The translations under genes were made by a program, and so were the position numbers. From a virus, in IMG/VR virus record IMGVR_UViG_3300031715_000010, positions 1 through 46,043 of that record: a DNA stretch of 46,043 bases; one strand, given 5' to 3'. Positions 1 to 46,043 of the stretch are shown here, one piece after another; the first letter of the stretch is position 1, and each line of letters starts with the position of its first letter. The notes beneath the pieces are model-generated. The model ran no database searches, was not told the origin of the DNA, and saw nothing but the letters and a program-made list of their open reading frames with translations.

Positions 1-51
1 AGGCCAGGCGCAGGCGGCGAGAACCGCTCCAAGCAATAGTCTTTTCAACAT
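1..51 (-). CDS. PEP-CTERM protein, 5' fragment (duplicate of 45388-45945)
   Basis: The minus strand from 51 reads MLKRLLLGAVLAACAWP, the start of the PEP-CTERM protein whose full copy lies at 45388-45945. The piece is cut by the window edge, not truncated biologically. Codon 10 is GTT (Val), which fits the hydrophobic core of a signal peptide better than the GAT (Asp) in the other copy. A purine-rich AAAGGG ribosome binding site lies just upstream. Confidence 0.85.
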   Translation of the reverse strand, partial: MLKRLLLGAVLAACAWP

Positions 52-72
52 GACGTCACCCTTTCTTCTTTG

Positions 73-99
73 AAAACCCGCCAGGGAAATCCTGCCGGG
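73..99 (-). terminator. Leftward rho-independent terminator upstream of the PEP-CTERM gene
   Basis: On the minus strand, arms CCCGGCAGG and CCTGGCGGG (8 of 9 paired) enclose a 5-nt loop and are followed by TTTTC. It lies after the leftward operon ending at 151 and before the PEP-CTERM start at 51, so it should separate the two transcription units. The identical copy is at 45967-45993. Confidence 0.6.
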
Positions 100-150
100 A
101 TCCCGCTTAAAGACGACGCCACGATCGCCAATCTTCCAAAAACCCTATCA

Positions 151-363
151 TCATTCGCGCGCCTCCCGGTGATGGAGGGCGCAATAGGCCGACAATCCGT
201 CCCGCACCTGGTTGCAAAAAAGCGGAAGTCCGGACCCATCGACGCCGATCGCCCAGGCGCAGCCGTCCGGCTCGAGCTCGAGGAAGCGCACCGCCCAGCG
301 GCGCGCCCGCTCCCGCTCGTCGGGCCTCTTGATCTGCGGCGCTCTTCGGTGCAGCAGGGTCAC
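151..363 (-). CDS. Small Cys/His protein resembling the GcrA C-terminal motif
   Basis: Seventy residues with a GTG start whose GTGA overlaps the upstream stop. The C-terminal half has a CAWAIG element, then LPLFCNQ and YCALHHREA. The spacing of these Cys/His residues recalls the C-terminal zinc-like motif of GcrA cell-cycle regulators of alphaproteobacteria (C-x-W-P-x-G, FC, YC-x2-H). The DNA-binding N-terminal domain of GcrA is absent. It is the last gene of the leftward 2695-151 operon. Resemblance is by eye; the role is unknown, possibly a decoy or modifier of host transcription. Confidence 0.6.
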   Translation of the reverse strand: MTLLHRRAPQIKRPDERERARRWAVRFLELEPDGCAWAIGVDGSGLPLFCNQVRDGLSAYCALHHREARE

Positions 364-581
364 TCGCCCTCGTCCTTATAAGACGTCATGCCCCACCAGC
401 GCTCCTGGCAGGCGTCGCAGAACTTGGCCGCGTAACCCGCCTCGCTCCACATCATCAGCGGCACGTCATCCTCGGGGATCGAGGCCGAGCAGTAGGAGCA
501 CAAGACCGAGACGACGCTGTCCGGCCGCCCCCAGGTGACTTTGGCCCAATCGAAGCCCTGTTTCGGCTTAAGCTCCATCAT
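360..581 (-). CDS. Small two-CxxC zinc-binding protein
   Basis: About 73 residues beginning MMELKPKQGF. Two cysteine pairs, CSYC near residue 28 and CDAC near 55, suggest one zinc knuckle. An open frame extends upstream to 617, but ATG at 581 overlaps the preceding stop (TGA at 578-580) and follows GCGAGG, so 581 or the next ATG at 578 is the better start. It is coupled to neighbours on both sides by 4-base overlaps. No specific family recognised. Confidence 0.65.
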   Translation of the reverse strand: MMELKPKQGFDWAKVTWGRPDSVVSVLCSYCSASIPEDDVPLMMWSEAGYAAKFCDACQERWWGMTSYKDEGE

Positions 582-742
582 ATCCTCGCGCTGACCGCGA
601 CCATCGGCATGGCGCACTTGTCGCAGAAGGGCGGACTGGCGAGCTCTCGGGCCTGCTCAAAGCTAAGGGTTTTGCGATCCTTGCAGCGGACGCACTCGAC
701 AGTGATCCCTGGCTGTGTGAGACGGCGGCGCTTGTCACGCAT
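578..742 (-). CDS. 54-residue zinc-ribbon protein
   Basis: Starts MRDKRRRLTQPG and carries CVRC near residue 17 and CDKC near residue 40, a compact zinc ribbon. Its ATG at 742 overlaps the stop of the upstream gene and its TGA overlaps the downstream ATG, so it fills the gap exactly. Likely a small nucleic-acid- or protein-binding factor; the exact role cannot be told. Confidence 0.7.
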   Translation of the reverse strand: MRDKRRRLTQPGITVECVRCKDRKTLSFEQARELASPPFCDKCAMPMVAVSARI

Positions 743-1413
743 CACGCCGCCGCCGGCAGATAGCGCATCGCCTCATTGCGCTGACGATCGAGCTGGCCCA
801 AGGCCGCCGGGCCGTCCTTCTCCGCCTCGGCGAGAAGCAGCGGATAGCCGCTGTCGATCGAGGCGAGCACCTCCTCCCTTGTGGCCTCACGCCCCTCCGC
901 CCACCAATCGGTCCGGACCGGCGGCTCGAGCGAAATCAGCCAGCCGCCGGCGCCGTCGGCGAAGGCGTGCGCCAGCGGCGTCTCGTAGAGGCAGATGCAG
1001 CCGGGATTGCGCTTGATCATCAGCCCCGGCGCGGTCGAATCGGGATCCAGCCCCTTCTCGTTGCGCTTCTGCCGCGGCCGAACCAGGAACGGACAGGCGG
1101 ATGCCGCGAATTCGGCGCATTCCCGGTGGCAGGCCGGCTCGGACGTGGTGCCGCTGATCACGCACATCGGCCCGATCGCATAGACCTTGTGCACCCCGAG
1201 CGGCTCGCCGCAGATCCAGCATAAGCCGCGCTTGAAGGCGAGCAGGCGAAAGCCATAATCGGCGTAGCGGAAATCCGGCGCGGCCCCTTCCGAGCCCCTC
1301 GGGGCCTTCTTCCCCTCTTTCAGCCACTCGACGAAGCGGGGCACCGGATAGCCCCGCTCGTCGCGCGGCAGACGGGCGATCCGCGCCGGCATGTCAGGCA
1401 GGTTTACGGCCAA
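742..1413 (-). CDS. Conserved phage protein with CWICGEPLG cysteine motif
   Basis: 223 residues from a TTG start that has GGGAGGAG about 9 bases upstream; ATG at 1392 is the alternative but lacks a ribosome site. After a Pro/Arg-rich lead come CWICGEPLG (near 66), a GPMCVISGTTSEPACH segment with CHREC, and CPFLVRP. This set of cysteines is familiar from an uncharacterised protein widespread in temperate phages of actinobacteria and rhizobia, presumably metal-binding. The gene overlaps the upstream gene by 20 bases in the same leftward operon. Function unknown. Confidence 0.8.
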   Translation of the reverse strand: MAVNLPDMPARIARLPRDERGYPVPRFVEWLKEGKKAPRGSEGAAPDFRYADYGFRLLAFKRGLCWICGEPLGVHKVYAIGPMCVISGTTSEPACHRECAEFAASACPFLVRPRQKRNEKGLDPDSTAPGLMIKRNPGCICLYETPLAHAFADGAGGWLISLEPPVRTDWWAEGREATREEVLASIDSGYPLLLAEAEKDGPAALGQLDRQRNEAMRYLPAAA

Positions 1414-1597
1414 CTTCGCTCTCCTCCCTCGTCGCTTCCGCCTCGGCGTAACCCTCCTCGAGCCGCCGATAGCGCTCCCTGGCGCGCACCTCGTTCTTGG
1501 TGTGCAGGCTTCCCCAATGCAATTGGCCGTCGTCGCGCTCGATCTCGTAGCGCCAGGTCCCCTTCAGCGAGCGATAGAGGCGGACCAGCCGGGTCAC
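1394..1597 (-). CDS. Small basic/acidic hypothetical protein
   Basis: 67 residues (start MTRLVRLYRSLKG), GTG start sharing GTGA with the upstream stop. Rich in Arg and Glu; the second half is predicted helical (EVRARERYRRLEEGYAEAEA). No known family. Its place in the overlapping gene chain is the main support. Confidence 0.6.
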   Translation of the reverse strand: MTRLVRLYRSLKGTWRYEIERDDGQLHWGSLHTKNEVRARERYRRLEEGYAEAEATREESEVGRKPA

Positions 1598-1941
1598 TCC
1601 GCATCCTCCTCATAAAACCGGGTCATCCGATCCTCGGGCGGGTGCAAAAGATCGTCCTGGAGCGACACAACCCCCCCCAGTAAGCTCAAATGCCCGTCGA
1701 GCCCGCTCGCCGACCACCCGGTGATCGGCCCATCCGGCCCGACATAAACCACCGCCATGCCGACCACCTCGCCGCCCTTGACCGCCTTCAAGACCGCCTC
1801 GACCTGCTCAACCATGCCGGCCCCAAGCCGGCCGCCCACCTGCCGCGGAACCTCAACGGGGCGCGCCTCGACCGCCTTCACCCGCTCGTCCAAGGCCCGC
1901 ATCTGCGCCCGGATCCAGTCGCGGAACTGGCTCTCGATCAT
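1594..1941 (-). CDS. Conserved phage protein with GMAVVYVGPDG motif
   Basis: 115 residues. An N-terminal helical part is followed by a compact element, VVGMAVVYVGPDGPITGWS, then a leucine/glycine-rich helix (LLGGVVSLQDDLLH). The same architecture appears in the 83-residue protein at 44678-44929, so the genome has two paralogues. Common in phages of alphaproteobacteria and of unknown function. ATGA overlap with the upstream gene. Confidence 0.65.
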   Translation of the reverse strand: MIESQFRDWIRAQMRALDERVKAVEARPVEVPRQVGGRLGAGMVEQVEAVLKAVKGGEVVGMAVVYVGPDGPITGWSASGLDGHLSLLGGVVSLQDDLLHPPEDRMTRFYEEDAE

Positions 1942-2315
1942 GCCCTTTCCCTCTTCCGCGCCTCGAGCTCGCCGATCATCCAGCTGAGAACCTCACGAAG
2001 CCCAAGCACATAGGCCTCGAACGGCCCCGCCGCCGGCCGAGAGCGCCGCTCAGCCTCCCAGAGCTCATACTGGCGCTTGAACGCCGCAAAACCCTGCCGC
2101 TGACGATCGCTCCACACTGGCGGGGACGGCTCAAACCCCTCTTGGCGCAAAATATACCTAACCATCTGCGTATTGATCGGCTCCAGCTCACCAGGGCGAA
2201 GCCACGGCCGGCTCGCCGGAGGCACCAACGCCGCGATCTCGGGCGCCGTCTTGCCCTGCTGATGCAGCCGCACAATCTGCGGAGCCTGAGCGTAAAACGC
2301 CCCGCCGTAACTCAC
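1938..2315 (-). CDS. HTH-like hypothetical protein
   Basis: 125 residues, GTG start overlapping the stop of the previous gene. Residues about 10-60 (VRLHQQGKTAPEIAALV to MVRYILRQEG) look like the two-helix DNA-reading part of a resolvase-type helix-turn-helix; the rest is helical and charged. It could be a regulator of this operon. No family assigned. Confidence 0.6.
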   Translation of the reverse strand: MSYGGAFYAQAPQIVRLHQQGKTAPEIAALVPPASRPWLRPGELEPINTQMVRYILRQEGFEPSPPVWSDRQRQGFAAFKRQYELWEAERRSRPAAGPFEAYVLGLREVLSWMIGELEARKRERA

Positions 2316-2695
2316 CCTCCCCCCTCCTTCTTCCGCCTAAACCACGTCGCCCGCTTCATCCCCGCCGCCTCCCACGGACGAACCCCCTCAGCCTTCGGCC
2401 GCCCAACCTTCCCCTTTTTTACCCCAGGCGCTCGAGCTTGCGCTTGGCCAGCCGATAAATCCGGCGACACAGATGGCTTCCCACCCAATCCCAGCGGCCA
2501 AAGCCGCGCAGATGATGCGGGACCGCGCTCTCGCTCACCCACGTCAGCGGATAATGCAATCTGTGCCGCCCCCGCATCTGCATCGCCGCCCTCCGCCGCT
2601 CTCTCGCAAAACAACTCACGACGCTTCAAACTCTGGATCTGATCCAGCCGAGGCCCATGCTTCCGAGCGTGCGGACCAAATTGATCAGCCATCAT
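2312..2695 (-). CDS. GRPK-type basic protein (gene model uncertain)
   Basis: 127 residues from ATG 2695. The C-terminal part, KVGRPKAEGVRPWEAAGMKR with ATWFRRKK, is a recognisable basic segment seen in phage DNA-associated proteins. The middle third is A/G/S/P-rich and overlaps the more protein-like frame at 2419-2583. The true gene may therefore be only the last 52 codons, from GTG at 2470. The longer open frame back to 2770 is unlikely because it runs through the operator and parS site. Confidence 0.4.
   Translation of the reverse strand: MMADQFGPHARKHGPRLDQIQSLKRRELFCERAAEGGDADAGAAQIALSADVGERERGPASSARLWPLGLGGKPSVSPDLSAGQAQARAPGVKKGKVGRPKAEGVRPWEAAGMKRATWFRRKKEGGG
2419..2583 (-). CDS. 54-residue aromatic/basic protein overlapping the GRPK frame
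   Basis: Begins MQMRGRHRLHYPLTWVSES and ends RIYRLAKRKLERLG. ATG at 2583 follows GGAGGG by five bases, a good ribosome site. Its Trp/Tyr/His content and regular basic C-terminal helix look like real protein, unlike the overlapping frame at the same place. No family recognised; the call rests on composition and ribosome site. Confidence 0.5.
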   Translation of the reverse strand: MQMRGRHRLHYPLTWVSESAVPHHLRGFGRWDWVGSHLCRRIYRLAKRKLERLG

Positions 2696-2699
2696 TCCC

Positions 2700-2739
2700 G
2701 TCTCAAAACCCAGTTTCAGTCTCAGAGTTTCCGTCTCAG
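2700..2739. repeat. GTCTCA direct repeats
   Basis: GTCTCA occurs at 2700-2705, 2719-2724 and 2733-2738. The last two belong to a 12-bp unit TTTC(A/C)GTCTCAG at 2714-2725 and 2728-2739, 14 bp apart. They lie directly beside an operator and the parS palindrome, so they may be binding sites for a phage or host protein acting there. Confidence 0.55.
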
Positions 2740-2755
2740 TTGTCAATCTGGCAAG
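2739..2755. promoter_or_regulatory. Repressor operator (10/12 match)
   Basis: GTTGTC-AATCT-GGCAAG matches the operator consensus GTTGCC-N5-GGCAAC at 10 of 12 arm positions. It sits upstream of the leftward 2695 operon and touches the parS palindrome at 2755. Confidence 0.6.
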
Positions 2756-2768
2756 TTTCACGTGAAAC
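2755..2768. promoter_or_regulatory. parS: Chromosomal-type parS (ParB-binding) site
   Basis: GTTTCACGTGAAAC is a perfect 14-bp palindrome. With flanks it is AGTTTCACGTGAAACA, 15 of 16 identical to the well known bacterial chromosomal centromere form TGTTTCACGTGAAACA. No ParA or ParB gene is seen in the window, so any binding would be by host ParB. Function in the phage is inferred. Confidence 0.75.
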
Positions 2769-2950
2769 ACACGTGACCCAGAAAAGTAGCGGGCGAGCGA
2801 GAAGGGGCCCCCGGCGCCGGTTCCGATCGAGGGTGGGTGAGGGGGGGCAAAAGCTCGATCTGCCAGAAAAACAGAAAGGAATGCTTTGGGATCCTCGGTT
2901 GCGCGCGCCGAGCGGCTAAGCCATTGATCTTGCTGCGATCGGATGGGCTG

Positions 2951-2977
2951 CAGACGGATCCAGACGGATCCAGACGG
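2951..2977. repeat. 10-bp tandem repeat CAGACGGATC
   Basis: Two full copies and a partial third (CAGACGG) run up to the -35 element of the serine recombinase promoter at 2981. It could be a regulator-binding array or simple slippage. Confidence 0.6.
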
Positions 2978-2980
2978 CCC

Positions 2981-3013
2981 TTGACAACGCCGTTTGTTGC
3001 TCTACCTTGAGCA
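2981..3013 (+). promoter_or_regulatory. Serine recombinase promoter with inverted-repeat operator
   Basis: TTGACA at 2981-2986 is a consensus -35. With a 16-bp spacer the -10 is TACCTT at 3003-3008. That hexamer is exactly the loop of the inverted repeat TGCTC-TACCTT-GAGCA (2998-3013), so a protein bound there would block the -10. The repeat is unlike the two other operator types in this genome. Confidence 0.55.
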
Positions 3014-3038
3014 CGAGAAACACGCATGGGGTTCTGAA

Positions 3039-3698
3039 ATGCCAAACAAAGCCTTTGCCTACTACCGCACGTCAAGCGCAACCAACGTAGGCGCGGACAA
3101 AGACAGCCTGGCGCGCCAGCAAGCTGCAGTCGAAAGCTATTGCAATTCCAATGGGATAGAGATTTGCGAGGCCTTCTATGACGCAGCTGTCAGCGGCGCG
3201 GATATGATCGGTGAACGGCCAGGATTTGCGGCCATGCTCGAGGCGATCGCCGGCAATGGCGTTCGATCAATCCTCGTCGAAACGGCGAATCGCTTCGCTC
3301 GAGATCTCATCGTGCAAGAGACAGGATGGCGGTTTTTGCAATCGCAAGGCATTGAATTGATTGCAGTCGACAGCCCGAACGCCTTTCTCGACGATACGCC
3401 TACCGCAACGCTTGTCCGCCAAATCCTCGGAGCTGTGGCGCAGTTTGAAAAGGCCTCGTTGGTTGCAAAGCTGGCCGCGGCGCGCAAGCGGACTGGGCGG
3501 ATGGGCGGCCAGACGCCTTTAGCAGCGATGAGGCCTGAAGTTGCGGAACGGGTTCAATCGTTGCGTGATTGCCAACCTGGCATGACGTTACGAGGGATTG
3601 CAGAGCAGCTGGCGATTGAAGGTCACGTTACGCCAAGCGGCAAGCCTTACAATCCAAGCGCGATCGCGCGACTACTCTCAAACTGGAAGGCGTCTTAA
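3039..3698 (+). CDS. Serine recombinase (resolvase/invertase family)
   Basis: 219 residues from ATG 3039 (the open frame extends to 2994, but the promoter lies there). The N-terminus AFAYYRTSSATN holds the catalytic Arg10 and Ser12/13 of the resolvase fold. LVETANRFARDLIV matches the conserved E-x2-x-R-x2-R helix near residue 85, and DSLARQQ near 22 is typical of the family. The C-terminus (MTLRGIAEQLAIEGHVTPSG) is a helix-turn-helix. At this size it is a small resolvase/invertase, not a large serine integrase. A separate tyrosine integrase sits beside attP, so this enzyme probably does something else: inversion, dimer resolution or a mobile-element relic. Convergent with the next gene, overlapping by 4 bases. 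Confidence 0.88.
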   Translation: MPNKAFAYYRTSSATNVGADKDSLARQQAAVESYCNSNGIEICEAFYDAAVSGADMIGERPGFAAMLEAIAGNGVRSILVETANRFARDLIVQETGWRFLQSQGIELIAVDSPNAFLDDTPTATLVRQILGAVAQFEKASLVAKLAAARKRTGRMGGQTPLAAMRPEVAERVQSLRDCQPGMTLRGIAEQLAIEGHVTPSGKPYNPSAIARLLSNWKAS

Positions 3699-4015
3699 GG
3701 CGTTTGGTTGGCTTCTGGCGCGGCCTTAGGCGCGCCTTGGTCTTGAGCTGGCCATTGCTCCATATGGCGCGCCAGCTTGCGCGCTTCTGGCGATTGTGCG
3801 GCGTTGATGGTTGCTTCGGCCTCGAGCAACGCTCGAGCGGCGATCGCCCATCTGTTAGCCTCTTCTGGCGCAATTAAGGGACTTCGCGCTTTGCGCTCGC
3901 ATGTCTGGCGCAATGTGGCGACCAGGCTTTCCGGTTCGCCCAATGCAGCCAGCAATGTGGACTGTTGCTCGAGCCGTTCTTTTTCGTCTGAGTTCAAAGG
4001 CATAGGGCGAAGCAT
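3695..4015 (-). CDS. Hypothetical charged helical protein
   Basis: 106 residues. ATG 4015 follows AGAGGA closely; ATG 4003 (MPLNSDEKERLEQQ) is an alternative. The sequence is largely helical and charged with an Ala/Pro-rich tail. It is convergent with the serine recombinase and divergent from ardC. No family recognised. Confidence 0.6.
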   Translation of the reverse strand: MLRPMPLNSDEKERLEQQSTLLAALGEPESLVATLRQTCERKARSPLIAPEEANRWAIAARALLEAEATINAAQSPEARKLARHMEQWPAQDQGAPKAAPEANQTP

Positions 4016-4091
4016 AATCCTCTCGCCCTAGCCTCGCAAGCATCAGTCACAATTCGTGAACGTGCCGGGGAATTTTTCCGGTTCACAGCCC

Positions 4092-4141
4092 TTGAATGAG
4101 CGGGGATTTCCCCCTATGTCCTAGCTCTGGGGACTATCCCC
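4092..4141 (+). promoter_or_regulatory. ardC promoter with two GGGGA-N-TCCCC operators
   Basis: A -35 TTGAAT (4092-4097), 17-bp spacer and -10 TATGTC (4115-4120) precede ardC. Palindrome GGGGA-TT-TCCCC (4102-4113) fills the spacer, starting 10 bp after the -35 start. A second palindrome, GGGGA-CTA-TCCCC (4129-4141), lies just past the expected start point. The same palindrome recurs at 6650-6662, pointing to a common repressor. Confidence 0.6.
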
Positions 4142-4160
4142 GCTTTTGGAGCTCGAGACA

Positions 4161-5045
4161 ATGCGTAACCTTCACAAGGAAATCACCGATCGTATCCTGG
4201 CGCGCCTCAAGGCTGGCGTCGTTCCTTGGCGTCAACCCTGGTCCGGCAAAGGCTTTGGCGTCATGCCTCGCAACGCCGCCACCAGCCGCGCCTATTCGGG
4301 CGCCAACGTTCTCTTGCTCTGGTCGCGCGCGCAAGAGAGCGGCTTCACTGATCCCCGCTGGCTAACCTTCAAGCAAGCCCTCGAGGCGGGCGGCAATGTG
4401 CGCAAGGGGGAAAAAGGCGAATGCGTCGTCTACGTCTCGCATGTCGAGCGCATCGACGAAGACGGACAAAAGCGTCGCATTCCGTTCCTGAAGGCCTATA
4501 CCGTTTTCAACGTGTCGCAATGCGACAATCTGCCGGCCAAGATCGTCGACCCGGCTGGCGCGGCGCGGCAATGGAACAACGACGCGCGCGACGGCCTGGC
4601 CGAGGCCTTCATTCACTCGACTGGCGCAAGCGTCCGGCATGGCGAGGCGCGCGCCTATTACACGCCAGTCCGCGACTATGTGAATCTGCCAGCCTTCGAA
4701 ACGTTCAAGAGCGCCTCGGCCTATTACGGCGTGGCGTTCCATGAGCTCGGCCATTGGACGGGCGCCGAGAAACGCTTGAACCGAACCTTCGGCAAGCGTT
4801 TCGGCGACAGCGCCTATTCGGCCGAGGAACTGGTCGCCGAGCTCGCCAGCGCGTTCCTCTGCGCCGAATTCGGCTTCGACAATGACGGCGCCGACGCCGC
4901 CTATATCGCCTCCTGGATCAAGTTTTTCACCGAGCATGAAAAGGCGCTCGTCGCCGCGGCAAGCGCGGCGTCCAAGGCCGTCGAATTCATGCGCGGCCTG
5001 GCGCTGGCCGAAGACGCCGGCGACGAGCTCGCAATCGCAGCGTGA
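4161..5045 (+). CDS. ardC: ArdC-type antirestriction protein (DUF1738 plus zincin)
   Basis: 294 residues from ATG 4161, which has GGAG about 10 bases upstream (a TTG at 4146 would add five residues). Residues 1-125 match the ssDNA-binding DUF1738 domain (LHKEITDRILARLKAGVVPW, then NVRKGEKGECVVY). The C-terminal zincin-like metallopeptidase domain has HELGHWTG at 194-201, with the HExxH zinc site, and a downstream EELVAELASAFL helix supplying the third ligand. ArdC proteins bind single-stranded DNA and protect incoming DNA from restriction. It is the first gene of a rightward unit; two operator palindromes in its promoter suggest silencing in the lysogen and a burst on entry. Confidence 0.88.
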   Translation: MRNLHKEITDRILARLKAGVVPWRQPWSGKGFGVMPRNAATSRAYSGANVLLLWSRAQESGFTDPRWLTFKQALEAGGNVRKGEKGECVVYVSHVERIDEDGQKRRIPFLKAYTVFNVSQCDNLPAKIVDPAGAARQWNNDARDGLAEAFIHSTGASVRHGEARAYYTPVRDYVNLPAFETFKSASAYYGVAFHELGHWTGAEKRLNRTFGKRFGDSAYSAEELVAELASAFLCAEFGFDNDGADAAYIASWIKFFTEHEKALVAAASAASKAVEFMRGLALAEDAGDELAIAA

Positions 5046-5095
5046 AAGCGCCAGCCCATGCCCGACGGACAACGTCGGGCATGAGCGGGCGCTTT
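5045..5095 (+). terminator. Long stem-loop after ardC (attenuator or terminator)
   Basis: Nested perfect arms: CATGCCCGAC (5057-5066) with GTCGGGCATG (5074-5083) around a 7-nt loop, and outer AAAGCGCC (5045-5052) with GGCGCTTT (5088-5095). The T-run after it is only four bases, so it may be a partial terminator or an RNA-stabilising structure between ardC and the next gene. Confidence 0.55.
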
Positions 5096-5118
5096 TGCCC
5101 GATTGAGGGAACTGACAA

Positions 5119-5703
5119 ATGGAACATGTTTCTCCCGACATTGCGGACTGTGAGCCGTTCACGCCGTCGCAATCGCAACATTGGGGCCCGGACAATGCTC
5201 ATGTCCGCGCCTGGAACAAGGAACCGGCAACGCCTTTCCGGTTCGAGGCGCTAGAAGGCAATTGTGAGCCGAAGGAATGGGGCAAGCCTTATCCGCAGCT
5301 CGGCGCGGCTGTCGAGAAATACCGCAAGCTGGCGCGCGGCCGAGCTCTGACGGCAGACGAAACACGCGCGCATGGCCAAGCGGTAGGCGTAGCGATGCTG
5401 CAGCGGCGCGAGCTCTGCGGCGACGCGCGCCTCGAGATTGATCTGCGCTCAACCTGCGTCAACAAAAGCGGGCGCACGCAAGCGGCGAATGAAGCCGCAT
5501 ATGAGCGTTGGCTGGCCAAGCTGGCGCAGATCCGCGCGGCGCGCGCGGCTGTCTATCAAGGCGCAAACCCGGAAACTGTCGACCTTATTGCGCCGGCGAA
5601 GCGCAAGCGTCGGGCGCCGAAAGTCGCCGCGGCCAAGCCGGCGCTGAAGCCGCGCTATACCCTGCGCAACGGCGCATTTGTCCTGGTCACGGAGGCGGCA
5701 TAG
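5119..5703 (+). CDS. Hypothetical protein downstream of ardC
   Basis: 194 residues, ATG preceded by GAGGGA. It has a charged middle (WGKPYPQLGAAVEKYRKLAR, later ETRAHGQAVGVAML) and a basic linker of lysines and alanines (KRKRRAPKVAAAKPALK) before the C-terminus. No family recognised; the basic tail suggests nucleic-acid binding. Co-transcribed with ardC through the hairpin. Confidence 0.65.
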   Translation: MEHVSPDIADCEPFTPSQSQHWGPDNAHVRAWNKEPATPFRFEALEGNCEPKEWGKPYPQLGAAVEKYRKLARGRALTADETRAHGQAVGVAMLQRRELCGDARLEIDLRSTCVNKSGRTQAANEAAYERWLAKLAQIRAARAAVYQGANPETVDLIAPAKRKRRAPKVAAAKPALKPRYTLRNGAFVLVTEAA

Positions 5704-5897
5704 TGGCCAAGCCCAAAATTATTTGGTCCGAACATTTCGGGGCCAAGCGGCGCGCCATCGATCGCGCCGTTCTCGCCGAGCTCGAGCGCCAGATTGCCGC
5801 GGAGGAGCTCGAGCCGGTCACCCGCGTTGATACGGAAATTGACCGCGCGGCGATCGCTCGCGCGTTCGGACGGCCCATCCTGGAGGCGAGAGAATGA
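5703..5897 (+). CDS. 64-residue hypothetical protein
   Basis: GTG at 5703 shares its first base with the preceding TAG. The protein begins MAKPKIIWSEHFGAKRRAID and is helical with clusters of Glu and Arg. It ends overlapping the next ATG by 4 bases. Unknown function. Confidence 0.6.
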   Translation: MAKPKIIWSEHFGAKRRAIDRAVLAELERQIAAEELEPVTRVDTEIDRAAIARAFGRPILEARE

Positions 5898-6067
5898 ACA
5901 TCAAAACCGAATACGACCCGCGCAACCCTAAGGGCATGCGCTGGACTGCGATTGACTCGGACACTTACGACGGGCCCGAATGTCCACTCGGGCTAGGCGA
6001 CACGGAAGACGAGGCGATTGCGGAGCTGCTCGAGCGCCTAAGGCCCGAAGACCCAAAGCCCAATTAG
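5894..6067 (+). CDS. 57-residue acidic hypothetical protein
   Basis: Reads MNIKTEYDPRNPKGMRWTAI through DTEDEAIAELLERLRPED. The pattern of a short beta part (WTAIDSDTYDG) followed by an acidic helix is typical of small phage proteins that bind host targets, but no family is named. ATGA overlap with the gene before it; last gene before a terminator. Confidence 0.6.
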   Translation: MNIKTEYDPRNPKGMRWTAIDSDTYDGPECPLGLGDTEDEAIAELLERLRPEDPKPN

Positions 6068-6091
6068 GCGTTCCAAAATTGGACAGCGCAC

Positions 6092-6115
6092 GGGCCGCGG
6101 CGAAAGCTGCGGCCC
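6092..6115. terminator. Bidirectional terminator with GAAA tetraloop
   Basis: GGGCCGCGGC-GAAA-GCTGCGGCCC forms a 10-bp stem (one G-U pair) closed by a GNRA tetraloop, with only a short T stretch after it. It separates the rightward gene ending at 6067 from the leftward gene ending at 6123. Confidence 0.7.
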
Positions 6116-6122
6116 TTGTCGT

Positions 6123-6581
6123 TCACGGCCCGTCGTCCCTCAACGCGCCGTACAGGCCATTTGCGCGCGACGGCGTGCACGAACAGTGATCAAGCAAGGC
6201 CTGCTGCGCCAGCCCCTGCTGGTAATTCTGCATCCCCTGGTAATTCTGCAGCCCCTGCGCCTGCGCCTGCGCCTGCTGCGCAAACGCTTGGTTTTGCATC
6301 GCGGCCATCTGCTGCAGCTGCGACCACTGCGCCATTTGCTGCTGCGCCATTTGCTGCATCGCCTGGCCGGCGTCGCGCTCGCGCCTGAGATCCAAATATA
6401 GATCGCGCCAGCGGTTCCCCCGCTCGCGCGCCTCCTCCAGCTCGGCGATTGTGTGCTCGAGGCGGGCGTTCAAGCTTTTGAGCTCGGCCTCGAGCTCGAG
6501 CTCCCGCTCGCCCTTCTCCCGCGGTTTGAGCCGCGCCGCGATCGCCGGCGCAAATGCGAGCAGGACGCTTGCCAGGCTCAT
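6123..6581 (-). CDS. Coiled-coil, glutamine-rich protein
   Basis: 152 residues. A hydrophobic N-terminus (MSLASVLLAFAPAIAARL) could be a membrane anchor. Residues about 22-70 form a coiled coil rich in Glu/Leu/Arg. Then comes a low-complexity Gln/Ala/Met tract, and a distinct end with LLDHCSCTPSRANGLYG. Membrane-tethered coiled coils of this size can be spanins or holin partners, but no signature decides it. Convergent with the 5894 gene across the terminator and divergent from 6675. Confidence 0.6.
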   Translation of the reverse strand: MSLASVLLAFAPAIAARLKPREKGERELELEAELKSLNARLEHTIAELEEARERGNRWRDLYLDLRRERDAGQAMQQMAQQQMAQWSQLQQMAAMQNQAFAQQAQAQAQGLQNYQGMQNYQQGLAQQALLDHCSCTPSRANGLYGALRDDGP

Positions 6582-6639
6582 GCCGCGTTCCTCTTCCGTT
6601 CCTCATCGCCCGCGTTGAGCCTAAAGGCCCGCATGGCGA

Positions 6640-6674
6640 TTGACAAGCCGGGGAAGATCCCCATATTGTTTCGC
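6640..6674 (+). promoter_or_regulatory. Promoter with GGGGA-AGA-TCCCC operator, probably leaderless
   Basis: -35 TTGACA (6640-6645), 16-bp spacer, -10 CATATT (6662-6667). The operator palindrome GGGGA-AGA-TCCCC (6650-6662) fills the spacer, starting 10 bp after the -35 start as at ardC. The expected transcription start is at or next to ATG 6675, so the mRNA would have no leader. Confidence 0.65.
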
Positions 6675-6681
6675 ATGAAAC
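6668..6681. promoter_or_regulatory. parS-like palindrome at the 6675 start codon
   Basis: GTTTC-GCAT-GAAAC differs from the parS core at 2755-2768 at two central bases. It overlaps the start codon at 6675. It may be a weak ParB site, an operator, or chance. Confidence 0.3.
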
Positions 6682-6890
6682 AGAAATTATCGCTGATCGC
6701 GGCGCTCGTCGCCGTCGCCGCCGGCGCTGCAATGACTGAGCTCGACGAGGTCAAAACGCGCTGCAAAATTGTCGCCGACCGGTTCAACGACGACTTGCCC
6801 GGGCGCGACTCTCTCGCCGGGCAATTTCGCCACGCCAAGGATTACGACCAGTGCCTGGTCATCCACGGCTTCACCCAGGACCCCGATTGA
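6675..6890 (+). CDS. Small secreted protein
   Basis: 71 residues with a signal peptide: MKQK, then a hydrophobic run ending near AAGAAM. The mature part is short, acidic and has two cysteines (TRCKIVAD and YDQCLVIHG) that could form a disulfide. First gene of a rightward operon reaching 8297. Export suggests an envelope role such as host-surface alteration or superinfection exclusion, but no homology supports a particular one. Confidence 0.65.
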   Translation: MKQKLSLIAALVAVAAGAAMTELDEVKTRCKIVADRFNDDLPGRDSLAGQFRHAKDYDQCLVIHGFTQDPD

Positions 6891-7099
6891 TGATCCGGAT
6901 TCTGATTTCCGACGCCGCCTATGCGGCTTTGTGTACAGGCGTACCCGAGGATCGGCGTTTGCCGGCCCAACGTTGCCCCGAGGGCGGTCATTTTTTGTGG
7001 TTGGACAAACGGACGGCAAACCGGCTTTCGGCCGCCAGGGGCAAATCCGAGGGCTACAGCGACGTGATCCTCAGGCTGGCCGAGATGGAACGCGCATGA
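6890..7099 (+). CDS. 69-residue hypothetical protein
   Basis: Starts MIRILISDAAYAAL; the ATG overlaps the preceding TGA by one base. It has a beta-alpha start, a CPEGGHFLWL segment and a helical C-terminus. Unknown family; kept for the tight coupling and ordinary composition. Confidence 0.6.
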   Translation: MIRILISDAAYAALCTGVPEDRRLPAQRCPEGGHFLWLDKRTANRLSAARGKSEGYSDVILRLAEMERA

Positions 7100-7233
7100 C
7101 GTTCAAGGTCAAAGGCCGGCAAGTTGGCAAGCGCTCACACGGGCTCGTCGAGATCCCTATGCCTGAACCGCGTCGGATTGTCGTTTCCAAGCACGCCAAG
7201 GCCAAACGACCAAAGAAGGCTAAGCCCAAATGA
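7096..7233 (+). CDS. 45-residue basic protein
   Basis: Begins MTFKVKGRQVGKRSHG and ends with a lysine-rich tail (KHAKAKRPKKAKPK). ATGA overlaps on both sides. The strong positive charge suggests DNA or RNA binding. Function unknown. Confidence 0.55.
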   Translation: MTFKVKGRQVGKRSHGLVEIPMPEPRRIVVSKHAKAKRPKKAKPK

Positions 7234-7487
7234 CCCCCGGGGAGCTCAGACAGGCCCGCCTCACGCTCGGCCTGACCGCGGTCGAGTTCGCCCGCGTCTT
7301 CGACGTCAACGAGCGCACCCTGCGCAGCTGGGAATATGGCGTCGTCAAGGGCAAGCCGAGCCCAATCCCGCGGCCGATCGCGGTCCTGGTGCGCCTGGCG
7401 CTCAAATATGCCACCGTGCGCCGCGAGCTGGGGATTGCGTCGAAGGCGATCGAAGATGCCGAAGAAAGGCTCAGGCAAGCGCGCTAA
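7230..7487 (+). CDS. Helix-turn-helix transcriptional regulator
   Basis: 85 residues. Residues 4-45 form an XRE-like HTH (RQARLTLGLTAVEFARVF, then NERTLRSWEYG), resembling the small regulators related to HigA/MqsA C-terminal domains. It lies in the operon whose promoter carries the GGGGA-N3-TCCCC operator, so it is the best candidate to bind that operator and that of ardC. This link is inference. Confidence 0.78.
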   Translation: MTPGELRQARLTLGLTAVEFARVFDVNERTLRSWEYGVVKGKPSPIPRPIAVLVRLALKYATVRRELGIASKAIEDAEERLRQAR

Positions 7488-7926
7488 CCTGCCGACGCGC
7501 GACGAATTGCCGACCGTCGGCGTCTCGCGCCTGCGCGCCCTTCACCTTATCACCCCAAGCATGTCATCGGCCCTCGTCGCCTTCGGCGAGGGCGAAAGCG
7601 CGCTCGTGCGTGAGATCCGCGTGAGCCACCTCAAGTTTCCCAATGGCGGCTCTTGGTCGTTTTTCCACTGCCCGAGCTGCGCCAAGCGCGTGCGAACCTT
7701 GCGGCTCTACGACGGGCGCGTCGTCTGCAAAGCCTGCGACGGGTTAGTCTACGCCGGCCAGGCGGGCGACAAATCCGGCGTGATCGAGCGCCTGCGTAAA
7801 CGCCTCAATGGCGAGGGCCGGCTCAGCCGGCCGGGCTTGATCGAACGGCGCGGCCGGCTCGAGATCGCGCTCAGGCGGGCGCTGATCGTCCAGCGGCGCA
7901 ACCGGCTGGGGAGCTTGCGCGAATGA
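7456..7926 (+). CDS. Zinc-ribbon conserved phage protein
   Basis: 156 residues from ATG 7456, overlapping the HTH gene by 32 bases. A zinc ribbon lies in the middle (FHCPSCAKRVRTLRL, then VVCKACDGLVYAGQ), with a basic helical C-terminus. The pattern is common in uncharacterised proteins of alphaproteobacterial prophages. The ribbon implies DNA binding; the role is unknown. Confidence 0.7.
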   Translation: MPKKGSGKRANLPTRDELPTVGVSRLRALHLITPSMSSALVAFGEGESALVREIRVSHLKFPNGGSWSFFHCPSCAKRVRTLRLYDGRVVCKACDGLVYAGQAGDKSGVIERLRKRLNGEGRLSRPGLIERRGRLEIALRRALIVQRRNRLGSLRE

Positions 7927-8297
7927 CGCTTAAGGTCCCGCCGAGCTGCGCCCACCTCGACCCGGCCGAGATCTACGACGAGCTCGTGCGCACCGGCGGC
8001 AACGTGAGCGAGACGGCCCGCACGCTTCGGGTTCCCGTCATCGATCTGCGCCGGTTGACCCGCATCGCGCCGAGCCTGATCGAGGCGGCCCTCGAGGCCG
8101 AGGAGCAGGCGCTCGACGAGGCCGAGGCCGTGGTGCGCCAGGCGCTCAAGAGCGCCGATTGGAGCCGCAAGCTGGCCGCCGCCGGCCATATCCTGCGCAC
8201 CAGCCCTGCAGCCAGGCGGCGCGGTTTTGGTTCGGGCGCCGCGCCCGAAGTCCAGGACGAGCCGCGCGGCGTCACACTCAAATGGATCGAGCCATGA
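7923..8297 (+). CDS. TerS-like HTH protein, paralogue of 44229-44681
   Basis: 124 residues. An N-terminal HTH-like part (EIYDELVRTGGNVSETARTL) is followed by a helical middle and the C-terminal stretch RRRGFGSGAAP to VTLKWIEP. The protein at 44229-44681 has the same order, with GNVTAAAKAMGV, RRRGFG and ITLKWLEP. Small terminase subunits combine an N-terminal HTH and a C-terminal partner-binding tail, so both are TerS candidates; the copy near TerL is the likelier terminase subunit and this one may be a decoy or regulator. ATGA overlap with the previous gene. Confidence 0.6.
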   Translation: MTLKVPPSCAHLDPAEIYDELVRTGGNVSETARTLRVPVIDLRRLTRIAPSLIEAALEAEEQALDEAEAVVRQALKSADWSRKLAAAGHILRTSPAARRRGFGSGAAPEVQDEPRGVTLKWIEP

Positions 8298-8300
8298 GCA

Positions 8301-8340
8301 AGCAGTTTCGAGCAGTTTGCGATTCTGCGCAATTTCGCAA
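8301..8340. repeat. AGCAGTTT direct repeat and nested palindrome
   Basis: AGCAGTTT occurs at 8301-8308... approximately and again at 8311-8318, the first within AGCAGTTTCG and the second within AGCAGTTTGCG. From 8317 a symmetrical array runs TTGCGA-TTC-TGCGCA-ATT-TCGCAA, an outer inverted repeat around a palindromic centre. It lies between two rightward units and may be a regulator site. Confidence 0.45.
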
Positions 8341-8386
8341 GTTGCGGGTCCTCTCGTAACCTGCGGGCGTTCATGCTATGCCCCAA

Positions 8387-8411
8387 TGTCAATCTCAACG
8401 GGAGATTGACA
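8387..8411 (+). promoter_or_regulatory. RNA hairpin overlapping the ribosome site of 8414
   Basis: Perfect 10-bp arms TGTCAATCTC (8387-8396) and GAGATTGACA (8402-8411) with a 5-nt loop. The GGGAG ribosome binding site (8400-8404) is partly inside the stem and the start codon is 3 bases beyond, so folding would limit translation. It could also be a protein operator. Confidence 0.55.
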
Positions 8412-8413
8412 CA

Positions 8414-8746
8414 ATGGCAAGTCGCCCACCTCCTCCGCGCCGCGCTTCGCCGCCGCCCCCGCCGCCCCGCCTGCCCCAATATGTCCCGCTGCCGCCGCCG
8501 ACCGGCGCGGCGCCCGAGGCCGAGCAAGAGCCGGAACAGCTGCCGACCGAGCCCAACTTCCCCTATCCGCCGGTCAAAACCATCGCCGACGAGCAGCGCG
8601 AGCGCAGCGAAGAGATCCAGCGCATGGGCGTCACCGCCTATATGGCGCAGTTCGACACGCGCGATCCCGAAGCGCCGCAGCAGACGGTGCCCGGCGTCTC
8701 CAACACCCGGGTCGAGGAATACGAGATCCGCAGCGGCCGGCGCTGA
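8414..8746 (+). CDS. Proline-rich hypothetical protein
   Basis: 110 residues from ATG 8414, with GGGAG upstream inside a hairpin. The N-terminal third is nearly all Pro/Arg/Ala. The second half is ordinary (VKTIADEQRERSEEIQRMG, then FDTRDPEAPQQTVPG). The next gene starts in the stop codon. No family recognised; linkage to a Pro/Gly-rich protein suggests a virion-associated pair, which is inference. Confidence 0.6.
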   Translation: MASRPPPPRRASPPPPPPRLPQYVPLPPPTGAAPEAEQEPEQLPTEPNFPYPPVKTIADEQRERSEEIQRMGVTAYMAQFDTRDPEAPQQTVPGVSNTRVEEYEIRSGRR

Positions 8747-9627
8747 TGCCGATCACCGATCTCTCGACCGGCGATGATTGGCAGGCCTGGCTACAGAACA
8801 TGGCCGGCGGCGGCCAAGGCGTCGGCGGCCTTCAGGGCGATGTCGGCTATCCTTCGCCCGGATTCCCCGGCCCAGGGCCCGAAACGAGAGGCTACGTCAA
8901 CCCGCCGACGATCGAAGGCCAGGCCAACCAGCTCGTCCCCGGCGCCCGGGCGCCGATGTACGTCAACCCGCAATCGCTGCAGGACATCCTCGCCGGCCGC
9001 AGCGCCATCTCGCCGTCGCCTGGTCAGCCTGGCGCGGGCGCGATCGCCGGCGCTGGCGGAGGCGGCGCCGGCGGCGGCGTCCCGATTCCTGGCGGGCTGG
9101 CCGCCGGCGGGGTCGGAGATCCGGCGGCGCGTTTGCGCGGCCTCGGCGCCGCCGGCCTTCTCGGCATGGGCCAATACGGCGTGGATTTCGCCCAGCGGCA
9201 CGGCCTGATGCAGGCGCTGTTTCCAGGCTTTACCGGCGCAGCCAACCCTCCAGGACCGGCGGCGCCCTCGACCGCCGCGCCAGGCGCAATGCCGGCGCGG
9301 CCTTACACAGCCACGCCCATGCCGCCCGGGCCGATGGATCCGAGCATCATCGCCAGGCAGGCCATCGGCAGACAGGCCGCCGGCGCGACCGCGCCCGGCC
9401 GTCCCGCGCCGGTGGCTACAACCAACCTTCCCGGTTTGCCTTATGGCCCCGCCGCCGCGCCGCGGGCCGCCGCGCCCATCCCGCGACCGACGCCGGCGCC
9501 GTCCCCGAATCTGGGTTACTACGCCCCGACCAGCGGCAACGCTCGCGGCGCGACCTACACGCCTTATCTCAACCCCAACGACCCGCGCATCTACCGCGGG
9601 CCGCTCTCGATGTTCGGAGCCGGATAA
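8746..9627 (+). CDS. Proline/glycine-rich protein, possible virion component
   Basis: 293 residues, start overlapping the preceding stop. Long Gly/Ala/Pro low-complexity tracts surround a more ordinary centre (YVNPQSLQDILAGR, then LLGMGQYGVDFAQRHGLMQ). Composition is close to the late proteins at 23154-25143, although this gene lies far from the structural cluster and on the other strand. It may be a minor or internal virion protein. No signal or membrane segment. Confidence 0.6.
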   Translation: MPITDLSTGDDWQAWLQNMAGGGQGVGGLQGDVGYPSPGFPGPGPETRGYVNPPTIEGQANQLVPGARAPMYVNPQSLQDILAGRSAISPSPGQPGAGAIAGAGGGGAGGGVPIPGGLAAGGVGDPAARLRGLGAAGLLGMGQYGVDFAQRHGLMQALFPGFTGAANPPGPAAPSTAAPGAMPARPYTATPMPPGPMDPSIIARQAIGRQAAGATAPGRPAPVATTNLPGLPYGPAAAPRAAAPIPRPTPAPSPNLGYYAPTSGNARGATYTPYLNPNDPRIYRGPLSMFGAG

Positions 9628-9836
9628 TGGCGACCAGGGGACGCAAGCTGCCGCCGATCATGGAAAAGGCGGTCAAGCGCATCAAGACCAACAGCCCGGG
9701 CGTCAATCCCTACGCCGTCGCCTCGAGCGTCTTGCAGAAATCCGGTTCGTTGAAGCGGGGCACCAACACCGCAACCGCCAAGGGCAAGACGCGCGGCGCT
9801 AAGAGTCGAACTTGGCGCCACGCCCACCCTGCCTAA
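9627..9836 (+). CDS. Small basic protein with NPYAVASSVLQKSG motif
   Basis: 69 residues; ATG shares one base with the previous TAA. The segment NSPGVNPYAVASSVLQKSGS occurs in many small phage and prophage proteins of unknown function. The tail is strongly basic. Its last 38 bases overlap the convergent gene at 9799. Confidence 0.65.
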   Translation: MATRGRKLPPIMEKAVKRIKTNSPGVNPYAVASSVLQKSGSLKRGTNTATAKGKTRGAKSRTWRHAHPA

Positions 9837-10101
9837 GCTTGGGTTCGATGCGATCGCGGTAATTGATGGGGACCAGGTTCCACACCGTCTTGAGATGCAT
9901 GGCGAGCACCTCCTTCCGCAGGCGCTCGGTCGCTCTCGGATTGCCCACGATGACATGCCCGGCAAGCCATAGCGCCAAGAGATCGGCCAGCGCCGCGCCT
10001 TGAACGTCCGAAGGCTTGCCGGCGAAGTGCCGGCTGCAGTCCCGTACGAGATCCAAAGCCTGGTCGGCGTCTTTTTCAGCGTCTTGCATTGGTGTTGTCA
10101 C
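9799..10101 (-). CDS. Conserved hypothetical helical protein
   Basis: 100 residues from GTG 10101; ATG 10089 (MQDAEKDADQALDLVRD) is an alternative that would leave the operator at 10094-10110 outside the gene. Mostly helical, with ALADLLALWLAGHVI in the middle. It is divergent from 10118 and shares a control region with it. Confidence 0.6.
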   Translation of the reverse strand: MTTPMQDAEKDADQALDLVRDCSRHFAGKPSDVQGAALADLLALWLAGHVIVGNPRATERLRKEVLAMHLKTVWNLVPINYRDRIEPKLRQGGRGAKFDS

Positions 10102-10110
10102 TCAGGCAAC
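10084..10110 (+). promoter_or_regulatory. Promoter with repressor operator (11/12) upstream of 10118
   Basis: A TTGCAT -35 (10084-10089) and operator GTTGTC-ACTCA-GGCAAC (10094-10110) lie 34 and 24 bp before ATG 10118. The operator starts 10 bp after the -35 start, as at 13578 and 14022. The -10 is weak (CAACCT). Confidence 0.55.
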
Positions 10111-10117
10111 CTTGCGC

Positions 10118-10417
10118 ATGCTTAGCGCCGCAGATCTGGTCGACGCCGCGCAGACCGCAGCGCTGCTCACCATGACGGGCATCATGCTGTACGCGGTCAA
10201 TCGCTTGCGGGTTGAGCTCAAGCAAGCCTCGACCGCTCTAAACCAGGTCTTACGCGGGCACCGGGACGTCGAGGAGCGCATCGACCGGCTGTGGCGGCGC
10301 ATCGATGAGGTCGAGCTGCGCCAAGGCCTGCGCGGCGATTCCGAACAGTTCAACCGGCTGAAGCGTCTCATGGAGGCGTTCGAAGCCGCGATGAAAGAAG
10401 GCAAGGGAAACGGATGA
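10118..10417 (+). CDS. Membrane-anchored coiled-coil protein, first paralogue
   Basis: 99 residues. A single membrane helix (AAQTAALLTMTGIMLYAV) follows a short N-terminus. The rest is a charged coiled coil with ERIDRLWRRIDEVELRQGL and EQFNRLKRLMEAFEAAMK. The next gene is a clear tandem duplicate. The topology (short outside, membrane helix, cytoplasmic or periplasmic coil) fits an i-spanin or a membrane regulator. Its operator-controlled promoter and distance from the endolysin make a lysis role uncertain. Confidence 0.65.
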   Translation: MLSAADLVDAAQTAALLTMTGIMLYAVNRLRVELKQASTALNQVLRGHRDVEERIDRLWRRIDEVELRQGLRGDSEQFNRLKRLMEAFEAAMKEGKGNG

Positions 10418-10722
10418 GCGAGCTAGTCCTCGTCCAGGCCGCGCAAACTGCGGCGCTGCTCACTGTGGCGTTAGCTGTGATCTGGGCGTTCTTTCTGCTG
10501 CGCAGGGAGCTCAGGCAAGCCAAAGAGGGCTTAAACCACATGCGTGAAGCATTCCGCAGCCAAAAGGACCTCGAGGAGGCGATCGAACGAATCTGGAGAC
10601 ACATCGGCGAGATCGAGCTGCGCCAAGGTTTGCGAGGCGACGCCGAGCAGTTCGGCCGCATCAAGCGGCTCCTCGACGCATTCGAGGCCGCGATGAAGCC
10701 GGAGACGCCGCCGCAACCCTAG
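10414..10722 (+). CDS. Membrane-anchored coiled-coil protein, second paralogue
   Basis: 102 residues, ATGA overlap. Shares QAAQTAALLT, the membrane helix, E-x2-I-x-R-x-WR, ELRQGLRGDAEQF and KRLLDAFEAAMK with the preceding protein at matching positions, so the pair arose by tandem duplication. The two could form a hetero-oligomer. Its 3' end overlaps the convergent gene at 10661. Confidence 0.65.
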   Translation: MSELVLVQAAQTAALLTVALAVIWAFFLLRRELRQAKEGLNHMREAFRSQKDLEEAIERIWRHIGEIELRQGLRGDAEQFGRIKRLLDAFEAAMKPETPPQP

Positions 10723-10957
10723 CGCCGGACCCATGCTCGCTGGCCATCGCCTTCAGCGCGTCCAGCTGCTCCAGCACCGTGAGAAGATCGCCGAGCGTGG
10801 GATATTCCACCACGATTCGGGCCCGGCCGTCGGCGAGCACGTCGACGCCGCGCCGTTCGCCCTTCTGCAGCTGGTCGCCAAGTCTCCACATAAACTCAAG
10901 CAAATAAGGGTAGACATCGCCAATTGGGGCGGAAGGCGGATAGCGCAAGCGCAACAC
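10661..10957 (-). CDS. Hypothetical protein under an operator-controlled promoter
   Basis: About 98 residues from GTG 10957, which has AGGAGG seven bases upstream; the open frame reaches 11020, but that start lies in the operator. The body reads RLRYPPSAPIGDVYPYLLEF, then DGRARIVVEYPTLGDLLTVL, a plausible alpha/beta protein. It overlaps the 10414 gene by 62 bases at the convergent ends. No family assigned. Confidence 0.5.
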   Translation of the reverse strand: MLRLRYPPSAPIGDVYPYLLEFMWRLGDQLQKGERRGVDVLADGRARIVVEYPTLGDLLTVLEQLDALKAMASEHGSGARVAAASPASSRPRMRRGAA

Positions 10958-10989
10958 GCGGGATCCTCCTATCAGGTCAGCGCCCCACC

Positions 10990-11021
10990 CTATTAAGCGC
11001 GCGCGTTGCCCATCTGGCAAC
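10990..11021 (-). promoter_or_regulatory. Leftward promoter with perfect repressor operator
   Basis: Operator GTTGCC-CATCT-GGCAAC at 11005-11021 matches the consensus at all 12 arm positions. On the minus strand TTGCCA within the operator can act as -35, with CTTAAT 17 bp further as -10, leading to the gene starting at 10957. Confidence 0.6.
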
Positions 11022-11038
11022 CCTCATTCACAGATCCG

Positions 11039-11617
11039 TCAAAATGACACATTTGCGGCGTCATCGACGGGGCCTTCCTCGTCCGCTCGGATCTTGGCGA
11101 GATAGGCCGCCATCTCGGACGTGCGCACTTGCGCCGGCGCGCTGGCGTATTTGTCCGTGAGCTCGCTGAGCTTCGCCTCGGCGGTCTGCGGCGTCATGTT
11201 GCGCCAGTTGCGCGCGCGCGGCGCGTCCTCGAGCGCAACACCGGCCACGACGGCGCGCAACATGTCGGCGAGTTCGCGCCTGCGCTCAGCCGTCGGCGGT
11301 TTTTCCTCGAGCGCGCCAAACTCCCAACCCGGCGTCGCCGGCGCGCTCTCATCGAATTCGAGCGGCCACGCCGTCGGAACCGTGATCTGCTTGAGCGAGG
11401 CGTACGTGGAGGCCTTGTGGCCGCGTGGCGCCGTGTCAGCGTCCAGCCAGGCGAAATAGGCGATCCAGGCGCGCCATTGCGCTGGCTGGCCGCGCTCGCT
11501 CAACACGACGCCCTGGCCGCCGATCGCCCGGATGTGGCCGACGGCGAGCCTAGCGTAGTCGGCAGCGGCGACCTTCGCATGCGGAATGCTAGCGACGGGG
11601 CGCAGCTCGGGCTTCAT
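11039..11617 (-). CDS. Hypothetical protein of the early leftward operon
   Basis: 192 residues from ATG 11617, which has GGAGGG six bases upstream; the open frame extends to 11674. Contains KVAAADYARLAVGHIRAIGG and QPAQWRAWIAYFAWLDAD, then a long helical C-terminal half (ERRRELADMLRAVVAG). It overlaps the 3' end of the replication gene and is probably a replication partner, such as a helicase-loader-like factor. That role is inferred from position only. Confidence 0.65.
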   Translation of the reverse strand: MKPELRPVASIPHAKVAAADYARLAVGHIRAIGGQGVVLSERGQPAQWRAWIAYFAWLDADTAPRGHKASTYASLKQITVPTAWPLEFDESAPATPGWEFGALEEKPPTAERRRELADMLRAVVAGVALEDAPRARNWRNMTPQTAEAKLSELTDKYASAPAQVRTSEMAAYLAKIRADEEGPVDDAANVSF

Positions 11618-12263
11618 ATTTTCCCTCCATGATCTTGGTGAAACTTGAGGCTCGGACGACGAAGTCGAAGTCACAGCGGAACCCGTTGAGCTCGCCGCGC
11701 AGGAACGGGGAGCCGCGCACCAGGCCCATCAGCCTCCGCCAGCCGGCGAGCGGATCCGGGAAGTCGTAGGTTTTCACCAGGTCGTCCGATCTGGCGATGA
11801 TTGCGGCTTGGCGGGTGGCTGTGATGTCGCGCACTGCCACCAGGCGACAGGCGGTCGCCAGCTCGTTCCACATGCCTACGACGGTTTGGAGAAGCTCAAC
11901 GGTTTTTTTGCGCTTTGCTATCGCATTGATTTCATTCACGTCGGCGGGCACGCCGACAAGTGATGCGTCAGCATCACTCAAGGGGGGTATGAGTTTTTCT
12001 AGTAAGGGGGGTGTGGGGGGGAAGGCGTCTTTTTGCTTAGGGGGAGTAACGTTACGTAACGTCTCGTGACGTTTAGTAACGTTACTTTGCGTTACGGCCT
12101 CAGGATGGCGCTCGCGAAAACGCTTCTGGCGCACCGCGTTCAGCTTCCGCTTGCGGGCCTCTTCCTTCTCGGCCTCGGCATCATGCGCCGCGGCGACAGC
12201 GGCGATCTGCTCCGGCGTGCAGCCGGACGCAACCATCGCCTGCACTGTGATCGCCAGGCTCAT
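11589..12263 (-). CDS. Phage replication initiator-like protein
   Basis: 224 residues. The N-terminus (VQAMVASGCTPEQIAAVAAA) and a basic linker (AVRQKRFRERHPE) precede an iteron-bearing linker. The C-terminal part has MWNELATACRL, TATRQAAIIARSDD, and SPFLRGELNGFRCDFDFVV with SSFTKIMEGKYE. That C-terminal signature is typical of phage replisome-organiser proteins of the lambda O / DnaA-domain-I class in prophages of proteobacteria. The linker DNA carries GTAACGTTAC palindromes and G-runs, as in lambda O where ori lies inside the gene. Start chosen at the in-frame ATG 3 bases past the upstream stop. Confidence 0.75.
   Translation of the reverse strand: MSLAITVQAMVASGCTPEQIAAVAAAHDAEAEKEEARKRKLNAVRQKRFRERHPEAVTQSNVTKRHETLRNVTPPKQKDAFPPTPPLLEKLIPPLSDADASLVGVPADVNEINAIAKRKKTVELLQTVVGMWNELATACRLVAVRDITATRQAAIIARSDDLVKTYDFPDPLAGWRRLMGLVRGSPFLRGELNGFRCDFDFVVRASSFTKIMEGKYEARAAPRR
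11960..12095. other. Candidate replication origin inside the initiator gene
   Basis: The stretch holds a perfect inverted repeat GTGATGC-GTCA-GCATCAC (11960-11977), four G-runs of 5-7 G at 11982-11987, 12006-12011, 12015-12021 and 12040-12044, and iteron-like palindromes GTAACGTTAC at 12046-12055 and 12076-12085. Extra GTAACG half-sites lie at 12056 and 12090. Such a cluster in the linker of an initiator gene parallels lambda ori. Confidence 0.5.
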
Positions 12264-12266
12264 GGG

Positions 12267-12428
12267 CTACCGCTTAAGGTCGACCACCTCGGCGGGTTTG
12301 CGCCGCCGCCGGCGGCGCGGGGGCGCAGCCTCGACCTCGGCCTCCTCAACGGCTTGAATGGCGATGGCGACGGCGTCGGCATTCGCGCCGGCCTCGAGCA
12401 ATTTCCGAACCAAATCCGCGGTTGTCAC
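12267..12428 (-). CDS. 53-residue Arg-rich hypothetical protein
   Basis: GTG at 12428 has GAGGAGG about 10 bases upstream. Begins MTTADLVRKLLEAGANADAV and ends with a run of seven arginines/lysines then AEVVDLKR. It precedes the replication gene by 3 bases. The N-terminal repeat-like LVRKLLEAGANADAVAIAI and basic tail suggest a small DNA-binding protein. Confidence 0.6.
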   Translation of the reverse strand: MTTADLVRKLLEAGANADAVAIAIQAVEEAEVEAAPPRRRRRRKPAEVVDLKR

Positions 12429-12441
12429 CGTTATTTCCTCC

Positions 12442-12951
12442 TCATGCGTCGACCTTCCCCGCCTTGGCGGCGGCTGCAGCCGCGTAGGCCTCCTCCTCCG
12501 AGGGCAAATCCTCCATCCGATGGAGCGGGGGCGGGACGAACCAGGCTTTCGGCTTCGGGCCCCATCCCTTTAGCCACTCATCCCGGCGGGCCTCGCGCCC
12601 CCAGATCCAGCCGCGGAGCTCATAGTCCGGGCACGCGCCGGTCACCCAGATGAAAACTTCATGCGGCTTGTCGCCCGGGCGGATGATCAGGTCCTTCATC
12701 GTCCTGACCTGGTATGGCCCGACGTCGGGAGCCTTGAAGGCGTTAACCGTTGCGTCCCAGTACCGGCCCAGCCCCTTGGCCGCCATCAGCTCGCCAATCG
12801 CGCCCTCAATGTTGGCCCCCCAGGGATCTCCGGAAAATCCGTGCTGATCCTCCAGCCCGCCCATGAGCGACTCGATCCTGCGCGCCGCGCCAATCATCGC
12901 GCCAAGCCAGGCTTCCCACTTCGTCGCACGCACTTTCCAGCGATCGCTCAC
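12442..12951 (-). CDS. Conserved phage protein, possible PD-(D/E)XK-like nuclease
   Basis: 169 residues, GTG start overlapping the upstream stop. The core GAIGELMAAKGLGRYWD, then APDVGPYQVRTM, and DLIIRPGDKPHEVFIWVTG recurs in phage early regions. The order Glu (helix), Asp (PDVG) and a QVR strand recalls the PD-(D/E)XK nuclease core with an altered third residue. The C-terminal RGWIWGREA and WFVPPPLHRM complete the family pattern. The nuclease idea is tentative. Confidence 0.65.
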   Translation of the reverse strand: MSDRWKVRATKWEAWLGAMIGAARRIESLMGGLEDQHGFSGDPWGANIEGAIGELMAAKGLGRYWDATVNAFKAPDVGPYQVRTMKDLIIRPGDKPHEVFIWVTGACPDYELRGWIWGREARRDEWLKGWGPKPKAWFVPPPLHRMEDLPSEEEAYAAAAAAKAGKVDA

Positions 12952-13313
12952 GCCGCGGCCCTCCGGACGACGCCCCAGGCCTCGAGGAGGGCGATCGGCT
13001 CATCCCGGCCGTAGGCGATGGCGTAGCGAACGCCGAGCTTGGCGCAGAGGCGCTGAAACTCGAGCTGGTCGTCGCTCACCACCGAGTGCTCGTCGCGCTT
13101 GAGCTCGATGAAGGCCACCAGGCCCGGCACGTAGGGCCCCATGACGAGGAGGTCCGCCAGGCCCTTGGTGAGGCCTGGCTGGCCGAGCGCGCCGGCGTTG
13201 GGGATGGCGGCGACCAGGGTGTCCGGCTCGCCCAGGATGCGCCAGTGGTCGATCACGGCGGCCTGGATGGCCGTCTCCAATGGCGTAGGCGCCCGTCTTC
13301 GCCGCCACCGCAT
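12948..13313 (-). CDS. VRR-NUC domain nuclease
   Basis: 121 residues. Motifs of the VRR-NUC fold are clear: ETAIQAAVIDHWR, then AAIPNAGA, LTKGLADLLVMGP (active-site Asp), VAFIELKRDE (Glu-x-Lys) and SDDQLEFQRLCAKLGVRYAI. Phage VRR-NUC proteins cut branched DNA and act as small Holliday-junction or replication-fork nucleases. It sits between a Cro-like regulator and replication genes in the leftward early operon. Confidence 0.9.
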   Translation of the reverse strand: MRWRRRRAPTPLETAIQAAVIDHWRILGEPDTLVAAIPNAGALGQPGLTKGLADLLVMGPYVPGLVAFIELKRDEHSVVSDDQLEFQRLCAKLGVRYAIAYGRDEPIALLEAWGVVRRAAA

Positions 13314-13318
13314 CGGAT

Positions 13319-13543
13319 TTACTCCGCTGCGTCTGCTATTTGCGGCGGCTTCTTGAAGAGGTCCATCGACGCGCCGGGGCCGAGCTTTTTAACCCAGCGG
13401 CGCATCAGGGCCGCCGAGGGGTCGCGCATGCCCTCTTCGACACGATAGACGGCCACGCGGCCGATCCCGAGCTGTTTGGCCAGCTGAGGCCGGGTCAACA
13501 TCAGCCGTTCGCGCGCCTGGATGAGATGGGTGCGTTTGGACAT
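13319..13543 (-). CDS. Cro-like XRE-family HTH protein
   Basis: 74 residues from ATG 13543; the frame is open to 13624, but promoter and operator lie there. The HTH is ARERLMLTRPQLAKQLGIGR with VAVYRVEEGMRDPS at residues about 10-45. Divergent from the repressor at 13654 and first gene of the leftward early operon: the position of lambda cro or N. The -35 TTGACG begins 35 bases upstream of the ATG, so its mRNA is probably leaderless. Confidence 0.8.
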   Translation of the reverse strand: MSKRTHLIQARERLMLTRPQLAKQLGIGRVAVYRVEEGMRDPSAALMRRWVKKLGPGASMDLFKKPPQIADAAE

Positions 13544-13551
13544 GGGCAAAA

Positions 13552-13578
13552 ATTGCCGCTTCGGCAACTGGCCGTCAA
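13552..13578 (-). promoter_or_regulatory. Leftward early promoter with repressor operator (11/12)
   Basis: -35 TTGACG (13578-13573 on the minus strand). Operator ATTGCC-GCTTC-GGCAAC (13552-13568) begins 10 bp downstream of the -35 start. The -10 is AT-rich but imprecise (CAATTT or AATTTT). ATG 13543 lies at the expected transcription start. A reversed palindrome GGCAA-AAA-TTGCC (13545-13557) overlaps. Confidence 0.65.
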
Positions 13579-13618
13579 GAGCACGGGAAAGGCCGCTGGG
13601 AGCCTTCCCGGGCTCCTG

Positions 13619-13661
13619 TTGCAACTAGCGGGTTGATCCGTTATGTTGCCTAGATGGCAAC
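13619..13661 (+). promoter_or_regulatory. Repressor promoter with perfect operator over the start codon
   Basis: -35 TTGCAA (13619-13624), 17-bp spacer, -10 TATGTT (13642-13647). The ATG at 13654 is at the expected start point. Operator GTTGCC-TAGAT-GGCAAC (13645-13661, 12/12) covers the -10 and ATG, so the repressor should shut off its own gene when abundant. Confidence 0.65.
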
Positions 13662-13977
13662 CTCGTCGCATCATGAGCCGTTTCGTCACTACCTGCGCGA
13701 ATGGCGTGAGGAACGCAAGATGCTGCAGGAAGAGTTGGCCGAAGCCGTCGGCCTGACCAAAAGCGCCATTTCTCGTTACGAAACAGGCGAGCGCAAGATT
13801 CATCTCGATCTGCAGTTTCGTCTCATGGTGGCGCTGCGCATCGTTCCGGCGCAGTTCTTTTCGCCGCCCGGCGCACCCTCGCTCGACGCCCTGATTGGCA
13901 ACGCCACGCCCGAGCAGCGGCGATTGGCTGTCAACCTGGTTACGGCGATCCTCGACGACGGCGGTAGCGAGAAGTAG
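13654..13977 (+). CDS. CI-like XRE repressor
   Basis: 107 residues. Residues about 9-60 are a canonical XRE HTH (YLREWREERKMLQEELAEAV, then LTKSAISRYETGER). The remainder (PSLDALIGNATPEQRRLAVN) is short and probably mediates dimerisation; there is no S24 autoprotease domain, so induction is not by LexA-like self-cleavage. It is divergent from the Cro-like gene, next to the densest cluster of 17-bp operators, and is the likely owner of that regulon. Apparently leaderless, like lambda cI from PRM. Confidence 0.82.
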   Translation: MATSSHHEPFRHYLREWREERKMLQEELAEAVGLTKSAISRYETGERKIHLDLQFRLMVALRIVPAQFFSPPGAPSLDALIGNATPEQRRLAVNLVTAILDDGGSEK

Positions 13978-14021
13978 TCCACAACCACCCACAGCTTTTT
14001 TTTCGCCGCCGCGTTCTTTCG

Positions 14022-14048
14022 TTGACATCGGGTTGCCAAATTGGAACT
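14022..14048 (+). promoter_or_regulatory. Rightward early promoter of the recombination operon
   Basis: -35 TTGACA (14022-14027) with operator GTTGCC-AAATT-GGAACT (14032-14048, 9/12) starting 10 bp after the -35 start. The -10 is weak (AACTTT). ATG 14058 is 36 bp from the -35 start, again at the expected mRNA start. Confidence 0.6.
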
Positions 14049-14057
14049 TTGGCGGCC

Positions 14058-14939
14058 ATGAAGAAGCCAGCCGCCATTGTGGCGGAGCGCGTCGACCCCC
14101 CGACGCCCCCGCCCGTCCCGGAGGGGGCCGCTGCAGCCCCCGCGCCTCCCTCCGGGGCACCCGATCCGTACCTCGCCATGATCGAACGCGCCGCGCGCGA
14201 TCCGGCCGTCGACCTCGCCAAGCTGCAGGGCTTGATGGCGATGAAGAGGGAGATTGAGGCCGAGCGCGCCTCGATCATCTTCGCCGAGGCCTTCGCCGAG
14301 CTGCAGCCCAATCTGCCGACGATCGACCGCAACGGCCGGATCTCCATTTACCCCAAGGCGCTGCGCGAGCGGGCCGAGAAGGAAGGACCGCAGGTTTTCG
14401 AAGGCCAAACGCCGCAACAAAAAACGCCCTACGTCACGCTCGACGACATCCTCGAGACCTTGCGCGGGCCGCTCGGGAAGCATGGCTTCTCGATCCGATT
14501 CGAGCACGAGACAACCAGCGACAATCGGCTCATCACCACAGCTATCCTACGCCACCGCACCGGCCATCAAGAGCGCGCCACCACGCCGCCCATGAAGCAC
14601 GACAGCACCGGCAGCAAGAACGATAGCCAGGCGATCGGGAGCACCCTCACCTATGGCCGGCGCTACGCCCTGATGGCGGTCTTGCCGATCGTCAGCCACG
14701 CGCCGCAGGACGCCGACGACGACGGCAAAGCCGCCGGCGCTGCGCCGGCCGACATCGACGCCATCGCCCAGATCCAGCAGCTCCTCTTCGAGACGGGCAG
14801 CGACGTGGCGAAGTTCCTCGAGTGGTGCGGCGCATCCGAGATCGCTGCGCTCAGCGTCGCCCAGGCCCAGCGCGGCACGACGTTCCTCAAGGAGAAGAAG
14901 CGGCGCGCCGAGGCGGCGAAGGTGCCCAATGACGCCTGA
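14058..14939 (+). CDS. erf: ERF-family single-strand annealing recombinase
   Basis: 293 residues from ATG 14058. After a Pro/Ala-rich lead, residues about 60-215 carry the ERF superfamily core: IIFAEAFAELQPNLPTID, TPYVTLDDILETLRGPLG, HGFSIRF, then GSKNDSQAIGSTLTYGRRYA. ERF proteins anneal complementary single strands and can circularise infecting DNA. Paired downstream with a YqaJ exonuclease, as in lambda Red. The C-terminal ~70 residues are a variable acidic and helical extension. Confidence 0.9.
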   Translation: MKKPAAIVAERVDPPTPPPVPEGAAAAPAPPSGAPDPYLAMIERAARDPAVDLAKLQGLMAMKREIEAERASIIFAEAFAELQPNLPTIDRNGRISIYPKALRERAEKEGPQVFEGQTPQQKTPYVTLDDILETLRGPLGKHGFSIRFEHETTSDNRLITTAILRHRTGHQERATTPPMKHDSTGSKNDSQAIGSTLTYGRRYALMAVLPIVSHAPQDADDDGKAAGAAPADIDAIAQIQQLLFETGSDVAKFLEWCGASEIAALSVAQAQRGTTFLKEKKRRAEAAKVPNDA

Positions 14940-15114
14940 ACAGCTGAAGGCGCGCAACCAGGCGATCGCCGAAGGCCAAAAGCGCGCCTGGGCCGACCCT
15001 GAGATCCGCGCACGGCGGAGCGCGGCGATCGCCAAGGCCCAGGATGATGCGCTCCATCGCGCCATCATGTCCAAGATCAAGACCGAGGGCAGGCCAAATG
15101 ACCGAGCTCGATGA
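14929..15114 (+). CDS. Small NUMOD3-like basic protein
   Basis: 61 residues overlapping erf by 11 bases. MTPEQLKARNQAIAEGQKRA with WADPEIRARRSAAIAKAQ looks like one NUMOD3-type DNA-binding repeat as found next to homing or HNH nucleases. Here it stands alone between recombinase and exonuclease and may assist DNA binding. Confidence 0.6.
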   Translation: MTPEQLKARNQAIAEGQKRAWADPEIRARRSAAIAKAQDDALHRAIMSKIKTEGRPNDRAR

Positions 15115-15733
15115 GTTTCGCCAGGCCCGTTGCGGCTCGGTCGGCGCATCCGACGCCCCCGACCTCATGCGCCGGACCAAGACCGGGTACTCGGCCACCC
15201 GCGCCAATCTCATGGCGCTTAAGGTGCTCGAGCGCCTGACCGGCGTCGCGGTCGAGACTTACCAAAGCAAGGCGATGGCCGAGGGCATCGAGAAGCAGCC
15301 GCAAGCCATCGCGACCTATGAGCTCATGTTCGATCTCAATGTCGAATACCCGCCAGCGCCGGGCCTCGTCCCCCATCCGCTGATCGAGGGCGCGCACGCT
15401 TCGCCCGACGGCCTCATCGGCGCGTTCGGCCTGGTCGAGGTCAAGTGTCCGCAAATGGCTGCGCATCTCGACACGCTGCTCACCGAGCAGATCGAGAAAG
15501 ACTACCGCATCCAGATCCAATGGCAGCTCGCCTGCACCGGCCGGCACTGGTGCGACTACGTCTCGTGGAACCCCGACTTTCCGCCGGCGATGCAGCTCTT
15601 CGTGCAGCGGGTCGGCCGGGATCCAGACCTAATGGAGGACATCGAGGACGAGGTCCGCAAGTTTCTGTTCGAGCTCGAGATCAAGGTCAACGATCTCCGG
15701 CGGAAATACGAGGTGCAGGAGGAGGCGGCGTGA
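15098..15733 (+). CDS. YqaJ-type (lambda Exo-like) recombination exonuclease
   Basis: 211 residues from ATG 15098 inside the previous gene's end. Family motifs: RCGSVGASDAPDLM near 11-24, GIEKQPQAIATYE near 63, the active-site Asp104 in HASPDGLIG, and Glu114/Lys116 in GLVEVKCP. QIQWQLACTGRHWCDYVSW follows. This is the PD-(D/E)XK viral recombinase nuclease that resects double-stranded ends to feed the ERF protein. Confidence 0.9.
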   Translation: MTELDEFRQARCGSVGASDAPDLMRRTKTGYSATRANLMALKVLERLTGVAVETYQSKAMAEGIEKQPQAIATYELMFDLNVEYPPAPGLVPHPLIEGAHASPDGLIGAFGLVEVKCPQMAAHLDTLLTEQIEKDYRIQIQWQLACTGRHWCDYVSWNPDFPPAMQLFVQRVGRDPDLMEDIEDEVRKFLFELEIKVNDLRRKYEVQEEAA

Positions 15734-16302
15734 CGGTTCGAATGACCAAGGCCGAGCGCGACGACCTGGTGCGCCTGGTCAAGCAGCGCGAGAAGGTCGC
15801 CAAGAGCGCGGCCGAGCAGCGCAGCGCGATAATGCTCGCCGACTTCGAGCGCGAGATTTCGGCGGTGCACACCTTCGACAAGAACGAGGTCTGGCGCGCG
15901 GCGATGGAGGCCGGCGTCGAGGCGGCGAAGAAGGCCAATGAGGCGATCGTGGCTGAGGCCGACCGGCTCGGCATCCCGCCGGAGTTCCGCCCCAGCCTCC
16001 ATTGGGCTTGGCGCTCGCAGGGCGAGAACGCTTACCGCGAGCGGCGCGCCGAACTGCGCAAGGTCGCCACCGCCGAGATCGCAGCGATGGAGAAGACCGC
16101 GCGCGTGCAGATTGAAGCCCGCAGCATCGAAGCCCAGACCGAAATCATCGCCAACGGCCTCGACAGCGAGGCGGCAATCGCTTTCCTCGAGAAGCTGCCG
16201 CCGATCGAGAGCATGATGCCCATGCTCGATCCGATGATGATCCAGAAGAAGCTCGCCGAGAAGGCGCGGGAGAGCGGGCGCGGCCTTCAGCTGGTGCCTT
16301 AA
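15730..16302 (+). CDS. Helical hypothetical protein of the recombination operon
   Basis: 190 residues, GTG start sharing GTGA with the exonuclease stop (ATG 15742 is possible). Nearly all helix with coiled-coil potential (ERDDLVRLVKQREKVAKSAA, later RAELRKVATAEIAAMEKTAR), and a Met/Pro-rich end. Similar proteins sit beside YqaJ/ERF genes in rhizobial prophages; function unknown. Confidence 0.65.
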   Translation: MTVRMTKAERDDLVRLVKQREKVAKSAAEQRSAIMLADFEREISAVHTFDKNEVWRAAMEAGVEAAKKANEAIVAEADRLGIPPEFRPSLHWAWRSQGENAYRERRAELRKVATAEIAAMEKTARVQIEARSIEAQTEIIANGLDSEAAIAFLEKLPPIESMMPMLDPMMIQKKLAEKARESGRGLQLVP

Positions 16303-16327
16303 TGAGGCTGTGCAGGGAGCAAGCGGC

Positions 16328-16567
16328 GTGAGCGACGACGAATATTCCGTCTATCAATTCTTCCCAGACGGTTCTTATGAGCGAGTTCGCCTGTTCGTCC
16401 CTGCAGAAGAGGCGGTCAAGGCAGCGCATCACTACAGTCACAATGTCGCCGCTCAGCTCGGAGTAGTCGACCGCGTCATCATCACCGACGTCGACGACTA
16501 TTGCTGCTTTGAATGGAAGCGCGGCGAGGGCGTCACCTTCCCCCCGGAAGCGCGAGGCAGACAGTGA
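16328..16567 (+). CDS. Conserved hypothetical phage protein
   Basis: 79 residues from GTG 16328 (GGGAG nine bases upstream; the frame starts at 16310). Contains YSVYQFFPDGSYERVRLFVP and RVIITDVDDYCCFEWKRGEG, ending VTFPPEARG. The D-x-x-x-FEWK-G-G-x-TFPP end is recurrent in small proteins of alphaproteobacterial phages. Unknown role. Confidence 0.65.
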   Translation: MSDDEYSVYQFFPDGSYERVRLFVPAEEAVKAAHHYSHNVAAQLGVVDRVIITDVDDYCCFEWKRGEGVTFPPEARGRQ

Positions 16568-16995
16568 GATTGTCGCGCTTCATCACCGCGGCCAATCGCG
16601 ACGAGATCCTGCGCGCCGTCGAGGAGGCTCCGCTCGGATCCCAGATCGACCTGGTCATCGATCCGCGCACGCTCGCGCAGAACCGGTTGATGTGGAAGCT
16701 CCTCAGCCTGATCGCCGAGGCGGTCACGCATGGCGGCGAGCGCTGGGCCCCTGACGACTGGAAGTGCGCCTTCCTCAAGGCGATGGGCAAGAAGATGCGC
16801 TTCATGCCGGCCATCGACGGCGATGGCGTTGTGGCGGTCGGCTACCACTCGAGCAAGCTCTCCAAACAGGAGATGAGCGAGATGATCGAGATGATCTACT
16901 CCTTTGGCGCTGAGCATGGCGTCTGGGACTGGAACGCGCCGACGCCAGAGCTCTCGCGGCCTCAGCTGCAGCTCGCCGATCGGCGCCCGGCATGA
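16564..16995 (+). CDS. ninB: NinB-like recombination protein
   Basis: 143 residues, GTG start overlapping the previous TGA. Motifs of lambda NinB (Orf) are present: APLGSQIDLVIDPRTLAQNR, LMWKLLSLIAEAV, DDWKCAFLKAMG, then SSKLSKQEMSEMIEMIYSFG and EHGVWDW. NinB binds SSB and single-stranded DNA and can substitute for RecFOR in phage recombination. Its presence beside ERF and YqaJ completes a Red-like pathway. Confidence 0.88.
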   Translation: MRLSRFITAANRDEILRAVEEAPLGSQIDLVIDPRTLAQNRLMWKLLSLIAEAVTHGGERWAPDDWKCAFLKAMGKKMRFMPAIDGDGVVAVGYHSSKLSKQEMSEMIEMIYSFGAEHGVWDWNAPTPELSRPQLQLADRRPA

Positions 16996-17396
16996 GACGC
17001 TCCCGTCGCGAGTTTACCATCGCCGACCAGGTGGCGATCGTCCAGCGTGCCACCGACTCGAGCTGGCGCATCCACTGCGAGCGCTGCGGCGTCTGGTGCA
17101 AGAGCCGCAAGGATTATGCGATCGACCACATCATCGCCGAGGGCATGCGCCCCGAGGCCGATCGCAAGCGCAACCTCACGCCGGCCGATGGGCAATTGCT
17201 CTGCGTCGCGGTTTGCCACCCTCCCAAAACGAGGGCGGAAAAGGGCGACATCGCCGAGGCCAAGCGGCGCGAGGCGGCCGAGCTCGGGATCGAGCGCCCA
17301 GGCAAGGTCAAGATGCGCCGGCGTGAGAAACTGCCGAAGGAGCCGCTGCGCGTCGCCGCCGGCGGCTCGGAAATCACCCGGAGATTTGTCGGATGA
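16992..17396 (+). CDS. HNH endonuclease-like (NinG-like) protein
   Basis: 134 residues, ATGA overlap. A CERCG near residue 30, AIDHIIAEG with the HNH-type Asp-His, LLCVAVCHPPKTRAEKGDIA and a long basic C-terminus give the HNH fold with zinc ligands. The third motif His (CHPPKT) is present. Likely a structure-specific nuclease of the recombination set. Confidence 0.8.
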   Translation: MRRSRREFTIADQVAIVQRATDSSWRIHCERCGVWCKSRKDYAIDHIIAEGMRPEADRKRNLTPADGQLLCVAVCHPPKTRAEKGDIAEAKRREAAELGIERPGKVKMRRREKLPKEPLRVAAGGSEITRRFVG

Positions 17397-17665
17397 AAAG
17401 GGCCGCCCTCGTCCTGGCGCTGATGATCGCCGGCGCGCCTGAGGCGGTCGCCTGCCATAGATTCTCGGTGTGGCGCTATCCGACGCCGCAACGATGCGAA
17501 GTCCGGCATGAGCTGCGGGCCACGCTGCCGCGCATGCCGCGACCGGCGCCGGCGTGGGATCCTGTGCCCACGCCGGCTGCTCGGGCCCCCGAGGACGAGC
17601 GCGCCCAGGCGATCGAGACGCTCAAGCGCGAATTGGCCACGTTGCCTGCGAGACAACCACAATGA
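17393..17665 (+). CDS. Small secreted protein with conserved Cys pair
   Basis: 90 residues with a signal peptide (MKRAALVLALMIAGAPEAVA, cleavage after AVA). The mature start CHRFSVWRYPTPQRC carries two cysteines 14 apart, a pattern seen in small exported proteins of rhizobial prophages, followed by a Pro-rich linker and a helical tail. Its place among recombination genes is odd and points to an envelope function expressed early, such as exclusion. Function unknown. Confidence 0.65.
   Translation: MKRAALVLALMIAGAPEAVACHRFSVWRYPTPQRCEVRHELRATLPRMPRPAPAWDPVPTPAARAPEDERAQAIETLKRELATLPARQPQ
17641..17657. promoter_or_regulatory. Repressor operator (11/12) before xis
   Basis: GTTGCC-TGCGA-GACAAC ends 4 bp before ATG 17662, inside the end of the upstream gene. 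It may silence a local xis/int promoter (TTGGCC at 17633 is a possible -35) or act as a roadblock. Confidence 0.6.
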
Positions 17666-18084
17666 AAGCGCGTATGGTCGAGCCCGCTTCGATTTCGCCT
17701 GACACTCCGCTCAGGCTCGAAATCGTGGCGAGGCTTGCTTTTCCCGATGGCTCCATGACCGCGAGCGGCCTTCGGCGAGAGATCGCCAAGGGGCGACTGA
17801 CGGTCGAAACGATCGCCGGGAAGCAATACACCACGTTGTCGAACGTGGAAGAAATGAGGGGACTATGTCGAACGCCGCAAAACCCGCCCGCCTCTGGCTG
17901 CGGGACGTCAGGGGAAGCAAGGTCTGGTACATCCTCGACAACGGACGCCAAATCGCAACTGGCTGCAGCGCTGATGACCGCGCGAGCGCTGAAGAAAAGC
18001 TCGCCGAACACATCGGCGCGAAAACCAAGCCGAGTTATGACAGCGGACGTGACCCTGCTGCCATCCCGATCGCCGAGATCTTGA
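17662..18084 (+). CDS. xis: Excisionase-like protein
   Basis: 140 residues from ATG 17662. Residues 14-70 resemble the MerR/Xis winged helix: LRLEIVARLAFPDGSMTASG, LRREIAKGRLTVETIAGKQY and TTLSNVEEMRGLC. This domain with its FPDGSMTASGLR signature usually precedes a tyrosine integrase in rhizobial prophages. The last 73 codons overlap the integrase gene in another frame and are Ser/Ala-rich, so the tail may be of little importance. Confidence 0.75.
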   Translation: MKARMVEPASISPDTPLRLEIVARLAFPDGSMTASGLRREIAKGRLTVETIAGKQYTTLSNVEEMRGLCRTPQNPPASGCGTSGEARSGTSSTTDAKSQLAAALMTARALKKSSPNTSARKPSRVMTADVTLLPSRSPRS

Positions 18085-18965
18085 ATATCTATCAGCAGGA
18101 CCGCGGCGCGAAGATTGCCCGGCCACAGGAGCTCGGGCAGCGTGTCACCGCGCTGCTGGGCTTCTTTGGGACAAAACCTGTCACGGCGCTCAACAAGCGC
18201 CTATGCCGGAATTACGCCGAACATCGCGGCCGCCCGCAGGCCGCCAGGCGCGAGCTCGAGGACTTGCATGCGGCCCTCGGCGTCGCTTTCGAGGAGAAGA
18301 TTCTCACCGTCGACTTCCGCCGCGACATCGAGCTGCCGCCCAAGGCGGCTCCCCGCGAGCGATGGCTCACCCGCTCTGAGGCCGCGCGGCTGATATGGGC
18401 GGCGTGGCGCTATCGCGAGGTCCAGAAGGGGCATGCCACGGGCCGCAAGAGCCGCCAGCACGTGGCTCGGTTCATCCTGGTGGCGCTCTATACCGGAACC
18501 CGCTCGGCGGCGGTCTGCGGGGCCGCTATGGGCCCTGCGATCGGCCGCGGCCATGTCGACCTGGACCAGGGCGTTTTCTATCGCCGCGCTCCTGGCACGA
18601 CGGACACGAACAAGCGCCAGCCGCCAGTTCGATTGCCGGGTCGCTTGCTTGCCCATATGCGCCGATGGAAGCGACGCGGCATCTCGCTCAAGGCCGTCGT
18701 CGAGTTCAACGGCGAGCCGGTCCGGAGCGTGAAGAAGGCCTTCGCCCGCTGCGTCTTCGACGCCGGCCTCGAGGGCAAAGTCTCGCCGCACACGCTGCGC
18801 CACACCGCGATCTCGTGGGCGCTGCAGAACGGCACCAAGATCTGGGATGCGAGTGATTTCTTCGGCGTCTCGCCGGAGGTGCTCAACCGCGTCTACGGAC
18901 ATCACTGTCCGGACCGGCACAAGGAGGTCGCTGAGGCCATCACCCGCAAAGGAAACAGACGGTGA
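17865..18965 (+). CDS. int: Tyrosine-type site-specific integrase
   Basis: 366 residues. The N-terminal half has arm- and core-binding features (LRDVRGSKVWYILDNGRQIA). The catalytic part shows Arg213 in LYTGTRS, Lys250 in TNKRQ, His309/Arg312 in SPHTLRHT and His346/347 in VYGHH. The usual nucleophilic Tyr about nine residues after the last His is not visible; only Tyr344, just before GHH, is near, which is a trait of this rhizobial integrase group or a divergence. It is followed at once by attP, the normal order for tRNA-integrating phages. Confidence 0.88.
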   Translation: MSNAAKPARLWLRDVRGSKVWYILDNGRQIATGCSADDRASAEEKLAEHIGAKTKPSYDSGRDPAAIPIAEILNIYQQDRGAKIARPQELGQRVTALLGFFGTKPVTALNKRLCRNYAEHRGRPQAARRELEDLHAALGVAFEEKILTVDFRRDIELPPKAAPRERWLTRSEAARLIWAAWRYREVQKGHATGRKSRQHVARFILVALYTGTRSAAVCGAAMGPAIGRGHVDLDQGVFYRRAPGTTDTNKRQPPVRLPGRLLAHMRRWKRRGISLKAVVEFNGEPVRSVKKAFARCVFDAGLEGKVSPHTLRHTAISWALQNGTKIWDASDFFGVSPEVLNRVYGHHCPDRHKEVAEAITRKGNRR

Positions 18966-18968
18966 ACT

Positions 18969-18990
18969 GTGCAATGGTTGTGCAATGGTT
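18969..18990. repeat. Left attP arm repeats
   Basis: Two tandem copies of GTGCAATGGTT, at 18969-18979 and 18980-18990, directly after the integrase stop. The same pair recurs at 19174-19195 on the other side of the tRNA-like core, the expected arrangement of integrase arm-type sites. Confidence 0.7.
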
Positions 18991-19022
18991 GGCCATGGTT
19001 GGGCGGAACAAACGGAGACAAA

Positions 19023-19039
19023 GTTGCCAGAACGGAAAC
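19023..19039. promoter_or_regulatory. Repressor operator (11/12) inside attP
   Basis: GTTGCC-AGAAC-GGAAAC lies between the left arm repeats and the core. It is not near a gene start and may act as a roadblock or link repressor to integration. Confidence 0.55.
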
Positions 19040-19087
19040 GAAAACGACAAAAAAGCTCAATAATTTCAGTAAGCCAGTTGCCAGACC

Positions 19088-19137
19088 CCTCGTTCGGGAC
19101 GAGGGGGTCGGAGGTTCGAATCCTCTCACTCCGACCA
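19088..19137 (+). other. attP: attP core: 3' part of tRNA-Pro(CGG)
   Basis: These 50 bases fold as the 3' part of a tRNA. The anticodon arm is CCTCG-TTCGGGA-CGAGG, with anticodon CGG at 19095-19097 (proline). Then come variable loop GGGTC, T arm GGAGG-TTCGAAT-CCTCT, acceptor strand CACTCCG, A73 and CCA. The D arm and 5' acceptor strand are missing, so it is not a functional tRNA gene. Integration here would restore the host tRNA-Pro gene. Confidence 0.88.
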
Positions 19138-19173
19138 TCATTTCAAACACTTAGCAATCACAGAGGGAGGATG

Positions 19174-19195
19174 GTGCAATGGTTGTGCAACGGTT
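19174..19195. repeat. Right attP arm repeats
   Basis: GTGCAATGGTT (19174-19184) followed directly by GTGCAACGGTT (19185-19195) repeats the pair seen at 18969-18990, in the same orientation, on the far side of the core. Confidence 0.7.
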
Positions 19196-19307
19196 GGTCG
19201 TTCCTAAGCCCCCCATCAAAGTGAAAAAGGCCCATATCAAGCGCGCGGCGCGTGAGCTCACGGCGGCGTGGCGCGCGGCCCAGAAGGCTGGAGCGAAGCG
19301 TGTCTAA
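19179..19307 (+). CDS. 42-residue basic peptide (weak)
   Basis: ATG 19179 lies in the right arm repeat; GTG 19221 is a later option. The product ends in AHIKRAARELTAAWRAAQ and is basic and helical. No ribosome site of note. It could be a real small DNA-binding protein or chance. Confidence 0.35.
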   Translation: MVVQRLVVPKPPIKVKKAHIKRAARELTAAWRAAQKAGAKRV

Positions 19308-19348
19308 CTGAGGCTCGACGGGTCGATCGACATCATCTTGAGGGACGA

Positions 19349-19939
19349 ATGACAACCATCATCGACGGCGGCCACGGCATCCAGCTCCATGTCGAAGAGG
19401 GCGAACTCAGGCGGCGCTGCGGCGACTGCCAGTTGTGCTGCAAGCTCGTCCCGGTCGCGAACCTCGGCAAACCTGCAGGCCAGCGCTGCAAGTATCAGCG
19501 AGTCGGCAAGGGCTGCACCGTCCATGCCCGGCTCGCGACCATCTCAAACGCCTGCCTCATGTGGAATTGCCGATGGTTGGTTCAGAACGACACGGCCGAT
19601 CTGCGTCGCCCCGATCGGTCGCACTACGTGCTCGACGTCATGCCCGACTACATCACCATCCGGAACAACGAGACGGGTACGGCCGAGTATGTCGAGGTGG
19701 TGCAGATCTGGGTTGATCCGAACTATCCCGAGGCGCACCGCGATCCGGCGTTGCGGGCCTATATCGAGCGCCGCTCGCACGAGGGCGTCGCCGTCCTGAT
19801 TCGGTGGGACAATACAAAGGGCATGGTCATCTTCGCCCCGGCGATGTCGGGCGATCGGGAGTGGCATGAGGTGACGCAAGCCCTCAGCTCGGAGCAGCAC
19901 AGCATGGCCGACGTCGCCAAGGCGCTGGGGGCGGCATGA
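19349..19939 (+). CDS. YkgJ-like cysteine-cluster (Fe-S or zinc) protein
   Basis: 196 residues from ATG 19349 with GAGGGA upstream; the frame opens at 19268. RRRCGDCQLCCKLVPV near residues 22-37, later CKYQRVGKGCTVH and CLMWNC give the CxxCxxCC pattern of the YkgJ/UPF0153 metal-binding family. The C-terminal half is alpha/beta (YVLDVMPDYITIR, later GVAVLIRWDNTKGMVIFAP). Frequent in rhizobial prophages; biochemical role unknown. Confidence 0.75.
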   Translation: MTTIIDGGHGIQLHVEEGELRRRCGDCQLCCKLVPVANLGKPAGQRCKYQRVGKGCTVHARLATISNACLMWNCRWLVQNDTADLRRPDRSHYVLDVMPDYITIRNNETGTAEYVEVVQIWVDPNYPEAHRDPALRAYIERRSHEGVAVLIRWDNTKGMVIFAPAMSGDREWHEVTQALSSEQHSMADVAKALGAA

Positions 19940-19940
19940 G

Positions 19941-19957
19941 GTTGCCTAATAGGCAAC
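19941..19957. promoter_or_regulatory. Perfect repressor operator
   Basis: GTTGCC-TAATA-GGCAAC, 12/12, one base after the stop of the cysteine-cluster gene and 20 bp before ATG 19977. It may control the small membrane protein or block transcription into the antisense side of the late operon. Confidence 0.7.
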
Positions 19958-19976
19958 TGTCTGCTAGGGGATCGCC

Positions 19977-20132
19977 ATGAGCCCGCAAGCCATCGCCCTC
20001 GGCCTCCTCTGCATCGTGCTTCTCTTCATTCGGGGGGCCTATGATTACGGGCTGGGCGCCACGACCATAGGCGTTCTCGTCGCCATCCCCTTCATGGCGC
20101 TGATATTCGCTCTTGGCTTAGTGCTTCACTGA
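19977..20132 (+). CDS. Small two-helix membrane protein
   Basis: 51 residues, MSPQAIALGLLCIVLLFIRG, a short polar turn (AYDYGLGA) and a second hydrophobic helix to the end. AGGGG lies upstream. Two membrane helices in 51 residues fit a small holin or exclusion protein. A perfect repressor operator precedes it. It overlaps the convergent late gene by 7 bases. Confidence 0.6.
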   Translation: MSPQAIALGLLCIVLLFIRGAYDYGLGATTIGVLVAIPFMALIFALGLVLH

Positions 20133-21676
20133 AAGTTGCCAGCCGCCTGCCCGAACAGCAATGCCCGCAGCGCTTGGCCGACATCCGCTGGCTTCGGCGG
20201 AGTGAATTGCTGACCCGTCAGCGTTGGATAGGCCGCGCCGATCGCATTCTGGGCCGCTGCCTTTGAGCGCGCGCCCAAGGCCGCGCCAATGGCCGGCTTC
20301 GCTCCCAGGAATGTAGCCCCGGCCGCCGCGAGCGGCGCTATTCCAGGCGGAAGCGTATGAAAGGCTGCAGCCTCGACAAGGGGATGCACGACGCCGTGGA
20401 CGATCCCATAAGCGCTTTGGCCGGCATTCGCGCCGCCGGCCGCGTTCGCGATGTCCGAGAGCACCTTATATTGGGCGCTGTTTGGATCCGGGTAAAATTT
20501 TTCCGCGGTGGCTTGCGCCCACCCGCTCGGCGATGATCCAAACCCTTTCAGGCTTTGGCTCGCTTGCTGCAGATCGCGCGCATTGGCCCATTGCTGGTTT
20601 GCCAGCTTGGCCGCAGCCAGATCGGCCGCGGGTCCCGTTTGCGTCGTGCTGACCGGGGGGACGTTGTCGAGCACGTTCTGCAGGTGCTTTTGCACAATCG
20701 GCGCGACATCATTCTCGGCCCCGCCGAGCGCTCCTTGCGGCTTATCGAGGTTCTGGATCGAGGTGTAGATGTCGTGCGCGGTCTGAGTCGACGAGGTCGC
20801 CGCCTGATTGTACATCTTGGTGAGCTCAGCCATCGAGCGCGGCGCGTTGCGCTGAAGTCCGCCTCCGGGATCATTGAGCGTGATCTCGTGGCCTGCGTTC
20901 TGCAGGGCCGTCGTGACGTCATTTGGATTGTAGAACGTATTTTTCAGCTGCCCGTAAGCGGCGGTCTTGGCGTCTTGCAAATTTTGAGTGATGTCTGCTG
21001 CGTTGCTCGGGGTTCCGGGCACTCCGAGCTTGCCGGCCACGGAATTGAGGACCTTCGACCCTACGCCGCCCGCAAGGCCGAGGCCGCCGCCCATGAGCGC
21101 GCCGGTGGTCGGATCTTCACCATGCCCGTAAGCGCCGAGCGCGCCAGCCCCAGCGCCCTCCGCGCCTGCGGCCAAAACGCCACCGCCGGTGAGTCCGCGA
21201 GCAACTGGCCCGAGGATCTTGCCGGGGCCGACAGCGTAACCGACGCCTTGCGCCAAGGGGTCCATTAACCCGAGATTGGCGTGCGCCTGGGCGGTCTGGG
21301 ATTCCAGCCCCAATTTCGCCGGACCATAGCCGAAGGTGGCGGCGTCCAAAGCCGACAGCCCATAGTCGCGCGCCGCCGAGAGCGGGTCCTCGGTCTTGGC
21401 GATCGGCCGGGTCATGAGGTCCCACAAAGCGTTGCCGGACGGCTTCCAGTTGGGATCGAACGATGACGCCGGCCCTTGCCCGGCTCCGCCGGGAGCGGCC
21501 GGAGAGATCGGCGCGCTGGTCGCTGTCGGCGATGGCGGCGGCGCGCCTGATTTGTACGCGGCCCACGGATTTGCGCTGGGCGCGCTGACAGTTGGCGCTG
21601 GCGGGGCCGGCGAAGCGGGCACAGCCGTCACCGGGGCCGCGCCGCTTCTGTACTGAGCCCAGGGATCCTCAGCCAT
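20126..21676 (-). CDS. Putative internal virion (ejection) protein
   Basis: 516 residues, last gene of the late operon. The N-terminus has NPWAAYKSG-type repeats (DPWAQYRSG, NPWAAYKSG) in a Pro/Ala linker, then a Gly/Ala-rich hydrophobic part (GPGKILGPVARGLTGGG, LMGGGLGLAGGVGSKV) and a helical C-terminal half. Large, glycine/alanine-rich amphipathic proteins at the end of the tail cluster are typical of podovirus ejection proteins that form the trans-envelope channel. No enzyme motif seen. Confidence 0.6.
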   Translation of the reverse strand: MAEDPWAQYRSGAAPVTAVPASPAPPAPTVSAPSANPWAAYKSGAPPPSPTATSAPISPAAPGGAGQGPASSFDPNWKPSGNALWDLMTRPIAKTEDPLSAARDYGLSALDAATFGYGPAKLGLESQTAQAHANLGLMDPLAQGVGYAVGPGKILGPVARGLTGGGVLAAGAEGAGAGALGAYGHGEDPTTGALMGGGLGLAGGVGSKVLNSVAGKLGVPGTPSNAADITQNLQDAKTAAYGQLKNTFYNPNDVTTALQNAGHEITLNDPGGGLQRNAPRSMAELTKMYNQAATSSTQTAHDIYTSIQNLDKPQGALGGAENDVAPIVQKHLQNVLDNVPPVSTTQTGPAADLAAAKLANQQWANARDLQQASQSLKGFGSSPSGWAQATAEKFYPDPNSAQYKVLSDIANAAGGANAGQSAYGIVHGVVHPLVEAAAFHTLPPGIAPLAAAGATFLGAKPAIGAALGARSKAAAQNAIGAAYPTLTGQQFTPPKPADVGQALRALLFGQAAGNFQ

Positions 21677-21687
21677 CGATCAGCTCC

Positions 21688-23097
21688 TCACGGCGCATAG
21701 CCGATAGCTCCTGAGCCGTCGGGGATGACGAACGCTCGCCCATGCGCCAGCTTGGCGACGTCGCCAGGCGATTTGATCGTCGTGTCCGGCCCCGGCCGCG
21801 CCGCCTGACCGGGCACATAAAGATCGCCATGCGGTTTGAAGATCGGATTGACGTTCTGGTCATAGTCTTGATCGCTGAGGTCAGGACTGGCCAGCTGTCC
21901 GGCCGCGCCAAATGCATTCGCCCGTTTGATTTGCAGCTTATTGATGTAATCCTGAACGCCCTGGCGGTAGGAGGTCGGGTCGAGCTGCCGGTTCTTCATG
22001 ATGCTTTGCGATGGCGCATCCTGGTTCAGCTCTGTCTGGGTGATGCGGCCCGCGCCCTTGAAGTCCTGGACGCCGGCTGCGTATTGCTGCGCCATGACCT
22101 TGTTGTAGATCGCCATAGCCTTCGCAGTGTCGCCCCAGGTCGCTGGAGCTTGTTTGAACTGGTTTGCGGGACCAAGGATGTTGTCGAGGCCGGGCTGCTT
22201 CAGTAAATTCTGCGCGTCACCAATCATCTGGTCGTAAGCGGCCTTGGCGGGAGCGAAATTTGCCGTGTCGGCCGTCAGGTCTTTTGCTCGCTGCTGCGCC
22301 ATGACCACCTTTCCCGCTTGGTCCTGCTTGTACTGATCGACGCTGAGCAGGGTCGGCGGAATCGGCTGGTCCGTCTGCGGCTGGTTGGTCGTCGGGTCGA
22401 CGACGGGGTTGCCGTTTGGATCCCTCACCGCATGCGCATGGATCCAGGCGTTGCGGGCCTGCGTCATTTCCCGGACGCTCGGATCGCCTGAGACGCCGGC
22501 GAGCGTCGTCTCGACGTCGCCATACTTGCCGCTGGCGATGATCGCCTGGGCAGTGTTGAGCGGCACGCCGAGCTGCTGGGCGAGGGCCGGCGCGGCGGCC
22601 TGCAGTGCCTGATACGCCTGCTGCTGCTGACCGTATTGCTGCAGCTTCATGATGTTGCCGATGAACTCGCCCGGGTCCTGGGTTTGGCCCTGCATGCTCT
22701 GCAGCATCATCTGGCGATCGCCGGGCCGGGCGAAGGCCGCCGCCATCATCCCGATGCCGCGGTTGAAGCTCTCGCTGGCCTGCTGGCGCTGTGAGAGCGC
22801 CGCATACATCTGCATGAGGTCAGGCGGGCTCGTATAGGCCTGCGGCTGTGGCGGGGGCCCCGGAGGAGGGCCGCCAGGTCCACCGGCCCCTGGCGGGCCG
22901 CCCTGCCCCGCAGCCGGCGGTCCTGTGGGAGGAGGACTGGGACCGCCGGCGCCCGGAGGCGCGCCAGGCGGCGGGACCCCAGGGGGAGGGCCCGTATTGC
23001 CGCCTGGCTGACCCGGAGCCTGTCCGAGCGAAGCCATGATTTGCTGCCGCGGATCCGGCTGGCCGAACATGCTGGCCAAGTTGTCGAGCAGCGCCAT
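21688..23097 (-). CDS. Putative internal virion protein, Q/P-rich N-terminus
   Basis: 469 residues. Residues 20-90 are a Pro/Gly/Gln tract; then helical sequence (MQMYAALSQRQQASESFNRG, PALAQQLGVPLNTAQAIIAS) and a C-terminal half with DLTADTANFAPAKAAYDQMI and AQQYAAGVQDFKGAGRIT. A long helical body following a low-complexity lead fits an ejection protein, probably working with the proteins on either side. No enzymatic domain recognised. Confidence 0.6.
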   Translation of the reverse strand: MALLDNLASMFGQPDPRQQIMASLGQAPGQPGGNTGPPPGVPPPGAPPGAGGPSPPPTGPPAAGQGGPPGAGGPGGPPPGPPPQPQAYTSPPDLMQMYAALSQRQQASESFNRGIGMMAAAFARPGDRQMMLQSMQGQTQDPGEFIGNIMKLQQYGQQQQAYQALQAAAPALAQQLGVPLNTAQAIIASGKYGDVETTLAGVSGDPSVREMTQARNAWIHAHAVRDPNGNPVVDPTTNQPQTDQPIPPTLLSVDQYKQDQAGKVVMAQQRAKDLTADTANFAPAKAAYDQMIGDAQNLLKQPGLDNILGPANQFKQAPATWGDTAKAMAIYNKVMAQQYAAGVQDFKGAGRITQTELNQDAPSQSIMKNRQLDPTSYRQGVQDYINKLQIKRANAFGAAGQLASPDLSDQDYDQNVNPIFKPHGDLYVPGQAARPGPDTTIKSPGDVAKLAHGRAFVIPDGSGAIGYAP

Positions 23098-23099
23098 CG

Positions 23100-23153
23100 C
23101 TTAGCCTTTCAAATAGGTTGACCACGAGAACAGAGCTTGCCCGATCACGATCA
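23100..23153 (-). CDS. 17-residue micro-ORF in the late operon (weak)
   Basis: Reads MIVIGQALFSWSTYLKG; its ATG overlaps the TGA of the upstream gene and it ends just before the 23097 start. The coupling is neat, but the size makes it doubtful; it may only keep ribosomes moving between the two genes. Confidence 0.25.
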
Positions 23154-24434
23154 TCAGAAGCCTCGACCTCCCATTTGGAGAAGCCCCTGATTGCCTCGGC
23201 CGCCGGCGGTAGGTTGCCCCATCGAGTTGGCGACCATGCTCGGCGCCGGACTCGCCACCGGATTTGACGACAGAGTCGTCCCGTAGGGGGCGCTCGGCGT
23301 TCCCATAACAGACGCCAGGGCTTGCGCGCCGGGGCCTGGAGCAGGCGCCGCGCTCACGCCAGGGTTCTGGCCGAACGCGCTCATGCCCGGCATGTTGCCA
23401 AAGTTCATGCCATAGGGATTGGCGGAGGGTGCAGCGGGGGATCCGAACTGCCCGATCGACACGCCAGCCCCGGGAGCAACACCGAAAGTCGACGGGCCCG
23501 CGGCGCTGGGGCCGAACGCGCTCATGCCCGGCATGTTGCCAAAATTGGCGCCATAAAGATTGGTCAGCGCCTGCTGCAACTGCGCCAGCTTGTTCTGTTG
23601 TTGCTGCGCCGGAGTAGCAAGGCCGGGGGCATTATTCACCCCCGCTAAAGACGGTCCAAACATTGCGTTTTGAGCTGTCTGGCTCAAAGCCGCATTGGGA
23701 TCGCTGCCTCGAACCATCCCGACATTGCCGGTGCCGTAAGGATTGGCCACGCCGGGAGGGCCGAAATTGGTCCCGAAATTCGTTCCCGGCGGCGCAGTAT
23801 TCATGATCGCCTGAGTAACCGTCCCAGGCGGACTGCCGACAGCGGGGCTGGCTCCATATTGAGCCTGCTGCCCTGGGTTCATGCCCCCATAGATCTGCGC
23901 CGCTTGCGCCTGGCTGACGCCGAATTGCTTGGCGACGTTGGTAATGGCATTAACAACAGTATTAATTTGCTGCATGGAAGGGGCGAGCATTCCAAATGCG
24001 TTCGTGCCGCCGCTAGCCGCGCCTCCAGGCGCAGCGCCGCCAAAACCGCCGCCGCCTACGCCGCCAGCATTGCCGCCCGTCGAAGCGCCTGGCGCGCTTC
24101 CTGCGCCAGCGCCACCACCTGTCGCAGCTCCGCCGCTCGGCGCGCCAACTCCTGCGCCGCCATATCCGACTGACCCGCCTCCGCCGCCGACTGAGCCTCC
24201 ACCCCCGCCGCTAGCAGCAGCGGGAGCAGAACCTCGCGCGGCAGGACCAACAGCGCTGCTCGCGCCGCCGTCGGCCGCAGCTCCTCCCTCGTCACCCGAA
24301 GCCGCGGCATCGCTGCCGATGCCTCCTCCCAAACCTTGATGACCGAAGGCTTGAGCCGAAGTTACTCCACTGACGGAGCTACCGGGACCAAGACCACCAT
24401 CGGTGCCGTCGCTGGTGCCGTCGCCGTCAGCCAT
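23154..24434 (-). CDS. Gly/Ala-rich putative virion protein with internal repeats
   Basis: 426 residues dominated by Gly, Ala, Ser and Pro. A helical island lies in the middle (MQQINTVVNAITNVAKQFGV, then AQIYGGMNPGQQ). The C-terminal part has two copies of NFGNMPGMSAFG. It lies in the late operon among putative ejection proteins. Likely an internal or tail-associated protein; low complexity prevents a closer call. Confidence 0.55.
   Translation of the reverse strand: MADGDGTSDGTDGGLGPGSSVSGVTSAQAFGHQGLGGGIGSDAAASGDEGGAAADGGASSAVGPAARGSAPAAASGGGGGSVGGGGGSVGYGGAGVGAPSGGAATGGGAGAGSAPGASTGGNAGGVGGGGFGGAAPGGAASGGTNAFGMLAPSMQQINTVVNAITNVAKQFGVSQAQAAQIYGGMNPGQQAQYGASPAVGSPPGTVTQAIMNTAPPGTNFGTNFGPPGVANPYGTGNVGMVRGSDPNAALSQTAQNAMFGPSLAGVNNAPGLATPAQQQQNKLAQLQQALTNLYGANFGNMPGMSAFGPSAAGPSTFGVAPGAGVSIGQFGSPAAPSANPYGMNFGNMPGMSAFGQNPGVSAAPAPGPGAQALASVMGTPSAPYGTTLSSNPVASPAPSMVANSMGQPTAGGRGNQGLLQMGGRGF
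23371..23543. repeat. 32-bp direct repeats in the 23154 gene
   Basis: The same 32 bases occur at 23371-23402 and 23512-23543, 141 bp apart, encoding the two NFGNMPGMSAFG copies on the minus strand. Conservation at DNA level implies a recent duplication or gene conversion. Confidence 0.75.
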
Positions 24435-25143
24435 AGCCTTGACCCCTCAAGGTATTGTAAAATCCCTGTTGGAAGCCAGCGCCCGGGCCGCTGGCCGCGG
24501 GCCTGAAGTTGGCCATGAACTGCTGCAGCGCGCCGGAGCCAGGCTGATAGGAGGTCGGGCTTTGCGGCACCGTCGCTCCCGGCGTCACCACCGGGTTCGG
24601 ATGGGCGAGCGCGCTGAGATAGGCGGCGGAATTGTTCGGCGGCGCGGCCGGGGCGGCCGGGGCGCCCGCGCCCGCGCCGCCTTGCATCGCGGCGTTGGCC
24701 ATCTGAGAGCCCTGCACCGACTGGCCCAGGAAGTAATTGGCCATCCCGGGAGTATTCGTTTCGGTCTGAACACTGCCCATGTTGCCGCTCTGCCGGCTCG
24801 CATCCGCGTACGCCGCCTGAGCCGCCGCCGCCTGAGAACCGCCAGATGCGGCTTGGATCTGAGCTGGAGTGAAGGGACCGCCCCACCACGCGGTGCCCGC
24901 CCCAGTCGCCGGCGAGGAGTTCAGCGTCATGCCAGGCACGGCGCCGGGCGCAGCCGCGGGGGCCGGCGCGGCTTGCGGAGCTTGATAGGATGCGATCGGT
25001 TTGCCCGACCAGTCGGTCGGCGTGCCGACATAGCTCGAGGGAAATGGGATCGCCTGGTTCGGGAAGGGCGAATAGGGGTTCGACCATTGCGACGGGTCGA
25101 AGCTCGAATAGGGGTTCGACTGGAATGTCGGCGTGCTAACCAT
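24427..25143 (-). CDS. Small low-complexity virion-associated protein
   Basis: 238 residues. N-terminus with NPYSSFDPSQWSNPYSPF repeats, then Pro/Ala linker, and a C-terminal part with ATSYQPGSGALQQFMANFRP-type sequence ending in LRGQGYG. Overlaps its neighbours by 8 bases each side. Likely structural; no family recognised. Confidence 0.55.
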   Translation of the reverse strand: MVSTPTFQSNPYSSFDPSQWSNPYSPFPNQAIPFPSSYVGTPTDWSGKPIASYQAPQAAPAPAAAPGAVPGMTLNSSPATGAGTAWWGGPFTPAQIQAASGGSQAAAAQAAYADASRQSGNMGSVQTETNTPGMANYFLGQSVQGSQMANAAMQGGAGAGAPAAPAAPPNNSAAYLSALAHPNPVVTPGATVPQSPTSYQPGSGALQQFMANFRPAASGPGAGFQQGFYNTLRGQGYG

Positions 25144-26146
25144 AGCCCATCCCCATCATCTGGAGCATCATCGGGTTGCTGAGCTGCTGCAGCTGCTGCA
25201 GCTCCTGCGTCTCGAGGCCCTGGTTCGACGCCGCGGTTTGTGGGCCGGCGCTGGCGTAGAACGGCGAGCCCGATCCCGGCGTGTTTGGGCCCCATTGCAG
25301 CGGCTGGCGCATGCTGTTCAAGGTCTGGCCGTAAGTCGCCATCGCTTGGCCTATCAGCGGAGAAACGCCGATCGCCTGCGGTCCGGGGATCATCGGCGAC
25401 GGCCTTACCGGTTCAGCGCCTGCGCCTTGGCCCGGCTGGCCGGGAGCGCCCTTGCCGCCAAAGGCCTTGTCGAGCGTGCTCGCGCCCTGCAGGAACTGAT
25501 TGGAGGCTTGAGGGGCGACAAAGCCCGGCACGACTCCCGTCGCGCCCGCTGCGCTGGTCGCGGCGATCGAGGCGGGACTGCCAGTGATCCCGGCGCTCGC
25601 AGTCCCCGGGGTGGTGGAAACAGGCGCGTTCTGCGCCATAGCCAGGGTTGAGTTGAGCGTTGTGCCCACGGGCGCCAGATATTGGCTTCGCTGCGCGATC
25701 GCCGCCTGCTTGTCTTGCGGGTTTTCGTAGGAGTTCACCCAGACATTGAGCGCTTCCTGTGGACTTGTGGCCGCCTGAAGCTGGGTGCGAACGCCCGCAT
25801 AAGCCGGCGTATCGAGTTCATGCCCGAGAAATTGCACTTGAGTGGTTAGCGGGACTTTCTTCGCATCGAGAGGATTGTTGACATTGATGTTCGGAACGCC
25901 CGCGCTCTGGGCGAACGCCAGCATCCCGTTCGGACCGATCAGCCGCCCACGGTTCCATTGTCCGATGCCGCCGCTGCCGCCGCCGGGATCTTGGCTGTTG
26001 AACGAGGTCGGATCGAGATTGGCCCCACTCTCTCCCATGATGCCCGCGATAGCGCCGGTTGCGCCAATCGGGCCGATGCCGCGCTTCGCCAGCTCGGCGT
26101 CGAGAAGCTCAATCCCGGTTTGACTATACCCTCTTCGGTCAACCAC
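25136..26146 (-). CDS. Virion-associated tail lysozyme (Phage_lysozyme2-like)
   Basis: 336 residues. Residues 8-140 hold a lysozyme-like domain: GATGAIAGIMGESG (catalytic Glu39), NLDPTSFNSQDPGGGSGGIG, QWN, and LTTQVQFLGHELDTP. This matches the phage tail lysozyme class that locally opens peptidoglycan during DNA entry. The C-terminal 190 residues are Ala/Gly/Gln-rich and probably attach it to the virion. Position among ejection proteins fits. Confidence 0.78.
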   Translation of the reverse strand: MVDRRGYSQTGIELLDAELAKRGIGPIGATGAIAGIMGESGANLDPTSFNSQDPGGGSGGIGQWNRGRLIGPNGMLAFAQSAGVPNINVNNPLDAKKVPLTTQVQFLGHELDTPAYAGVRTQLQAATSPQEALNVWVNSYENPQDKQAAIAQRSQYLAPVGTTLNSTLAMAQNAPVSTTPGTASAGITGSPASIAATSAAGATGVVPGFVAPQASNQFLQGASTLDKAFGGKGAPGQPGQGAGAEPVRPSPMIPGPQAIGVSPLIGQAMATYGQTLNSMRQPLQWGPNTPGSGSPFYASAGPQTAASNQGLETQELQQLQQLSNPMMLQMMGMGYG

Positions 26147-27644
26147 CGAACGCTCGCTTTCTCGCCCGCGGCTTCAGGTTCGAACCGAGCGCGCCGATCG
26201 CGCCGGAGACGCCTGGCGCAGCGAGCGCGCCAGGGATGGGCGGCCCCATGCCGCCTGGCGGGGCCGACACGGGCATGCCGCGGGGTCCCGGCATGGGCGG
26301 CCCCATCCCGCCCCGCGGCGACACGCCTCCCAGCGCCGGCGGGCCGCCGCCGCCTGGCGGTCCCAGCGCAAGACCAGGCACCGCCGGCATCGGCGCCCGC
26401 GCGCGCGCATTGGCCTTGCCCATCGGTCGGCGCGGCGCGCCAGCCCCGAGCGCGCCCAGGACGCCCATATGCACGGCCATCTTGCCGCCGGACCCGGGGA
26501 TCGGCGCGACCGCATGCGGGGCGATCTTGGCGACGTCCTCGGCCATCGGCCCGACCACCTTGGGGAAGGTCTTGGGATCGCCCTTGTAGCGATAGGCGTA
26601 GAGCGGCACGCCGGCCGGGTGATCGCCGACCTTGGTGATGTCGGTCTTCAGCCGCTTGTCGGAGCCGGTGAAGAGGCTGGTGCCGAGGCCGCCGGCGCCG
26701 AACAGGCCGCCGCTCGCGAACATGCCACCCAAGCTCTGCAGGCCGCCGAGCGCCGCCATGGCGTAGTCGGGCGAGGCCTGGGTCTGGGTGGTCGACTGAC
26801 CCTGCGTCGCCTGGCCGTAGGGCGTCATGCCGAGCGCGCTCTGCAGCACCCCGAGCTGGGTGCCGGGATAGGACCAGGCCTGCTGGAAGTTCGCCATATT
26901 GGCGTTGATTTCGTTCTGCGCCTGCTGCTGCTGTTGCGCGCCGGCGGTGGTCTGCTCGGCGAAATTGCGCGCCTGGCTGAGCTGCGCCTGCTGGCCGAGA
27001 TTGGCTAAGCCCTGAGCGCCTTGTAGATTGAGCCCGGCCTGGTTTTGCTGAACCGCCTGGTTGGCGAGCTGGCCCTGCAGGTTGGTGTTGATGTCCTGCT
27101 GCGCCGCGCCCTGAGCCTGGCCGAAATTGGCCTGGTTCAATTGCGCCGCCATCTGGCCCATGCCCATCGCGCCCTGCGCCTGGGTGACCCCCTGCTGGAT
27201 CGCCTGGCGCGACCCGCCATAGGCGTTCGACGCCGCGGCCTGGTCCTGGTTCTGGTTCTGCTGCAGCCCCAGATTCTGCTGCATGATCGGCAGCGTCTGG
27301 TTGATCACGCTCTGGGTGTAGGGGTTCATGTAGGGCTGCAGGTTGGTCGAGCTCAACTGGCCCGGCGTCACCTGCTGCGGCTGCTGCCCCATCACCCCGA
27401 GATAGCCGGCCTGCGAAGCATTGTATTGATCCTGGCCGGCGGCGCCGCCTGACGCGGCGGTGTTCCAGGCCTGCTGCGTCTGCGGGCCGATGTCGGCCAC
27501 CATCTGCCCCTGATATTGCTGCAAGGGGCGCGAGGCGACGTTCTGGGCGAGCCCATAGTTTTGCTGCGCCGCCGTGTTGACCCACGGGGGGATCTGCGTG
27601 ACGGCCTGGCTTTGCGTCGTCGACGTCTGGTCGCTGCCGCTCAT
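26139..27644 (-). CDS. Tail/ejection protein with S74-like chaperone motif
   Basis: 501 residues. Residues 1-290 are Gln/Asn/Ala-rich and helical (QTLPIMQQNLGLQQNQ, NFAEQTTAGAQQQQQAQNEI). SDKRLKTDI at 328-336, followed by YAYRYKGDPKTFPKVVGPMA and EDVAKIAPHAV, is a peptidase S74 (intramolecular chaperone) signature with the Ser-Lys dyad intact. A long Pro/Gly tail follows. Proteins of this build occur in podoviruses related to P22 and Bcep22. Probable tail or ejection component. Confidence 0.7.
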   Translation of the reverse strand: MSGSDQTSTTQSQAVTQIPPWVNTAAQQNYGLAQNVASRPLQQYQGQMVADIGPQTQQAWNTAASGGAAGQDQYNASQAGYLGVMGQQPQQVTPGQLSSTNLQPYMNPYTQSVINQTLPIMQQNLGLQQNQNQDQAAASNAYGGSRQAIQQGVTQAQGAMGMGQMAAQLNQANFGQAQGAAQQDINTNLQGQLANQAVQQNQAGLNLQGAQGLANLGQQAQLSQARNFAEQTTAGAQQQQQAQNEINANMANFQQAWSYPGTQLGVLQSALGMTPYGQATQGQSTTQTQASPDYAMAALGGLQSLGGMFASGGLFGAGGLGTSLFTGSDKRLKTDITKVGDHPAGVPLYAYRYKGDPKTFPKVVGPMAEDVAKIAPHAVAPIPGSGGKMAVHMGVLGALGAGAPRRPMGKANARARAPMPAVPGLALGPPGGGGPPALGGVSPRGGMGPPMPGPRGMPVSAPPGGMGPPIPGALAAPGVSGAIGALGSNLKPRARKRAFGG

Positions 27645-27647
27645 GGC

Positions 27648-28007
27648 TCACACGTCCTTGTGGAAGAGGTAGCTCCTGGCTTTCAGCCGCCAGCCGAGCT
27701 CGCGCGCATGCGGGATCCAGCCGAGCCGCCCATAGGCCGACACGAGCTCGGCGTTGATGTCGCGGGCATAATCCAGAACCTTGGCTTCCAGCTCGTCGCG
27801 ATCGGCGAGATCGCCGACCATGGCGACGAACTGCAGCGCCCGCGCCCGCGGGTAATCGTTGACCTGGGTCACAGCCCAGGAGTTGTTGACGGCGAAGCCT
27901 TGCATGCGCCCTTCGGCGATCGCGGTCAGGATGTCGTTGAGCGTGTACAAGCCCCCCATGCGGTCGAGCACGCGCGCAAGCTTCTGATGGTAGATCGCGG
28001 CGCTCAT
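27648..28007 (-). CDS. Conserved podovirus structural-cluster protein
   Basis: 119 residues from ATG 28007. LYTLNDILTAIAEGRMQGFA, then NNSWAVTQVNDYPRARAL and VGDLADRDELEAKVLDYARD form a pattern recurring beside tail genes in phages of alpha- and betaproteobacteria. Its size and place suggest a tail assembly or completion factor. Start chosen by ATGA overlap with the gene before. Confidence 0.68.
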   Translation of the reverse strand: MSAAIYHQKLARVLDRMGGLYTLNDILTAIAEGRMQGFAVNNSWAVTQVNDYPRARALQFVAMVGDLADRDELEAKVLDYARDINAELVSAYGRLGWIPHARELGWRLKARSYLFHKDV

Positions 28008-28300
28008 GGCGGCCTGTTTCCGATCGCGCCGCTGCCCAGCGCCACTTGGGTGATGACAGCATTGCCCGCCTGATTGACCTGCAACAGCCAGACCGTCGGC
28101 GCAGTCCCGGCCGGAGGATTGTAGGACTGAAAGAGGACGCCGGGCAGCGCCTGGTTGGCGTTCATCTTGGCGGCGAAGCCGTGCCGGCACCAGAGCGCGA
28201 ACTGGTTGAGATAATTTCCGAGCGTCGTCGGAATGTCCGGCGTGCTCGGCACCGGCGGCGGCGGTTGCGGGGTGAAGGACGAGGCGTTCAGCGAAGCCAT
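28004..28300 (-). CDS. Conserved small structural-cluster protein
   Basis: 98 residues; the ATG overlaps the preceding stop. LPTTLG-like NYLNQFALWCRHGFAAKMNA and VWLLQVNQAGNAVITQVALG are the recognisable parts. Usually found between tail hub and the 27648-type gene in related phages; probably a virion or assembly protein. Confidence 0.65.
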   Translation of the reverse strand: MASLNASSFTPQPPPPVPSTPDIPTTLGNYLNQFALWCRHGFAAKMNANQALPGVLFQSYNPPAGTAPTVWLLQVNQAGNAVITQVALGSGAIGNRPP

Positions 28301-29868
28301 CAGCGATCTCCTCGAGGCACGCTATCGATCAGGTGCTGGCCGACGGTGACCGGCAGCACGGAGGGGCCGGCGATCTGGATCCTCATACGGATGTCGCGGC
28401 CGGTGGTGCGCAAATCGAGAAAGCCGTCGGAGCGCACCGGTTTAGGCGTCGTCTGGAGCTCGACCACCGGAGCGCCGTTCGCGACGCTGCGGCTATTTCT
28501 GTAGAACAGCGAATAAAGCAGGCTCGAGACATTGCCGCTGACGTCGGGGATCATCTGCTTGATGGTGGTGAGCTTGGCGCCGGAATTGAGATTGAGATCG
28601 AACGTCTCGGCCCATGGCAGCGGGACATTGGCCGGGTAGACGATGCCCGCCTCGTGCTGGAAGGCGACCAGGCCGTCCGCCATGATCGTCTGAGCGTTGT
28701 AGGATGCGGTGACGCCGGCTGAGCGCGACATCTGCGCCTGCGACCACCAGCCCTCCTTGTAATTGTAGATGATCGCCCGGGTGTTGGCAGTCTGGCCGTT
28801 CTGCGGGTAAAACCACCACGCCTCGTTGAAATTGCCGACATGCACCATGCAGGCCTGCTCGCGCACATTGAGCAGGTCGATGTCGTCGTCGACCCACGGG
28901 CGCACCAGGCAAGCCACCGGAAAGATCGAGGTGCCGTCGAAGGAGAACATGCCCTGTTGCGAGAACCACAGGGTCATCGACGAGGTGCCGACCACGCTTT
29001 CGGGCGACCAGGGCGTGCAGTTCTGGGCGAGCTCGACGTAATTGTAGATGTAGGGCAAGCCGAGAAAGGTTGAGACGTAGGCCTTCTTGCCGGTCCAGAA
29101 CAAGGTGCCGTTGCGGGTCGCATAGGCGCTGATAATCGGCGAGGCCGGTTCGATGTCGAGAAAGCCGGCCTGCGAGGTGACGCTGGAATAGTCCCAGGCG
29201 CCGGGGTTCTCCTGGTCGCACCAGGCGAAGCGCCTGAACGACCCGCCGCCCGCCGTGCCATCCTGCGTCGAGCCGAAGATCACGAGAAAGCGCTCTTGCG
29301 TCACCACGAAGCAGCGCCCGTGCGGCACCGGGCCGCGCCCGGAATTTGCCGGCTGAACGACCGCCGGGCCGCCGACCGCCGGATCCCACATCAAGAGACG
29401 CCCGTCGGGCGACGTCATCGCATAGAGGATCGCCCCCATATTATCGAGGCTCCAGCTGTCTGGAACCTTGTCGATCGCCTGGATGGTCGAGATCGGCGGC
29501 GGCTCGCCGTAATTGTAAGTGCCGTCGGCATAGTTGCTGTCGCCATAGCCGCCTTCCCCTGGCGGTTGCGGCGCAACTAGCGCGGGGGTCGGCGAAATGT
29601 CGACGAGCGCGCCGCCAGTGTCGACATAGAGGTTCGTCTCGCACAAATAGGCGATGTGGTATACCGAGTTGAGGTCGTACCAGCCATGGATCGCCTTGCA
29701 GCGCGAGGCGAAGGCATAGTTGTATTGCGCCTGGCCGCCGACCGGACCCATCTGGCCCTCGACCCAGCGCATCATGTTGACCGCCGCCCAATTGCTCGAG
29801 CGCATCTGCTTGGTCGGCTTGGCGACCACGCCAGGCGGGATCTCGAGGGGCCTGAAGTCGGTGCTCAT
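28300..29868 (-). CDS. Tail hub / DNA stabilisation protein (P22 gp10-like)
   Basis: 522 residues with repeated beta-blade features: LYAMTSPDGRLLMWDPA, FLVIFGSTQDGTAGGG, FAWCDQENPGAWDYSSV, LFWTGKKAYVSTFLG and MTLWFSQQGMFSFDGTSIFP. This is the beta-propeller-like tail hub (packaged-DNA stabilisation protein) of podoviruses, the counterpart of P22 gp10. It should close the portal-adaptor channel after packaging. Confidence 0.72.
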   Translation of the reverse strand: MSTDFRPLEIPPGVVAKPTKQMRSSNWAAVNMMRWVEGQMGPVGGQAQYNYAFASRCKAIHGWYDLNSVYHIAYLCETNLYVDTGGALVDISPTPALVAPQPPGEGGYGDSNYADGTYNYGEPPPISTIQAIDKVPDSWSLDNMGAILYAMTSPDGRLLMWDPAVGGPAVVQPANSGRGPVPHGRCFVVTQERFLVIFGSTQDGTAGGGSFRRFAWCDQENPGAWDYSSVTSQAGFLDIEPASPIISAYATRNGTLFWTGKKAYVSTFLGLPYIYNYVELAQNCTPWSPESVVGTSSMTLWFSQQGMFSFDGTSIFPVACLVRPWVDDDIDLLNVREQACMVHVGNFNEAWWFYPQNGQTANTRAIIYNYKEGWWSQAQMSRSAGVTASYNAQTIMADGLVAFQHEAGIVYPANVPLPWAETFDLNLNSGAKLTTIKQMIPDVSGNVSSLLYSLFYRNSRSVANGAPVVELQTTPKPVRSDGFLDLRTTGRDIRMRIQIAGPSVLPVTVGQHLIDSVPRGDR

Positions 29869-31190
29869 GCCGCCAGTTTCGCCTCCAGAAGCTGAACGCG
29901 CTCGGTCAACTGCTGAATGGCGCGCAGAAGGTAGGGGGTGAGCTTGGCGTCGACCAAGGTCAGAAGATCAGCTGGAAGAGGAGAACCGTAGCTCTGCGGA
30001 GTGATTGAAATCGCCTCGGGGATGAGCGCCTGCAGCTTCTGCGCGACGATGCCGATCGGCACGTGCTCTGGACCGGCTTCGCGCCTGCTCATCCAGCCGA
30101 CGACCTCGGCTTTGATTTCAAATTCGTCGATCGGAACCGCGTTGAGAATCCCGAGGGCGTCGACTGGACTCGGCCTGATGTTTTGCTTAATGCGCTCGTC
30201 GCAGGGCGGATTGGTGGCGAGCTGAAGTTGATCCCCATCTATGCGTATGTAAGCATAAGGTGCGCCCCAGTTAAAAGAAAATCCATGACCACTATAGCCC
30301 TGAATAACACCGCCGCCATTATCCGGACCGCCATAAGCGCCAGCAGCATATATATTGGAATTAGATGATATACCACCGTTGGCGCTAATATTGGCGCTGG
30401 TCGTTATAAGACCGCTGGCGTTGATGGTGCTGGCAGTAATAGGCCCCGTACCAACGCTGGCTGAATTAAGAGCGCCCGTATTAATATTTCCATGCGTGGC
30501 AAGATTGCCTGCGCCATCGAGCGTCATCAACTGGATGGGGCCGGATCCTCCTACCCATGCTCTTATTCCATTTGCCGCATACCAAATATCGTACCAATTA
30601 CCGGCCCACTGAAGGATACGATCGTTGCTTCCGTCACGATAAAGCACGAAATCAGTTACAGTTGGATAGGCAACATATACACCGGCGCCAGCAGTAAGAT
30701 TATTAGTTGAGCCCATATTGAGAGTAGAGTTTATATTACCACTAGCGTTTATGCTGCCATTGACATTCAAACCAGCATTAGCTGTGAACAGGCCGCTAAC
30801 TGTGAGCGCCGCGGCAAATGTTGCATTGCCAGTCGCCCGAATGAAGCTGAGCGGCGTAGAGAGATATGCGCCAGTGTCGGAATAAGCGTTGACGGCAAGA
30901 TTGGAGCCAGCATTGCCGCCCGTCTCGGCCGAGCCGTCGTCGTAGATGATCCAGCGCGGCGAGGCAGGGGATTTGTTGAAAGAGATCGTGGCGTTGTTGG
31001 GGGAGGTCGTCGTCAGAACAAGGCTGGAAGGCTTGAGCAGCCCTTGCAGAGCCACGACGCCTTGCTCGTTGTTGAACACCTGGGCGTCGATCAGAGCGAG
31101 ATCGTTGTTGATCTCGTTGCCCCAGGTGGTCGGATCGCCGCCGACGGTAGGCTGAACCCATTTGTAGTTTGGGGTGAGGGTGCTAGCCAT
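29865..31190 (-). CDS. Tail fibre with S74-type C-terminal chaperone
   Basis: 441 residues from ATG 31190. N-terminus LTPNYKWVQPTVGGDPTTWG is a typical fibre head. The middle is beta-repeat sequence rich in Asn/Ser/Ala/Gly (NVNGSINASGNINSTLNMGS). The C-terminus carries an S74-like motif, CDERIKQNI at 330, with IGIVAQKLQALIPEA, then a trimeric coiled coil (LLRAIQQLTERVQLLEAKL). The motif has Cys where the catalytic Ser is expected. DNA for the middle (about 30240-30780) is clearly more AT-rich than its surroundings, suggesting module exchange. Confidence 0.8.
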   Translation of the reverse strand: MASTLTPNYKWVQPTVGGDPTTWGNEINNDLALIDAQVFNNEQGVVALQGLLKPSSLVLTTTSPNNATISFNKSPASPRWIIYDDGSAETGGNAGSNLAVNAYSDTGAYLSTPLSFIRATGNATFAAALTVSGLFTANAGLNVNGSINASGNINSTLNMGSTNNLTAGAGVYVAYPTVTDFVLYRDGSNDRILQWAGNWYDIWYAANGIRAWVGGSGPIQLMTLDGAGNLATHGNINTGALNSASVGTGPITASTINASGLITTSANISANGGISSNSNIYAAGAYGGPDNGGGVIQGYSGHGFSFNWGAPYAYIRIDGDQLQLATNPPCDERIKQNIRPSPVDALGILNAVPIDEFEIKAEVVGWMSRREAGPEHVPIGIVAQKLQALIPEAISITPQSYGSPLPADLLTLVDAKLTPYLLRAIQQLTERVQLLEAKLAA

Positions 31191-31347
31191 GCGCGGCCTC
31201 CGGCGGCGTCCTCGGCTGGTTGCCCTCGTCCAGCCATGCAAGATAGTCCTGATAGTCGACGTTGTCGGGATCGGACGGGATGAACGCGCCGTCCTCGTCG
31301 CGGACAATAATCTCGGGGTTGTTGGTGAGCGTATAGGTCATGATCAT
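31183..31347 (-). CDS. 54-residue protein between the fibre genes
   Basis: MIMTYTLTNNPEIIVRDEDG with IPSDPDNVDYQDYLAWLDEG. Short proteins of this type, with a YLAWLDEGN-like end, lie beside fibre genes and resemble the N-terminal part of tail fibre assembly chaperones. ATGA overlap with the large fibre gene. Confidence 0.68.
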   Translation of the reverse strand: MIMTYTLTNNPEIIVRDEDGAFIPSDPDNVDYQDYLAWLDEGNQPRTPPEAAHG

Positions 31348-33755
31348 AGCTCCGCTGACGCAGAAAAGCTGTCGTTGAACCCACGCGCTGGTCCCGTTGA
31401 CACCAACGTGCCGCCCCAAGTCACGGCGCGCGTTTGCGGTCCCGCCATCGTGGCCTGCACCGCCCGCGCATTGAAATTGCCGTTCGACGTTCCTGTTTGC
31501 AGAATGCTGGTGATTGTCGGAGCCGCTCGCTTTTCCACGGCGAACGGAACAGCAACCGTATAAGTATTGCCAATCGTCCCATCGCCAGTCCAGAGAGCGT
31601 TGCACACTTCGTAATACCTCTGGCAATCGGCCATGCTCTTGGCCAGCGACTGCCGGTTGAACGGCGTGGCGACGGAGCCGATCTCCAGCTTGACGTTGGC
31701 GAGAAAAAAATTCGCGCTGTTAGTTCCGACGAGACTAACCGCGCCAGTCACCGCGGTATACGTCGCTGACGTCCAGGCATTAGCAGGACCACGCAAATTT
31801 GAACCAGCTCCAAGATCAAAACTAACGCGCAACCCTTCCGTGTTGCCCTGAAGCGTCCATGTTCCAGCCGTATCGCCCGGGATTGTGACAGCGCATTTTA
31901 TCCATGTATTCGCAGTCGGAAGCGAAAACGTGAATGGATAGGACCGAGTAGCGGCAGGTCCATTATAAACTACGCCACTGAACGTGCCGGTCAAAGAGGA
32001 AGACGCCCAGAATGATAACGTTACAGGCTGCGCGTTTGCCGTTCCCCAGGCAAAGTCCGCAATCATATCTGCTTCAATTCTCTGGTGAAAATTGAAGTTG
32101 TCGTTTGCCAACGAGGCATAGGCCGATAATGATAAAAAGCTTAAAGAATAATTAAAACCATTAACAAGACCGCCAGATCCAGAAGTATTACGTTGCCATT
32201 GAAACTTGCCGGTCTGCGATGCTCCATAGAACCAACGATCAATCATATAGCCGCTCGCCGTCCCAGCCGCGCCGTTGTTGCGCTGATCGATCCGCATGTC
32301 GCCGTTGATGATGCGGTTGTCGCCGATCTGAACGGCAGGGTGAACGTGATCCGCCCGCGCAAAAGCCCCGCTCGTTCCAATCGCCGCGATCCCATCCGCC
32401 AATGGCGTCGTCGTCGCAGCAGGCGGCAGAGCCGCCGTGACTTGTGCTGCCGTCTGATAGCCCGAGGGGTTGCTCGCGGCATAGCGACTCGTGTCGGTCG
32501 GATGGACATGGTCGGCGCGCGAGAAGGTGTTCAGCAGGCCCGCCGCCGCGGTCCCGTTCATCAACGGCGCGTTGTTCGAAGCGACCGGCACGCTGGTGGT
32601 CAGCGCATAGGGCGCGAGCGTCGCCGTCCAGTCGGTGATGTCGGTGTGGGTGAGGTGCGCCCAGGCGGCATTGTTGCGAGCGTAAGAGGTGCCATCGGCC
32701 GGTGCGTCGGCGATGCCCCCACCGCCCCCCGCTGGCGTCGCCCAGGACAGAATGCCCGAGCCGTTGGTTCCCAGAAACTGCCCTGGCGAACCGCCGTAGA
32801 TCGCCAGATGGCTCAGATCGGCGAGGACCAGCGTTCCGTTGACCGCAAGCCCTCCTGCCAGGGTGAGGCCGGACCCGTTGAACACGGTCGAGCCGTCGGC
32901 CCGTGCGATGGTCAGCCAATTGCCGAGGAACGCTCCGGTGACGCCGTAGGCGGCGAGAGTGAAATTCGCCCCAGCGTTGCCCGCTCCTTCGGCCGTCCCG
33001 TCGCCCAGCGCCAATTGCCAGCGAGCCACATTGGCCGCCATGCTCAAAATGGCCCGCTGATTGCCGCCGGTCACCGGAGCGTTGAGCACCAGCGAGTTGG
33101 ATCCCTGCACCGTGAGGACTTGATTGACCGTCAGACTGCCGGTGATGGTGCCGCCGCTGATCGCCAGCGCGGGGTTCCAGGCGTTGTTCTGACGTCCGTA
33201 GGTGCCGCCGTCGTTCGGCGCGTCCGCCTGGATCGGCACCGGCGTCCAAGTCGAGTTGAAGCGAGCAAAGATCTGGCCACTCGGCGCTTCGGGAATGTAG
33301 GCTTGCGGCAAGCGCTCCCAGGTCGCCATGTACCGGGCGTAAGGGTAATTATCCATCGGCGCTTCGGGGACGCCGCTCGGCGGCAAGGCGTCGACATAGG
33401 CTTTGGTCGCCGCCTCCATCGGCTGAACCGGATTCTCGCTGAGATAGACCGGGTGCTTGAACGTGGCGCTGCCGTCGACTCCCGAGAATTCGAGCGGGGA
33501 ATCGATCAGCGTGTTCGTGCCGTCGTAGTGGTCGATGGTGAAATTCGGCGGCGCGGCGCCGTCGTTGAGCGTGATCCCCCAGCCATAGGGGGCCACGATC
33601 GTCGCCGGCACGCCGGTGATGGTGACGCCATCGACGATCGACGGGCCGCCAGGCGGACAACAACCTGCAACGTCGTTCCAGTCGTTGGAGGGCGGCAGGG
33701 GGTTCGTCCATTGCGGCGGCGCCGGCGCCGGCCCAGGGACCCACTGGTCGTTCAT
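31344..33755 (-). CDS. Large tail fibre / receptor-binding protein
   Basis: 803 residues. The N-terminal third is Pro-rich then fibre-like, with ENPVQPMEAATKAYVDALPP, a collar seen in many fibres. Two RADHVHP repeats (LLNTFSRADHVHPTD, GAFARADHVHPAVQ) come next. The C-terminal 300 residues begin NRIINGDMRIDQRNNGAAG and DRWFYGAS, a carbohydrate-binding beta-sandwich found in phage receptor-binding proteins. DNA at about 31690-32230 is AT-rich. This is the best candidate for host recognition. Confidence 0.8.
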   Translation of the reverse strand: MNDQWVPGPAPAPPQWTNPLPPSNDWNDVAGCCPPGGPSIVDGVTITGVPATIVAPYGWGITLNDGAAPPNFTIDHYDGTNTLIDSPLEFSGVDGSATFKHPVYLSENPVQPMEAATKAYVDALPPSGVPEAPMDNYPYARYMATWERLPQAYIPEAPSGQIFARFNSTWTPVPIQADAPNDGGTYGRQNNAWNPALAISGGTITGSLTVNQVLTVQGSNSLVLNAPVTGGNQRAILSMAANVARWQLALGDGTAEGAGNAGANFTLAAYGVTGAFLGNWLTIARADGSTVFNGSGLTLAGGLAVNGTLVLADLSHLAIYGGSPGQFLGTNGSGILSWATPAGGGGGIADAPADGTSYARNNAAWAHLTHTDITDWTATLAPYALTTSVPVASNNAPLMNGTAAAGLLNTFSRADHVHPTDTSRYAASNPSGYQTAAQVTAALPPAATTTPLADGIAAIGTSGAFARADHVHPAVQIGDNRIINGDMRIDQRNNGAAGTASGYMIDRWFYGASQTGKFQWQRNTSGSGGLVNGFNYSLSFLSLSAYASLANDNFNFHQRIEADMIADFAWGTANAQPVTLSFWASSSLTGTFSGVVYNGPAATRSYPFTFSLPTANTWIKCAVTIPGDTAGTWTLQGNTEGLRVSFDLGAGSNLRGPANAWTSATYTAVTGAVSLVGTNSANFFLANVKLEIGSVATPFNRQSLAKSMADCQRYYEVCNALWTGDGTIGNTYTVAVPFAVEKRAAPTITSILQTGTSNGNFNARAVQATMAGPQTRAVTWGGTLVSTGPARGFNDSFSASAEL

Positions 33756-33756
33756 C

Positions 33757-34401
33757 TCAGAACCTCCTGCGCCGGGTTCGCTTCAGCCGCGAGCCGCTCG
33801 CCTTGGCCATCAGATGAACGTTGTTGAGCTTGGTGATTTCGTCCTCGACTTGCTGCTTCATGAGCAGCGCCTTCTGCTCCTCGCCGACCGCATAGAGGTC
33901 GGAATGGATCAAAGCCGCCTTCAAATAGAGGCTCGGATATTTGGTGTAGATCCAGGAGGGGACGAGCGGCGTGTCGGAAAAGACCGGCACCTCCTGGTAA
34001 TAGTTCATGGTGTATTCGATGCCCTCGACCGCATCGGGCGGCCCGCCGAAGAACATGACGCGGCCTTCGATTGTATAATAGCCGTAAGCCCAATTGTCGG
34101 TGAGGTTGAAGAACTCGTCCCGGGACTTGTAGCGGATGGGCAGAAATCCGTTAGCCCCGTTGGCGTTCTGGATCTGGACGAAGTCGGCCTGCAGCCAATC
34201 GTCGGGCAAGGTCGAGCAGCGCTGGGTGACGACATTGGTCACGTAATTGATCATCCGGTCGACGCGCAGCTCGGCGTTGAATTTCTGCTCAGCCATGCGC
34301 ACGAACGAGGTCACCAGGTTCTGCGACCAGTCCTGGCGATTGGCCCAATCGGCGATCTGGCCGCAGAAATCTGTAAAATCACCCATGGTGATTTCCGCCA
34401 T
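33757..34401 (-). CDS. Head-to-tail adaptor (P22 gp4-like)
   Basis: 214 residues. FVRMAEQKFNAELRVDRMIN, STLPDDWLQADFVQI, then YYTIEGRVMFFGGPPDAVEG and the helical KYPSLYLKAALIHSDLYA match the head-completion adaptor that attaches below the portal in podoviruses. A basic tail (SGSRLKRTRRRRF) ends it. It overlaps the upstream holin-like gene by 23 bases. Confidence 0.75.
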   Translation of the reverse strand: MAEITMGDFTDFCGQIADWANRQDWSQNLVTSFVRMAEQKFNAELRVDRMINYVTNVVTQRCSTLPDDWLQADFVQIQNANGANGFLPIRYKSRDEFFNLTDNWAYGYYTIEGRVMFFGGPPDAVEGIEYTMNYYQEVPVFSDTPLVPSWIYTKYPSLYLKAALIHSDLYAVGEEQKALLMKQQVEDEITKLNNVHLMAKASGSRLKRTRRRRF

Positions 34402-34570
34402 TGCGGTTCTTGTTGAACCAGTAGCCGGCGATCAGCGCGCTGATCGTCGGAATGGTCACCAGGAGCTTGTCGACGACCTTCGGGTTGTGGATGACCTCGG
34501 TGCCCATCAAGACCATGACGGTCGCCGAGCCGATGGCCCATACGAGCGTGATGACCAGGTCGGCCCGCAT
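34379..34570 (-). CDS. Holin-like two-helix membrane protein
   Basis: 63 residues: MRADLVITLVWAIGSATVMV (helix 1), a short polar link (GTEVIHNPKVVDK), LLVTIPTISALIAGYWF (helix 2) and a charged tail (NKNRNGGNHHG). This is class II holin topology. It sits in the head/tail operon, not beside the endolysin at 40438, so the holin role is likely but not proven; other small membrane proteins lie at 45209 and 19977. Confidence 0.62.
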   Translation of the reverse strand: MRADLVITLVWAIGSATVMVLMGTEVIHNPKVVDKLLVTIPTISALIAGYWFNKNRNGGNHHG

Positions 34571-34573
34571 GGG

Positions 34574-34876
34574 TCACACCCATCCGCCAGGATTCCAGAC
34601 GCGGAAGGCGCGCCCTTCGCCGTTCCACCACCGGCTCCAATCGTCCTCGCCCCATTGCTCGTGCACGGCGCGTTCGGCGACCGCGATCGGCACGTGGCCG
34701 AGCACCTTGTTCGGCCCATTGTTGCGCATGATCTCGCGCTCCATCGCCACCAGGTCGAGGATCGGCTCGATGTCCTGCTCGGTCTGGACGACGAAACGGT
34801 CGGGCCGCTCGTCGTCCACGATCATCGTCCGCCGCACGCCGTGGCGGTTCTGATAGACGTAGCGCTGCTCGGTCAC
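34574..34876 (-). CDS. Conserved protein downstream of the capsid gene
   Basis: 100 residues, GTG sharing GTGA with the capsid stop. TEQRYVYQNRHGVRRTMIVD, then EPILDLVAMEREIMRNNGP and HVPIAVAERAVHEQWGEDDW. The C-terminal pattern (a Val-Pro-Ile helix then Trp-rich end) recurs in small head-cluster proteins. Function not known. Confidence 0.6.
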   Translation of the reverse strand: MTEQRYVYQNRHGVRRTMIVDDERPDRFVVQTEQDIEPILDLVAMEREIMRNNGPNKVLGHVPIAVAERAVHEQWGEDDWSRWWNGEGRAFRVWNPGGWV

Positions 34877-35856
34877 TGCTTGATCCCGTTGAACAGGATG
34901 TGGGCCAGTGGGTTGCGCATCTCGACGCCCCATTCGACCACGATCATCCGCGTCTCGGCGTCGCCGATGCGGGCCATCAGGTACTGACGGAAGGCGCGGA
35001 AGAAGCTGATCGCCGCATAGTCCGGGTCGATCAGGAGGGCGACGTCGGTCGGCGTCCAGCGCGACGGGGCGACCTTCACCCGGCCGAAATCGGTGGCGAT
35101 CACGTCGATCGTCGAGACGACCTCGGTCTTGCCCACCAAAACCTGGGTCGTGCTGCGCCCGACAAAGGTCGAGATGGTGCGCTTGGGGCCCGGCGGCACG
35201 ATCCAGAGCGATGGCGATGCGCCGTTGGTGTAGGCGTTCTGCATCGCCTGGCCGAGCATGTCCTCGCTGATCTGGATCTGAGAGCCGACAGCAGGCGGGG
35301 CGAAGGCGTCGGTCGGCAGCACCGGCAGGCCGGTGGTGACGCCGGCGACGGCGGCGGCGGGATTGCCGAACTTGTCGACCGCGCGCGCCACCCAATGCGA
35401 GAAGGCCTCGGTGGTGCGGGCGACCGGGGTGGCGGCGTCGTTGCCCTGGTTGTTCGCCTGGCGCGAGCACAGGATCGTCTCCATGTCGCTCTTCAGCACC
35501 TTGCTGGCGAGCGCCATCTGGTGCGCCATTTCCGAGCCCTTGCCCGCCGCGTCGGCCTCCTCCTGGGTGCCTGACACGGTGGCGTCGCGCTCGGAGATCT
35601 GCGTCACGTTGTTGAGACGGATGGTCGGCTGGGCCGGCTGGTTGACCAGCTGGAAGCCTTCGACCTGGGCGTTGTTGGGATTGACGATCGGCAGGAACTC
35701 GGTCTGCCAATCGAAGATGCGGTTCTTGACGTTGCGCCGGCGGATCGCCGACATGACGGGCGTATCAAACGGATCTATGTTGTAGATCGCATTCGACAGA
35801 TCTTCGCGGTTAGCCGTCGCCTGATAGGTGGTGAATGCGTTGGTGACCTTGGCCAT
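34873..35856 (-). CDS. Major capsid protein (DUF5309/SU10 type)
   Basis: 327 residues. NAFTTYQATANREDLSNAIY near residue 6, IDPFDTPVMSAIRRRNVKNR, FDWQTEFL and LNNVTQISERDATVSGTQEE match the SU10-type capsid family. The C-terminal half has SPSLWIVPPGPKRTISTFVG and ARIGDAETRMIVVEWGVEMR. An HK97 fold is expected. Next to a scaffold gene, as usual. Confidence 0.85.
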   Translation of the reverse strand: MAKVTNAFTTYQATANREDLSNAIYNIDPFDTPVMSAIRRRNVKNRIFDWQTEFLPIVNPNNAQVEGFQLVNQPAQPTIRLNNVTQISERDATVSGTQEEADAAGKGSEMAHQMALASKVLKSDMETILCSRQANNQGNDAATPVARTTEAFSHWVARAVDKFGNPAAAVAGVTTGLPVLPTDAFAPPAVGSQIQISEDMLGQAMQNAYTNGASPSLWIVPPGPKRTISTFVGRSTTQVLVGKTEVVSTIDVIATDFGRVKVAPSRWTPTDVALLIDPDYAAISFFRAFRQYLMARIGDAETRMIVVEWGVEMRNPLAHILFNGIKQ

Positions 35857-35871
35857 GTTGTCCTCGCAGAA

Positions 35872-37092
35872 TCATCGGATGAGCCTTTCGAAGACGGCGG
35901 TCGCATCATCGAGCTTGCCGGTCTTCGCCAACTTGCGTTGGGCGTCATCGATGCCTCTGCGGGCCGCTGAGCCGATTGGTCTGGCGCTCCCGGGGGCTAA
36001 CGTGCGTCCTTTGTCAGGCATGACTGGTCTGGGTTTGTCAGCCACCATGCGTCGGTATTTGCTGGCGTCCCACAGGACAGCCAGCATCCGGGGGTCGTAG
36101 GTCGTGGCTACCTCGTGCTCCCCGAAGTCATAATATTCGAGCGCGGCCTTGCGCATCGCCGACACTTCGTTGTTGAGGGTCGCTTGGTCGGCGATTTTGG
36201 TGTGGCGCTTGAACGCCTCCCACCCGTTGTTGGCGTATTCCTGCACCCGGCGGGCGTTCTCCTGCTCGCGCGCCTGCATCTCCTGGGCCCGGCGCTGGCG
36301 CATGCCGTTCAAGACGCCATAGACCGCCTGATAGTTCTTCTGCAGCTCGTGCGCCGCCCTCGGGTCCTGCTGGAAGAGCTGGTCCCAATTGGGCTCGCGG
36401 GGGATCAGCGCGGCGTATTCCTCTTCCTGATGCTGCAGGCTCTGGATGTAATGGTCGCGGAACTGGGTGGCGCGCTGGTACTCGCTCTCGATGACCTTGA
36501 CCGCCTCGCCGACCTGGGCGACGCGCCGGTTGTAAGTTTCGCCGTCGACATAGCCTTTCAGCGCCTCCTGCAGCGTGATCTCGTGCGGCTGGCCGTCGAC
36601 GGTGACCTCGAGCTTCTCGACCGGTTTGCCGTCGAGGGTTACCAGCCACGCGCCGTCGGCGTCTTGCTCGGATGACCCTTCGGCGTTCCCTTCATCGCCT
36701 TCGGCCGCGGGCTTGCCGTCTTGCCTTTGAGCGTCTTGATCGCCCCCTTCTTGCTCACCGATCCGCTCCGGCTCCGCATTGGCTCGCTCGTGTCTCCCAT
36801 CGGGGCTGGCATCCCGGGCGCGCGGGCGGTCCGATACGGACTTCCTGAGTTCGGCCTCATCCCCTTCCTCAGCCCGGCCATCTGCGACTCTCCTCTCAGC
36901 GGCGAGCAGGCGCGCGTCGTCGCCGCCGTCCCGCACATCGCCGGTTAATGGATCGCCCTCGACCGGCCGGGGCTCGAACATCGTCTCTGGGCGGGCGACC
37001 GCGGCGAATCGGCCGCCGTCGTCGCGCGGCCTCGCCTGCGGATTGATCTCGGTGTGGAAGGCCTGCGCGGCCTGGTCGAGGCCCTCAGCCAT
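35872..37092 (-). CDS. Capsid scaffold protein
   Basis: 406 residues. The first 140 are acidic, Asp/Glu/Gly/Arg-rich and probably disordered. WLVTLDGKPVEKLEVTVDGQ is a short beta element often found in phage scaffolds. The rest is long coiled coil (EYQRATQFRDHYIQSLQHQE, RQRRAQEMQAREQENARRVQ) with a basic C-terminus, which commonly binds capsid. Directly upstream of the capsid gene. Confidence 0.75.
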   Translation of the reverse strand: MAEGLDQAAQAFHTEINPQARPRDDGGRFAAVARPETMFEPRPVEGDPLTGDVRDGGDDARLLAAERRVADGRAEEGDEAELRKSVSDRPRARDASPDGRHERANAEPERIGEQEGGDQDAQRQDGKPAAEGDEGNAEGSSEQDADGAWLVTLDGKPVEKLEVTVDGQPHEITLQEALKGYVDGETYNRRVAQVGEAVKVIESEYQRATQFRDHYIQSLQHQEEEYAALIPREPNWDQLFQQDPRAAHELQKNYQAVYGVLNGMRQRRAQEMQAREQENARRVQEYANNGWEAFKRHTKIADQATLNNEVSAMRKAALEYYDFGEHEVATTYDPRMLAVLWDASKYRRMVADKPRPVMPDKGRTLAPGSARPIGSAARRGIDDAQRKLAKTGKLDDATAVFERLIR

Positions 37093-37327
37093 TTCTCTGC
37101 TGCCTGATCGCCATCTTGTAATTGTTCATCAAGATTGTGAGCTCGGTCGGGATGCTCTCGAGCGCCTTGATCTGGGCGCGGAACTCGGCCAACTCGTCAG
37201 CATGGCAGCCCAGAAGCTCCTCAAACAAGCGCTTCCTGAGCTCGAGGATCGAATGGGCGAACGCCTTATTGTCCAAGAGGTCCCGGGCCGCGTCGGCGAG
37301 CTCCTTCTTGTTCGAGAGGTCGTTCAT
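37085..37327 (-). CDS. 80-residue helical protein between portal and scaffold
   Basis: Reads MNDLSNKKELADAARDLLDN and ends MNNYKMAIRQQRNG. A helix-rich protein with one Cys, overlapping the portal and scaffold genes by 4 and 8 bases. Small helical proteins at this place may assist procapsid assembly; function unknown. Confidence 0.65.
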   Translation of the reverse strand: MNDLSNKKELADAARDLLDNKAFAHSILELRKRLFEELLGCHADELAEFRAQIKALESIPTELTILMNNYKMAIRQQRNG

Positions 37328-39507
37328 TGGCCCGACCTCTGTGCGTCGGCCTTGGCCGCGGCCGCGGCCGCCTGCTGCTGGGCCTTGAACATGTTGGCGG
37401 CGACGTTGCCGAGCGCGGCGTCATGCTCACGCCTGATCTGCTCCTGCTCGAGCTTAAGCTTGGCCGCGTCGTAGATCGTCTCCTGCGCCAGCTTCTCGCG
37501 GCGGAAGGCGTCGTCCTGGTCCTGCTTCTCCTGCTTGAACTGCTGGTCGGCGAGCGCCTGGGCCGTGTCGGACTTGACCTTCTCCATCTGCGCCTTGGCC
37601 GCCGCCGCCATCGGGTCGGGCTCCTTCGGCGTCGCCGCGATCGCAGCCAGGGTCTGCGGGTCGGGCGTCCTGAAGTAGCGCCCGACATTCTTGATGTTGG
37701 CGATGTCGAGCATGTCGCTGATGGTGTTCAAGTATTCTTGAATTCCACACACCGGGTTGGTGACGCCGAACTGCTGCATGATCATCTGCTGATCGGCCTT
37801 GATCTGCTGCAGGGTCATCATCCGGATCGTGTCCGAGCCCTTGCCCAGGGTCGGGTTGACCTCGACGCCCATGCTGGCGTCGAAGGCGCCCGTGTCGATG
37901 TCGGTCCAGGCGCCGTTGATGCGCAGCGTCCGGCGCTGGTTGGGGCTCTCGGCGATCTCGTTGTAGAGGCCGAGGAAGAGATCCTTGAAGCCCGTTTCGG
38001 CCAGCACCCGGGCGACCAGCTCGGTGCGCTCCTGCTGGCCGTTGATGATCGCCTGGACGCCGATCTCGGTCGACGATTGCAATTGTTTGGGGTCGAGGCC
38101 CTTGGCGGCGTCGCTTAAGCCCGTGCGCCGCTGGAAGATGTCGTTGAGCATCTCGAGCACCGGCATCGCCTGCTGGCCGGCGAACGGGGTGGTGGAGAAC
38201 GACACGGCTTCATTGGGATTGCCGCGGGTGCGGATGACCGCGCCGAGATCGTCGTTGAGCGCGTCGTCGATATTGGTGGTGAGCTCGTTGACCACCGTCT
38301 TGGGGTTGATGCTCTCGGCCAGGCTGTCGAGCACGCCGCGCATCATGTTGGTCTTGATGCGCTGGATGTCGGTGACGTAGTCGGCCACGCTGTCGCCGAC
38401 GATGGTGTGCGAGATCGGGTCGACGCCGAACACGGCGAACTTGACCCGGTTGGCGTAGTCGTCATGGACGATCTCGTTGTCCTCGCCCATGGTGCAGATG
38501 TAGCGGAGCTCGGCGTGGCCATCGCCGTCGGCGTCGACCTTGATGTACCACTCGCCATAGAGCACGCCGTCGCCGACCCGGGTCGAATTGTAGCGGCCCG
38601 GATTGCGGAGTTGGCTCTCCATGGTGAAGTTCTGGATGTCTTGGCTCTGCAGGAAATTGGCGCAGAGCTCGCGCGGATAGCCCATGGCGACCAGTTCATC
38701 GATCGCCACCACCCGCTGGTGGCCGACGATGCGCGAGGTCGCAAACGAGCGGGCGTAGCGATCGAGCCGCATCTCCTCCGGCGGCACGCCCGCCACCTTG
38801 ATCAGCGGCTTATCGACCTGGTAGCGGAATGTCACCTCATCGTAGGTGCCCATCTGCGGGTCGAGCGGGCCCTGGTGCACGATCTGGGCGGTGACGTCCT
38901 GGCTCAGCAGCATCTGGATCTGCTGCGGGTTCACGTTGATGAAGGTTTTGCGCTTGAACTCCTTGTGGTCGTCGGTCCACCACTTCACAAAGCCGGTCTT
39001 GACCGTCATGGCGTCCTTGAACGCGCCATAGAGGATCAGGAAGCCCGGATTGTCCTGCCAAAACACATAGTTGATGTAGTTTGTCTGCTGTTCGGCCGCG
39101 TCGACGTCGGCCGGCGTGCGCGGGTTGAGGAAGACCGGCTTTTGGCTCGAGCCGAACAGCCGGATCAGGCTCGGCAGCATCAGCATGACGGCGTCGCGCA
39201 CGTCGGTCGAGACATAGGTCGACTTGTTGGCGCTCTCCTGGTCATAGCCGAGGATCTGCTCGTAAGTGGCGTCGGGATCCTGGATGATCAGCGTGTCGCT
39301 ATAGGGCGAGCCGTCCGGGTTGAGCGAGGGCAACAGGCCGTAATAGTACTTTTGCGACTTGTCGCGCACCGGGGCGAGCACCGAGCCCTCGTAGTCGCGC
39401 GAGTCGCGGATCAAAGCCTGGATGAATTGCTCATAGGTCGCCGGGTCGGCCGGGTCGTAGGCGTCTGGCGCGCCGCCCTCTTTGAAGCTGGCGAAGAGCT
39501 GCTCCAC
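37324..39507 (-). CDS. Portal protein (P22-like)
   Basis: 727 residues, the first gene of the late operon. Portal-family features: VLAPVRDKSQKYYYGLLPS, STDVRDAVMLMLPSLIRLFG, a long crown region with ADYVTDIQRIKTNMMRGVLD and MPVLEMLNDIFQRRTGLSD, and a coiled-coil, Gln/Ala-rich barrel tail (QFKQEKQDQDDAFRREKLAQ). The length and tail match P22 gp1. The portal forms the 12-fold vertex for packaging and ejection. Confidence 0.88.
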   Translation of the reverse strand: MEQLFASFKEGGAPDAYDPADPATYEQFIQALIRDSRDYEGSVLAPVRDKSQKYYYGLLPSLNPDGSPYSDTLIIQDPDATYEQILGYDQESANKSTYVSTDVRDAVMLMLPSLIRLFGSSQKPVFLNPRTPADVDAAEQQTNYINYVFWQDNPGFLILYGAFKDAMTVKTGFVKWWTDDHKEFKRKTFINVNPQQIQMLLSQDVTAQIVHQGPLDPQMGTYDEVTFRYQVDKPLIKVAGVPPEEMRLDRYARSFATSRIVGHQRVVAIDELVAMGYPRELCANFLQSQDIQNFTMESQLRNPGRYNSTRVGDGVLYGEWYIKVDADGDGHAELRYICTMGEDNEIVHDDYANRVKFAVFGVDPISHTIVGDSVADYVTDIQRIKTNMMRGVLDSLAESINPKTVVNELTTNIDDALNDDLGAVIRTRGNPNEAVSFSTTPFAGQQAMPVLEMLNDIFQRRTGLSDAAKGLDPKQLQSSTEIGVQAIINGQQERTELVARVLAETGFKDLFLGLYNEIAESPNQRRTLRINGAWTDIDTGAFDASMGVEVNPTLGKGSDTIRMMTLQQIKADQQMIMQQFGVTNPVCGIQEYLNTISDMLDIANIKNVGRYFRTPDPQTLAAIAATPKEPDPMAAAAKAQMEKVKSDTAQALADQQFKQEKQDQDDAFRREKLAQETIYDAAKLKLEQEQIRREHDAALGNVAANMFKAQQQAAAAAAKADAQRSGQ

Positions 39508-39726
39508 CGCCGGCTAATCCGCTGGTTTGCCGTTGATAAGAGCACGGCTGGGCATTGACTTAACCCTCGATCCTGTTCGTTCCCGATTTGGCCTCGCTTT
39601 GGCCGCTTGTTTTGGCCGTTTGGTTGCCAAATCGGCAAGTGCACCCCGGCGTCATTGATATTTTGCCGGGGTAGATTAAGGCTTAAATCGCCGTTTTGGC
39701 AACCAACCCGTTTGAGGAGGAAGCAA
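39508..39726. promoter_or_regulatory. Divergent late control region with two repressor operators
   Basis: 219 bp without a gene between portal (leftward) and 39727 (rightward). Operators: GTTGCC-AAATC-GGCAAG (39623-39639, 11/12) and ATCGCC-GTTTT-GGCAAC (39687-39703, 10/12). Between them lies an inverted repeat ACCCCGGC (39643-39650) / GCCGGGGT (39665-39672). On the minus strand TTGCCA in the second operator and CTTAAT 16 bp on give a candidate late promoter. Repeated TTTGGCC occurs near 39600-39620. Confidence 0.6.
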
Positions 39727-40389
39727 ATGCCGTACGCTTGGATCGATTTCATCCGACCGGAGGGGGGAGGCTGGCCGGTCGATCCCGGTTATGGCCATCC
39801 TGAAGGCGGCCATCCTGGCCAGGGCCTGCCAGGTCGCCCCGGCTGGGGCGGATTCCCCGATCGCCCGAGCCAGGGCCTGCCCGGCTTTCCCGGCGCGCCT
39901 GGCCATCCCGGCCATCTGCCGGCGCGACCCAGCCGTCCGACCGATCCAGGCTATGGCGTCGACGAGGGCGAAGGCGAAGCCGGCCAATTGCCGGTCTGGC
40001 CGCTCGATCCCGAACATCCCGACACGGGCCTGCCGCCGGTCGCCGGCCATCCGCTGCCGCCGATCGATCCGCCGCCTGGCACCATCTGGCCGCCGCTGCC
40101 GCCCAGCGTCCCGGCCGGCAAGGTCCTGGTTCTCGTGTACATTTCTGGCGTCGGCTACCGCTATGCGGTCTTGACCGTCGAGCATGGCGGGGGCGAACCC
40201 GATCAGGGCCTGCCTGGCGAGGGGGTCGAACATCCCGACCAGGGCCTGCCGGGCCGTCCGCCGGTCGCCGGTCAGCCGCTGCCGCCGCAACGTCCAGGCG
40301 GCCCCAGCACCCAGCCCCTGCCGCCGGGGCGCCCGCCAGTTGCGGGCCAGCTGCCGACACGTCCAACCCCGACGCCGACCCGTCGCTGA
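39727..40389 (+). CDS. Pro/Gly repeat protein next to the portal
   Basis: 220 residues from ATG 39727, with GAGGAGGAAG upstream. Built of repeats such as PDQGLPG, HPDQGLPGRPPVAGQPLP and GLPGFPGAPGHPG, with one ordinary island (GKVLVLVYISGVGYRYAVLT). Collagen-like spacing is partial. Similar proline/glycine proteins in rhizobial podoviruses lie beside portal or endolysin genes. Likely virion-exposed; unknown role. Confidence 0.65.
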   Translation: MPYAWIDFIRPEGGGWPVDPGYGHPEGGHPGQGLPGRPGWGGFPDRPSQGLPGFPGAPGHPGHLPARPSRPTDPGYGVDEGEGEAGQLPVWPLDPEHPDTGLPPVAGHPLPPIDPPPGTIWPPLPPSVPAGKVLVLVYISGVGYRYAVLTVEHGGGEPDQGLPGEGVEHPDQGLPGRPPVAGQPLPPQRPGGPSTQPLPPGRPPVAGQLPTRPTPTPTRR

Positions 40390-40396
40390 GCCACCG

Positions 40397-40432
40397 GGGC
40401 GCGCTCTCAAAAGAGCGCGCCCTCCCGGAGGG
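40397..40432 (+). promoter_or_regulatory. Hairpins before the endolysin
   Basis: GGGCGCGCTCT-CAAA-AGAGCGCGCCC (40397-40422) is a perfect 11-bp stem with a tetraloop. An alternative, CCCTCC-C-GGAGGG (40420-40432), would trap the ribosome binding site GGAGG of the endolysin. The two share CCC and exclude each other, so translation could be switched. Confidence 0.55.
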
Positions 40433-40437
40433 TGAAG

Positions 40438-41016
40438 ATGATCGACCGCAAGACGTTCTTCGATTCGATCCGCGCGTCGCTATTCGGCGGCACGCTCAAG
40501 CAAAGCCAGGTCGACGGGGTCGATTACCTGTTGAATGTCTGGGAGCGCCATTTCGAGATCCCCAATCCGCGCGACGGGACCAAGTGGCTCTCCTACTGCA
40601 TGGCGACGGTCTACCACGAGACGGCGCAGACGATGCAGCCGATCGAGGAATACGGCCAGGGCAAGGGCAAGAAATACGGCCAGCCGGCGGGGCCGCATGG
40701 CCACTGCTACTATGGCCGCGGCCATGTCCAGCTCACCTGGGAGGAGAATTACCTCAAGGCGGAGAAGAACCTGAAGGATCGCTACGGCGTCGAGGCGAAG
40801 CTGCACAAAGAGCCGCACCGCATGCTCGAGCACGAGATCTCGGCTTTGGTCCTCTATGACGGGATGATCCACGGCTGGTTCACCGGGGTCGGCTTGCCGA
40901 AATATTTCAACGCCACGGTCGAGGACCCGGTCAATGCGCGCCGGATCGTCAACGCGCTCGACAAGGCCGAGCTGATCGCCGGCTATTACGGGAAGTTCAA
41001 GAAAGCGCTGGCATGA
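40438..41016 (+). CDS. Endolysin, GH19 chitinase-like
   Basis: 192 residues from ATG 40438 (GGAGG six bases upstream; the frame opens at GTG 40432). TVYHETAQTMQPIEEYGQG carries the GH19 catalytic Glu61 and YYGRGHVQLTWEENY at 91-105 the conserved substrate-binding loop. The C-terminus is helical. Such enzymes cleave peptidoglycan glycan strands. No signal peptide, so it needs a holin. Confidence 0.85.
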   Translation: MIDRKTFFDSIRASLFGGTLKQSQVDGVDYLLNVWERHFEIPNPRDGTKWLSYCMATVYHETAQTMQPIEEYGQGKGKKYGQPAGPHGHCYYGRGHVQLTWEENYLKAEKNLKDRYGVEAKLHKEPHRMLEHEISALVLYDGMIHGWFTGVGLPKYFNATVEDPVNARRIVNALDKAELIAGYYGKFKKALA

Positions 41017-42374
41017 GCGAGGCGCGGCTCGACGACGACCCTTCGACAAGCTCAGGGGCCGCGCCCCCTTCGACAGGCTCAGGGGACGGGACGATCGAGG
41101 TCCCCTACCTGCCGCGCAAGCACTTCCGCCCTTTGCACGCCTCGACCAAGCGCTGGATGTTCGTCTGCGCCCATCGCCGGGCGGGCAAGACGGTGGCCTT
41201 GGCCAACCAGCTGATCCGCGCCGCTTCGCTCAACGGGCGCAAGTGGCCGCCGCCGCGCTACGGCTATGTCGGGCCGTCCTTCGAGCAGGCCAAGGACCTG
41301 GTCTGGGCTTACTTGAAGCAATATACCGAGAAGATTCCCGGCGTCCGCCATCTCGAGGGCGAGCTCGCCTGCATCCTGCCCAACAAGGCGACGATCAAGC
41401 TCTATGGCGGCGCGGCGGCCTACGAGCGCATGCGCGGCATGTATTTCGACGGCATCGTGCTCGACGAATATCCGCTGCTCAACCCGGCGGTCCTGTCGAC
41501 CGTGGTCAGGCCGTGCCTGGCCGACTATCGCGGCTTCGGCCTGGTCAGCGGCACCTCGAACGGCGACGACCATTTCAACCATTTGCGGCTCAAGGTCGAG
41601 GACGATCCACGCTGGGACATGTTCATCATCCCGCTCTCCGCCACTGGCGAGGAGGCGCTCTCCCACGCCGAGGCGATCGAGCTCACCCAGGACATGAGTC
41701 CGGAGGAATACGCCCGCGAGATGGAGTGCAGCTTCGATGCGCCGGTCGAGGGCTCTTATTACGGCGAGATCCTCAACAAGCTCGCCTTGCAGGGCCGGAT
41801 CACCTCGGTGCCGGTCGATCTTTCCCAGCCGGTCATCACCGCGTGGGACCTGGGCATCCACGATTATTGCTGCATCTGGTTCTACCAGATCGCAGGTAAG
41901 GAGATCCATTTCATCGATTACATCCAGGACAACGGCAAGGGCCTCGACCATTACGCCCACGAGCTGCGCTTGCGCGCGAAGAAGGGCGGCTACGTGTTCA
42001 AGGCGCATTGCCTGCCCCACGACGTCGAGGCGCGCGAGCTGTCGACCGGGCAGAGCCGGCGGGCCTTCCTGGAGAACGAGCTCGACGAGCCGATCATCAC
42101 CGCGCCGTTCGCCAACCCAGGCGACGGCATCACCGCGGCGCGCGGGCTGCTCGGCCTCTCCTGGTTCGACCAGGTCAATTGCCGCAAGGGCCTGGCGATG
42201 TTGCGCGGCTATCACCGCAACAAGATGGGTCAGCCGGTGCATGGGCCCGGGCCGCATAGCCACGGGGCCGACGCCTATCGCACCTTCGCCACCGCTTTCC
42301 ACATGGTCGGCGGCTTAGCGGCGAGCCAGGGGCGGGGGCAGCGGCTGAGGCGCAAGATCCGCGGGCTGGTTTAA
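41013..42374 (+). CDS. terL: Terminase large subunit
   Basis: 453 residues, ATG inside the endolysin stop. Walker A AHRRAGKT at 53-60 and Walker B FDGIVLDEY at 145-153 mark the ATPase. The nuclease domain starts with ITAWDLGIHD (Asp279) and ends with HSHGADAYRTF (Asp near 420). Residues about 9-25 are encoded by two copies of a CCCTTCGACAAGCTCAGGGG-like repeat and look like an inserted linker. The last 60 bases overlap the convergent zinc protein gene. Confidence 0.9.
   Translation: MSEARLDDDPSTSSGAAPPSTGSGDGTIEVPYLPRKHFRPLHASTKRWMFVCAHRRAGKTVALANQLIRAASLNGRKWPPPRYGYVGPSFEQAKDLVWAYLKQYTEKIPGVRHLEGELACILPNKATIKLYGGAAAYERMRGMYFDGIVLDEYPLLNPAVLSTVVRPCLADYRGFGLVSGTSNGDDHFNHLRLKVEDDPRWDMFIIPLSATGEEALSHAEAIELTQDMSPEEYAREMECSFDAPVEGSYYGEILNKLALQGRITSVPVDLSQPVITAWDLGIHDYCCIWFYQIAGKEIHFIDYIQDNGKGLDHYAHELRLRAKKGGYVFKAHCLPHDVEARELSTGQSRRAFLENELDEPIITAPFANPGDGITAARGLLGLSWFDQVNCRKGLAMLRGYHRNKMGQPVHGPGPHSHGADAYRTFATAFHMVGGLAASQGRGQRLRRKIRGLV
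41039..41085. repeat. Two copies of the CCCTTCGACAAGCTCAGGGG element in terL
   Basis: Copy 1 (41039-41058) is CCCTTCGACAAGCTCAGGGG; copy 2 (41066-41085) is CCCTTCGACAGGCTCAGGGG, one mismatch, 27 bp apart. This word is known as a dispersed, often intergenic repeat in genomes of Sphingomonadales and other GC-rich alphaproteobacteria. Here it lies in frame in the terL start. Confidence 0.75.
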
Positions 42375-42605
42375 GAGGTCGTCGACGAAGACGTGGCAGC
42401 GCACGCAATAGCGCTCACGGAAATCGTTGGGGTTGTAGCTGTTCATCCCGCAGCGCGGGCAGACGAACACCGCGCGCATGCTCGACGGCCTCGGCTTGAC
42501 GTCCTCGGCGGCCGGGAACACCAGCGGCAGGCCACAGGCGAGACAGCGGATCCGGCCATAGGGCTGCTCGGCGCCGCAGCCGGCGCAGCGGGCCTTATCG
42601 GTCAT
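42315..42605 (-). CDS. Double zinc-ribbon protein
   Basis: 96 residues. CAGCG and CLACG form one ribbon (residues 7-24); CPRCGMNSYNPNDFRERYC with CVRCHVFVDD forms another (near 49-72). The second motif is widespread in phage proteins next to packaging genes. Last gene of the leftward 45945 operon; its end lies antisense to terL. Confidence 0.7.
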   Translation of the reverse strand: MTDKARCAGCGAEQPYGRIRCLACGLPLVFPAAEDVKPRPSSMRAVFVCPRCGMNSYNPNDFRERYCVRCHVFVDDLLNQPADLAPQPLPPPLARR

Positions 42606-42886
42606 GGCGCCTGCTTTTCGCTCTGAAGAAAGGCGCGGACGGCGTCCTGGGTCTGCTTGAGGTCGGCCTTCTCTTCGGCGGAGAGCGCGGCGATTTCCCT
42701 CGTGCTCATTTTCTTCAGCTTAAAGTCGGCGCCGAACTGCATCACCTCGGCGCAGTAGAAGCACACTGACATGTCGCCTGGCGTGGCCAAAGGCACGTCG
42801 TCCTTGAGGGTCGACGCCGAATCGACGACCTCGCCGCAATAGGGGCAGCGGTCTTCCCGCAGCCGGATATGCGGGACGTCGCTCAT
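42602..42886 (-). CDS. Zinc-binding protein of the TerS operon
   Basis: 94 residues from ATG 42886, overlapping the upstream stop. CPYCGEVVD near 14 and CFYCAEVMQFG near 42 form a zinc ribbon; the C-terminus is helical (LSAEEKADLKQTQDAVRAFL). No family beyond the ribbon. Confidence 0.68.
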   Translation of the reverse strand: MSDVPHIRLREDRCPYCGEVVDSASTLKDDVPLATPGDMSVCFYCAEVMQFGADFKLKKMSTREIAALSAEEKADLKQTQDAVRAFLQSEKQAP

Positions 42887-43203
42887 TTGACCCCCACATA
42901 GCGTTTGCTCAACACGCGCCTGACCATCTCGGCATGGCCCTTCTCCGCCTCCTCCCAGGTCGAATAGCGGTCCTGGTCCTCGCTTTGGCCGTTGAAGAAC
43001 GCCATCGTTTCGAACAGGAGCGGCGGCCCGTCGCCATATTGGTGGTCGAGGCCGAGGAATACGGTCGAGACGCTGAGCTCGAGCTGGACGGTATGAGCGA
43101 CCCGGCGATCGGCGTGCTCCATCCATAGGCCCCAGGTCATCAGGTCCGGCTCTTCGACCGGGTTATGGCCGTCGAGGATGTAGCGGCCTGGACCGCGCCT
43201 CAC
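42883..43203 (-). CDS. Conserved phage hypothetical protein
   Basis: 106 residues. MTWGLWMEHADRRVAHTVQL, STVFLGLDHQYGDGPPLLFE and DQDRYSTWEEAEKGHAEMVR. The GLDHQYGDGPPLLFETM segment is recurrent in phage proteins of this kind. Unknown function. Confidence 0.7.
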   Translation of the reverse strand: MRRGPGRYILDGHNPVEEPDLMTWGLWMEHADRRVAHTVQLELSVSTVFLGLDHQYGDGPPLLFETMAFFNGQSEDQDRYSTWEEAEKGHAEMVRRVLSKRYVGVK

Positions 43204-43379
43204 TTCTTCTTGCCGTGGTAGTGTTTCTGCCCGGGCGCGGCGCCCTTGGCGCGGGCGATTGCGCCGATCACCGCGCCCGGGACCCCCTTGGCTTTCAGCT
43301 GCGCCGCCCGGCCGCCATGGCCCAGGGCATTCGATTTGCCGTGGAAAGATCCGGTCTTTTTGGTGCTCCCGTGCGACAT
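43200..43379 (-). CDS. 59-residue basic Gly/Lys/His protein
   Basis: Begins MSHGSTKKTGSFHGKSNALG, then GRAAQLKAKGVPGAVIGAIA, ending QKHYHGKKK. Strongly basic, no cysteines. ATGA overlap with the gene downstream. Could be a small DNA-binding or virion protein; similar short proteins occur in head clusters. Confidence 0.6.
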   Translation of the reverse strand: MSHGSTKKTGSFHGKSNALGHGGRAAQLKAKGVPGAVIGAIARAKGAAPGQKHYHGKKK

Positions 43380-43390
43380 GACTTTTCTCC

Positions 43391-43939
43391 TTACGCCACT
43401 GCGATGGCGTTGCTGGTGGCGGAGGCCTCGCCGGCGGCGTTGATCGCGGTCACCCGGCAAGAGACGTTGGTCCCGCTGTCGGCCGCCTGCAGCATGTAGC
43501 TGCTCAGCGTCGCGCCGGGGATGTTGCCTCCGCCGCGCAGCCATTGATACACGTAATCGGTCGGCGAATAGCTCCAGTTCCCTTGGGTGCAGGCGAGCAC
43601 GTTGCCGACCGCGCCGGTCCCGCTGACATTGGGCGCGGTGATGAGAACCGGCGGCTGGATCAGCCCGAGCGCGCCGCTGATGGCGTCGGCCATGGCGGCC
43701 CCGCCGAGGTTGCCGGCCTTGCCTCGGTTGACCAGGTGAAGCGCCTCGTTGGTGAAGGCGGTCTGGGTCGGGCCCGGCTTCAGCGCCGCTGGCGGCCTGG
43801 CGATGGTCAGATCGTGGGTGGTTGTGTCGACGTCGAGCGCCGCGGCGATTGCGTTCAATTCAGTGACCAGGGTCGGATAGTTGAGGTTCTTCATGCCGAT
43901 CAGGGTCAGCTGGCTGGTGAAGTCGGCGATCTGGTACAT
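43391..43939 (-). CDS. Minor virion protein with Ig-like domain
   Basis: 182 residues. Residues 1-85 are helical (YPTLVTELNAIAAALDVDTT). The C-terminal domain, PNVSGTGAVGNVLACTQGNW through YVYQWLRGGGNIPGATLSSY and CRVTAINAAGEASATS, is an Ig-like/FnIII-like fold. Ig-like decoration domains are common on phage heads and tails. An unusual location for a structural protein, in the TerS operon. Confidence 0.65.
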   Translation of the reverse strand: MYQIADFTSQLTLIGMKNLNYPTLVTELNAIAAALDVDTTTHDLTIARPPAALKPGPTQTAFTNEALHLVNRGKAGNLGGAAMADAISGALGLIQPPVLITAPNVSGTGAVGNVLACTQGNWSYSPTDYVYQWLRGGGNIPGATLSSYMLQAADSGTNVSCRVTAINAAGEASATSNAIAVA

Positions 43940-43951
43940 TTCACTCCTCCT

Positions 43952-44227
43952 CTATGCGTGCCCCGTCACGTCGGGCTGGCCTTCGAAGCGCTTGATCTGC
44001 TCCTTGAGCAGGGTGACCACGTCCTTCCGGTCGGCGCCGTTGCTGATGTAATTGCAGCGGCCCTCGCCCTCGCCGAAGGGGAACACCAGCAGGACGAAGC
44101 CGACCTGGCGCTCCTTGCCCCTGGCCTTGCCGTTGAACGTTTCGTCGAGCGCCTGGGCGACGCCGTTCATCGTGGCGCGGAACTTGTCCTCGATCGGCTG
44201 GTCGCCGAGCTCATATTTCTGGGCCAT
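43952..44227 (-). CDS. Conserved phage protein (VLLVFPFGEGEGRCNYISNG)
   Basis: 91 residues from ATG 44227. The core VGFVLLVFPFGEGEGRCNYI with SNGADRKDVVTLLKEQIKRF is shared by small proteins of many alphaproteobacterial phages. Directly downstream of the TerS candidate, overlapping none. Function unknown. Confidence 0.68.
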   Translation of the reverse strand: MAQKYELGDQPIEDKFRATMNGVAQALDETFNGKARGKERQVGFVLLVFPFGEGEGRCNYISNGADRKDVVTLLKEQIKRFEGQPDVTGHA

Positions 44228-44228
44228 G

Positions 44229-44681
44229 TCATCCTTCCTTGGGGGGTTCGAGCCATTTGAGGGTGATGGTCGAGCGGTCGTTCTTGAGCTCGATGGTCGA
44301 GGGCATGCCCGTTTCGCGCGGGCCGAAGCCGCGCCTCCTGCCCGCGGCCGAGCGCAGGAACTCTTTTGCCGCGTAATAGCGGTTCTGGAAGCTGCCCGAG
44401 TCTCGCAGCGCGGCGAACAAGACGGCGACCGCCTCGTCGACTCCCTGGTCGAGCGTCTCGGCGATCGCCGCCTTGAGCGCCGGGACCGCCTCGACATAGC
44501 GCCTGAGGCGCTCGGGCTCGACCCCCATGGCTTTGGCCGCCGCGGTGACGTTGCCGTCGACCTGCATCAGGAGTTCGCGCACCTCCACCTGGTCGAAAGC
44601 CGGCGGATCGGGGACGAGCTCGAGGCGTCTTTCCTGATCGGCGACATAGCGGTTGGCGAGGATCTTCTCTCTCACGGTCAT
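44229..44681 (-). CDS. Terminase small subunit candidate
   Basis: 150 residues from ATG 44681. An HTH-like block (ELLMQVDGNVTAAAKAMGVE, PERLRRYVEAVP) is followed by a helical middle, RSAAGRRRGFG and the C-terminal tail STITLKWLEP. A similar order appears in the 7923-8297 protein. DNA-binding N-terminus plus a conserved tail, and location near TerL, fit TerS; no functional proof. Confidence 0.6.
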   Translation of the reverse strand: MTVREKILANRYVADQERRLELVPDPPAFDQVEVRELLMQVDGNVTAAAKAMGVEPERLRRYVEAVPALKAAIAETLDQGVDEAVAVLFAALRDSGSFQNRYYAAKEFLRSAAGRRRGFGPRETGMPSTIELKNDRSTITLKWLEPPKEG

Positions 44682-44929
44682 GGGTCGTGTCCGTCGTCGA
44701 GCAGCCGCTGACTGAGCCGCTGGACCGCGCCGATCAGGGCGAAATGCTGATCCTTCGCCCGGGTCCAGCTGTGGGTGACGCCGCCGTCGCGGGTGACGCC
44801 GGCGAAGGCGACGCCGAGGAGCTGCCCCGCCTTGATGTCGGCGATGAGCGGATCGAGATGCTCGAGCATCTCCTGCTGCAGCTGGCTCATCGGCACGGCG
44901 CCGAAGGCGTGGACGACATTGTCGCTCAC
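44678..44929 (-). CDS. Conserved phage protein, paralogue of 1594-1941
   Basis: 83 residues. LLGVAFAGVTRDGGVTHSWT and FALIGAVQRLSQRLLDD match the GMAVVYVGPDG protein at 1594 in order. Widespread in phages, function unknown. ATGA overlap with the TerS candidate. Confidence 0.68.
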   Translation of the reverse strand: MSDNVVHAFGAVPMSQLQQEMLEHLDPLIADIKAGQLLGVAFAGVTRDGGVTHSWTRAKDQHFALIGAVQRLSQRLLDDGHDP

Positions 44930-45219
44930 AGCCAGCTCTCCACCAGGTGCGGCGGGTCCCTCTCGGAGCGCGCCATTTTGACCAGGCCCGCGCCTTCGAA
45001 GGCCTCACGCAACGCCTCGAGCTTGCCGGTCAGCACGTCGCTGGTGGCGAGCGGGCCGACTTTGTGGCCGATCTCGAACCGCCGGGCGATGAAGCCGTTG
45101 GGGTGGTCTTTCGGCCGGTCATAGATGGTCCAGATGGCGAGCGCGCCGCGCTTCATCGCGGCATGCGAGGCGGCCTGAATGAAGGCTTGGCCGAGGCCGG
45201 TCATTGGCTCACCCGTCAT
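44926..45219 (-). CDS. Conserved hypothetical protein
   Basis: 97 residues from ATG 45219 (ATG 45204 is an alternative). LGQAFIQAASHAAMKRGALA, IWTIYDRPKDHPNGFIARRF and LEALREAFEGAGLVKMARSE. An alpha/beta protein found in phage packaging regions. Role unknown. Confidence 0.65.
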   Translation of the reverse strand: MTGEPMTGLGQAFIQAASHAAMKRGALAIWTIYDRPKDHPNGFIARRFEIGHKVGPLATSDVLTGKLEALREAFEGAGLVKMARSERDPPHLVESWL

Positions 45220-45376
45220 CGTCGGAAAGGACCAGGAACGCCCCGCGCAAAACGAAATAAGCGCCGGGAAGGAAGAGGGCGAGCCAGCCGAGCCAGCTGC
45301 CGGTCGCCCTCCACATGGCGAGGGCGAGGAAGAGGACGAACAGGCCTTGCAGAAGCTCGCCGATTCCTCGCCCCAT
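45209..45376 (-). CDS. Small two-helix membrane protein
   Basis: 55 residues from ATG 45376 with AGGGAGGG upstream. MGRGIGELLQGLFVLFLALA forms one helix, then GSWLGWLALFLPGAYFVLRG a second, and an acidic tail (SDDDG). The topology suits a holin or exclusion protein. It follows the PEP-CTERM gene by 11 bp, probably co-transcribed, and overlaps the next gene by 11 bases. Confidence 0.65.
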   Translation of the reverse strand: MGRGIGELLQGLFVLFLALAMWRATGSWLGWLALFLPGAYFVLRGAFLVLSDDDG

Positions 45377-45387
45377 GGCGTCCCTCC

Positions 45388-45945
45388 CTATAAGGCGAAG
45401 CGGTCCAGGCGCCGCTGGCGGCCGATCAGCCCGACCAGGCCGAAGCCGACCAGAACCATCGCCCAGGTCGACGGCTCCGGCACCGTCGCGGTCGCGGTGC
45501 CGTCAATGGCGATATGAATCGGCGAGGCTCCGCTCAGGCCGGCGATCTCGGCGAAATAATTGCCGGCGGCGACCCGGTCGGGAAGGACGGTCGCCTCCTG
45601 GCCGCCGACGACATTGACGATGGCCGAGCTTTCGATCAGCGCCCCGGCCGGGATGAAGGGCGGCGTCGCTCCGGTGGTCGACCACAGGTTGAGGCTGAGC
45701 GATCCGTCGACCACCCGCTGCAAGCCGGTGGCGCTGTCGCTCATCGACAGCGTCACCGTCTCGGCGACCGGAAGGTTGAACTCGAAAAACTGAGCGAAGG
45801 CCGCGCCGAGGCCGGGGGTCTGCTCGGCCGGCAGGGGCAGGCTTTCGTTGAGGATCGAGCCGATATTTTCGACGGTGGTCACCACCGCATGCGCAGGCCA
45901 GGCGCAGGCGGCGAGATCCGCTCCAAGCAATAGTCTTTTCAACAT
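45388..45945 (-). CDS. PEP-CTERM (PEPxxWA type) surface protein
   Basis: 185 residues. An N-terminal signal peptide (MLKRLLLGADLAACAWPAHA; Asp10 here, Val10 in the left copy) is followed by a beta-rich body with no Cys. The C-terminus has VPEPSTWAM at 155-163, a hydrophobic stretch (VLVGFGLVGLIG) and basic RQRR. This tripartite tail is the PEP-CTERM signal processed by exosortase in Gram-negative bacteria, usually for export to the outer surface. No exosortase gene lies in the window, so the host would supply it. First gene of the leftward operon, behind a terminator. A lysogenic-conversion function is inferred. Confidence 0.85.
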   Translation of the reverse strand: MLKRLLLGADLAACAWPAHAVVTTVENIGSILNESLPLPAEQTPGLGAAFAQFFEFNLPVAETVTLSMSDSATGLQRVVDGSLSLNLWSTTGATPPFIPAGALIESSAIVNVVGGQEATVLPDRVAAGNYFAEIAGLSGASPIHIAIDGTATATVPEPSTWAMVLVGFGLVGLIGRQRRLDRFAL

Positions 45946-46043
45946 GACGTCACCCTTTCTTCTTTGAAAACCCGCCAGGGAAATCCTGCCGGGATCCCGC
46001 TTAAAGACGACGCCACGATCGCCAATCTTCCAAAAACCCTATC
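45895..46043. repeat. Terminal direct repeat, right copy
   Basis: Identical to 1-149 except T at 45917 (A at 23). Contains the start of the PEP-CTERM gene, its ribosome site and the upstream terminator (45967-45993). See the left copy for interpretation. Confidence 0.95.

Follow-up and report, generated by a model that had tools for sequence, protein, structure and literature searches.

Architecture and genomic setting of the PEP-CTERM gene

The window, i.e. the whole 46,043-bp IMG/VR record analysed here, encodes on its minus strand a PEP-CTERM protein of 185 aa (45388-45945). Its ORF starts with a predicted signal peptide (MLKRLLLG..PAHA; residues 1-20, 45886-45945), which by inspection has a basic start, a hydrophobic core and a type I site between AHA and V; the AxA ending is conserved in relatives. 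An ectodomain (residues 25-153, 45487-45873) leads to the sorting motif PEPSTWAM (residues 156-163, 45457-45480, preceded by a valine), after which hydropathy and a helix at residues 160-184 of the AF2 model indicate a membrane helix that ends in the basic tail RQRR (residues 164-185, 45391-45456). The sorting signal scored above the Pfam and NCBIfam cut-offs, with 34.3 bits for PF07589 (E 2e-8; cut-off 20.7), 42.2 bits for the PEPxxWA-CTERM model NF035944 (E 6e-11; cut-off 35) and 21.2 bits for TIGR02595 (cut-off 16). The preliminary description had claimed a complete PEP-CTERM arrangement of signal peptide, PEPSTWAM, hydrophobic stretch and RQRR, and these scores bear it out. No PHROG matched the protein, and neither the whole protein nor the tag alone gave a match among 50,697 phage records.

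The AF2 model (mean pLDDT 70, pTM 0.57) shows a beta sandwich followed by the C-terminal helix. VIA-align placed it close to pre-peptidase C-terminal, collagen-binding and GOLD domains with Z values of about 9-11 (best 10.7). Because of these values we predict a jelly-roll beta sandwich, as Foldseek alone gave no PDB match under 1e-3 with the model. Sharing a jelly-roll fold says nothing on function.

The first 149 bp of the record (1-149) equal its end (45895-46043) with a single mismatch (23 A / 45917 T). Since both ends repeat in this way, the genome is circular or terminally redundant with a length of about 45.9 kb, and the IMG/VR record is probably a complete genome. Residue 10 of the signal peptide is D at the right contig end and V in the left-end copy; because the terminal copies differ at this one base, the D may stem from the assembly or from strain variation. 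The overlap also places the PEP-CTERM gene inside an operon. Across the joined ends, three further minus-strand genes precede it. The nearest one (151-363) ends about 100 bp before the PEP-CTERM start and encodes a 70-aa protein that weakly resembles the C-terminal portion of GcrA (PF07750, E 2e-4, 22.0 bits, under the cut-off of 26.9). By sequence comparison, the gene at 360-617 belongs to family F111, which also adjoins the PEP-CTERM gene in locus L170, and the gene at 742-1413 resembles family F112 of the same locus, where the order F112, F111, PEP-CTERM gene and two-helix protein gene (see below) recurs. The earlier view of the PEP-CTERM gene as the first gene of its operon was therefore an artefact of the contig end. 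A search for a sigma-70-like promoter found none.

The genome carries terminase, portal, scaffold, major head, tail-fibre and endolysin genes. The large terminase (41013-42374, plus strand) matched phrog_2 (E 4e-26), and the portal protein (37324-39507, minus strand) has its nearest named counterparts in Ochrobactrum phage vB_OspP_OH (40% identity) and Sinorhizobium phage phiM5 (34%). This soil phage is temperate, since a tyrosine integrase (17865-18965, plus strand; phrog_1, E 3e-31) is present together with a putative attP core (19089-19137, plus strand), which matches the last 49 nt of an alphaproteobacterial tRNA-Pro(CGG) at every position. The PEP-CTERM gene thus resides in an integrating phage, as would a lysogenic conversion gene. 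The hosts are probably alphaproteobacteria because of the phage relatives, the PEPxxWA type of the tag and the sub-threshold GcrA-like neighbour. Among the sampled genomes, the full 49-nt tRNA-Pro sequence was matched exactly in a single one (G678); in its bacterial family we found no exosortase over the cut-off and no relative of the PEP-CTERM family, and G678 was rejected as host evidence. The last 34 nt of attP occurred exactly in two Hyphomicrobiales MAGs, one of which (palsa_929) carries an exosortase, its exact match being limited to this 3' part. The host of this phage is presumed to carry an exosortase. Elsewhere in the window, an ArdC-type anti-restriction protein is encoded at 4161-5045 (PF08401, PF18818; phrog_7245). 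The product of 43391-43939 resembles phage structural proteins in its C-terminal region (phrog_12736, phrog_26223), and its family (F1) recurs near PEP-CTERM genes in several phages.

A viral protein family with a constrained sorting motif

In IMG/VR, 2.9 million viral contigs were scanned twice, which yielded 51 loci with members of the PEP-CTERM family at 53-79% identity. The best bacterial relative showed 36% identity among samples of 297 and 385 genomes and the matches listed from a pattern scan of 84,980 species; no full-length bacterial member exceeded this value in the sampled 297 and 385 genomes. When the ectodomain was used without its tail, the sole bacterial match among all fetched loci was a protein of Rhizobiales bacterium 65-9 (L091; E 8.5e-15), whose gene immediately precedes an exosortase gene within a cluster of the exopolysaccharide type. 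These searches suggest that the ectodomain family is found almost only in viruses. The Rhizobiales protein passes the model of the FxDxF family of PEP-CTERM proteins, NF038126, with 59.1 bits (cut-off 50). The window protein is weakly similar to that family over its full length and reaches 41.9 bits, and its ectodomain without the tail gave no match to the model; we thus rejected its assignment to the FxDxF family. In one viral member (L207, 9935-10648) the C-terminus extends past the basic tail, perhaps due to a frameshift.

The viral members occur in different genomic surroundings. The terminases beside them belong to phrog_2, phrog_38 or phrog_9, and other contexts include a different head module (phrog_9953), DNA polymerase genes and helicase genes. 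On the family tree at least 14 context changes are needed (minimum 7; shuffled mean 25.6), and for this reason we conclude that the gene moves between phage types. An integrase (phrog_1) was present in 15 of 27 records. In the other 12, some of them with DNA polymerase or helicase modules, none was found, so that lysogenic conversion may not be the sole use of the gene, which in this respect differs from prophage lysogenic-conversion genes. The integrase frames of five records (G002, G006, G007, G008 and G012) contain in-frame stops and are perhaps decayed or frameshifted. One 52-kb contig (IMGVR_UViG_3300021475_000019; L182 and L183) harbours two PEP-CTERM genes and two integrases and represents either tandem prophages or a chimera.

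Within the family, the sorting motif is strongly constrained. P156, E157, T160, W161 and M163 are invariant in 40 sequences, while degenerate codons among them vary, giving a pN of 0 against a pS of 0.65 at these five positions. The pN/pS ratio was 0.13 for the whole motif, 0.40 for the ectodomain, 0.69 for the signal peptide, 0.71 for the helix and about 0.85 for the tail, these rates being simple proportions over non-independent pairs to which no significance is attached. As motif strings had served as scan seeds, the calculation was repeated with 19 members lacking EPSTWAM: the same five positions were invariant, and helix and tail gave 0.72 and 0.94. Certain stretches of the ectodomain are conserved as strongly as the motif; of helix and tail, only the character is conserved. 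A motif that stays fixed while helix and tail drift supports its recognition by a host enzyme.

The same pattern bears on two other explanations. PEP-CTERM proteins are common in alphaproteobacteria, and the gene might be a chance pickup from a host, or the contig might be contaminated, with no function for the phage. We rejected this explanation, to which we give hardly any credence: it is contradicted by the spread of the family over several phage types and about 50 viral loci, by the position inside a phage operon, by the strong purifying selection and by the mere 36% identity of the best bacterial relative among the matches listed. The conservation of the protein as a whole in these roughly 50 loci puts it far beyond chance. 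Alternatively, the protein could serve as a decoy that occupies the host's exosortase, so that host PEP-CTERM proteins would stay in the inner membrane and capsule or matrix would be weakened. The motif is indeed the most constrained section of the tail, the same tag is found on different ectodomains (see below), and competition with host substrates could also conserve the motif. However, a free C-terminal tag would suffice for a decoy and make an ectodomain needless, whereas purifying selection also acts on the ectodomain (pN/pS 0.40), many positions of which are invariant. We therefore regard a decoy function as unlikely.

A recurrent two-helix partner and exchangeable ectodomains

Twelve nucleotides downstream of the PEP-CTERM gene starts a gene for a 55-aa membrane protein with two predicted helices (45209-45376, minus strand). 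The preliminary description had pointed to this neighbour, and the association proved to be recurrent. A profile of the 55-aa protein detected 29 loci on about 17 contigs among the loci fetched around PEP-CTERM genes. The copies were always on the same strand as, and beside, a PEP-CTERM gene, either -12 to +189 nt downstream or 98-182 nt upstream, and accompanied three unrelated ectodomain families (clusters 0, 1 and 2). Scanning all viral contigs with two-helix seeds reached only contigs that were already known and revealed no copy away from a PEP-CTERM gene. Vice versa, the majority of phage PEP-CTERM genes have no recognisable two-helix copy. The protein might act as a helper in sorting or as a co-acting membrane block.

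The latter role leads to a further explanation, in which the PEP-CTERM protein would remain anchored in the periplasm and, together with the two-helix protein, stop DNA entry of superinfecting phages at the inner membrane with no exosortase step. Both the topology, which suits a periplasmic anchor, and the adjacency of the two-helix protein in about 17 contigs are in line with such a block. A simple anchor, however, would not need PE..TW.M, and the motif is fixed while helix and tail drift, which makes this explanation, too, rather doubtful. Unimolecular spanins have a general layout similar to that of the PEP-CTERM protein, and a spanin-like lysis accessory would consist of a beta-rich protein, exported by Sec and with a helix at its C-terminus, and a small holin-like partner. 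The partner does have two helices, and the window protein and one relative (L002) contain a lipobox-like LAAC near the N-terminus. Yet these two are the only ones among 41 aligned copies with an N-terminal cysteine, the rest ending in a type I AxA site, so that the conserved lipobox cysteine of a unimolecular spanin is absent. Moreover, the endolysin gene lies elsewhere (40432-41016), apart from the PEP-CTERM gene, and spanins do not require a PE..TW motif. We rejected a role in lysis as very improbable.

The tag is not restricted to one ectodomain. The same viral-contig scans gave 118 PEP-CTERM ORFs in 22 ectodomain clusters, with hallmark genes checked in part of the contigs; for several genes tried on those contigs there was no PHROG match. 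Close relatives of the window phage, with portals 64-77% and terminases up to 82% identical, carry unrelated ectodomains of cluster 1. Cluster-1 PEP-CTERM genes are located between portal and terminase in L040, L065, L069 and L231, and adjoin the portal in L066. Judging from these genomes, the tag stays among close relatives and the ectodomain is exchanged.

Proposed sorting by a host exosortase

In its known role, exosortase sorting is a chromosomal system tied to biofilm and exopolysaccharide. No match to the exosortase model PF09721 occurred in the 34 phage records searched, and 20 of 22 bacterial genomes with similar PEP-CTERM genes had one. Purifying selection on the motif, the lack of an exosortase in these phage records and the common occurrence of the enzyme in alphaproteobacteria whose PEP-CTERM proteins bear this type of motif support the earlier proposal that the phage gene encodes a substrate for a host exosortase.

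We thus favour, with some confidence, a phage-encoded surface-protein module that is sorted by the host's exosortase and alters the envelope, most likely to the benefit of blocking other phages. The PEP-CTERM protein would be exported by Sec, and its C-terminal helix would hold it in the inner membrane. The exosortase of the alphaproteobacterial host would then recognise PE..TW.M and cleave, upon which the protein would reach the outer surface or the exopolysaccharide/matrix. There, the jelly-roll ectodomain could modify the envelope of an infected cell or of a lysogen; the phage would most likely gain from this by keeping other phages from adsorbing or entering. The two-helix protein may be a dedicated inner-membrane helper of the sorting step or a co-actor. 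Superinfection exclusion by the PEP-CTERM protein is plausible on the basis of the sequence data, and a changed biofilm or matrix is a possible benefit. More tentatively, and with somewhat less than even confidence, this may extend to a general strategy of soil alphaproteobacterial phages against competitors, in which ectodomains that can be swapped, each carrying a PEP-CTERM tag, are displayed at the surface through the host exosortase, often with the two-helix partner.

The proposed path of Sec export, anchoring, exosortase cleavage and display is modelled after the PEP-CTERM/EpsH system (Haft et al., PMC1569441) and on work on cyanoexosortase B (PMC12188702). With the former, the window protein shares the signal peptide, the C-terminal PE..(S/T)W motif, the membrane helix and the basic cluster, as well as the alphaproteobacterial PEPxxWA type. 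It differs in being encoded by phages without an exosortase, in its near-exclusively viral ectodomain and in the two-helix partner. The word 'phage' is absent from Haft et al. (2006), and in the portions of the literature that we covered on phages, prophages, viral contigs and auxiliary metabolic genes no account of PEP-CTERM proteins encoded by phages came up. Like surface-altering or superinfection-exclusion genes of prophages, the gene is temperate-phage cargo predicted to act at the envelope; the proposed route through the host exosortase sets it apart. A substrate family that is nearly confined to viruses, is under selection, swaps its ectodomains and has a recurrent membrane partner would show that phages exploit exosortase sorting. 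Such use of a host sorting enzyme to alter the cell surface is directly testable, and the two-helix protein would provide a small candidate partner for a poorly understood export step.

PEP-CTERM genes also occur in proviruses. Bradyrhizobium sp. WSM3983 has an exosortase in its genome, and one of its proviruses carries a pair of PEP-CTERM ORFs in the neighbourhood of tail and endolysin genes. An isolate-genome provirus record with terminase and portal (L057) contains four PEP-CTERM ORFs with unrelated ectodomains at 4070-8986.
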